From an uncultured Alphaproteobacteria bacterium (GTDB taxonomy: Bacteria > Pseudomonadota > Alphaproteobacteria > HIMB59), in assembly GCA_902595525.1 (NCBI GenBank), contig CACJQJ010000006.1, positions 1 through 35,893 on the forward strand: a stretch of 35,893 nt of DNA. Direction: 5' to 3'. The notes below the pieces were generated by a model. The model had not been told where the DNA came from, did no database searches, and saw only the letters and a program-made list of their open reading frames with translations. Made by a program: the position numbers and the translations under genes. Below, piece by piece: positions 1 through 35,893 of the stretch (its first letter is position 1; each line of letters starts with the position of its first letter).

Positions 1-1130
1 ATATAGACAATAATTTTTATACGGTACAGTTACATAAAATTAATGGATCGGTAATAGTAATGGACCCATTTAATGGAGATATAATATCTATGGTTGGTGG
101 TGTTAATTATGATATAAGTAATTTCAATAGAGCTACACAAGCATATAGGCAACCTGGATCATCAATAAAACCATTTATATATGCAAAAGCCCTAGAGACT
201 CAGAAATTTTTGCCAAACACTCTAATATTGGACTCTAATATTCTTTTAGATCAGGGAAATAATCTACCTGTATGGGTGCCAAAAAATTATTCTAATAAAT
301 CTTATGGTGAATTAACTTTTAGAAGAGCGTTAGAAACCTCTAATAACTTAGTAACACTAAAAATCGGTCTAGACTTAGGTCTCAATTCTGTTAATGGCTT
401 TTTAGATAAAATAAATTTTTATGATAACGTGACTAAAACTGACGTTTATTCAACACTTCTTGGAGCTGTAGAAAATAATTTAATAAATTTAACAAAGTCA
501 TATTCAATATTTTTAAATGGTGGTTATCTTGTTGAACCATCAATAATTAAAAAAGTTGTATCAAATGATGGTGAATTAATTATTAATAATGAATATTTTA
601 AATGTAAATATTGCTCTTTCTCAATTGACGATAGATCCTACAGAAAACCAATTATAGAGTCGCAAAAAGAAAAAGTAATATCCCCACAGACCTCTTTTCA
701 AATTTTAAATATACTAGAAGGTGCTATTGAAAGAGGAACTGGTAAATCTTTAAATAAAATTGATTATCCAATAGCAGGTAAAACAGGAACAACAAATGAA
801 AGTAAAGATTTATGGTTCTTTGGTCTTACTCCAAGATATGTTATAGGTGTTTATGTAGGATACGATACCCCTAGATCTATAGGATATCGAGAGACTGGAT
901 CTTCAGTCGCTTTACCTATTTTTAAGACCATTATAGAGAATTATCTTTTAAATAATAATGATAATAATGATAAATTTTTAGTGCCTAGTGAATTAATTGT
1001 CAAAAAAATCAATAAAGATAATGGTGAGATTTCTGATGGACAAAATACAATTATTGATTATTTTACAAAAGAACAGTTAGAAATATTAGATAATATTAAT
1101 AAAATTGAAAGTATTGGTGGAATTAATTAA
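1..1130 (+). CDS. mrcA: Penicillin-binding protein 1A, C-terminal transpeptidase part (5' end cut by window)
   Basis: Bifunctional peptidoglycan glycosyltransferase/transpeptidase of the inner membrane; only the transpeptidase half is visible. The frame is open from base 3, upstream of the first ATG at 60, and the residues before that ATG already belong to the family, so the gene continues off the left edge. Counting from the ATG at 60, the class A PBP motifs are all present: SSIK with nucleophile Ser34 after QPG, the SNN triad at 94-96, and KTGTT at 241-245. An Asn/Asp-rich low-complexity patch (NNNDNND) lies just before the C-terminal tail. The stop TAA overlaps the ATG of prfB (TAATG), so the two are probably translationally coupled. 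Family assignment is firm; the symbol is inferred from family and the usual alphaproteobacterial mrcA-prfB order. Confidence 0.93.
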   Translation, partial: IDNNFYTVQLHKINGSVIVMDPFNGDIISMVGGVNYDISNFNRATQAYRQPGSSIKPFIYAKALETQKFLPNTLILDSNILLDQGNNLPVWVPKNYSNKSYGELTFRRALETSNNLVTLKIGLDLGLNSVNGFLDKINFYDNVTKTDVYSTLLGAVENNLINLTKSYSIFLNGGYLVEPSIIKKVVSNDGELIINNEYFKCKYCSFSIDDRSYRKPIIESQKEKVISPQTSFQILNILEGAIERGTGKSLNKIDYPIAGKTGTTNESKDLWFFGLTPRYVIGVYVGYDTPRSIGYRETGSSVALPIFKTIIENYLLNNNDNNDKFLVPSELIVKKINKDNGEISDGQNTIIDYFTKEQLEILDNINKIESIGGIN

Positions 1131-2222
1131 TGGATAAATTCGAATTATTAAACTTAGTTAATGAAATAGACTCGTTAATAAACCTTACAAGGAGGAGTCT
1201 TTGACTACGAAAAAACAATTAAAGAAATTGAAAACTTAAACGAAATAATTATCAACCAAGAAAATTGGAGTAATATTAATTTAATTAATAAATCTCAAGA
1301 AAAATTAAAACAAAATACAAATGTTATAAATGATTTTAATTTTATTTTTAATCAGTTTAAGGAATTTAAAGAGTTTATTGATATTTATGATTCTCTAAAT
1401 GATAAAGAAATAAATGAGCTAGTTGAAAACATTAAAAATTTAAAAAAACAATGTGAGAAAATTAAAATTAAATCTCTTTTAAACAAAGATACTGATGATT
1501 GTAATGCTTTCTTAGAAATACATGCTGGAGCAGGAGGTACTGAAAGTCAAGATTGGGCTGAAATGTTGTCTAGAATGTACCAGCGTTTTGCAGAAAAAAA
1601 CGATTATAAATATAAGATTATAGACTATCAAAAAGGAGAAGAGGCTGGTCTCAAAAATTTAACAATGATAATAAATGGCTTTAAAAGCTATGGTTATTTA
1701 AAGAATGAGTCGGGTATCCACAGGCTAGTAAGAATCTCTCCTTTTGATTCTAACAAAAGAAGACATACAAGTTTTTCTAGTGTTTGGGTATATCCAGAAA
1801 TAGATAAGGATATAGAAATAGAAATCAATAATAATGATTTAAGAATAGATACATTTAGAGCATCAGGTGCAGGAGGTCAGCATATTAATACTACTGATAG
1901 TGCAGTAAGAATAACACATTTAAAACATAATATTGTTGTGCAAAGTCAAAGTGAACGGTCACAACATCGTAATAAAGACACTGCAATGAAGATGTTAAAA
2001 TCTAGATTATATGAAATAGAATTAGATAAAAAAAATAAAGAAAAAAAAAAGGAAGAGAGTAATAAAAAGCAAATTGGATGGGGGAATCAAATAAGATCTT
2101 ATGTCCTTCATCCATATAAAATGGTCAAAGATCTTAGAACAAATTATCAGACATCGAATGCTGAAAATGTTCTTGATGGAGAAATATCTGAATTTTTGGA
2201 GTCAACACTAATAGATGTGTAA
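1130..2222 (+). CDS. prfB: Peptide chain release factor 2, made by programmed +1 frameshift
   Basis: RF2 ends translation at UAA and UGA. The gene starts at ATG 1130, reads 24 codons to CTT 1199-1201, meets in-frame TGA at 1202-1204, and continues one base later at GAC 1203 through to the stop at 2220-2222. The product is join(1130..1201,1203..2222), about 363 residues, the normal RF2 length. The N-terminal helical domain is complete (LTRRSL then DYEKT across the shift). The stop-codon reading motif SPF is at about 203-205 and the catalytic GGQ at about 248-250, close to their E. coli positions. Calling only the long ORF from ATG 1563 would lose 144 residues. It overlaps the next gene by 8 bases. 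Expression is expected to be autoregulated: low RF2 slows UGA termination and favours the shift. TGA ends several other genes in this window, so the code is standard. Confidence 0.97.
1190..1205 (+). promoter_or_regulatory. prfB: prfB programmed +1 ribosomal frameshift site
   Basis: An internal Shine-Dalgarno-like AGGAGG (1190-1195), a 3-base spacer AGT, then CTT TGA C (1199-1205). This matches the classical RF2 element (SD-like sequence three bases before CUU UGA C) in both sequence and spacing. Peptidyl-tRNA on CUU slips to UUU while UGA waits for RF2. The reading frame changes from that of 1130 to that of 1203, and both frames show conserved RF2 sequence up to the junction. Confidence 0.96.
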
Positions 2223-3246
2223 ATCTTATTTTTTAAAAATTTTAGCTCTATTAATTTTACCGTTTCAAACATTTGCTTATGATTTTAGTCTTCAGAAAGG
2301 TGATAATTTATTACAAATTGACTTTGAAGGTAATCAAATAAAAGAAATTAAATTTGACTTAAAAATTAATGATCAGAGAAACTTTGGAATAATAAATTAC
2401 CATAATAATGAGATTTATATTCTTTTAAATACTGACCAAATATCATTTGATAATTTTAAAAAAGTTTTTCCCAAACCACAAAATAATAAAAAATTAACAA
2501 AAAAAATTAATTTCAATTGGGAAATATCTGAAATGATGATTTCAGAGGAATACTCCCTTTTTTCTAATAAACTAAATTTTATTTATGATAAAGGTTTTGA
2601 GTCAATGATTTTCTACGACAGTAAAAAAGAATTTGAATTATCAATTCTTCCACAATTAGATGGAAATAAACAAATTTATTTATTTTCAAAAAATGCTGGA
2701 CAATTTTTTTATGCTCAAAAAATATCAAAAAATATGAATGGTGGAGCTTTAATCGGTAAAGGATCTTTTAGAAAATTCAATGATTATGATATAAATATTA
2801 AAGTAAAAGATTTTAGTATTAACAAAAATTCAAAATTTTACAATTTACTTTTTACATCTAGAATGTTGGACATTTTTTCGGTCTTACAAAATTCTCAAGA
2901 TGAATTTAATTATTTAGAAGTACCTGTTCAGAAGAAGGGGAAGGTTTTTAGTTTTGATCATGCGATGATGTTAGGTGGAACTGTTGCTTTTTCCTTTAAA
3001 GGTGAAGCTAATCCCTCTGAAAAAACTGCATCAGTAAACGGTACCTATGGGCCATTATATTTATTTGAAAAGAATTTTAAAAATGTACCTTTTTTAAATG
3101 AGTTATTTGGAAAAAATGTTGAGGAAAGTCTTTTGGCTGCTGATTTTAAAGTAAAAAAGAATGGTAATAAAACAGACTTTATATTTAATCCTCTTTCTGT
3201 ATTAACTCCTGGAAAAACAAGAAACTTTTTTGATATTTGGGAGTAA
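2215..3246 (+). CDS. Exported AsmA/YhdP-like C-terminal domain protein
   Basis: A 343-residue protein with an N-terminal signal peptide (hydrophobic residues about 6-18, likely cut after QTFA). The last 130 residues resemble the C-terminal region of the AsmA/YhdP/DUF3971 envelope proteins: a [11 protein letters not shown] strand, then NGTYGPLY, a VPFLNELFG segment (family: IPLLGxLL) and the ending [16 protein letters not shown] (family: VNPLSxLAPGxLR). Relatives are often over 1000 residues and span the periplasm, with roles in phospholipid transport or envelope homeostasis, so this is a short version that keeps only the end module. The ATG at 2215 overlaps the prfB stop by 8 bases, suggesting coupling. 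The stop abuts the stop of the convergent MOSC gene. The domain call is from remembered motif shape; function is unassigned. Confidence 0.6.
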
Positions 3247-3693
3247 CTATTTTATTATTTTAATTTGATTATTAATTGAAATTTCCCCGGATATCAATAT
3301 TTCTGCACGTACTCCACTTTTAAATGCTAAAAGTTTAACTAGATTTTTTACTTTTAATTTATTTTGAAGATATTTACACGGTTGACATAACTCATGTATT
3401 TTAAAAACCACATTATTAATTTGTATTTTTTTATTTAATAATTTGTTCAAGTTAATACCTGATGTAATTATATTTCTTCTAAAATCTTTATAGTCTAATT
3501 TTTTTTTTATTTTCTTATTAAAATCATCAATTTTTTCAGACTCTATAAAAGTAACTTGTTCGTAACTATTCTTAAAATTTCCATAATATCTGTCATTAAC
3601 AATACCCTTATTTTTGTTTAAGATTGCTTGATTTATATAAAAAGTATTTTCTCCATCAAGATTGCTAATATTGATTGCTTTAATTTTACCCAT
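3247..3693 (-). CDS. MOSC domain protein
   Basis: 148 residues, essentially one MOSC (molybdenum cofactor sulfurase C-terminal) domain. The diagnostic stretch is DYKDFRRNIITSGINLNKLL (about 67-86), followed by a hydrophobic strand and HELCQPC with Cys103 and Cys106; the conserved MOSC cysteine lies in this CxPC context. MOSC proteins handle sulfur or molybdenum cofactor chemistry (YiiM/YcbX types act in reduction of N-hydroxylated compounds); the substrate cannot be told here. It is transcribed towards the AsmA-like gene with stop codons touching (TAA then CTA), and divergently from the small membrane protein gene 30 bases away. Confidence 0.85.
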   Translation of the reverse strand: MGKIKAINISNLDGENTFYINQAILNKNKGIVNDRYYGNFKNSYEQVTFIESEKIDDFNKKIKKKLDYKDFRRNIITSGINLNKLLNKKIQINNVVFKIHELCQPCKYLQNKLKVKNLVKLLAFKSGVRAEILISGEISINNQIKIIK

Positions 3694-3723
3694 CTTCTAA
3701 TATATTTACCTTAGTTTATATTT

Positions 3724-3996
3724 ATGGAAGATAACACAAATTTATACAGTCAAAGGAATATACTAATTCGTAATTTCCTTATTTTTTCAAGATTGGCACC
3801 TTTTGTTACCAGTTTTATAGGTTCTGTGCTTATTAATAAGATCTTTCTAAAAACACCTAATTTAATTAATTTAGATTTTATTTTAATTTTTATATCTCTT
3901 TATTTAGTTTTGTATGTATTTATCTCCCATACTAAGTCCCTTTGTGAGCAATTAGCAATTGTTAACCAAAAAATAAATTCACATAGTGACGAATAA
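3724..3996 (+). CDS. Small two-helix membrane protein, unknown function
   Basis: 90 residues with two hydrophobic segments: about 13-38 (IRNFLIFSRLAPFVTSFIGS region) and about 50-68 (DFILIFISLYLVLYVFIS), flanked by polar ends. I do not recognise the family. It sits between the divergent MOSC gene and the umuDC operon. The gap to umuD is 65 bases and carries the LexA box, so it is probably not part of the SOS operon. The frame is clean and codon use is like the neighbours, so I regard it as real. Confidence 0.6.
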   Translation: MEDNTNLYSQRNILIRNFLIFSRLAPFVTSFIGSVLINKIFLKTPNLINLDFILIFISLYLVLYVFISHTKSLCEQLAIVNQKINSHSDE

Positions 3997-4052
3997 TTAG
4001 TTTTACTTGAAAAATTTTTTTATTTCTTTGGGGTCTATGATAGTTTATAAAA

Positions 4053-4067
4053 GAACAAAATATGAAC
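4053..4067 (+). promoter_or_regulatory. LexA (SOS) box of umuDC, alphaproteobacterial type
   Basis: GAAC-AAAATAT-GAAC is a direct repeat with exactly 7 bases between half-sites. It is the complement of GTTC-N7-GTTC, the LexA operator known from Caulobacter, Rhodobacter and Rhizobium. It covers the umuD start codon (ATG 4062-4064). A -10-like TATAAA lies just upstream at 4046-4051, so bound repressor would block both transcription start and the start codon. By chance such a pair is expected about once per two windows of this size and composition, but its position at the one SOS mutagenesis operon makes chance unlikely. Confidence 0.85.
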
Positions 4068-4499
4068 AAAAATATTCCAGCAAATACCAATAAAGATAAC
4101 AATCTTGAGTCTGTGCCTTACATTTTATCTAAGATTTCAGCTGGATTTCCGTCCCCAGCTGATGACTATATAGAAAATAACTTAAGCATATCAGAACTGT
4201 TGATTAAAAATCACTTATCAACTTTCCTAATGAGGGCTAGTGGAGAGTCTATGATTGATGTTGGTATTAATGACGGTGATATATTGGTAGTAGATAGAAG
4301 TTTAGAAGCTAAAAGCAGAGACATAGTAATAGCTATATTTGAGGGAAATTTAACTGTCAAAAGACTAGTTATCAGGACAGATGGCTCTGCTATCCTAAAA
4401 GCTGAGAACCCATTGTATAAAAATATATTAATATCAGAGTACACAGAATTAGAGATATGGGGAGTTGTTACTAGTACCATTCGTCAATTTATTAAATAA
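4062..4499 (+). CDS. umuD: DNA polymerase V subunit UmuD, self-cleaving S24 peptidase
   Basis: 145 residues, similar to E. coli UmuD in length and layout. RecA-stimulated self-cleavage would occur at Ala27-Gly28 in SAGFPSPADDY (E. coli uses Cys-Gly). The catalytic Ser63 is in ASGESMID and the catalytic Lys100 in LTVKRL; their spacing of 37 matches E. coli Ser60/Lys97. UmuD' dimer binds UmuC to form the translesion polymerase Pol V. LexA shares the S24 fold, but the short N-terminus has no DNA-binding domain and the next gene is umuC, so UmuD is the right call. The stop overlaps the umuC ATG (TAATG). The operon is expected to be SOS-induced through the box at 4053-4067. Confidence 0.95.
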   Translation: MNKNIPANTNKDNNLESVPYILSKISAGFPSPADDYIENNLSISELLIKNHLSTFLMRASGESMIDVGINDGDILVVDRSLEAKSRDIVIAIFEGNLTVKRLVIRTDGSAILKAENPLYKNILISEYTELEIWGVVTSTIRQFIK

Positions 4500-5773
4500 T
4501 GAATATAGTAGCCCTAGTAGATTGTAATTCATTTTATGCTTCGTGTGAGACTATCTTTAAACCTGATTTAAGTAAAAAACCTATTGTAGTTTTATCAAAT
4601 AACGATGGATGTGTCATAGCTAGAAGTTCTGAAGCAAAGAAATTAGGAATTAAAATGGGAGTACCTTTCTTTGAGATAAAGCAAATAATAAAAAAATATC
4701 CAGTGCATGTGTTTTCATCAAATTACAGTTTATATGGAAATATCTCATCTAGGGTAATGGGAGTATTAAAAGAGCATTGTGATAGATTGGAAGTTTATTC
4801 TATAGATGAAGCTTTTTTAATATTAAATAAATATTCAGAGAGAAGTTTTGTTTCAAGAGCAGAAGGAATAAAAAAAATAATAAGGAAGTGGATAGGCATA
4901 CCTGTAAGTATAGGAATAGCTAACAATAAAACCTTATCAAAAGTAGCAAACCATCTAGCTAAAAAAGATGAACTTGGATCCCAAGTAGTAGAAATTATAA
5001 ATCAAAAACAAATAGAAATATCCCTAAAGGTATTAGGGGTGGGTGATATTTGGGGAATAGGAGCTAGGATAGAGAAATTTCTTCAGAAAAATAGTATTTA
5101 CACTGCATACGACCTATACAAAGCAGACCCAAGGTGGGTTAGGCAACACCTAGGAGTAGTGGGAGAGAGAACCTATAGAGAACTACATGGTGAAATATGT
5201 ATACCCATAGTAGAGAGATCTGAACCAAAAAAACAATGTCGAGTATCAAGATCTTTCGAAAGTTATGTAACAAGTTTCCATGATTTAGAGAAAAGAATAA
5301 TATCTTATGCTACTAGAGCCTCAGAAAAGATTAGATCTGATGGTTTGCAGGCAAAAAAAATTACTACATTTATTCGTTCAAATAAATTTAACAATAATAA
5401 CAAACAATACCATGCAGCTAGGACTTATGATTTTATATCCCCATCAAATGACTTATTTGAGACGATTAAATTTGCTATAAAGGCGCTAAAATCTATTTAT
5501 CGACCAGAAATTAAATATAAAAAAGCAGGTGTTTTACTCTCAGATTTAACTCCAGAGGGAGAATACAATAGAGATTTATTTTTTCATCAATCAGAAGAGA
5601 GTATTTTAAAAAAAATTAGGGTAAATAAGGTATTTGATAATCTAAATAACAGATACGGAAGCGGGACTATATGTGTTGCCAAAGAAAACTACGAAAAGTT
5701 TTACATAACTAGACGACAAAACTTAAGTCCCGCATACACATCAAATTTTGATGATCTACCTAATGTAAATTAA
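4499..5773 (+). CDS. umuC: DNA polymerase V catalytic subunit UmuC (Y family)
   Basis: 424 residues (E. coli UmuC 422). Palm motifs: VDCNSFYASCE with Asp8, SNNDGCVIARSSEAKKLGI, YSLYGNISSRV, and YSIDEAF with catalytic Asp103 and Glu104. The little-finger domain follows, and the C-terminal DUF4113 region (KKAGVLLSDLTPEG, then LSPAYTSNFDDLP) is typical of UmuC rather than DinB. It performs error-prone translesion synthesis with UmuD'2 and RecA. It is translationally coupled to umuD and overlaps the convergent trpB2 stop by 4 bases. It appears richer in A-ending codons (ATA, GTA, CTA) and AGG than housekeeping genes such as ilvD, a weak hint of transfer. No transposase or integrase is nearby. Confidence 0.95.
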   Translation: MNIVALVDCNSFYASCETIFKPDLSKKPIVVLSNNDGCVIARSSEAKKLGIKMGVPFFEIKQIIKKYPVHVFSSNYSLYGNISSRVMGVLKEHCDRLEVYSIDEAFLILNKYSERSFVSRAEGIKKIIRKWIGIPVSIGIANNKTLSKVANHLAKKDELGSQVVEIINQKQIEISLKVLGVGDIWGIGARIEKFLQKNSIYTAYDLYKADPRWVRQHLGVVGERTYRELHGEICIPIVERSEPKKQCRVSRSFESYVTSFHDLEKRIISYATRASEKIRSDGLQAKKITTFIRSNKFNNNNKQYHAARTYDFISPSNDLFETIKFAIKALKSIYRPEIKYKKAGVLLSDLTPEGEYNRDLFFHQSEESILKKIRVNKVFDNLNNRYGSGTICVAKENYEKFYITRRQNLSPAYTSNFDDLPNVN

Positions 5774-7131
5774 TTTACAGCAGGTATTGATGCCATAGAC
5801 TCTTCAAAAGCTTCAGTATCGAATTTATCTTCAGCAAGATTGCCTGAAAAATAATCCATATATGCTTGCATATCAAAATGACCATGCCCGCAAAGATTGA
5901 ATAAAATAGCTTTTGATTTACCCTCGGCTTTACACTTAAGAGCCTCATCAACAGCACCTTTAATCGCGTGAGTAGCTTCAGGTGCAGGCATAATGCCCTC
6001 AGTTCTGGCAAATTGTATACCGGCCTCTAAGCACTCCTTTTGACCATAAGCTCGAGGTTCCATATGACCATTATGAACTAAATGCGATAGCATTGGAGAC
6101 ATTCCATGATACCTTAGTCCACCTACATGCGTAGGTGATGGCATAAAATCAGAGCCTAATGTATGCATCTTCAGCAATGGTGCAGATTTTAGAGTATCAC
6201 CAAAGTCATAGGAATACTTACCTTTTGTTAAAGAAGGACAAGAAGATGGCTCAACTGCAATAGCATGAACATCTTGTTCTCCTCTAAATTTTTTCCCTAA
6301 AAAAGGATTACATAAACCTGAGAAATTACTTCCTCCGCCAGTACATCCAATAACAATATCAGGATAATCATTAGCCATTTCCATTTGTAGTAGTGCTTCT
6401 TGACCAATAATAGACTGATGCATTAAAACATGGTTAAGAACACTACCTAATGCATATTTTGTATCATCATTTGTAGCAGCAACTTCTGCAGCCTCAGATA
6501 TAGCTATACCTAGTGAACCTGAACTATTAGGATCCTTTTCAAGTATGGCTCTACCTGAATTTGTTTCATTTGATGGGCTAGCTACAACACTACCACCATA
6601 ACTTTCAATTATAGCTCTTCTGTAAGGTTTTTGATCATAGCTCACTCTTACCATGAATACTTTGATCTCTATTCCAAATACGGCTCCAGCATAACTTAAT
6701 GCTGTTCCCCATTGACCTGCACCGGTCTCAGTTGCTATTTTTTTTACACCAGCTTCTTTATTATAAAAAGCCTGAGCTAATGCAGTGTTTGGTTTGTGAC
6801 TACCTGACGGGCTAGCTCCTTCGTATTTGTAATAAATTCTGGCTGGTGTATCTAATGCTTTCTCTAAAGCTCTAGCCCTCACCAGTGGCGTAGATCTCCA
6901 ACGACTGTAAGCTTCTAAAACTGGTCCAGGAATATCAATATACCTCTCTTGGGTAACTTCTTGCATTATTAATTCCATGGGAAATAACGGTGCTAAGTCA
7001 TCTGGACCTATTGGTTGTTTTGTTCCTGGATTTAAGGGTGGGCTCATAGGCTCTTTTAAATCCGCTCCCAGGTTGTACCACTGTTTTGGCACATCACTGT
7101 CTTTTAAAAAAAATTTACTATCCTCACTCAT
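5770..7131 (-). CDS. trpB: TrpB2-type tryptophan synthase beta-like PLP enzyme
   Basis: 453 residues, belonging to the longer TrpB2 branch rather than the ordinary ~400-residue TrpB. The N-terminus has the TrpB2 extension with PIGPDDLAPLFP (41-51). The WRSTPLVRARALE motif follows at 78-90. The PLP lysine is Lys113 in SGSHKPNTALAQ, and the phosphate-binding loop is CTGGGSNFSG (263-272). The late HVGGLRYHGMSP and EGIMPAPEATHA segments are also typical. It would join indole and L-serine to tryptophan. TrpB2 enzymes are usually not associated with TrpA and may use free indole or O-phosphoserine, and no trpA is in the window. It follows the EamA gene by 44 bases on the same strand, so it may be co-transcribed. 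Confidence 0.92.
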   Translation of the reverse strand: MSEDSKFFLKDSDVPKQWYNLGADLKEPMSPPLNPGTKQPIGPDDLAPLFPMELIMQEVTQERYIDIPGPVLEAYSRWRSTPLVRARALEKALDTPARIYYKYEGASPSGSHKPNTALAQAFYNKEAGVKKIATETGAGQWGTALSYAGAVFGIEIKVFMVRVSYDQKPYRRAIIESYGGSVVASPSNETNSGRAILEKDPNSSGSLGIAISEAAEVAATNDDTKYALGSVLNHVLMHQSIIGQEALLQMEMANDYPDIVIGCTGGGSNFSGLCNPFLGKKFRGEQDVHAIAVEPSSCPSLTKGKYSYDFGDTLKSAPLLKMHTLGSDFMPSPTHVGGLRYHGMSPMLSHLVHNGHMEPRAYGQKECLEAGIQFARTEGIMPAPEATHAIKGAVDEALKCKAEGKSKAILFNLCGHGHFDMQAYMDYFSGNLAEDKFDTEAFEESMASIPAVN

Positions 7132-7175
7132 AATGATGAATTTTATTGTATTTGTTAGACAAAAAGTAGGATTAT

Positions 7176-8087
7176 TTATTCACTATAAAACCTATTTAAG
7201 GCTGCTTCTTTGTTAATTAAGGGTAAAAGTTGTGCTACGAGCACACCAATAAGTATTAAAAAACAACCAAAAATCTGAACATTTGTCAAAAATTGAGAAA
7301 GAATAACCCAAGCTGCTAACGATCCAAATACACCTTCAAGAGAAAATGTAATTGCTGCTGTAGAGGGTTTTACATACCTCTGACCAAAAACTTGTAGAGT
7401 ATAAGCAATCCCACTTGACATTACACCTACATATAAAAGCTCAAAGATTTCTTTTGATATCCCGTCAATAGTAGGATTTTCAAAAATGAATATAAATGGC
7501 AAACTATAAAAAAAACATAATAGAAATTGAGATGATGCTAAGGTAAATGGTGCATTTATAATTTCAAAGTATTCATCAATTAAAATGCAATGTATTGCAA
7601 AAAATAAAGCACATACAATTACAAGTATATCAGCAAATTGTGCTTCAAAACTATTTTCAAGAGTTAAGTAATAAGACCCTACAAGGCATATTGATACGGA
7701 TAGCCAAATACTCCAGTGTATTTTCTTTTTTAAAAATAATCTCGATATTATAGGAACAAATGGAACATATAATATAGTTAAGAAAGCTGCATTTCCTACT
7801 TTAGTATACTGTAAAGCGTATTGTTGAAGGTAAGTTCCTAATAATAAACTTAAACCAGTTAAAAGAACTATGAATATAAATTTTTTTTTATTTTTAAGAT
7901 TTTTAATTTTATTTATTTCATAAAAAGCAAAAGGTAAAACTATTATTCCACCAATTAAAAAACGCATATTTGTAAAAGTTAGTGGACCAATAAATTCCAT
8001 TCCTGTAGTTTGAGCCACAAATGCAGTACCCCAAATTATTGATGCTACTATGAGACATAAAGTAGATAAGAAATGTTTGGAGTTCAT
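7176..8087 (-). CDS. EamA/DMT-family membrane exporter
   Basis: 303 residues with about ten hydrophobic helices and two EamA repeats. The N-terminus is IVASIIWGTAFVAQTTGMEF. A GNAAFLTILYVPFVPIISR loop ends the first repeat, and SGIAYTLQVFGQRY plus SLEGVFGSLAAWVIL mark the second. Members of this drug/metabolite transporter family export amino acids or other small metabolites; the substrate is unknown. The ATG at 8087 is only 7 bases below the 3' CCA of the upstream tRNA-Asn on the same strand. The message is therefore probably cut from a tRNA-containing transcript and has almost no leader. trpB2 follows, which could hint at amino acid export, but that is only neighbourhood evidence. Confidence 0.88.
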   Translation of the reverse strand: MNSKHFLSTLCLIVASIIWGTAFVAQTTGMEFIGPLTFTNMRFLIGGIIVLPFAFYEINKIKNLKNKKKFIFIVLLTGLSLLLGTYLQQYALQYTKVGNAAFLTILYVPFVPIISRLFLKKKIHWSIWLSVSICLVGSYYLTLENSFEAQFADILVIVCALFFAIHCILIDEYFEIINAPFTLASSQFLLCFFYSLPFIFIFENPTIDGISKEIFELLYVGVMSSGIAYTLQVFGQRYVKPSTAAITFSLEGVFGSLAAWVILSQFLTNVQIFGCFLILIGVLVAQLLPLINKEAALNRFYSE

Positions 8088-8094
8088 AAGAAAC

Positions 8095-8169
8095 TGGCTC
8101 CGCAGGTAGGATTCGAACCTACGACCTGTCGGTTAACAGCCGAATGCTCTACCGCTGAGCTACTGCGGA
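8095..8169 (-). tRNA. tRNA-Asn (anticodon GTT)
   Basis: Read on the minus strand, the 7-bp acceptor stem is TCCGCAG (8169-8163) paired with CTGCGGA (8105-8099). Discriminator G and an encoded CCA follow (8098-8095). A D-arm with AGCTC...GAGC, an anticodon loop CTGTTAA giving GTT, and a T-arm with GGTTCGAATCC are all readable. Length is 75 with CCA. It lies directly upstream of the EamA gene on the same strand. Confidence 0.97.
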
Positions 8170-8179
8170 ACGTTGCATC

Positions 8180-8207
8180 AAACTACAATAATTTTTTAAT
8201 TTTTCAA
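8180..8207 (-). promoter_or_regulatory. Possible sigma-70 promoter for tRNA-Asn and EamA-trpB2
   Basis: On the minus strand TTGAAA (8207-8202) and TAGTTT (8185-8180) are 16 bases apart. The -10 ends 10 bases before the tRNA 5' end, which would suit a start near 8172. The -10 is a poor match and the region is very AT-rich, so this is a suggestion only. Confidence 0.35.
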
Positions 8208-8272
8208 TTAGCATTTTTTAATTCAATTTTAAAAATAATTTTCAATGATATTAGGGTTTATTTGGATATAAT

Positions 8273-8536
8273 ATGTTGATGGAAAAAATTATTTCACCTT
8301 GTATATCAATATGCAAAACAGATCCATCTACCGGATATTGTTATGGTTGTGCTAGAACTTCTGAAGAAAAAGCGATATGGAAAGACGAAAATACGACAAA
8401 TGAATGGAAAATAAATAATATTTCCGAGTTAAAAAATAGACTTTCTGGTTGGCAATTATCATCATTTGAGGAGTCATATGATTTTAAAATAAAAAACGGA
8501 ATATCTTTAGCAAAGCACAAAATGATGAATAAATGA
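8273..8536 (+). CDS. DUF1289 small cysteine protein
   Basis: 87 residues. The N-terminal half is a DUF1289 domain: SPCISICKTDPSTGYCYGCA, with Cys10, Cys14, Cys23 and Cys26 set up to bind a metal or Fe-S cluster, then RTSEEKAIW. The function of the family is not established. The start could also be the third codon (ATG 8279). The stop overlaps the next ATG (ATGA at 8533-8536). It begins a tight plus-strand run of five genes reaching to 11966, each overlapping the next by 1-11 bases, so it is probably the head of an operon. Confidence 0.85.
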   Translation: MLMEKIISPCISICKTDPSTGYCYGCARTSEEKAIWKDENTTNEWKINNISELKNRLSGWQLSSFEESYDFKIKNGISLAKHKMMNK

Positions 8537-8955
8537 AAAAAATTAAAGGCTCGTGTCTTTGCAAGAAAATTACCTTTGAGATTAAAAATGAATGTAGATA
8601 CTCAGTTTTTTGCCATTGCCAGATGTGCCAGTCTTCAAATGCTGAATTTAGTTCTTATACAAAAGTAAAAAAAGAAAATCTAAATTTTAAAAGTAAAAAA
8701 ACTTTAAAATGGTTTGTTTCTAGTAAACATTATAAAAGAGGTTTTTGTTCAACTTGTGGAAGTTCATTGTTTTTTCAAAAAAAATCTTCAGATGATTATA
8801 TCTCAATATCAACAGGTACCTTAAATAAAAATATTCCCTCTATCGGCCATATTTTTTACAAATATAAAAAATCGAAAATTAATTTTTCTAAATTAAAAAA
8901 ATTTCCTCAATCTGCCCATGGATATTTTGATAAGTTTATTTACAGAATTAAATGA
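8533..8955 (+). CDS. GFA (CENP-V) domain zinc protein
   Basis: 140 residues, a single GFA/CENP-V/S-lyase-like domain. The zinc ligands are in the right order: CLC (Cys8, Cys10), FCHCQMC (Cys27, Cys29, Cys32) and FCSTCGSSLFF (Cys72, Cys75), followed by ISISTGTLN. Members include carbon-sulfur lyases acting on glutathione adducts; the old name (glutathione-dependent formaldehyde-activating) is not a reliable function. It overlaps both neighbours by 4 bases (ATGA junctions), so it is in the same operon as the DUF1289 and hydrolase genes. Confidence 0.88.
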   Translation: MKKIKGSCLCKKITFEIKNECRYSVFCHCQMCQSSNAEFSSYTKVKKENLNFKSKKTLKWFVSSKHYKRGFCSTCGSSLFFQKKSSDDYISISTGTLNKNIPSIGHIFYKYKKSKINFSKLKKFPQSAHGYFDKFIYRIK

Positions 8956-9770
8956 ATTACTCATTAACAATCAAGATTATCTTAATATTATTATTTATAT
9001 ACTTTTTAATTATCTTTTATGTTTATACAAAACAAAGATCTCTTCTTTATGTCCCTCAAATTGATAATTATGATGATGAATTACTAATCATTCCTGCGGA
9101 ACAAGTATTTATTGAAAATAGCTCAAATATAAAATTAAGGTCAATTTTTTATAAACATCCATCTAATACTAAAACTACATTACTAATGTTTCACGGTAAT
9201 GCTGGTCCTATTGAAAATAGATTTTATAAAATTAACAAGCTATCAAAATATGATCAAAATATTTTACTTATTTCTTGGAGATCATATAGCGGTAATGATG
9301 GTGAACCTACTGAGGATGGTTTATATGATGACGCTAGAAGTGCTATAAAATGGCTTGAAGAAAAAAATATTTCTAAAAAGGACATCATTATTTATGGAGA
9401 ATCTTTAGGAACTGCTGTTAGTATAGAAATAGCCCAAAATAATAATTTTAAGGGTCTAATTCTGGAGGCGCCATTTACTTCAATGATTGATGCTGCAAAA
9501 TTTCATTATCCATACCTTCCTGTTTCAATCATGCTTAAAGATAAGTATTTAAGTGATAAAAAGATTAAAAACGTTATTTCCCCTATATTTATAATGCACG
9601 CCACAGGGGATGATATTGTTCCATTTAGAATGGGTGAAAAAATGTACAAATTAGCAAATTCACCTAAAAGTAGTTATTTCGTTGATGAGAATGAACATTT
9701 AGTAACTTATGATGAAAGTTTAATGAATAGGATGGATGAGTTTTATGAAACAATAATTAATGATGAATAA
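8952..9770 (+). CDS. Membrane-anchored alpha/beta hydrolase (BEM46/ABHD13-like)
   Basis: 272 residues. One N-terminal transmembrane anchor (about 6-26) precedes an alpha/beta hydrolase fold. Oxyanion strand FHGNAGP (80-86), WRSYSGNDGEP (109-119), nucleophile elbow YGESLG with Ser151, acid Asp220 or Asp221 in HATGDDIVPF, and His249 in ENEHL complete the triad. This arrangement fits the BEM46/ABHD13 group. The substrate is unknown; an esterase, thioesterase or lipase-like role would suit the acyl-CoA ligase that follows. It overlaps both neighbouring genes by a few bases. Confidence 0.87.
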   Translation: MNYSLTIKIILILLFIYFLIIFYVYTKQRSLLYVPQIDNYDDELLIIPAEQVFIENSSNIKLRSIFYKHPSNTKTTLLMFHGNAGPIENRFYKINKLSKYDQNILLISWRSYSGNDGEPTEDGLYDDARSAIKWLEEKNISKKDIIIYGESLGTAVSIEIAQNNNFKGLILEAPFTSMIDAAKFHYPYLPVSIMLKDKYLSDKKIKNVISPIFIMHATGDDIVPFRMGEKMYKLANSPKSSYFVDENEHLVTYDESLMNRMDEFYETIINDE

Positions 9771-11466
9771 ATTTAATAATCTTCCAGAACTATTTTATTT
9801 TCAAGCAGATAAGAACGAAAATAATCAACACTTACTAAAACTCGACTCAAAGAATCAAGTTGTCTCAATGAGCTGGTTAGAGACAAAAAATCTAACAAAG
9901 AAAATACACAATTTTTTAGCAAATAAATATTTAGGTGAATTAGAGAGAGTTTTATTGGTTTCAGAAAATAGACCTGAATGGATGGCTTCTGATATCGCTA
10001 TAATGTCTAATAAACTTATTTGTGTCCCCAACTATACAACTTATACATCAAGAGATTTTGAGCATATTTTAAATGACTCTCAGCCTGTTGGTTTAATAGT
10101 TTCAAATAAAAATTTACTTCAGACTATTTTAACTGCCAGCGAAAAAGTTAAATATAATTTCAAATTTATCTTATGTTTTGATTATTTTGAAAATAATTCA
10201 ATTTCAAATTTAGTATTTTTAAATGACTTAACAGATGACAATAATGATAATAACAGAGAAAAAATTAAAGAAATTAAGCGTACAGATCCAGCTTGCATTA
10301 TTTACACTTCAGGTACACAAGGATTACCGAAAGGTGTTATTTTAAGTCATGGGGGTATATTAAGTAATTGTGAAGGAGCGTATGAACTTCTTAAAACTAT
10401 AAAGAGTCCAGATTTAACCTTTCTTACTTGGTTACCTTTATCTCATTCATATGAACATGCAGTTCAATTTGTTCAGATTATTTTAGAAGCAAAAGTATTT
10501 TATAATAAAAGTATTGAAACACTTCTGCCTACAGTAAAAATTGCACAACCTCATATAATGACTGCTGTTCCAAGATTTTATAATAATCTCCATGCAAAAA
10601 TGAAGATTAATCTGAAAAATCAGTCTAATTTTAAACAAAATTTATTTAATAAGACTATCCAGCTAGGAACAAAAAAATTTAAAAATATTAAATTAAGTTT
10701 TAGTGAAAATATAATTAACCTAATATTAGATAAATTAGTCAGAAAAAAAGTAAAAAATAATTTTGGTGGCAGATTAGAGGCTTTTATATCAGGTGGAGGA
10801 CCTCTTGATAGTCAAGTAGGGGAGGCGCTTAATGCCCTTGGTTTAAAGACTTTACAAGGTTATGGCTTAACAGAAACCTCACCAGTTGTAAGCTGCAATT
10901 TATTAAATAAAGTAAAAGTTGATACGGTTGGTCCTATATTTCCTGGAGTTGAAGTTAAATTAGCAGAAGATGGTGAAATATTAGTTAAAGGGGAGAACCT
11001 TATGCTGGGCTATTGGAATAATAAAGAAGCTACTGAGCAAACAATAAAAGATGGTTGGCTCCATACGGGGGATATTGGTGAATTTGATGAGGACAATTAT
11101 CTTAAAATTACAGATCGTAAAAAGGATATAATAGTTTCTCTAGGAGGTGATAATATTGCACCATCTAAGATTGAAAATCTATTAACTTTATCTCCTGAGA
11201 TAGAACAAGCCTGTGTCTTTGGTGAACAAAAGAATTATATTGCAGCATTATTAGTATTAAACTCAGAGAGTAAATCTAGTGAAGAAGATATTCAAAGATA
11301 TATTGATGAAGTAAATAAAGACTTAACTCAACCAGAAAAAATAAAAAAGTTTATCTTTATTGATGAGCCTTTTAGTATTGAAAATAACCTAATGACTCCC
11401 ACAATGAAAGTTAGGAGACATGAAGTACAAAAAAAATATCAAAATCAAATTGATCAATTATTTTAA
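9760..11466 (+). CDS. Long-chain acyl-CoA synthetase (AMP-forming)
   Basis: 568 residues of the ANL adenylating family, FadD15/long-chain type. ATP-binding P-loop YTSGTQGLPKG (182-192), the GYGLTETSP motif (367-375), then GWLHTGDIGEFDEDNYLKI and the hinge ITDRKKDIIVSLGGDNIAPS. A late AMTPTMKVRR-type segment (here LMTPTMKVRR) carries the catalytic-lysine region. It would activate fatty acids to acyl-CoA at the membrane for beta-oxidation or lipid use. Two ATGs (9760, 9763) are possible starts. It overlaps the hydrolase gene by 11 bases and its TAA overlaps the next ATG (TAATG). Confidence 0.92.
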   Translation: MMNKFNNLPELFYFQADKNENNQHLLKLDSKNQVVSMSWLETKNLTKKIHNFLANKYLGELERVLLVSENRPEWMASDIAIMSNKLICVPNYTTYTSRDFEHILNDSQPVGLIVSNKNLLQTILTASEKVKYNFKFILCFDYFENNSISNLVFLNDLTDDNNDNNREKIKEIKRTDPACIIYTSGTQGLPKGVILSHGGILSNCEGAYELLKTIKSPDLTFLTWLPLSHSYEHAVQFVQIILEAKVFYNKSIETLLPTVKIAQPHIMTAVPRFYNNLHAKMKINLKNQSNFKQNLFNKTIQLGTKKFKNIKLSFSENIINLILDKLVRKKVKNNFGGRLEAFISGGGPLDSQVGEALNALGLKTLQGYGLTETSPVVSCNLLNKVKVDTVGPIFPGVEVKLAEDGEILVKGENLMLGYWNNKEATEQTIKDGWLHTGDIGEFDEDNYLKITDRKKDIIVSLGGDNIAPSKIENLLTLSPEIEQACVFGEQKNYIAALLVLNSESKSSEEDIQRYIDEVNKDLTQPEKIKKFIFIDEPFSIENNLMTPTMKVRRHEVQKKYQNQIDQLF

Positions 11467-11966
11467 TGCAATTATTTGCAGCCATAGATTTTGAAACAGC
11501 CACAAGTGAGAGAACATCAGCATGTGCTATAGGATATGTAATATTTAATAAAACTAAAATTATAAAAAAAGTCTCCCATTTAATAAGACCACCTAAACCT
11601 GAAGTTCATTTTACAGATATACATGGTTTAACGTGGGATATGTTAAAGAAAGCTAAAACATTTGATAAAGTGTGGCGCCAAATTAAGAGTGAATTATCAG
11701 CTGTTGATTACTTTTTCGCACATAATGCTCCTTTTGATCGGTCTGTCCTGCACTCATGTTGTTATTTTTATAATATCGACCTACCTAAACAGGAATTTAA
11801 AGACACTGTTGCAATCGCAAGAAAATATTGGGAATTTGAAAACAATAAACTAAATACAGTATGTAAAAATTTAAGAATTCCATTAAATCATCACGATGCA
11901 TTATCAGATGCTAAAGGATGTGCTTTGATAGCTATTGAGGCTTTTAAAAAAGGTTATTTTATTTAA
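11466..11966 (+). CDS. DnaQ-like DEDDh 3'-5' exonuclease
   Basis: 166 residues, one exonuclease domain. The metal-binding residues are Asp8 and Glu10 in IDFETA, Asp91 in HNAPFDRSVL, and His143 and Asp148 in NHHDALSDAKGCA, which is the DEDDh pattern. The HFTDIHGLTWDML segment is shared with stand-alone epsilon-like proteins. There is no C-terminal clamp or alpha-binding extension as in true DnaQ, so it is more likely an accessory repair or RNA/DNA trimming nuclease. It starts within the TAATG junction with the acyl-CoA ligase gene and its end overlaps the convergent MFS gene by 8 bases. Confidence 0.88.
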   Translation: MQLFAAIDFETATSERTSACAIGYVIFNKTKIIKKVSHLIRPPKPEVHFTDIHGLTWDMLKKAKTFDKVWRQIKSELSAVDYFFAHNAPFDRSVLHSCCYFYNIDLPKQEFKDTVAIARKYWEFENNKLNTVCKNLRIPLNHHDALSDAKGCALIAIEAFKKGYFI

Positions 11967-13152
11967 TTTTATTACCTATAAAGCTCATAGAAGAAAAAAT
12001 AATTATTAAGGCAAGGCTCATATAGATCAAAGTATTTATCGAATTTGTCTCATCCAATATTAATCCATATAAGAAAGGGGAGGCTGCTGAGGCCAAAACA
12101 CCAAAAAATGTTAAAAGGGCCCTTATTGCTCCTAGGTTTTTGACTCCATACATTTCTGCCCACAAAGAATTAGACATATTTTCAGTAAAGCCATTTGATA
12201 ATCCAAGACCTGCCATGTAAAGATATAATACAAATATATGATTTGAAAATAACATCACAATAAATATTAAAGCCATGGGAATTAAGTGAAATGTGATTAC
12301 ACTCCTACCAGAAAATTTATCGACTAACAAACCAGAAACTAATGAACCACCAATCCCAAAGATTGCATAAAAAATAAAACTTTGTGCAATATTTAACATT
12401 GTCCAATTATTTAATTGCCCAATAAAAACTTGATGAAATAAAAAACCAGTTACTGTAAATGACATAAATAATGTAAGAGGTAAATAAAGATAAAATTTAA
12501 GATCTGTTAAGACATCTCTTCTTCTCCATGAAAATGAATTTTGATTATCTTCATTTTCAAACCCACTTTCACTTTTAAAATTATTTTTATTTAATAGGTA
12601 GTATAAAAATACTCCAAAAAATATTATTATAAATACAGATGAACTAAACCAGGTAATTCTCCAGCCAAAAGTTAATATTAAAATTACTACTATAAATGGA
12701 TAGATCATCTCACCAAAAGAAAAACCAAATCCAGATATAGCTAATGCTTTTCCTCTATTAGCTTTAAAGTATCTTGCCATGGTTGTTCTTGAAGTGTGTC
12801 CCATAAGCCCTTGTCCAAAAAGTCTTAAAAAATAAATTACAAAAAAAAGAAGAATTACATTAAACACAATACTTGCAAAAAAACATGTTATCGAGAGACC
12901 TAATACAATTGCTAAAGTATATTTTTTAAGAGAGACAGTATCTATAAGTTTGCCAGCCCATATAATAGTTAACGCACTTAAAATTGTAGCTATTGAATAC
13001 AGACTGCCAAATTGAGTATTACTTAAGTTAAATGTTTCTCTAAAATCTTCACTAAAAAGAGAGATAAAAAATGTTTGTCCAAATCCTGATGCGAATGCTA
13101 TTAGAAAGCCAAATATTAATAAATTTGAATTTTTAATTATAAAATTAATCAA
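11959..13152 (-). CDS. MFS transporter
   Basis: About 397 residues with twelve hydrophobic segments and a polar central loop (NKNNFKSESGFENEDNQN region). MFS features include the first helix GFLIAFASGFGQTFFIS, an AGKLID segment after helix 2, RLFGQGLMGHTSRTTMARYF, and SGFGFSFGEM. The substrate is unknown. No ATG precedes the first helix. The frame is open back to TTG 13224 and GTG 13212, but those would overlap the divergent gene's start. I prefer TTG 13150-13152, giving MINFIIKNSNLLIFGF, the expected distance from first helix to N-terminus. That leaves about 60 bases of shared divergent promoter region. Confidence 0.85.
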   Translation of the reverse strand: MINFIIKNSNLLIFGFLIAFASGFGQTFFISLFSEDFRETFNLSNTQFGSLYSIATILSALTIIWAGKLIDTVSLKKYTLAIVLGLSITCFFASIVFNVILLFFVIYFLRLFGQGLMGHTSRTTMARYFKANRGKALAISGFGFSFGEMIYPFIVVILILTFGWRITWFSSSVFIIIFFGVFLYYLLNKNNFKSESGFENEDNQNSFSWRRRDVLTDLKFYLYLPLTLFMSFTVTGFLFHQVFIGQLNNWTMLNIAQSFIFYAIFGIGGSLVSGLLVDKFSGRSVITFHLIPMALIFIVMLFSNHIFVLYLYMAGLGLSNGFTENMSNSLWAEMYGVKNLGAIRALLTFFGVLASAASPFLYGLILDETNSINTLIYMSLALIIIFSSMSFIGNKIK

Positions 13153-13214
13153 AACAAGAGGGATATTATGATTTAATGACCATATATCAATTATAATAAA
13201 GAAAGGGACCACTG

Positions 13215-13622
13215 GTGAGCACAATTAAAAGAACTGATGATGATAATCATCCAATTATAAAGGAAGTCTATGAAGATATTAAACAATCAAGAAACACAAC
13301 TTATATAGGTAATTTTTGGAAATATTTAGCATTCAACCCTCAATTACTAAAAAATGTTTGGAGTGATGTTAAAGATTTAATGGTTAAACAAACCATAATT
13401 CCAAATAAAACTAAAGAAATGATTTATATGGCAGTCTCAATAACAAATAATTGCTCGTATTGCACACACTCACACACAGCTGCAGCAAAAAAACTTGGGA
13501 TGACTGAAGACGAACATTCAGAATTTTTAAATATTGTAGCTCTTGCAGCAAAAACAAATCAACTGGTCAATAGTATACAAGTGCCAGTAGATGAAATATT
13601 TGATGAAGATATAGAAAAATAA
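13215..13622 (+). CDS. Carboxymuconolactone decarboxylase / AhpD-like protein
   Basis: 135 residues. The core NNCSYCTHSHTAAAKKLG contains the redox CxxC and the following histidine of the CMD/AhpD fold, then EHSEFLNIVALAAKTNQL. Such proteins act as alkylhydroperoxidase partners or as uncharacterised oxidoreductases. It starts with GTG 13215, with a purine-rich AGAAAGG about 9 bases upstream, and is divergent from the MFS gene. A 33-codon ORF starts 4 bases after its stop. Confidence 0.85.
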   Translation: MSTIKRTDDDNHPIIKEVYEDIKQSRNTTYIGNFWKYLAFNPQLLKNVWSDVKDLMVKQTIIPNKTKEMIYMAVSITNNCSYCTHSHTAAAKKLGMTEDEHSEFLNIVALAAKTNQLVNSIQVPVDEIFDEDIEK

Positions 13623-13626
13623 TCCA

Positions 13627-13728
13627 ATGGAATTCTTAATATGGTTTTGGAATGCAGGTGAACTCCTGATGATTATAGGTATTGGGATAATTATAATTGG
13701 ATTATTATTTTATAGAAAAAAAAAATAA
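13627..13728 (+). CDS. Possible 33-residue single-helix membrane protein
   Basis: ATG 13627 to TAA 13726-13728 encodes 33 residues: a Trp-rich start (MEFLIWFWNAGE), one very hydrophobic Ile/Leu helix (LLMIIGIGIIIIGLLF) and a basic end (YRKKK), which follows the positive-inside rule with N-out/C-in topology. It begins 4 bases after the CMD gene stop and would be co-translated. The poly-A run that encodes the lysines is slippery, so a frame error would change only the tail. I do not recognise it. Confidence 0.45.
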   Translation: MEFLIWFWNAGELLMIIGIGIIIIGLLFYRKKK

Positions 13729-13788
13729 ATCGTTAAGTTATTTATTTAATTATTTTATTTATGATCTCCAAAATTATTATAATATTAA

Positions 13789-14031
13789 ATGATGTATTAC
13801 GATGATGATAATAATGACGATAATACGCTGTTAGGCAGACTTACAGAGCTAAATAGAGCCCTAAGTCAAATGATGAGAAACACAAGTGAAAGAAATATTG
13901 TTGAAAAGTTACATACTTACCAACTTGCTATAAAAAAAACTCTAAAAATTATGACTAAAAAACAGCTTAATACTATTTCCGAGTCTTCCAATGAATACGA
14001 GGATAGATTAGAACGAGGAGATTTTGACTAA
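13789..14031 (+). CDS. Small acidic hypothetical protein
   Basis: 80 residues: an Asp/Asn-rich N-terminus (MMYYDDDNNDDN), a charged helical middle (LLGRLTELNRALSQMMRNTS, then a basic KKTLKIMTKK stretch) and an acidic end (YEDRLERGDFD). There are no cysteines and no membrane segment. I do not recognise a family. Upstream, 13729-13788 is AT-rich and contains no clear promoter. Its stop is 3 bases from the stop of the convergent ribA gene. Confidence 0.5.
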   Translation: MMYYDDDNNDDNTLLGRLTELNRALSQMMRNTSERNIVEKLHTYQLAIKKTLKIMTKKQLNTISESSNEYEDRLERGDFD

Positions 14032-14034
14032 ATT

Positions 14035-15153
14035 TTAGTCTAAATTTTTAAAACCGTAACCTGTTTTTTTTACTCTTGTTTTAAAATAATTCTTATTAAA
14101 TTTGTTAATTGTAGGTTTTGTATTTATTTGCTTGGCAATTTTAATACCAGCTTTTTTAAGAGAAGAAACTTTTGTAAAATTATTTGTGATAATATTGACT
14201 TTATTTACTTTTAATAACTTAAGTATCTTAGCGGCAATATTAAAATCTCTTTCATCATCTAAAAAACCTATGTTGTGATCAGCATCAATAGTATCCAAGC
14301 CTTTTGACTGAAGAGAATATGCCCTCATTTTATTGGCTAGTCCTATACCTCTCCCTTCTTGATCTAAATAAAGGATAATACCTCCTTTATTTTTAACCAT
14401 ATAGTTTAAAGAGTTATTTAATTGTTCTCCGCAATCGCATTTTCTAGAGTGAAATATATCCCCAGTAAAACAAGCTGAGTGAATTCTAAGGTTTGTTGGT
14501 TGTTTTAAATTTTTTGGTTTAATTATGATCGCGATATGTCTTCTAGCACCAATATATGACTTAAAAATATTAAAAGTAGTAGATGCAACATTTGGTAAGG
14601 GCACATTTGCACTTGAAACTAATCTGATACTATTAGTTATAAATTTATTCTGATTTTTTAACTCTTTATGGTTAAATCTTAATAGACCAAGTTGTAATAT
14701 TAGATTATCAATATTTTTATAATATTTTGAATTAATTTTTTTAAATATAAGTGACGGTATTACCTTCGCATTTTTGGCAATATCTAAACAGACATTATGG
14801 AAGTCTTTACTTTTGATATAAGGCTCATCTTTAAATAATATTTTATTTTGATCAGATAAAGGGTTAATGAATAAACTTAATAAAGATTTGTTTAATATTT
14901 TTTCATTTATTTTTAAATAAATATTTGTTGATATTTTATTTTCAAATATTGATTTTGCTTTTTGTTTTGTGATTAAAAGATATTTGTCTTTTTGTAGGTA
15001 TTGATTGAATTGATTTAGAATTTTATTGTCCGAATGTTCAATATTAAAGAACATCCAATAATTTTTATTTTCTTTGATAACTATTGGTCTTCCGGTTCTA
15101 AGCTCATTGATAGCTCTATCAATAAATGTGCCAAAATTTGATTTTAAACTCAT
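14035..15153 (-). CDS. ribA: GTP cyclohydrolase II with a degenerate N-terminal domain
   Basis: 372 residues. The C-terminal part (about 175-345) is GTP cyclohydrolase II: zinc ligands Cys228, Cys239 and Cys241 in CFTGDIFHSRKCDCGEQL, the LDQEGRGIGLANKMRAYSLQ active-site stretch, and LDTIDADHNIGFLDDERDF. It converts GTP to the 2,5-diamino-ribosylaminopyrimidinone phosphate, formate and pyrophosphate. The first 170 residues occupy the place of a DHBP synthase domain and begin with the similar FIDRAINELRTGRPIVI, but the acidic DHBPS catalytic loop (DDExRENEGD) is absent, so no DHBPS activity is expected. It is divergent from the RibD-type reductase with 41 bases between. It may be the housekeeping RibA, the first enzyme of the adjacent cluster, or both. 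Confidence 0.9.
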   Translation of the reverse strand: MSLKSNFGTFIDRAINELRTGRPIVIKENKNYWMFFNIEHSDNKILNQFNQYLQKDKYLLITKQKAKSIFENKISTNIYLKINEKILNKSLLSLFINPLSDQNKILFKDEPYIKSKDFHNVCLDIAKNAKVIPSLIFKKINSKYYKNIDNLILQLGLLRFNHKELKNQNKFITNSIRLVSSANVPLPNVASTTFNIFKSYIGARRHIAIIIKPKNLKQPTNLRIHSACFTGDIFHSRKCDCGEQLNNSLNYMVKNKGGIILYLDQEGRGIGLANKMRAYSLQSKGLDTIDADHNIGFLDDERDFNIAAKILKLLKVNKVNIITNNFTKVSSLKKAGIKIAKQINTKPTINKFNKNYFKTRVKKTGYGFKNLD

Positions 15154-15194
15154 AGACTATATATATACTCAATAGTACTTGATACAGATGAAAA

Positions 15195-16025
15195 ATGATA
15201 ACAAAGCATAATATTTCTTCACTATTTGAATTTGTAAAAAAACAAAAAAAATCAAATATCTTAAGAATTGATTTAATTAACAAATCGTTTGTACTTAGTC
15301 AACATTCTAAAACTAATCATATTTTAATTGACAAAAATGGCGTTAATTTTAATTGTAAGATTGAAAAAAAAATAAATGAAATATCACAAATTTTATTACC
15401 AATATTGATGATAAAAAAAAAATTTTATATCGGTCAAATTGGGCAAAGCTTAGACGGTAAAATTGCACTTTTAAACGGCAATTCTCATTACATTAATGAT
15501 AAAAATAGTATTTCATACCTTCATAGTCTACGTTCAGTGTGTGATGCAGTTATAGTTGGTGTAAATACAATAAAAAAAGATAATCCCTTACTCACTACAA
15601 GAGCAATTAAGGGCTCAAATCCTCAGAGGATAATTATAGATCCGTCTCTAAAATTAACAAATAACTATCAAATATTTAAAGATGGTTTTTCAAATATCAT
15701 ATTTACACACTCTAATATTAAAAAGAATTTAAATAATACACAAATTTATAAATTACCTGAAAGAAATTTCACAAATCTTATATACAAACATATAAATAAA
15801 TTAGGTTTTAAGTTCGTGTTAGTAGAAGGTGGTTCTAAAACTATATCTAAATTTCTTGAGAATAAATTATTAGATATTATGCAATTTATAATAGCACCTA
15901 CAATTATTGGTTCTGGTATAAATTCTATAAATATAAAACCTATAACAAATTTAAAAAAAGTTATTAGAACAAAAAATAAAATTTATAAATTTGGTGAAGA
16001 AATGATAGTAAGTTTAGAGTTTTAA
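15195..16025 (+). CDS. RibD C-terminal-type pyrimidine reductase
   Basis: 276 residues. Residues about 76-276 are a RibD_C/DHFR-like NADPH reductase: IGQSLDGKIA (82-91), LHSLRSVCDAVIVGVNTIKKDNPLLTT (split here only by naming; about 109-135), PQRIIIDP, and VEGGSKTISKFL near 210. The family reduces the ribosyl side chain of the GTP cyclohydrolase II product after deamination. The first ~70 residues are not the cytidine-deaminase domain of bifunctional RibD: no HAE or PCxxxGxT zinc motif is visible. It is divergent from ribA and overlaps the convergent methyltransferase gene by 12 bases. The start is ATG 15195; a nearby ATG at 15188 is out of frame. Confidence 0.85.
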   Translation: MITKHNISSLFEFVKKQKKSNILRIDLINKSFVLSQHSKTNHILIDKNGVNFNCKIEKKINEISQILLPILMIKKKFYIGQIGQSLDGKIALLNGNSHYINDKNSISYLHSLRSVCDAVIVGVNTIKKDNPLLTTRAIKGSNPQRIIIDPSLKLTNNYQIFKDGFSNIIFTHSNIKKNLNNTQIYKLPERNFTNLIYKHINKLGFKFVLVEGGSKTISKFLENKLLDIMQFIIAPTIIGSGINSINIKPITNLKKVIRTKNKIYKFGEEMIVSLEF

Positions 16026-16802
16026 AGCTAAAAAATCTTTATTTCTTAGAAATAATTTTGATTTATTTTTTTTAATATTTTCCCTTCTAAAATCTAACCA
16101 TCTATCTAATGATATCTTATTTTTTTCAAGTACATTTTCACAAAAATCTATAAACATATTTTGAAATTTTTTATTATTTGATACATCCCAACTCGAGTCA
16201 AAAACAAATGTTTTGTGTGACTTAGAAAATAATTTATTAATTATTTGACTACAGTTTTTACCAACTGCTTTTTGCCCAATACCTTTATCTGACTCCTGAT
16301 CTTTATTAAATAGATTTAAAACGTATTGATCATCTTTATGTTTTGGGTGAAATTTAAAAAATCCATCATAATTAATCGAAAAATATATAACTTTTGTATT
16401 TAGATTTTGTTTTTTAAATCCTAAATACCAATTTTTTGGCATTATATCTAAATACGCAGATCCTGTAATAATATCGTATTTTTCGAATTTAAAACTTTTT
16501 ATATTTTTGATTAAATCAAATTTTTTATAATTTATATTTATAATTTTATTCTTATTATTTGTTTTTTTCTTAAATTCTTTTATTGACTCAAATGATATGT
16601 CTATCATATCCCATGATTGCCTTTTTTTAAGTTTAGGGTACAGATATCTATAGTTGGAACCTGTTCCACAACCTAAATCAGCGATAGACAATATTTTGTA
16701 GTCTTGAAAATATTTATTAATTTTTTCTATGATTTTTTTATTTCTTGAAACTTTATCAATTTTCTCTCGAAGAAATAGCCAATCATTATTAAATTTATGC
16801 AT
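16014..16802 (-). CDS. Class I SAM-dependent methyltransferase
   Basis: 262 residues. SAM-binding motif I is ADLGCGTGSNYRYL (41-54), followed by an acidic DMIDIS strand-2 end, a KFDLIKN motif II area and the YDIITGSAYLDIMP strand 4. There is no signal or membrane segment. The substrate is unknown. It is the last gene of the minus-strand operon: its ATG overlaps the glycosyltransferase stop by 8 bases. Next to a glycosyltransferase, a PTPS-like protein and two riboflavin-type enzymes, it is likely to decorate a small molecule, but that is inference. Confidence 0.8.
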   Translation of the reverse strand: MHKFNNDWLFLREKIDKVSRNKKIIEKINKYFQDYKILSIADLGCGTGSNYRYLYPKLKKRQSWDMIDISFESIKEFKKKTNNKNKIININYKKFDLIKNIKSFKFEKYDIITGSAYLDIMPKNWYLGFKKQNLNTKVIYFSINYDGFFKFHPKHKDDQYVLNLFNKDQESDKGIGQKAVGKNCSQIINKLFSKSHKTFVFDSSWDVSNNKKFQNMFIDFCENVLEKNKISLDRWLDFRRENIKKNKSKLFLRNKDFLALKL

Positions 16803-17838
16803 CTTTTATTATCTTGATAAAAAGATCTCCAGATTGTATTGGTGTTAAAAATTTTCTTTTATTTTGTAATAATTTTTTTGATAAATCTGAATTAAATGCA
16901 TTTTTAGTAATTAATTTTGATAAACTTTTTTCTTTGAAATTATTTAAGTAGATAATTCCATCCCTTTTAAGAGTATTCATAATTGTTTTAGTTTTATATG
17001 TAATAATCATTTTTTTGAGTTGAAGGGCATTAGCAAGTGACATACCAAAACCTTCATATTTACTTACTGAGACATAGAAGTCACTCTTAGAATATAGTTT
17101 TGATAATAAATTAGTCGATACATTACTATAAAACTTAACTTTATTACTTAATCTATAATTACTTATAATTTTTAGTAATCTATTATAGTATTTACTCTCT
17201 CTAGTTATATCTCCTACAATATTTAATTTTATTTTATCCATGTATCTTAATTCGTTTAACAGATAATGATAATTTTTTCTCTCAATAATACTTCCTACAG
17301 ATAGTAAATTTATATTTTTATCTTTTTTTAATTTATATTTTTTCAATTTTTCTATTCCAGGTTCTACAACTAGAATTTTTCGCTTATTAATTTTAAATTT
17401 TTCAAAAATTAGTTGTTTCGTATCATTTGAAGTGACAATTATTTTTTTCGTTTTCTTATATAATTTTTTAGCGTTCTTAAGAAAAAATTGACTTTTATTA
17501 CCACTAAATTCTAGATAAAGAGGGTGGTGTATAAGAGCTATTACTACAAATCTATCTAAATAGTTTATTATACTATCAATACACTCATAAACTAATCCAT
17601 CAAAAATTAGTACTGAATTATCAGGTAACTTTTCTAAAGCTTTTTTTAGATTTTTTAAGTCATTTTCTTTAGGAAAGGGAAAGCTATCTGCTAGTTTGAT
17701 AGTATTTAAATTAAATTTAATTTTTTTAGCTCTTTTTAATATATTTTTTTCATAAATGTAACCACCTGTTTTTGTATTAATATCACCTGGATAAATAAAA
17801 TAATAAGATTTATTGTGTATTACTGATCTCTTGTTCAT
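16795..17838 (-). CDS. GT4-family glycosyltransferase
   Basis: 347 residues with a GT-B fold of family 4. The N-lobe has a Gly-rich start (NTKTGGYIYE, 21-30) and FDGLVYE; the C-lobe has LLSVGSIIERKNYHYLLNEL (178-197), the usual donor-domain beginning, and the donor-site SKYEGFGMSLANAL (259-272). The EX7E signature is partial: Glu262 is present, but the second position (270) is Asn. No membrane segment. The start overlaps the PTPS-like stop by 29 bases, a tight coupling. The acceptor is unknown; the surrounding genes suggest a soluble pterin- or pyrimidine-type molecule rather than a cell-surface polymer, and no other polysaccharide genes are nearby. Confidence 0.83.
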   Translation of the reverse strand: MNKRSVIHNKSYYFIYPGDINTKTGGYIYEKNILKRAKKIKFNLNTIKLADSFPFPKENDLKNLKKALEKLPDNSVLIFDGLVYECIDSIINYLDRFVVIALIHHPLYLEFSGNKSQFFLKNAKKLYKKTKKIIVTSNDTKQLIFEKFKINKRKILVVEPGIEKLKKYKLKKDKNINLLSVGSIIERKNYHYLLNELRYMDKIKLNIVGDITRESKYYNRLLKIISNYRLSNKVKFYSNVSTNLLSKLYSKSDFYVSVSKYEGFGMSLANALQLKKMIITYKTKTIMNTLKRDGIIYLNNFKEKSLSKLITKNAFNSDLSKKLLQNKRKFLTPIQSGDLFIKIIKDA

Positions 17839-18217
17839 AAGAAGCCCAAGCTACATTTGACTCAGTTAAAATAATTTTAATTTTATGCAACTTGTTAAAA
17901 TCTTCTATGTAATCTTTTTGTAATTTATCGCATATTCTATCAAAAATATCTTTAGCAAGAAATTCCGTAGAGGTAATTATATTTTTAAATTCTTCAACTT
18001 CGTCTAAATTTTTATAACTATAAAATTTTAACACGTCAGAGAGAATTTCTGTTACAACCCCGAGATCCATAATAATGTTATATTTGTTAATGTCTTTTGC
18101 ATAAAACTCAGCATCAACTATGTAGGTCGCTCCATGCATATTCTGTGCTGGTCCAAAAACCTCACCTGGGAGAGAATGTGCAATTAAAATATTATTTCGA
18201 ACAGTAATTGAATACAT
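17810..18217 (-). CDS. PTPS/QueD-like protein with altered zinc site
   Basis: 135 residues, the size of 6-pyruvoyl-tetrahydropterin synthase / 6-carboxytetrahydropterin synthase. The fold markers are HSLPGEVFGPAQNMHGATY (14-32), IIMDLGVVTEIL (48-59, family D-F/L-G), STEFLAKDIFDRI (83-95) and TESNVAWASYE (118-128) with the pterin-binding Glu119. In usual members the zinc is held by three histidines, His plus HGH; here His14 and His28 remain but the third position is Ala30 (MHGATY). No Cys is in the usual catalytic position. It therefore probably does not do standard QueD or PTPS chemistry. It lies between the dehydrogenase and the glycosyltransferase in one operon. Confidence 0.82.
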   Translation of the reverse strand: MYSITVRNNILIAHSLPGEVFGPAQNMHGATYIVDAEFYAKDINKYNIIMDLGVVTEILSDVLKFYSYKNLDEVEEFKNIITSTEFLAKDIFDRICDKLQKDYIEDFNKLHKIKIILTESNVAWASYEQEISNTQ

Positions 18218-18218
18218 T

Positions 18219-19181
18219 TTAATACTTTATAGCATGCATTATGCTTTCTGGATTATTTAATATTGAAATATAATCTTTCTCTAGGTCCTTAAATTCACTC
18301 TCAGTGTTTATTAATTTAAGAAGGTGGTTATTAGATAAAGCATTTATAGCTAAATTCAGTCTCTTTTTATAATCATATTTTTTTGATAAATATTTTGGAA
18401 TATTTGAAACTTGAGAGCCAATAATTTTTAATCTCTTTGAGTGAAAATTGCCTCCTAAATCTATATGACCTTTTCTATTTCCATACCAACTAGCCTCAAT
18501 AAATTTTCCTTCTAAATTTAATTTTTTTAGTGATTGGTTTAATACATCGTAATTAGATGTTGTATTAATTATAACATCTAAGTCTTTAATTTTTTTAAAA
18601 TTAATAAATTTTAGTCCTAAAATATTAGCAAATTTCTTCTTTTTAATATTTATGTCAGTAATAAAGACATTTTTAAATTTTAGTAATTTATAATAGTAGG
18701 CAGTTAAAATACCAACAGAGCCCATCCCTGTTATCAATATTTTGTTATTTAATTTTGCTTGAGCGTCCCAAAAGATATTAATAGCTGTTTCCATATTTGC
18801 TGTTAGTAAATATTTTCGAATATCACCATTACCTTTTAAAATGTTCACATTATTTATATTAATCTTAAATAGTGACTGATGAGGGTAAAGGCAGAATGTA
18901 TTTTTATTTAAATATTTTTTTGGGCCTTCAACTATTTTACCAACATTAATATAACCGTATTTTATTGGAAAAGAAAAAGATCCCTCTTGAAAAGGAGATT
19001 TCATTATATCAAACTGATCTTTGCTAATATTACCAGATGCTACTAATCTCTCAGTACCCTTACTAATTCCTGAATAAAGAGTTTTTACAAGAACAGTTTT
19101 AGAATTTTTTTTATAGCTTAGTATTTTTTTCTTAATAATTGGTTTATTTTTATTCTTAAGCCATAGAGAATAAGTTTCCAT
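18219..19181 (-). CDS. BchC-like medium-chain dehydrogenase lacking zinc ligands
   Basis: About 320 residues of the MDR alcohol dehydrogenase superfamily. From the chosen start: SGISKGTERLV (37-47), FPIKYGYINVGKIVEG (71-86), CLYPHQSLF, a TANMETAINIFWDA stretch, the Rossmann loop GMGSVG (152-157) and ASWYGNRKGHIDLGGNFHSK. The catalytic-zinc Cys of ordinary members is Ser here, and the GHE motif is replaced by YGY; the structural four-Cys lobe is missing (one Cys in that region). It resembles bacteriochlorophyllide dehydrogenase BchC and related pathway enzymes, so it likely oxidises or reduces a bulky small molecule without zinc. The frame is open to ATG 19208, but METYSLW from 19181 fits the family start and leaves 29 bases to the divergent hydrolase. 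It is the first gene of the minus-strand operon. Confidence 0.82.
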   Translation of the reverse strand: METYSLWLKNKNKPIIKKKILSYKKNSKTVLVKTLYSGISKGTERLVASGNISKDQFDIMKSPFQEGSFSFPIKYGYINVGKIVEGPKKYLNKNTFCLYPHQSLFKININNVNILKGNGDIRKYLLTANMETAINIFWDAQAKLNNKILITGMGSVGILTAYYYKLLKFKNVFITDINIKKKKFANILGLKFINFKKIKDLDVIINTTSNYDVLNQSLKKLNLEGKFIEASWYGNRKGHIDLGGNFHSKRLKIIGSQVSNIPKYLSKKYDYKKRLNLAINALSNNHLLKLINTESEFKDLEKDYISILNNPESIMHAIKY

Positions 19182-19210
19182 AATAATTATATAAATGTTA
19201 AATATCACTT

Positions 19211-19969
19211 ATGCTATCAAAGTTTTGGTCCGATTTGACATCAGTAGAGATAAGTAAATTAGGTAAAAATAAGATACTTATTCTCCCATTTTCATCTGTA
19301 GAACAACATGGAGAACACCTTCCATCAGGTACTGATAAATTGATATTAGATGGTATTGTAAATACTTTTATTAATAAATATCCCAAACTTAATAAATATT
19401 TAATTCTACCAAATATCTCAATAGGTTCAGCGAGTGAGCATAATAGCTTTGAGGGCACTCTATCTTCGAACTCTACAAATTATATTGATTATATTATCAG
19501 CATAGTTGGTGGGTTATGTATTCGTAGATATAAAAAATTTATCTTTTTAAATAGTCATGGCGGACAAATTAGTCACTTAGATATAGCTGCTAAAGAAATT
19601 AAAAGTAGATATAAAGCTGTCGATATTGTTAAGGCACATTATTTTTTATTTAAAGGTTTTGAAAAAATTATTCCAAAAAAGGAATTACTTTATGGATATC
19701 ATGGAGGTGAATTTGAAACATCAATAATGCTCCACCTCTATCCAGAATTGATAAAATTAAATAAAATTAAAAGAAACAAACTCTCAACTGACTTTAAATC
19801 TAAAAAAATAATTTCTTATGAAAGAACAATTAAAAGAGCTTGGAATACAAAAGATTTGTCCAAAACAGGTATCATAGGCAATCCTACAAAATCCTCTGCA
19901 GATAAAGGAAAAAGAATTCTAGATCTTACATCAATAAACTTAAAAAAAATAATTGATGAAATGAAGTAA
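19211..19969 (+). CDS. Creatininase-family metal amidohydrolase (ArfB/MftE-type family)
   Basis: 252 residues. The metal site of the creatininase family is visible: VEQHGEHLPSGTD (Glu31, His33, Asp42), NSHGGQ (His116) and the later HGGEFETS (Glu167). Known members are creatininase, the archaeal FAPy deformylase ArfB of riboflavin/F420 synthesis, MftE of mycofactocin synthesis, and an inosose hydrolase, so the reaction is hydrolysis of an amide or similar bond in a small molecule. An ArfB-like role is attractive because GTP cyclohydrolase II and a RibD-type reductase are neighbours, but family membership alone cannot decide. It is divergent from the dehydrogenase; its stop abuts the tRNA-Cys gene on the other strand. 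Confidence 0.87.
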   Translation: MLSKFWSDLTSVEISKLGKNKILILPFSSVEQHGEHLPSGTDKLILDGIVNTFINKYPKLNKYLILPNISIGSASEHNSFEGTLSSNSTNYIDYIISIVGGLCIRRYKKFIFLNSHGGQISHLDIAAKEIKSRYKAVDIVKAHYFLFKGFEKIIPKKELLYGYHGGEFETSIMLHLYPELIKLNKIKRNKLSTDFKSKKIISYERTIKRAWNTKDLSKTGIIGNPTKSSADKGKRILDLTSINLKKIIDEMK

Positions 19970-20043
19970 TGGAGGCCCACCCCGGAATCGAACCGAGCTA
20001 CAAGGATTTGCAGTCCTCTGCATAACCAATCTGCCAGCGGGCC
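19970..20043 (-). tRNA. tRNA-Cys (anticodon GCA)
   Basis: On the minus strand, acceptor GGCCCGC (20043-20037) pairs with GTGGGCC (19980-19974) with one G-T pair. Discriminator T (19973), the U73 identity base of tRNA-Cys, and encoded CCA (19972-19970) follow. The anticodon loop is CTGCAAA giving GCA, and the T-loop is GGTTCGATTCC. Length is 74 with CCA. It is transcribed towards the creatininase gene and its CCA end touches that gene's stop codon. A TATATA box lies about 15 bases upstream on the minus strand. Confidence 0.96.
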
Positions 20044-20109
20044 TTGTTGGAATTTTTACTATATATGCTTTTAAAATTCTATAATAATTAACATGTTTTA
20101 AATAATACA

Positions 20110-21126
20110 ATGAAACTGGATAAATTTAAAAAATACCCATTAACCTTTGGTGTTACACCAATTGAGTTTTTACCCAGACTTTCAAAACATATTGATAAAG
20201 ATATCGAAATTTATGCAAAAAGAGATGATTGTAATTCAGGCTTGGCCTTTGGTGGTAATAAGTTGAGAAAACTAGAGTACATAATACCAGATGCTATTGC
20301 ATCGGGCGCAGATACTTTAGTCTCAATTGGTGGAGTACAATCAAACCATACTAGAATGGTAGCTGCTGTTGCAGCTAAGATTGGGATGAAATGTAGATTA
20401 GTTCAAGAAAAATGGGTTCCGCACCACGACTCTGTTTACGATAGAGTTGGCAATATTTTATTAACAAAATTAATGGGTGCTGACAGCCGTCTAGTTGAAG
20501 ATGGCTTTGATATAGGAATTCGAAAAAGTTGGGAAGATGCAATTGAGTCTGTAAAAAAAGAGGGAGGTATCCCTTATGGTATCCCAGCAGGTGCTTCTGT
20601 TCATAAATATGGTGGTCTTGGTTATGTTGGATTTGCTGAGGAGGTAAGACAGCAAGAGAAAGATCTTGGTTTTAAATTTGATTATATAATTGTATGTGTT
20701 GTTACTGGATCCACACAAGGAGGCATGGTTGTTGGATTTGCAGAGGATAACAGAGCTGATAAAGTAATCGGTATAGATGCTTCTGGTACATTAGAACAGA
20801 CTAAGAAACAGGTCCAAGCTATTGTTTCTAATACAGCAAAGTTAGTTGAATTAGGAAGAGAGATTAAAAATGATGAAATTATTATCAATCCTAACTATGC
20901 TTATCCAGCTTATGGCGTCCCAAGTGAGGAAACAAATGAAGCTATAAGATTATCTGCAAGGTTAGAGGGTATGATAACTGATCCAGTTTATGAGGGAAAA
21001 TCTATGCAAGGCCTTCTAGATCTTGCTAAAAATGATTTTTTTCCAAAAGGATCTAAAATTTTATATGCACATTTGGGAGGAGCTCCTGCGATTAATGGCT
21101 ATAGTTATTACTACCGTAATGGATGA
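20110..21126 (+). CDS. acdS: 1-aminocyclopropane-1-carboxylate (ACC) deaminase
   Basis: 338 residues, the exact length of Pseudomonas AcdS, and alignable without gaps from memory. This PLP enzyme breaks ACC to 2-oxobutanoate and ammonia. The residues that separate true ACC deaminases from D-cysteine desulfhydrase relatives are all present: PLP lysine Lys51 ([12 protein letters not shown]), Ser78 (GGVQSNHTR), Tyr294 and Glu295 ([11 protein letters not shown]) and Leu322 (AHLGGAP). A -10-like TATAAT is at 20080-20085 in the gap after tRNA-Cys, but I see no good -35. The PuuA-like gene follows after 20 bases, so the two are probably co-transcribed. In a likely marine organism ACC could serve as a nitrogen source from algae or be a stand-in for another amino acid. 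Confidence 0.93.
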
Positions 21127-21146
21127 TTATAAAAACATAAAATTCA

Positions 21147-22538
21147 ATGAAAAAAATTTTAGCTAAAAATTTAACTGAGGCAAAATCTTTTCTTAAAAAA
21201 AACCCTAAAATAAAATCCATTGATATTGTATTCCATGATGTAAATGGAGTGGGTAGGGGAAAAATAATTAGAAGACACGAACTTTTAAATCTCTATGAGT
21301 CAGGAAGACAGTTTCCTCTTTCTGTGCTTGGGATGGATATTACTGGAGAAGATGTTCCTGATACTGGATTAATTTTAGAGCAGGGAGATGGCGATATAAA
21401 AGCTTGGCCAATAGTTTCATCTTTAAAATCTATTTATAATAGCAACCCTCCAAGAGGTGAACTTTTTATGACAATGTCAGATATTGAGGGAAATAAACTT
21501 AATATCGATCCTAGAAATGTTTTAGAGTCTTTAATTAATCAATATGAAAAAGAAGGAATTAAGTTATTTGGAGTATTTGAATTAGAGTTTTTTCTTGTTT
21601 CAAATAACTTAGATCAATATGGCAAACTTCAACCAGCAAAATCAATTATTGGAAAAAAAAGAACACATAGAAAAACTGATGTTTATTCAGTGGACAAACT
21701 TCATGAAATGATCCCTTTATTTAATGATATTTATGAGGCAGCTAAAGTTGCTGGATTAGATGTAGAGACTGTTATCTCAGAGTATGCACCCGGTCAATTT
21801 GAATTAACATTGAAACATCAGAGTAATCTTTTGAAATCAGCGGATGATATAATACGACTTAAAAGAATAGTTAGGGCTCAATCGAGATCTCATGGAATTA
21901 CAGCTTGTTTCATGGCTAAACCAATGGAGAACGTATCTGGCTCCGGCATGCATTTTCATATCTCAATGTATGACAAAAAAGGTATTAATTTATTTTCAGA
22001 AAATAATAAAGGTAAAATTAACCCAAATCTTTTAAATGCAATTGGTGGTTTATCTCAAACAATGGGTGAAAGTATGTTGGTTTTTGCTCCACATGCGAAT
22101 AGTTGGAGAAGACTTGTTTTAGGATCATATGCTCCTGTGAGACCAAATTGGGGTTTAGATAATAGATCAGTAGCTTTTAGAATTCCAAGTAGCTCTAACA
22201 AGAATAGAAGAATAGAACACCGTGTTTCAGGTGTAGACGCAAATCCCTATCTAGTAGCTTTGACTGTCTTGTCGGCTATACGTTATGGAATGAAAAATAA
22301 AATTAAACCCCCAGAGCAAACTAAAGGAAATGCTTACAAACAAAAACAAAATTCAAACATAAAAATGCCTCATGATTGGAGTTCTGCTATTATTTTTGCA
22401 AAAAAATCAAAATTTTTAAAAGAAACATTAGGACAAGATCTACATAAGGCCTTTATCGCTATTAAAGAAATGGAATATCAAAAAGTAGCAAGTACAGTCT
22501 CAGAGTTAGATATTGATTTGTATTTAAATGCTATTTGA
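21147..22538 (+). CDS. Glutamine synthetase-like gamma-glutamyl ligase (PuuA-like)
   Basis: 463 residues of the glutamine synthetase superfamily, class I-like fold but the PuuA/GMAS-type branch. N-terminal beta-grasp HDVNGVGRGKII (27-38) and SVLGMDITGE; catalytic domain with FELEFFLV metal glutamate, EYAPGQFELTL, ATP/Glu site ENVSGSGMHFHIS, then WGLDNRSVAFRIP and RIEHRVSGVDANPYL. PuuA joins glutamate to putrescine; relatives act on methylamine, ethanolamine or other amines. The product would be a gamma-glutamyl amine used for nitrogen. There is no adenylylation tyrosine loop of GlnA that I can identify. It is 20 bases after acdS, and its end overlaps the convergent PanB-like gene by 8 bases. 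The amine substrate is unknown. Confidence 0.88.
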   Translation: MKKILAKNLTEAKSFLKKNPKIKSIDIVFHDVNGVGRGKIIRRHELLNLYESGRQFPLSVLGMDITGEDVPDTGLILEQGDGDIKAWPIVSSLKSIYNSNPPRGELFMTMSDIEGNKLNIDPRNVLESLINQYEKEGIKLFGVFELEFFLVSNNLDQYGKLQPAKSIIGKKRTHRKTDVYSVDKLHEMIPLFNDIYEAAKVAGLDVETVISEYAPGQFELTLKHQSNLLKSADDIIRLKRIVRAQSRSHGITACFMAKPMENVSGSGMHFHISMYDKKGINLFSENNKGKINPNLLNAIGGLSQTMGESMLVFAPHANSWRRLVLGSYAPVRPNWGLDNRSVAFRIPSSSNKNRRIEHRVSGVDANPYLVALTVLSAIRYGMKNKIKPPEQTKGNAYKQKQNSNIKMPHDWSSAIIFAKKSKFLKETLGQDLHKAFIAIKEMEYQKVASTVSELDIDLYLNAI

Positions 22539-23316
22539 TTTTACTTTGGAATTTTTCAAATTCAGATAAATCCATTTTTATAAGATGTTTGTCCTCAGGA
22601 TAGTTACCACTTTTAATATCTTCTAAAAACATTTTAAATCCTTTTTCTCGTAATTGTTGTAATTTTTCTTCTTCTTTTTTTATATCTACATACTTCTTAG
22701 CATGCCTCGGGTAATGACCTGAATTAATACCTAATATATCATTGCAAAATAAATATTGAGTATCACAAACATCTCCACAACCCATACCCATTGTGATCAT
22801 CTTTGTATTTTTAGTAATAAAATCAGCCAGTTCAACAGGCACAACTTCAACTTCAACACAGGCTGCTCCAGCGTTTTCTAAATCTTTGACATTTTGATAA
22901 ACTTTTATTGCTTCCTCTGCTGTTTTTCCTACAGCGCGAAAGTTTGTCCAGGTAGCTCTATTTGGGACTAACCCAACATGAGCTGTAACAGGTATCCCTT
23001 CTTTTGCCATTCCTTCTATCCAATCAATGGAATGTGAACAATAAACAGCATCACCACCCATATCTAAGATTTCAAAACCTTTTTTAATGGCTTCTTTTTT
23101 GGAACTGACTGTTCCATGTTTTAAACCTACCGAGAGAAAAGCATTTGGGGCAACTTCTCTAACTTTTTTGAAATAATTATCTGGTTCACAAGATATGATT
23201 TCTATACCAGATTTATATGCTGCCTCTGCTTCTTTATCTGTATCGATATGAGTTTGTGCCCATTTTTTTTTTCCTTTTTGGCTCCAAAGGTCATAGACAC
23301 TTGGTCTATTACGCAT
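22531..23316 (-). CDS. PanB-like (ketopantoate hydroxymethyltransferase family) protein, atypical
   Basis: 261 residues. The second half follows PanB: TAHVGLVPNRATW (family GHIGLTPQ), VGKTAEEAIKVY, DLENAGAACVEVEVVPVELA (family LExAGxxxxVLExVP), MGMGCGDVCDTQYLFCNDIL (family IGIGAGxxxDGQVLVxxDxL) and a closing HAKKYVD. The first half is unlike PanB: the usual TAYD and VGDSLGMV metal/substrate segments are not visible, and the protein begins about 20 residues short. So the TIM barrel of the PanB/PEP-mutase group is kept but the aldol partner is probably different. The ATG overlaps the desaturase stop by 8 bases, so these two work in one operon. I would not call it panB. Confidence 0.7.
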   Translation of the reverse strand: MRNRPSVYDLWSQKGKKKWAQTHIDTDKEAEAAYKSGIEIISCEPDNYFKKVREVAPNAFLSVGLKHGTVSSKKEAIKKGFEILDMGGDAVYCSHSIDWIEGMAKEGIPVTAHVGLVPNRATWTNFRAVGKTAEEAIKVYQNVKDLENAGAACVEVEVVPVELADFITKNTKMITMGMGCGDVCDTQYLFCNDILGINSGHYPRHAKKYVDIKKEEEKLQQLREKGFKMFLEDIKSGNYPEDKHLIKMDLSEFEKFQSKIK

Positions 23317-24301
23317 TTTGATTATTCGGAACAGCTACATTTAATTCGTAAGATGGATCTTTTGCCTGTTTAAATATAGTAGGTATTATTTCAGAATACG
23401 CACCCAAGAGACCTTTCTTAGCCGGTGGCATCTGATCTTTAACTAATTGGTGCAGTTTAGGCAAGTTATGCGAAGGCACAGTAGGGAACATATGGTGTTC
23501 AATATGATATTCCATCTGCCAATATAAAAAACTGAAGATCGGGTTTAAATGCATTGTTCTAGTACTATATCTGTGATCTTTAATATTATCTTTTAACCCA
23601 GTGTGTTGAGTTAATCCAAAAAGTCTTTTGAGTGTTATCCCATAAAAGTTTGGAAGTAAAAAATATAAAACCGGTAACCAAGACTGAAAAGCAATTGATA
23701 TAGTTATTAATAAGATCCAAATACCAACGTGTAATCTTGAAGAGTTTATACATTTTTGATGTTCTCTCTCAGGAATTACTTGTTTCATCACTTCTGTTTT
23801 TTTGCCTAAAGCATGAAGAATTGTTTCGTATTGAGTTGTTTTTTTAAAATTAATTATGTCAAAGAAAGGTATGAATAAACTGAAAAAGTAAAAAACATCA
23901 GTTGGTCTTCTAATTGCTATTTCAAAATCAAGAGGATCATCGAAGTAAGTATAACCATGATGACGGAAATGAGACCATCTCCATCTTACTGGTTCAAATC
24001 CATTCATATAACTACCAATTTGATAAAAAAAGTTATTCCAATAGTTCGTTTTAAAAGCTGTTTTATGTCCAGTTTCGTGCCAAATAGGATCTGCGCAATT
24101 CCATATATTTCCATAAATTAAAAAAAATAATAAAGACCACCAAGTCCCCCATGTCATATAAGCTAAAACACCAAATACAATTAAAGACCCAAAGAAAATA
24201 AACATATGTTTAAAACCTTGATAATCAGACTTCTTAAGAAGCTTTACAAATTCTTCCTTATCAACGTCACAATGATGCCATTTGTCTAAGTCAACTTTCA
24301 T
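23309..24301 (-). CDS. Membrane fatty-acid-desaturase-family oxygenase (MocD-like)
   Basis: 330 residues, several membrane helices (about 33-65, 190-222 and others) and the three histidine boxes of di-iron membrane desaturases/hydroxylases: HETGH (75-79), HFRHH (111-115) and HIEHH (266-270), plus a QHTG near 232. The NPIFSFLYWQMEYHIEHHMF stretch and the following VPSHNLPKLHQ fit the branch that includes rhizopine catabolism protein MocD and alkane-type monooxygenases, so the substrate need not be a fatty acid. It leads a two-gene minus-strand operon with the PanB-like gene. The upstream gap to the 4-helix membrane gene is 40 bases on the same strand. Confidence 0.85.
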   Translation of the reverse strand: MKVDLDKWHHCDVDKEEFVKLLKKSDYQGFKHMFIFFGSLIVFGVLAYMTWGTWWSLLFFLIYGNIWNCADPIWHETGHKTAFKTNYWNNFFYQIGSYMNGFEPVRWRWSHFRHHGYTYFDDPLDFEIAIRRPTDVFYFFSLFIPFFDIINFKKTTQYETILHALGKKTEVMKQVIPEREHQKCINSSRLHVGIWILLITISIAFQSWLPVLYFLLPNFYGITLKRLFGLTQHTGLKDNIKDHRYSTRTMHLNPIFSFLYWQMEYHIEHHMFPTVPSHNLPKLHQLVKDQMPPAKKGLLGAYSEIIPTIFKQAKDPSYELNVAVPNNQNA

Positions 24302-24341
24302 TTATAAAAAAATACCATAAACTAAAAAAAAATAAATAAGG

Positions 24342-24764
24342 TCAGACAAAAGATCCTATTGCACCAGCTATAGCTAGAATCAAGCCTAATCTAGACAGAG
24401 ATCCAGAATTTTTAATATATTTTTGATTGGGGGATAGGTTTTTTTTAGCTGATACATATAAATGCATATTTATAAATATGGCTGTTATTAGAATTAAGCT
24501 AGCTCCAAATAATTTCATATGAAAAGTCCAACCTAAATTTAATGAGCCGTATATTACCAATAACAAAATAATTCCAGTAACCCACATTGTGATGATAGCT
24601 AATAAAGATAAAAATGCTAAAACCTTAAAACCTTTAGCCAAATGAGGCTCAGGCACTTTACCTTCTTTTTTATATATAGATTGTATAATAGCACTACCAA
24701 TACCTCCTCCTCCAGCAATAAACAGAGATATAAGATGAAGAAACTTACAAATGTAAATAATCAT
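24342..24764 (-). CDS. Four-helix membrane protein, unknown function
   Basis: 140 residues with four hydrophobic helices at about 4-28, 46-71, 82-103 and 122-140. The layout (FLHLISLFIAGGGG in helix 1, a conserved-looking WTFHMKLFGASLIL helix 3) is reminiscent of CopD/DUF2269-like small membrane proteins with a histidine in helix 1, but I cannot assign a family. It lies upstream of, and on the same strand as, the desaturase gene (40 bases), and is divergent from carnitine dehydrogenase with 50 bases between. Confidence 0.65.
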   Translation of the reverse strand: MIIYICKFLHLISLFIAGGGGIGSAIIQSIYKKEGKVPEPHLAKGFKVLAFLSLLAIITMWVTGIILLLVIYGSLNLGWTFHMKLFGASLILITAIFINMHLYVSAKKNLSPNQKYIKNSGSLSRLGLILAIAGAIGSFV

Positions 24765-24814
24765 ACAAAAAAAATATCATAATTTAATATTTATGAGTTA
24801 ATATATTTTAAAAG

Positions 24815-25786
24815 TTGATTAAAAAAAAGATTGTCACAATAGTTGGTGCTGGCGTCATTGGCGCTGGATGGGCTGCTAGAATGCTAGCATGTGGTCTAAT
24901 TGTTAATGCTTATGACCCAAGTGTTAAGGCAAGAAAGCAACTATTATTAAACACTAAAACAGCTTTAAAGAGCCTTCAAAGATTAGGTTTAAATAAAAAT
25001 ACAAAACTTTGTAATTTGAAAATTTATTCTGATCTCAGAGGGTCTCTTCATTCAACCACCTTTGTCCAAGAAAATGCTCCAGAGAATGAAAAGTTAAAGA
25101 AGAAACTTCTCAAAGATATAGATAAATTATTACCAAAAAATATAATCATTGCGTCAAGTTCATCAGGACTTTTACCTACAAGAATTCAATCTTTATGTAA
25201 TTATCCAGAAAGAGTTTGTATAGGACATCCATTTAACCCTGTATATTTATTACCTCTTGTTGAGTTGGTATCAGGAAAACAAACAAAGAAAAACACAATA
25301 ACTAGAGCTAAGAAGTTTTACGAAGAAATAGGAATGAAGCCTTTGATTGTAAAAAAAGAAATTGAGGGCTATATATCTGATCGCTTACAGGAGGCTCTTT
25401 GGAGGGAGGCTCTTCACATAATTAAAGATGGCATAGCTTCAACTCAAGATGTTGACGATGCAATTGTTTATGGACCAGGATTAAGATGGTCTTTTATGGG
25501 TGTTTGTCTAACTTTTCATTTGGCAGGAGGGCAAACTGGTATGAAACACATGTTAGAGCAGTTCGGACCTGCTCTTAAGTTACCTTGGACTAAACTAAAG
25601 GCTCCAAAACTAGATGCAAAACTAAAAAAATTAATGATTTCAGGAACAAAAAAACAGGCAGGAAAATATAGTATTAAAGATCTAGAAGTGCAAAGAGATA
25701 TTTTTTTGATTGAAATCATGAAAACTTTGAATAAATATCAAAGAAATAATTTTCCTAATTGGAATAAAAAATTTAATAAATTTTAA
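24815..25786 (+). CDS. lcdH: L-carnitine 3-dehydrogenase
   Basis: 323 residues of the 3-hydroxyacyl-CoA dehydrogenase family. NAD loop GAGVIGAGWAARML (11-24), VQENAPEN (family: substrate-side motif), SSSSGLLPTR, catalytic histidine in GHPFNPVYLLPLVE, and the C-terminal HLAGGQTGMKHMLEQFGPAL typical of carnitine dehydrogenases. It oxidises L-carnitine to 3-dehydrocarnitine. The start is TTG 24815; no ATG or GTG is in a suitable place, and the Rossmann strand begins immediately after. One base separates its stop from the next ATG, so it is in one operon with the gamma-butyrobetaine hydroxylase. The usual next enzymes (3-dehydrocarnitine cleavage enzyme and betainyl-CoA thioesterase) are not in the window. 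Confidence 0.9.
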   Translation: MIKKKIVTIVGAGVIGAGWAARMLACGLIVNAYDPSVKARKQLLLNTKTALKSLQRLGLNKNTKLCNLKIYSDLRGSLHSTTFVQENAPENEKLKKKLLKDIDKLLPKNIIIASSSSGLLPTRIQSLCNYPERVCIGHPFNPVYLLPLVELVSGKQTKKNTITRAKKFYEEIGMKPLIVKKEIEGYISDRLQEALWREALHIIKDGIASTQDVDDAIVYGPGLRWSFMGVCLTFHLAGGQTGMKHMLEQFGPALKLPWTKLKAPKLDAKLKKLMISGTKKQAGKYSIKDLEVQRDIFLIEIMKTLNKYQRNNFPNWNKKFNKF

Positions 25787-25787
25787 T

Positions 25788-26930
25788 ATGAGCGAAAATC
25801 TATCAATTAAAACAATCGATAAAAATAAAAAGTCTATTTTAGTTGATTGGAGTGATGGTTTTAAAAGTAAATACAATTTCCTATGGTTGAGAGATAATTG
25901 TCCCTCTGAAGTACATCCAACAGCTCGTGAGAGAACTTTTAATCTGCTTACTGTATCTGAAGATATTCATCCTAAAAATTACTCTCTAAATAGTGAAGGT
26001 AATCTTGAGATTGAATGGAGTGAGGGAGGGCATAAAAGTGTTTATGAGAAAGATTGGTTGAGACATAATTGTTATTCTTTAAAACACACACGAGAGTACG
26101 TTTCACCATATAAGATTTGGGATAAATCCATGCAAGATACGTTTTCAGATATTCAAATAGATTACAGCGAAATAATTAGTGGTGATGACGGTTTAAAAAA
26201 GTGGTTACAGCAGCTACATTATTTTGGTATTTCAATTGTTAAAAACGCTCCAACAGATGTAAATTCTGGTTTTGATATCCTTAAAAACATAAGTCACACT
26301 CGAGAAACTTTTTTCAAAACACCATTCGAAGTTATTGATATACCTAATCCTAACAATTCAGCTTATACTGCAGCAGGTTTAAGAAATCATATTGATTTAC
26401 CATATTATGAGATAGCTCCTGGATACCAGTTCCTACATTGCTTGATAAATAATGCTACCGGGGGTGAGTCAGTAGCTTTAGATGGTTTTAAGGTAATTGA
26501 TTATTTAAAAAATAATTACCCAAGTGACTATGAAGTATTACTTAATACCTCTGTAAAATTTGTAAATAGGGACTACACAACTAATACAATTAGAGTTATG
26601 CATAAACCCATAATTACTCTCGATCACAACAATGATTATAATGATATTAGGTTCAGTGTTGCCTACATGGGAGTAATGGACTGCCATCCTGATAAAATGG
26701 ATCAATTTTACTCTGCATACAGAAATCTATTTAGCCTTCTACATGATGAGAGGTTTGAAATAAATTTTCGTATGCAAGCCGGAGATATTTTTAGCTTTAA
26801 TAACCGTAGAGTTTTACATGGTAGAAAAGAGTATGATGCCAATTCTGGAGAAAGACATCTCCAAGGATACTATATGGACAGAGATGAAATCGTAGGTCGT
26901 TTAAATTTTATTGAAAATATTAACCCTTGA
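25788..26930 (+). CDS. Gamma-butyrobetaine hydroxylase-like 2-oxoglutarate dioxygenase
   Basis: 380 residues. A DUF971-type N-terminal domain (NFLWLRDNCPSEVHP, Cys38 and His43) precedes a TauD/BBOX double-stranded beta-helix with iron ligands His201 and Asp203 (NHIDLPYYE) and His344 (RRVLHGRKEYD). It would make L-carnitine from gamma-butyrobetaine using 2-oxoglutarate and oxygen. The N-terminal zinc site known from human BBOX (three Cys and one His) is only partly kept: the CPC motif reads CPS. Together with the preceding carnitine dehydrogenase it forms a gamma-butyrobetaine to 3-dehydrocarnitine route, which supports the substrate call over trimethyllysine dioxygenase. Confidence 0.85.
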   Translation: MSENLSIKTIDKNKKSILVDWSDGFKSKYNFLWLRDNCPSEVHPTARERTFNLLTVSEDIHPKNYSLNSEGNLEIEWSEGGHKSVYEKDWLRHNCYSLKHTREYVSPYKIWDKSMQDTFSDIQIDYSEIISGDDGLKKWLQQLHYFGISIVKNAPTDVNSGFDILKNISHTRETFFKTPFEVIDIPNPNNSAYTAAGLRNHIDLPYYEIAPGYQFLHCLINNATGGESVALDGFKVIDYLKNNYPSDYEVLLNTSVKFVNRDYTTNTIRVMHKPIITLDHNNDYNDIRFSVAYMGVMDCHPDKMDQFYSAYRNLFSLLHDERFEINFRMQAGDIFSFNNRRVLHGRKEYDANSGERHLQGYYMDRDEIVGRLNFIENINP

Positions 26931-26942
26931 TAATTAGGGTTA
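26921..26942 (+). terminator. Weak stem-loop at the end of the carnitine operon
   Basis: TAACCCT (26921-26927) pairs with AGGGTTA (26936-26942) across an 8-base loop, spanning the stop codon of the hydroxylase gene. It is not followed by a T run (next bases GTTCATT), so it is not a classical intrinsic terminator; it may protect the mRNA 3' end. Confidence 0.35.
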
Positions 26943-27186
26943 GTTCATTATTAAGTAGAATTGTTAGATACTACTTTGGTGGCTTCATCTTTTTAACCTC
27001 CATCCTTAAACCTATCCTCTAGGTGATTCTATTTTATCAAATTAATTAATTTTTGTATTTTTATTTTAAAAAAAAATGTTGGTAATTACTCAATTACTTA
27101 TTTTCATTAAATTGTTCAGATTACTAAATCTGAGGCGATTATGATCTTTGAAAAACAATTAATTTTGTTATAAATCAAACTTTATC
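26931..27186. other. Largest intergenic gap, contents
   Basis: 256 bases between the carnitine operon and the PCMT-like gene. From left to right I see: the stem-loop just described; a second stem AAGTAG/CTACTT (26953-26958 with 26971-26976); on the minus strand a purine-rich patch with GGAGG (27001-26997) 8 bases before an ATG (26988) that opens a 5-codon ORF MKPPK (26971-26988), with an in-frame ATG also at 27003; an AT-only stretch 27030-27080; and an inverted repeat at 27116-27133 with TATGAT at 27140-27145. TTGAAA (27148) and TATAAA (27169) are 15 bases apart just before the PCMT-like start and could be a suboptimal promoter. No tRNA or known RNA family is recognised. Confidence 0.5.
27116..27133. 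repeat. Inverted repeat, possible operator
   Basis: TCAGATT-ACTA-AATCTGA, a perfect 7-bp inverted repeat with a 4-base centre. It lies 53 bases before the PCMT-like ATG and covers the -35 region of a TATGAT -10-like box (27140-27145). It could be a repressor site or a small hairpin in a leader; nothing decides between these. Confidence 0.4.
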
Positions 27187-27849
27187 ATGAATTTTGAACA
27201 AGCAAGAACAAATATGGTTCTTAATCAATTAAGAGCTAATCGTATTAAAAACTCATCTTTAATTGAAAAAATTGAATTATTTCCAAGAGAAAATTTGTAT
27301 CCAAAACCTTATAAACATTTAGCTTACTCTGATAAAATTATATTTTTAGACGATGGTCGCTTTATTCTACCACCTTTAACATCATTTCATTTATTACAAG
27401 CTTTGGGAGAGATTGATGATGAGAGTATTTTAGAAATTGGTTCTGGATTTGGTACATCAACATCTATAATTAATAAATTTTCCTCTAATATTGACTGTAT
27501 AGAGTCTTCTTCGCAAATGACTGAAGTTTTCAAAGATAGTATTAAAGAAGGTTTGTTCAATGCCTCTTTATTAGATTTAACAATAGAGGAATTTTTCAAT
27601 AACAATAAGCCAAATATTAAAAAATACCAAAAGATTATTATTAATGGTTCACTTGATGAAGAGCCCATAAATATAATTAAAAATGCATCAGATAATGCAG
27701 AAATAGTTTGTATAATTGATAACCAAGATTTTAAACATAAAATTGTTAAGTATATAAAAGTAGGAGGCAAATCGAATAAGTTTGTTATAGATGAAGCTTC
27801 TTCTTCTTATATTTATAAATATGTTCAATCTGAACCATTTGTTTTTTAG
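27187..27849 (+). CDS. Protein-L-isoaspartate O-methyltransferase family protein
   Basis: 220 residues. The N-terminal start NFEQARTNMVLNQLRANRI is typical of the alphaproteobacterial PCMT-like proteins encoded before valS, then FPRENLYP and the SAM motif ILEIGSGFGTST (about 80-91). The family repairs isoaspartate in damaged proteins. This short subfamily lacks a clear match to the substrate loop of E. coli Pcm as far as I can tell, so activity is unproven. Its stop is 3 bases before the valS ATG, which suggests one operon. Confidence 0.82.
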   Translation: MNFEQARTNMVLNQLRANRIKNSSLIEKIELFPRENLYPKPYKHLAYSDKIIFLDDGRFILPPLTSFHLLQALGEIDDESILEIGSGFGTSTSIINKFSSNIDCIESSSQMTEVFKDSIKEGLFNASLLDLTIEEFFNNNKPNIKKYQKIIINGSLDEEPINIIKNASDNAEIVCIIDNQDFKHKIVKYIKVGGKSNKFVIDEASSSYIYKYVQSEPFVF

Positions 27850-27852
27850 TAA

Positions 27853-30450
27853 ATGGATGAATTTCAAAATAAAAAAGAATATGAAAATGAAATTTATCAG
27901 CTTTGGTTAGATAAAGAATGTTTTAAACCTAAATACAATTTTGATAAAAACTTTTCTATTTGTATACCTCCCCCAAATGTAACAGGGTCTCTGCATATGG
28001 GGCATGCACTTAATAATACTATTCAGGATATTTTAACAAGATATCACCGTATGAATGGCTTTAATACTCTTTGGCAACCTGGAACAGACCATGCAGGCAT
28101 AGCGACACAAATGGTTGTAGAAAGAAACTTAGCTGAGAAAAATATTTATCGTAAAGATCTCACAAGAGAAGAGTTCATTGAAAAAATATGGGAGTGGAAA
28201 GAATACTCGGGTTCCACAATCATAAATCAATTAAAAAGGCTAGGTAGTTCATGTGATTGGTCAAGGGAAAGATTTACGATGGATGATGGATTGTCATCTG
28301 CAGTTAGAAAGGTCTTTGTTAAATTATATACAGAGGGGTTGATATATAAAGATCAAGCTCTTGTGAATTGGGATACCAAATTTAAAACAGCTATTTCTGA
28401 TTTAGAGGTTGTTCTTACTGATGTAAGCACCCAAATTTATTATATAAGATATCCTAGCTCAGATTCTGAGAGTATAACTGTAGCAACAGTCAGGCCAGAA
28501 ACAATTTTTGGTGATGTTGCCATAGCAGTTAACCCCAATGACAGTAGATACAATTCATTAAAAAAAGAAACTTTTACTATTCCTTTAACATCAAGATCTA
28601 TTCCACTTATATTTGATGAATATTCTGATCCCGAAATGGGAAGTGGCGCAGTTAAAATTACTCCAGCACATGATTTTAACGATTTTGAAATCGGTAAAAG
28701 GCACAACTTAGAATTATTAAATATTCTAAACGAGGATGGATCATTGAACGAAAATTGTCCAAAAGAATTTCAGGGTTTAGATCGATTTGAGGCAAGAAAA
28801 AAAGTTGTTCACTTACTAAAAGAAAAAGGTTTTTTAGAAAAAATTGAAGATTATAAAACTACAATACCATATGGTGATCGCTCGAACACTGTTGTCGAAC
28901 CTTTTTTAACTCATCAGTGGTTTTGTAATGCTGAAGAATTAGCAAAACAGGCAATGAAAGTTGTAAAAGACGGTGATACAAAATTTTTTCCCTCAAATTG
29001 GGAGAAAACATACTTTCAATGGATGGAGAATATAAGACCATGGTGTATTTCTCGACAAATATGGTGGGGGCATCAAATTCCAGTTTGGTATGGTCCTGAT
29101 GGAAAAGAATTTTGTGCAGAAACTGAAGAAGAAGCAAAAAATTTAGCTGTAGACTTTTATAAAGCAGATAAAATAATTTTAAAAAGAGATCAAGACGTCT
29201 TAGACACCTGGTTCTCCTCAGCTCTTTGGCCTTTCTCTACATTGGGATGGCCAAATAAAGAACAAACATTAGATACATTTTACCCTAATTCTGTACTAGT
29301 TACGGGTTTTGATATCATCTTTTTCTGGGTTGCCCGCATGATGATGATGGGTAATAAATTTATGTCAGAAACACCTTTTAAAACTGTTTATGTTCATGCT
29401 CTTGTTCGTGATGAAAAAGGTCAAAAAATGTCAAAATCAAAAGGTAATGTCATAGACCCTTTAGAAATAATTGACAAGTATGGTGCAGATACACTTCGCT
29501 TTACTCTAACATCATTAAATACACCTGGAAGGGATGTAAGGTTAAGTGAGCAACGCATAGCTGGTTATAGAAACTTCGTTACTAAAATCACCAATGCCTA
29601 CAAGTTTGCTGAATTTAAAGGGATTTATCCATTTACGGATAATGGCAAAGTTAATCCTAACCATATTTTTAATATCTGGATTATAAATGAGTTTCAAGAG
29701 TTATATAAAAAAGTTCAAGAAAATTATGAGAAATACTATTTTCATGAAGTAGCTAATCAACTATATCATTTTACATGGCATACTTTTTGTGACTGGTATA
29801 TTGAACTTTCTAAAAATCTTTTAGACGACAATCAATTTAGAGATGAAACCAAACAAACTTTTCATTTAGTATTTAATTCTTTACTGCAACTTTTACATCC
29901 AGTAATTCCTTTTATCACTGAAAAATTGTGGGGTAAAAATAATAAAGATATCTTGATGAGTCATCAGTGGGACTATATTGATCAAAAAACTGAGAGTGAA
30001 CATGTATCTAAAACAAAGTTATTTATTGATTTTATAGAGGAATACAGGTCAATAGAAAAACTTTTTGAAATCAAAAAAGAAGATACTGTAGAAATTTTTT
30101 CTAAAAACCAATTAATTCAAACAATTTTAGAAGACAATAAAAAAACATTTGAATTTTTAACAAGAAAAAAACTTTCATCATCCCATAAAGACAATAGTGT
30201 TACTTTACCTTTTAAAGAGTTTGATTTCGAAATTTCTACTAGTCAAATTGATAAATCTAAAATCAAACAAAAACTTCAAGAAAATAAAAGCTCTTTGGAA
30301 AAAGAAAAAAATACAATTGATAAAAATTTATCAAATGAAAATTTTGTATCAAAAGCACCAAAAGATCTCATTGATCAAAATAAAGAAAGACAAAGTTCAA
30401 TTAATATGGAATTGTCTAAAATTGATAGTATATTAACTAATATTCAATAA
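27853..30450 (+). CDS. valS: Valyl-tRNA synthetase
   Basis: 865 residues, class I synthetase charging tRNA-Val. The HIGH motif is HMGH (48-51) in PPNVTGSLHMGHALNNT, the editing domain has TVRPETIFGDVAIAV, KMSKS is at 525-529 (GQKMSKSKGNVIDP), and PDGKEF/TWFSSALWPFSTLGWP lie in between. The anticodon domain follows and the last ~70 residues form the Lys/Glu-rich coiled coil typical of ValS (KIKQKLQENKSSLEKEKN region). It is slightly shorter than E. coli ValS (951). Its TAA overlaps the ilvD ATG (TAATG). Confidence 0.98.
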   Translation: MDEFQNKKEYENEIYQLWLDKECFKPKYNFDKNFSICIPPPNVTGSLHMGHALNNTIQDILTRYHRMNGFNTLWQPGTDHAGIATQMVVERNLAEKNIYRKDLTREEFIEKIWEWKEYSGSTIINQLKRLGSSCDWSRERFTMDDGLSSAVRKVFVKLYTEGLIYKDQALVNWDTKFKTAISDLEVVLTDVSTQIYYIRYPSSDSESITVATVRPETIFGDVAIAVNPNDSRYNSLKKETFTIPLTSRSIPLIFDEYSDPEMGSGAVKITPAHDFNDFEIGKRHNLELLNILNEDGSLNENCPKEFQGLDRFEARKKVVHLLKEKGFLEKIEDYKTTIPYGDRSNTVVEPFLTHQWFCNAEELAKQAMKVVKDGDTKFFPSNWEKTYFQWMENIRPWCISRQIWWGHQIPVWYGPDGKEFCAETEEEAKNLAVDFYKADKIILKRDQDVLDTWFSSALWPFSTLGWPNKEQTLDTFYPNSVLVTGFDIIFFWVARMMMMGNKFMSETPFKTVYVHALVRDEKGQKMSKSKGNVIDPLEIIDKYGADTLRFTLTSLNTPGRDVRLSEQRIAGYRNFVTKITNAYKFAEFKGIYPFTDNGKVNPNHIFNIWIINEFQELYKKVQENYEKYYFHEVANQLYHFTWHTFCDWYIELSKNLLDDNQFRDETKQTFHLVFNSLLQLLHPVIPFITEKLWGKNNKDILMSHQWDYIDQKTESEHVSKTKLFIDFIEEYRSIEKLFEIKKEDTVEIFSKNQLIQTILEDNKKTFEFLTRKKLSSSHKDNSVTLPFKEFDFEISTSQIDKSKIKQKLQENKSSLEKEKNTIDKNLSNENFVSKAPKDLIDQNKERQSSINMELSKIDSILTNIQ

Positions 30451-32162
30451 TGGTTGATAAAAGCAAATTACCAAGTAGACATGTTTCTGTAGGTCCTAAA
30501 AGTGCACCACATAGAGCTTTTTATTATGCTATGGGCATTACCGAAGAACAGATTAAACAACCTTTTGTCGGTGTAGTAACCACATGGAATGAGTCTGCCC
30601 CTTGCAATATTTCACTTTCTCGTCAAGCTCAATCAGCCAAAAAAGGTGTGTGGGATGCAAAAGGTACACCAAGAGAATTTACCACCATTACTGTTACTGA
30701 TGGTATAGCTATGGGTCATGAGGGAATGAAATCTTCTTTAACTAGCAGGGAGATTATAGCTGACTCAACTGAACTTTCTGTAAGAGGGCACTGTTATGAT
30801 GCCTTAGTTGGTTTAGCTGGGTGTGATAAATCTTTGCCAGGTTTAATGATGGCAATGCTAAGACTTAATGTGCCATCTGTATTTATGTACGGTGGATCTA
30901 TATTACCAGGTGTTTATAAGGATAAGGACGTAACAATAGTAGATGTTTTTGAAGCTGTTGGAAAACATTCAACAGGAAAGATTTCAGACCAAGAACTCCA
31001 TGACATTGAGTGTGTTGCCTGTCCATCTGCTGGATCCTGTGGCGGACAGTTTACTGCAAATACCATGGCATGCGTTTCAGAGACTATTGGTTTAGCTCTT
31101 CCAGGTTCTGCTATGACACCAGCTCCTTATGAAAGTAGAGATAAATATGCTTATGAAAGTGGTAAAGTAGTTATGGAATTAATTGAAAAAAACTTGAGAC
31201 CTAGGGATATTGTTACAAAACAATCACTAATAAATGCGGCTGTGGTTGTTTCAGCATCAGGTGGATCAACCAACGCTGGTTTACATCTACCTGCTATGGC
31301 TCATGAAGCTGGTATTGAATTTACTTTGGAAGATGTCTGTAATATTTTCCAATCAACACCTTATATAGGTAATTTAGCCCCGGGTGGGAAATATGTAGCT
31401 AAAGATTTATATGAAGTTGGTGGCGTTCCTGTTCTAATTAAAGCACTCATTGATGGCGGGTTGATTGATGGATCATGCATGACTGTTACTGGAAAAACTT
31501 TAGCTGAAAATGTAAAAGATGTTGAGTTACCAAAAAATCAAGATGTTGTTTATCCTGTCAGTAGCCCAATTACTAAAACAGGTGGTGTGGTAGGTTTGAA
31601 AGGTTCACTGGCTCCTGATGGTGCGATCGTAAAAATAGCTGGACTTAAAAAATTACAGTTCAAAGGAAATGCAATTTGCTTTGATAGAGAAGAACATGCT
31701 CTAGACGCTGTCTTAAATGGTAAAATTAAACCTGGTCATGTTGTGATTATAAGATACGAGGGTCCAAAAGGAGGGCCAGGTATGAGAGAAATGCTATCTA
31801 CCACTAGTGCCCTTTATGGACAAGATCTTGGCGAAGAGGTAGCTTTAATTACTGACGGAAGGTTCTCTGGAGGTACACGAGGTTTTTGTATCGGCCATGT
31901 AGGTCCAGAGGCTTATGATTGTGGACCTATAGCGTTAGTTGAAGATGGTGATGAAATAGAAATTGATGCAGAGAAAAATTTACTAAATTTGAATGTAGAC
32001 GAAAAAACGTTATCCGATAGAAAAACTAAATGGGTTAATAAAGAACCAGAGTTTATGTCAGGTACTTTATGGAAATACATGAAAACTGTTGGACCTGCAA
32101 ACCTAGGGGCAGTTACACACCCTGGTGGTAAATTAGAAAAAAAGACTTATTCAGATATTTAA
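30450..32162 (+). CDS. ilvD: Dihydroxy-acid dehydratase
   Basis: 570 residues. It dehydrates dihydroxy-isovalerate and dihydroxy-methylvalerate in valine, isoleucine and pantothenate synthesis. Fe-S cysteines lie in AGCDKSLPG and CPSAGSCGGQFTANTMACV; GLKGSLAPDGAIVKIAG and the closing TDGRFSGGTRGFCIGHVGPE are family hallmarks. The start is ATG 30450 within the valS stop; the protein begins with the typical KLPSRHVSVGPKSAPHRAF. Its stop region overlaps the convergent xthA gene by 12 bases. Confidence 0.98.
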   Translation: MVDKSKLPSRHVSVGPKSAPHRAFYYAMGITEEQIKQPFVGVVTTWNESAPCNISLSRQAQSAKKGVWDAKGTPREFTTITVTDGIAMGHEGMKSSLTSREIIADSTELSVRGHCYDALVGLAGCDKSLPGLMMAMLRLNVPSVFMYGGSILPGVYKDKDVTIVDVFEAVGKHSTGKISDQELHDIECVACPSAGSCGGQFTANTMACVSETIGLALPGSAMTPAPYESRDKYAYESGKVVMELIEKNLRPRDIVTKQSLINAAVVVSASGGSTNAGLHLPAMAHEAGIEFTLEDVCNIFQSTPYIGNLAPGGKYVAKDLYEVGGVPVLIKALIDGGLIDGSCMTVTGKTLAENVKDVELPKNQDVVYPVSSPITKTGGVVGLKGSLAPDGAIVKIAGLKKLQFKGNAICFDREEHALDAVLNGKIKPGHVVIIRYEGPKGGPGMREMLSTTSALYGQDLGEEVALITDGRFSGGTRGFCIGHVGPEAYDCGPIALVEDGDEIEIDAEKNLLNLNVDEKTLSDRKTKWVNKEPEFMSGTLWKYMKTVGPANLGAVTHPGGKLEKKTYSDI

Positions 32163-32918
32163 ATCTATAAGAATAGGGCAATGATCAGAGGGTCTATCCA
32201 TATCACGGTATTCCTTTAATACTTTTAGTTTCATTATTTTACTTTTCAAAAATGGAGATAAAAGAAAGAAGTCTATTCTTATTCCTTCCTCTTTTCCAAA
32301 TTTGTAAGTTTTATAATCAAAAAAAGTATAACTTTGTTTTTTTGGAGTAGTCTTGAACACATCAATTAGATCTAGATTTATTAATTTATAGAATTCTTTT
32401 CTGGATTGAGGTTGTGCCAGAGCATCATTTTTATATTTTTTAATATCATGAGCATCTTCATCATCTGGAATAACATTAAAATCTCCCATTAATAAAACTT
32501 CATATTCTTTTTTAAGTATTTCTATTTCTTTATAAAGTAATTTCATCCATTCAAGCTTATTTGTAAATTTGTCTGTATCTATAGGATTTCCATTAGGGAA
32601 ATAACAATTGAGGATTGCTAAATTTTTATCTTTTATAATAACTGTATTGTTTCTTGCTTGTGTCATATTTAACTTTTTTAAGGGATTTTCACTTAATACA
32701 ATCTCTCTATTATAAGAAACACTTACCCCATTATAACTTTTTTGAGTTTCAGCCACTGTTTTCAATGAAAATTGATTAAAAAAATTTTCTACGTATTCTT
32801 TATCTAATATCTTCAGTTCTTGTAAGCAAATTATATCTGGAGATTCTGTTTTTATTATTTTTTCTATAATTGGTTCTCGCGCTCTTAAAGAATTTACATT
32901 CCAACTAATAATTTTCAC
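32151..32918 (-). CDS. xthA: Exodeoxyribonuclease III
   Basis: 255 residues of the AP-endonuclease/exonuclease III family acting in base-excision repair. Asn7 in ISWNVNS, Glu34 in CLQELK, GDFNV and the closing RPSDHCPILIDL (Asp-His pair) give the metal-dependent active site. It follows erpA by 2 bases on the same strand, an order common in alphaproteobacteria (dgt and argS on the other side). It lacks the long loops of eukaryotic APE1. Confidence 0.95.
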   Translation of the reverse strand: MKIISWNVNSLRAREPIIEKIIKTESPDIICLQELKILDKEYVENFFNQFSLKTVAETQKSYNGVSVSYNREIVLSENPLKKLNMTQARNNTVIIKDKNLAILNCYFPNGNPIDTDKFTNKLEWMKLLYKEIEILKKEYEVLLMGDFNVIPDDEDAHDIKKYKNDALAQPQSRKEFYKLINLDLIDVFKTTPKKQSYTFFDYKTYKFGKEEGIRIDFFLLSPFLKSKIMKLKVLKEYRDMDRPSDHCPILIDLNI

Positions 32919-32920
32919 AA

Positions 32921-33247
32921 TTAAACGCTAAATGATGTGCCACAGCCACAAGAATTTTTAGCATTAGGATTTGAAATAGAGAAACTAGAGCCTATCAATT
33001 CATCTTTATAATCTAATTCAGACTCATTAATGAAAGTCATAGAATTTTTATCAATCAAAATTTGTAAATCTTTAAAATTAAATACATGATCTTTGCTTTT
33101 ATTAATTACATTTTCACTTTTAAACACGTACTGGAATCCAGAACATCCACCACCTTTGACTCTGATTCTAAAATATTTCATATTTTGATCTTTTAGAACT
33201 TCTTGAATTTTATTTATAGCTTTATCTGTTATATTAATACTTCCCAT
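32921..33247 (-). CDS. erpA: A-type iron-sulfur carrier (ErpA/HesB family)
   Basis: 108 residues. The three cluster-binding cysteines are Cys35 in KGGGCSGFQY, and Cys100 and Cys102 in the terminal SCGCGTSFSV. It carries Fe-S clusters to apoproteins. The exact type (ErpA, IscA, SufA) is not decided by sequence alone; the symbol follows the usual name next to dgt. Its ATG (complement of 33245-33247) directly touches the dgt ATG (33248) on the other strand, in a CATATG palindrome, so neither gene can have a separate upstream leader. Confidence 0.92.
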   Translation of the reverse strand: MGSINITDKAINKIQEVLKDQNMKYFRIRVKGGGCSGFQYVFKSENVINKSKDHVFNFKDLQILIDKNSMTFINESELDYKDELIGSSFSISNPNAKNSCGCGTSFSV

Positions 33248-34357
33248 ATGTTCAGTAATTTATCAGCTTTACCAGAAAATTCAAAAGGAAGACTTTACGA
33301 TGAGATAAATGATCATCGATCACTCTACGAAAGAGATAGAGACAGGATTTATCATTCAACAGCCTTTAGAAAACTAAAAGATAAAACACAAGTATTTATG
33401 TTTGAAAAAGGTGACTATTATAGAAATAGACTAACACATACTCTTGAGGTATCTCAAATAGCAAGATCTATAAGTAGAAAATTGTCTTTAAATGAAGATC
33501 TCACTGAATGTATAGCACTATCCCATGATTTAGGTCATAGTCCTTTTGGTCATGTGGGCGAAGAAATAATTACTCAAGAATTAGATGCAAATTTTAACCA
33601 TAATTATCAATCTTTTAGACAAATTACATTATTAGAAAAGAGATATATAAATTTTGATGGTTTAAATTTAACTTGGGAAACAATAGATGGATTAATAAAG
33701 CATAATGGAAAAATACAAGAAACAAAAAGAAACTACGACTTATCAAAAAATTTTAAATTTGATTTAAATAAGAATCCCTCATTAGAGGCTCAAATCGCTT
33801 CCTTGTCTGATGATATAGCATACATAGCTCATGATTTCGATGATGCTTTAAGATCAGGTATTCTGACAATATCAAGTTTAGCTGAAAATAAAGAACAATT
33901 TAATTTTATAGATTTTTCATACATTGCAAATTTAGATAAAAGTATAGCAAGAAATTACTTTACAAGGTCCATTATGAACTACTTAATTTTGGATCTTCTT
34001 AACGAAACTGAAAATACTCTTTCTAATAATTCACAAATACGATCAATTGAAGATGTTATTACAAACACAAATTTTTTGGTTAAGTTTAGCCCTCCAGTAT
34101 TAGATAAAGTAAAATTTATTAAAAATTTTCTATTTGAATTTTTTTATACATCTGATTTTGTATATAAAAATAGAACGCAAGCCGAAAAAATTTTAGTTTC
34201 TATAATAAAATTATTAAATAATGATACCTCTATGCTTCCATCTAAATGGAAAGAAGAAATACAAAATGATGCAGATAAGCAACAAATTATAGTCGATTAT
34301 GTATGTGGTATGACAGATCAGTATGCTATAAATTTCTATAAAAAATATGTTACATAA
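33248..34357 (+). CDS. dgt: dGTPase-like HD-domain triphosphohydrolase
   Basis: 369 residues from ATG 33248. SKGRLYDE (12-19), then RDRDRIYHSTAFRKLKDKTQVF (29-50), which is the family signature, then HD-domain metal ligands: His64 in RLTHTLEVSQIARSI and His93-Asp94 in ALSHDLGHSPFGHVGEE, with a later SLSDDIAYIAHDFDDALR. It hydrolyses dNTPs to nucleoside and tripolyphosphate and so controls nucleotide pools. The frame is open 45 bases further up, but that would run into erpA and adds no family sequence. The argS ATG lies inside its last codons (11-base overlap). Confidence 0.95.
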   Translation: MFSNLSALPENSKGRLYDEINDHRSLYERDRDRIYHSTAFRKLKDKTQVFMFEKGDYYRNRLTHTLEVSQIARSISRKLSLNEDLTECIALSHDLGHSPFGHVGEEIITQELDANFNHNYQSFRQITLLEKRYINFDGLNLTWETIDGLIKHNGKIQETKRNYDLSKNFKFDLNKNPSLEAQIASLSDDIAYIAHDFDDALRSGILTISSLAENKEQFNFIDFSYIANLDKSIARNYFTRSIMNYLILDLLNETENTLSNNSQIRSIEDVITNTNFLVKFSPPVLDKVKFIKNFLFEFFYTSDFVYKNRTQAEKILVSIIKLLNNDTSMLPSKWKEEIQNDADKQQIIVDYVCGMTDQYAINFYKKYVT

Positions 34358-35893
34358 TTTAAAAAAATCTCTTTTTGAAATATTAATTAAAATTGATAAG
34401 AACGTTAGTATTAACCTTGATGATGTTGAAGTTGAAACACTTTTTGACAAAAAAGGCGATTTTACAACTAATGCTGCTCTAAAATTTTCAAAAATATTTG
34501 GAAAAAATCCAAATCAATTAGCAGACATTATTTTAAAGGGCATTAATTTAAATAATTTTGAAAAGGTAGAAATTGCTGGACCTGGTTTTATAAATTTTTT
34601 TCTTAAGGATGAAAGTTTTAATCCTCAATTATTCAATTATGAAAAAGAATTTACAGAAAATGAAAAGGTAATTATCGAATTTGTATCTGCAAATCCAACA
34701 GGCCCATTACACTTAGCACATGGAAGAGGTGCCGTTGTTGGAGATATTTTATCTAATTTATTTGAGTATTTTGGTCATCTTGTAACTCGTGAATATTATG
34801 TAAATAACACAGGTAATCAAATTAATGAATTTCTATCTTCAATACTTTATTCGATTTCTCATACATATAATCTAAATCTTAATGAAAAACAATTTTACAA
34901 AGGTGATTACATTAATGATATTGCAAAGAAATGTTACGAAAAATTTAAACCACTATTTGATAATAAGCTAAGTTCTGATGAGAAAAACAATATAGTAAAT
35001 TATGCTATAGAAAATCTTGTCAATCAGACGCTTCAAACACTTGGCACAGCAGGAATAAAATTCGATCAAATCTCATATGAAACAACTATTATGGAAAAGG
35101 GTTATCTCCCATTAATTCTTGAAAAATTTAAGCAAAAAGATCTAACATATGAAGGTCAATTGAATGCCCCTAAAGATTTTACGGGCACTTTAAAGGATAA
35201 TCAGCTAACAATATTTAAATCAACTCTTTTTGAGGATGATGAAGATAGAGCGTTAACTAAAAATGACGGCACTCCCACTTATTTTGCAAATGATATTGCT
35301 TATCATGAAGATAAATTTCAAAGAGGATTTAATAAATTAATAAATATATGGGGCGCAGATCATTTAGGATATCTTAAAAGATTGTCATCAGCGATAACTT
35401 CTTTACATCCAAAAATTGATTTTTCAGTTGTTTTTTGTCAAATTGTCAATTTAAAACGCGATAATAAAATACAAAAACTCTCAAAAAGAGAGGGTAACAT
35501 TTTTGAACTAAAAAATTTAATAGATGAAATAGGAATTGATAATTTTAGATATTTTATGTCTTACAGAAAAAATGATACTCACATGGATTTAGACATAGAT
35601 TTAATTAAGAGGGAGAATAAGGAAAATCCTATTTATTATATTCAGTATTCTTATGCAAGAACACAATCCATTTTAAATAAGGTAAATAAAGTAGTTGATA
35701 CACCCGTTATAATTACTTCAGAATTAAAAAACTTATATAAAAAATTATTGGAGTGGGATAACGTGGTAAAATCTGCATATTTAAAAAAAGAAGTTCATTT
35801 AATAGCACACTACTTAGAGAGTCTGTCTTCATATTTCCATACATTATGGTCCTCTTCAAAAAATAAACCATCAGCAAAATTTTTAGATAATGA
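34347..35893 (+). CDS. argS: Arginyl-tRNA synthetase (3' end cut by window)
   Basis: ATG 34347 opens a frame that stays open to the window end, 515 codons plus two bases. The protein starts with the ArgS additional domain (KGDFTTNAALKFSKI, then IAGPGFINFFL). The HIGH motif is HLAHGRG in EFVSANPTGPLHLAHGR, then YYVNNTGNQI, ANDIAYHEDKF, and the KMSKS counterpart LSKREGN. The DALR anticodon-binding domain has begun (IQYSYARTQSIL, later LIAHYLESLSSYFHTLW). Perhaps 20-40 residues are missing. It overlaps dgt by 11 bases. Confidence 0.96.
   Translation, partial: MLHNLKKSLFEILIKIDKNVSINLDDVEVETLFDKKGDFTTNAALKFSKIFGKNPNQLADIILKGINLNNFEKVEIAGPGFINFFLKDESFNPQLFNYEKEFTENEKVIIEFVSANPTGPLHLAHGRGAVVGDILSNLFEYFGHLVTREYYVNNTGNQINEFLSSILYSISHTYNLNLNEKQFYKGDYINDIAKKCYEKFKPLFDNKLSSDEKNNIVNYAIENLVNQTLQTLGTAGIKFDQISYETTIMEKGYLPLILEKFKQKDLTYEGQLNAPKDFTGTLKDNQLTIFKSTLFEDDEDRALTKNDGTPTYFANDIAYHEDKFQRGFNKLINIWGADHLGYLKRLSSAITSLHPKIDFSVVFCQIVNLKRDNKIQKLSKREGNIFELKNLIDEIGIDNFRYFMSYRKNDTHMDLDIDLIKRENKENPIYYIQYSYARTQSILNKVNKVVDTPVIITSELKNLYKKLLEWDNVVKSAYLKKEVHLIAHYLESLSSYFHTLWSSSKNKPSAKFLDN

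Follow-up and report, generated by a model that had tools for sequence, protein, structure and literature searches.

A conserved and widely spread gene module that very probably makes a small molecule from GTP

Vicine is built as a glycoside on a pyrimidine derived from GTP, an active PTPS together with GTP cyclohydrolase I opens the cyanopterin- and limipterin-type pathways, and in the archaeal riboflavin/F420 route ArfC is a ribose reductase without a deaminase. In Streptomyces coelicolor, SCO6650 reportedly has no PTPS activity, while SCO6655, which has Met in place of Tyr, is said to give a formylated product. The only match to the SCO gene names in the open-licence literature, as far as its texts are accessible, is a metabolic model paper. 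BrbF of S. meliloti, a creatininase relative, deformylates a formylated GTP-derived intermediate, and formamidase activity has been demonstrated with the proteins of both S. meliloti and B. abortus (PMC9478397). A Chlorobium pteridine glycosyltransferase has been published (PMC5683033), and the COG0720 subfamilies PTPS-I, II and III are distinguished by motifs in the HGH region (PMC5041015), these points being given as in the accessible parts of the three sources. No product assignment for the module described below was found in the open-licence literature, which omits most subscription papers.

Here, we describe seven genes in the window, the whole stretch of 35,893 nucleotides that was analysed (contig CACJQJ010000006.1, from an uncultured alphaproteobacterium):

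14035..15153, minus strand: RibA, GTP cyclohydrolase II (PF00925, E 9e-48; C-terminal catalytic domain at about residues 182-343)
15195..16025, plus strand: RibD_C reductase without deaminase (PF01872 only, E 8e-29; N-terminal extension of about 76 aa)
16014..16802, minus strand: class I SAM-dependent methyltransferase (PF13649, E 1.5e-7)
16795..17838, minus strand: GT4 glycosyltransferase (PF00534, E 9e-22)
17810..18217, minus strand: SCO6650-family protein with a PTPS fold but without the catalytic residues (PF01242, E 1e-20)
18219..19181, minus strand (ORF runs to 19208): BchC-like MDR dehydrogenase (320 aa when read from the more probable ATG)
19211..19969, plus strand: creatininase-family amidohydrolase, candidate formamidase with a BrbF/ArfB-like role (PF02633, E 6e-52)

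The initial annotation had listed seven adjacent genes, and by ORF calls and Pfam all are intact at these positions. Its four-gene minus-strand operon is confirmed by overlaps of 8 bp (methyltransferase and GT4) and 29 bp (GT4 and PTPS-like) and a spacing of 1 bp between the PTPS-like and BchC-like genes. The BchC-like protein probably starts at the ATG at 19181 and not at the ORF limit, since full-length relatives mostly have 319-320 aa; it stays below the BchC equivalog TIGR01202 (50.4 vs 291). The best PDB relative of the GT4 protein is 6kih (Tll1590), followed by the D-inositol 3-phosphate glycosyltransferase 7qsg and, lower in rank, PimB (3okc) and PimA (2gej). The RibD_C protein (101 bits vs 24.1) has no other Pfam domain, and in the PDB it is related to RibD and DARP reductases, with scores too close together to separate the fungal/archaeal from the bacterial type. 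The creatininase domain reaches 177 bits against a Pfam threshold of 31.3. Among the seven genes, Pfam finds neither the riboflavin-operon partners RibB, RibD deaminase, RibH and RibE nor lumazine synthase or F420 genes. An ACC deaminase gene in the flank has only weak, remote matches in four relatives and none in genome G162, so that it revealed no empty insertion site.

Similar sets had been expected in other alphaproteobacteria, and the finding of all seven genes together in relatives had been set as a test. Of 289 alphaproteobacterial genomes drawn evenly, 36 have strong matches to the BchC-like anchor, and exactly these 36 have strong matches to the PTPS-like one (a 37th BchC-like match, of 66 weakly matching residues in G257, was left out), so the grouping exceeds chance. 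Stretches of up to 18 kb around these 36 drawn loci contain PTPS-like genes in 35, GT4 in 33, the methyltransferase in 31, RibD_C in 28, RibA in 13 and the creatininase in seven; 25 hold a five-gene core together and four the whole set, three of these four coming from the window's own order. The conserved neighbourhood is also seen in 80 named loci, the 80 best among at least 590, a choice that favours similar sequences; 18 of them were classed as SAR11-type from titles and 61-97% identity, and 62 lie outside SAR11. Whole or partial sets were seen in SAR11, relatives of Rhizobium and Halomonas, Rhodobacteraceae, Gemmatimonadota bins, actinomycetes and Haloarcula, so that conservation as a unit extends far beyond the Alphaproteobacteria, and within the window's order (taken as SAR11) 101 of 162 genomes have strong matches to the BchC-like marker. 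Pairwise distances of the BchC, PTPS, GT4, methyltransferase and RibD_C proteins correlate with r 0.71-0.88, against at most 0.32 in 200 label shuffles, and common descent also contributes to this correlation. For these distances, as for the counts of recurring neighbours and residue conservation, 16 near-identical SAR11 loci were left out. Exceptions are G036, where the BchC-like and PTPS-like genes are on separate contigs, three loci (L108, L139 and L146, among the best 80 of at least 590) with a BchC-like gene without the others, the Rhodobacteraceae SC52 stretch, in which GT4 was not found, and the Haloarcula cluster and S. fungicidicus stretch, in which no RibD_C match was found. Clustering, co-occurrence and correlated divergence are direct observations, and the set is a conserved, widely spread module.

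The proposed opening of GTP holds up as well. RibA has the zinc motif HSACFTGDIFHSRKCDC, the zinc triad Cys228, Cys239 and Cys241, the QEGRGIGL motif and Tyr279, which we expect to take off the formyl group itself; Pfam finds no DHBP synthase domain in it, and its N-terminal domain has no assigned function. The protein remains below the equivalog TIGR00505 (183.5 vs 205.85) and passes the broader subfamily model NF001591 (217 vs 148). Where bacterial clusters have GTP cyclohydrolase II (GCH II), both Haloarcula records, H. halophila and H. pelagica, have a row of CDP-alcohol phosphatidyltransferase, GTP cyclohydrolase IIa (in H. halophila 315.7 vs 306 for NF002587), BchC-like, PTPS-like and methyltransferase genes. 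GTP cyclohydrolase IIa is unrelated to GCH II, and its presence in place of GCH II is good evidence that GTP opening belongs to the pathway.

Eight genomes of the window's genus were read, and in all of them the zinc motif of GCH II is gone from the housekeeping RibBA. Four of the eight have the cluster RibA, and no other intact GCH II was seen in these four, so the cluster RibA probably also feeds riboflavin there. The objection that RibA and the RibD-like protein could be the sole riboflavin enzymes therefore stands in part, for RibA. The cluster RibD_C is extra in G001 and G260 (both have another RibD_C gene, and G001 a full RibD). The Tyr is kept in 44 of at least 45 cluster RibA proteins compared (98%); S. 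fungicidicus has Met at this place, and there the creatininase gene adjoins RibA. Since the window RibA keeps this presumably deformylating residue, its creatininase is left without an obvious job. Glu31, His33, Asp42 and His116, presumably metal ligands, are nevertheless invariant in 28 cluster creatininases, and the gene tracks the cluster in the few relatives tested, with one copy each in G001, G260 and G162 and none found in G031, the sole cluster-free genome tested. Among the 33 drawn loci outside the window's order the same methyltransferase family occurs in 28, RibA in only 10 and the creatininase in only four, so the latter two may be optional or supplied from elsewhere.

The seven-gene set very probably makes a small molecule from GTP, and the single uncharacterised pathway of the initial annotation gains support from conservation as a unit. 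On balance, we regard it as somewhat probable that this is a dedicated biosynthetic module for a GTP-derived pterin-type (or open aminopyrimidine) product that has spread between lineages. Each reaction, the reaction order and the product are what we infer from the sequences. RibA would open GTP to 2,5-diamino-6-ribosylamino-4(3H)-pyrimidinone 5'-phosphate (DARoPP), and the creatininase-family protein would take the formyl group off where the cyclohydrolase leaves it. The RibD_C protein may then reduce the ribose to a ribityl chain without earlier deamination, so that the 2-amino group would stay on the ring. The pterin-type or open aminopyrimidine core would be shaped by two proteins: the BchC homologue, which resembles polyol dehydrogenases, and the PTPS-fold protein, which keeps the Glu for ring binding but no PTPS chemistry. 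This core would then be glycosylated by GT4 and methylated by the SAM enzyme.

The PTPS-like protein itself had been listed as PTPS/QueD-like, and a reading as a PTPS or QueD enzyme is not borne out. It passes PF01242 (74 bits vs a cut-off of 22.4), and a profile of its family (A2; 20 rows, including a Streptomyces member) matches 3d7j (SCO6650), a structure named 'uncharacterized', with 212.9 bits; this close match and the neighbourhood shared with the S. fungicidicus cluster place it in the SCO6650-type family. It stays below the QueD equivalog TIGR03367 (39.5 vs 89.25 bits). Aligned to 2g64 and human-type chains, all 96 cluster members have Ala at the catalytic Cys and HGA for the HGH zinc motif, so keeping two of the three zinc His, and none has the Asp-His pair. 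The family can thus not be read as PTPS or QueD enzymes, and these losses contradict the annotation of such proteins as 6-carboxytetrahydropterin synthase. The Haloarcula protein is distant (45-48 bits) and without the GPAQxxHGAT motif. A Glu is invariant in all 96, and its counterpart in PTPS enzymes holds the pterin ring. The loss of catalytic residues would also fit an open aminopyrimidine glycoside, vicine-like, for which no pterin ring is closed and the role of the PTPS-like protein is limited to binding or positioning the pyrimidine; the bifunctional riboflavin protein VC1 does begin vicine synthesis, by the accessible part of the source (PMC12202586). We consider this unlikely, though the first alternative to be weighed: the constant pairing, in the draw, of a ring-binding T-fold protein with a polyol-type dehydrogenase fits ring building at least equally well.

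Outside SAR11, genes for CDP-alcohol phosphatidyltransferase, MdoH/MdoG, sulfatase-type and LPG-synthase-TM proteins stand near many loci. At least one of seven extra gene types occurs in 23/33 drawn and 52/62 named loci, the latter coming from the best 80 of at least 590 and from the loci on which the envelope profiles were built, so that their counts are partly by construction. LPG-synthase-TM genes, in 34 of the 62 named loci (again of the best 80 of at least 590) and in 0/33 drawn, show that this link depends on lineage or sampling. No CDP-alcohol phosphatidyltransferase was found in 22 SAR11-type cluster stretches, several ending at contig ends. PF01066 genes within about 7 kb of the cluster in G230, G187 and G237 score 49-63 bits; G001 has three away from its cluster, the weakest of which (205 aa, 36 bits) was judged, by size and score alone, to differ from the cluster phosphatidyltransferase. 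The addition of this enzyme and envelope genes to many clusters suggests a lipid- or glycan-linked product outside SAR11, where these proteins would make the link, and the SAR11 cluster, without lipid-linking genes, probably ends at a soluble glycoside.

The same neighbours could instead mean that the BchC-PTPS-GT4-methyltransferase operon works on an unrelated envelope substrate, with RibA and RibD_C as riboflavin paralogues parked alongside. Consistent with this are the rarity of RibA outside the window's order, its standing as the only intact GCH II seen in the four genomes, and its divergence, which follows RibD_C (r 0.86) more closely than it follows the four operon genes (0.54-0.60). We hold this next in probability and quite unlikely, as GCH IIa sits inside the operon in two haloarchaea and RibD_C recurs in 25/33 drawn and 49/62 named loci (from the best 80 of at least 590), although the genomes own spare copies: all 12 cluster genomes tested outside SAR11 have at least two RibD_C domains, so the cluster gene is not there for want of another.

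The favoured module can be drawn out into a ribityl-pterin pathway, a fuller scheme that we regard as doubtful. The BchC-like protein would re-oxidise the ribityl 2'-OH and the PTPS fold close a dihydropterin ring, a route around the Amadori step that GTP cyclohydrolase I uses. Glycosylation and methylation of the polyol end, and its attachment to lipid by the CDP-alcohol phosphatidyltransferase, would follow in many hosts, and SAR11 would have the soluble form. If true, this would be a new class of pterin-headed membrane lipid, perhaps redox or light-absorbing, since cytochrome b561 genes lie near 7/33 drawn and 14/62 named loci (of the best 80 of at least 590).

Of the pterin- or flavin-type product first proposed, the flavin half is disfavoured: the missing deaminase and the invariant Glu make a product that retains the 2-amino group, of pterin or aminopyrimidine type, the likelier one. 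Glycosylation of a conventional tetrahydropterin from GTP cyclohydrolase I, with RibA and RibD_C accessory, is improbable. A PTPS fold with a glycosyltransferase and a methyltransferase does resemble cyanopterin-type pterin glycosides, but the PTPS-like protein has lost the Cys, the third zinc His and the Asp-His pair, and by the incomplete gene tables of five annotated plasmid clusters GCH II or IIa is present in three and GCH I in none. Very improbable is a flavin glycoside or another product of flavin or lumazine type. RibA and RibD_C do belong to riboflavin-pathway families, but the cluster RibD is without a deaminase domain, no lumazine or riboflavin synthase is among ten recurring neighbour proteins (Pfam), and in G001 RibD, RibE, RibBA and RibH form a row of their own elsewhere (some names read by eye).

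Many microbes from soil and sea, and many halophiles, carry the module, and a yet-unnamed GTP-derived compound may be common in nature; if the module makes one compound, this is probably common in the surface ocean. We know of no PTPS-like, BchC-like or RibD_C module in the plant system of vicine and convicine. In faba bean a riboflavin-type protein likewise begins that pathway, as given in the accessible part of the source (PMC12202586). Cyanopterin and limipterin (PgtA, Chlorobium PGT), likened here by description, also have a glycosyltransferase and a PTPS fold at work in a single pathway, whereas the window has GCH II and a PTPS fold without catalytic residues. BrbF of S. meliloti (PMC9478397, accessible part) and archaeal ArfA-ArfB-ArfC would share three activities with the cluster, GTP opening, a creatininase-type formamidase and a ribose reductase without deaminase; the cluster adds the PTPS-like, BchC-like, GT4 and methyltransferase genes, and none of its seven genes is a deaminase, lumazine synthase or F420 gene. 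The PTPS-like protein has the Pfam family and fold of PTPS-I, II and III of COG0720, with HGA in 96/96 members, and the module would give the 3d7j structure and a distinct COG0720 subfamily a pathway. The SCO6650/SCO6655 locus of S. coelicolor holds a PTPS homologue of solved structure (3d7j) and a GCH II paralogue; the window's PTPS-like protein is of the SCO6650 family (E 1.5e-62 to 3d7j), and in S. fungicidicus PTPS-like, BchC-like, GT4, methyltransferase, creatininase and GCH II genes stand together as in the window, while proteobacterial clusters usually add a RibD_C gene and have Tyr in RibA where S. fungicidicus has Met.

The seven genes between 14035 and 19969 form a real, conserved unit. 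All of those claimed in the initial annotation, encoding RibA, a RibD-type reductase (RibD_C), a methyltransferase (MT), a GT4 glycosyltransferase, a PTPS-like protein, a BchC-like dehydrogenase and a creatininase relative, were recovered in place and unbroken by ORF calls and Pfam, and the RibD-type protein indeed lacks a deaminase, since only its reductase domain was matched (Pfam). RibA has its zinc Cys triad and catalytic motifs, while the BchC-like protein scores well under the BchC cut-off (50 vs 291 bits) and the PTPS-like protein under that for QueD (39.5 vs 89 bits). The cluster is flanked by a CMD-family gene and a tRNA-Cys gene, and the GC of its bins (0.22-0.27) is below that of most others in the window (0.24-0.35). 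The first 170 residues of RibA (14035-15153) form an N-terminal domain without a Pfam match, which is present in the proteobacterial RibA proteins aligned and missing from the 219-aa RibA of S. fungicidicus.

Other parts of the window also deserve mention. Beside the tRNA-Cys gene lies an ACC deaminase gene (20110-21126; TIGR01274, 550 bits, cut-off 392), for which four relatives have remote matches only and G162, a genome of genus g150, has none. It is followed by a row of glutamine synthetase-like, PanB-like and membrane desaturase/hydroxylase-like genes (21147-24301), none reaching an NCBIfam cut-off, which could be another unassigned pathway. At 24815-26930 a carnitine dehydrogenase-like gene adjoins a gamma-butyrobetaine dioxygenase-like gene, each under its equivalog cut-off; a possible role of this pair is the use of trimethylammonium compounds.

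The neighbourhood search proposed initially, with the PTPS-like and BchC-like proteins as anchors, bore out the unit. Of 289 evenly drawn alphaproteobacterial genomes, 37 gave a hit to the BchC-like protein; discarding one weak hit of 66 residues leaves 36. A second search, with the PTPS-like profile and again over 289 genomes of the class with the same handles, gave strong hits (>150 bits) in exactly these 36; another 25 had weak hits alone (<40 bits). Counted at >60 bits, the 36 drawn stretches contain PTPS in 35, GT4 in 33, MT in 31, RibD_C in 28, RibA in 13 and creatininase in 7; in one genome (G036) the BchC-like and PTPS-like genes are on separate contigs. The five-gene core (BchC-like, PTPS-like, GT4, MT, RibD_C) is complete in 25/36 and all seven genes are present in four, three of them from the window's order. 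The named loci are the best 80 of at least 590 and thus a biased sample, with 18 of SAR11 type and 62 not. All seven genes occur in 15/18 SAR11-type loci, the other three being short and ending inside or soon after the cluster. The 62 remaining loci contain PTPS in 58, MT in 57, GT4 in 53, RibD_C in 49, RibA in 29 and creatininase in 18, with the core in 46 and all seven genes in 11 (Halomonas, Vreelandella and Halovibrio records and one Wenzhouxiangellaceae bin). Pairwise distances of the core families correlate well above label shuffles (r 0.71-0.88), and those of RibA with the operon genes less so (r 0.54-0.60); common descent accounts for part of these correlations.

The host range is wide. 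The BchC-like profile gave 27 hits in a draw of 398 genomes from the whole phylum, and among the named loci several cluster genes occur in Rhizobium, Neorhizobium, Roseovarius, Paracoccus, Vreelandella, Marinobacter, a Xanthomonas sp. and Streptomonospora, as well as in Gemmatimonadota and Acidobacteria metagenome bins. Reduced sets are found in Aureimonas (BchC-like, PTPS-like and MT only) and in the Thiocapsa stretch (BchC-like only). The BchC-like protein is also encoded in 18 plasmid records, including Streptomyces, Microbacterium, Arthrobacter and two Haloarcula. We take the window's order to be SAR11, because relatives at 62% identity include Pelagibacteraceae and Pelagibacterales records. 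In this order 102/162 genomes have a BchC-like match, all within two of the seven genera; one match is weak and probably a different dehydrogenase, and in two further genomes, without a match, the contig end falls inside the cluster.

Outside SAR11 the cluster often has envelope-type neighbours. A CDP-alcohol phosphatidyltransferase gene, its catalytic motif intact in 34/35 checked, occurs in 12/33 drawn and 38/62 named stretches; FkbM, sulfatase-type, MdoH-like GT2 and cytochrome b561 neighbours are found repeatedly in drawn and named stretches alike, MdoG and LPG-synthase-TM only in the named ones. The 22 SAR11-type stretches yielded none of these types, so the end product may be a soluble compound in SAR11 and be attached to a lipid or glycan in many other hosts. 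In Roseobacter-type clusters (L209, L208, L098) inositol monophosphatase or ribokinase/PfkB genes lie close by, possibly handling a phosphate of the ribityl chain.

Could RibA and the RibD-like protein simply be the only riboflavin enzymes, as the initial annotation allowed? For RibA this holds in part. All eight genomes read from the window's genus have two GCH II matches; at 69-99% completeness, a second RibA may escape notice in some. The first is a housekeeping RibBA, which in 8/8 retains an intact DHBP synthase motif but has no GCH II zinc (Cys) motif (L181, L182, L193-L198). The second, intact in 8/8, is the cluster RibA in G001, G260, G779 and G808, where it is the sole intact GCH II seen, and a stand-alone RibA in G031, G765, G771 and G770, around which (L199, L200 and L201 as read; L204) no other window genes were matched. 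Since RibBA lacks the zinc motif and each genome shows one intact GCH II, RibA in the window's genus probably serves both riboflavin and the cluster pathway. Genus g150 has a separate 198-aa RibA in addition to that of the cluster (e.g., G162). For RibD_C the suggestion fails in G001 and G260, where the cluster copy is additional to another; in G162 (96% complete) the one RibD_C domain found is the cluster's own.

There is good evidence that GTP opening is part of the pathway, because an unrelated enzyme with the same substrate can substitute: in the two Haloarcula records GTP cyclohydrolase IIa stands in for II and adjoins BchC-like, PTPS-like, MT and CDP-alcohol phosphatidyltransferase genes (family matches), and the one IIa scored passes its model. 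In S. fungicidicus a creatininase gene lies beside a RibA with Met where Tyr is usual, a change that in SCO6655, the S. coelicolor GCH II paralogue, reportedly keeps catalysis from going beyond the formylated product. In S. meliloti the creatininase relative BrbF strips the formyl group from that product (PMC9478397). Creatininase is present in one copy each in G001, G260 and G162 and was not found in the cluster-free G031.

Our best reading of the gene families is that the predicted product is a GTP-derived pterin- or aminopyrimidine-type glycoside; the searchable papers assign no product to the gene set. As a deaminase is absent, the 2-amino group would stay on the reduced product, as it does in pterins. 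The MDR enzymes that the BchC-like model resembles include polyol dehydrogenases, and oxidation of the ribityl 2'-OH beside a free 5-amino group could, by chemical reasoning, permit ring closure to a dihydropterin. Solved relatives of the GT4 protein include MshA-, PimA- and PimB-type enzymes, which glycosylate inositol phosphate or phosphatidylinositol; its best match is a different protein, Tll1590.

The PTPS-like protein has lost residues evident in alignment to 2g64 and 1b66. In all 96 members counted, Ala replaces the Cys, and the HGA motif, the remaining two zinc His and the C-terminal Glu are present; none has the Asp-His pair. The Haloarcula relatives, which on plasmids L177 and L205 lie beside GTP cyclohydrolase IIa, depart from these patterns; that of H. 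halophila has HSHH where the bacterial family has HGAT and may be intermediate between true PTPS and the bacterial proteins. In profile comparison the PTPS-like protein groups with SCO6650 of S. coelicolor (PDB 3d7j, E 1.5e-62), which reportedly has neither zinc nor PTPS activity and retains the pterin pocket.
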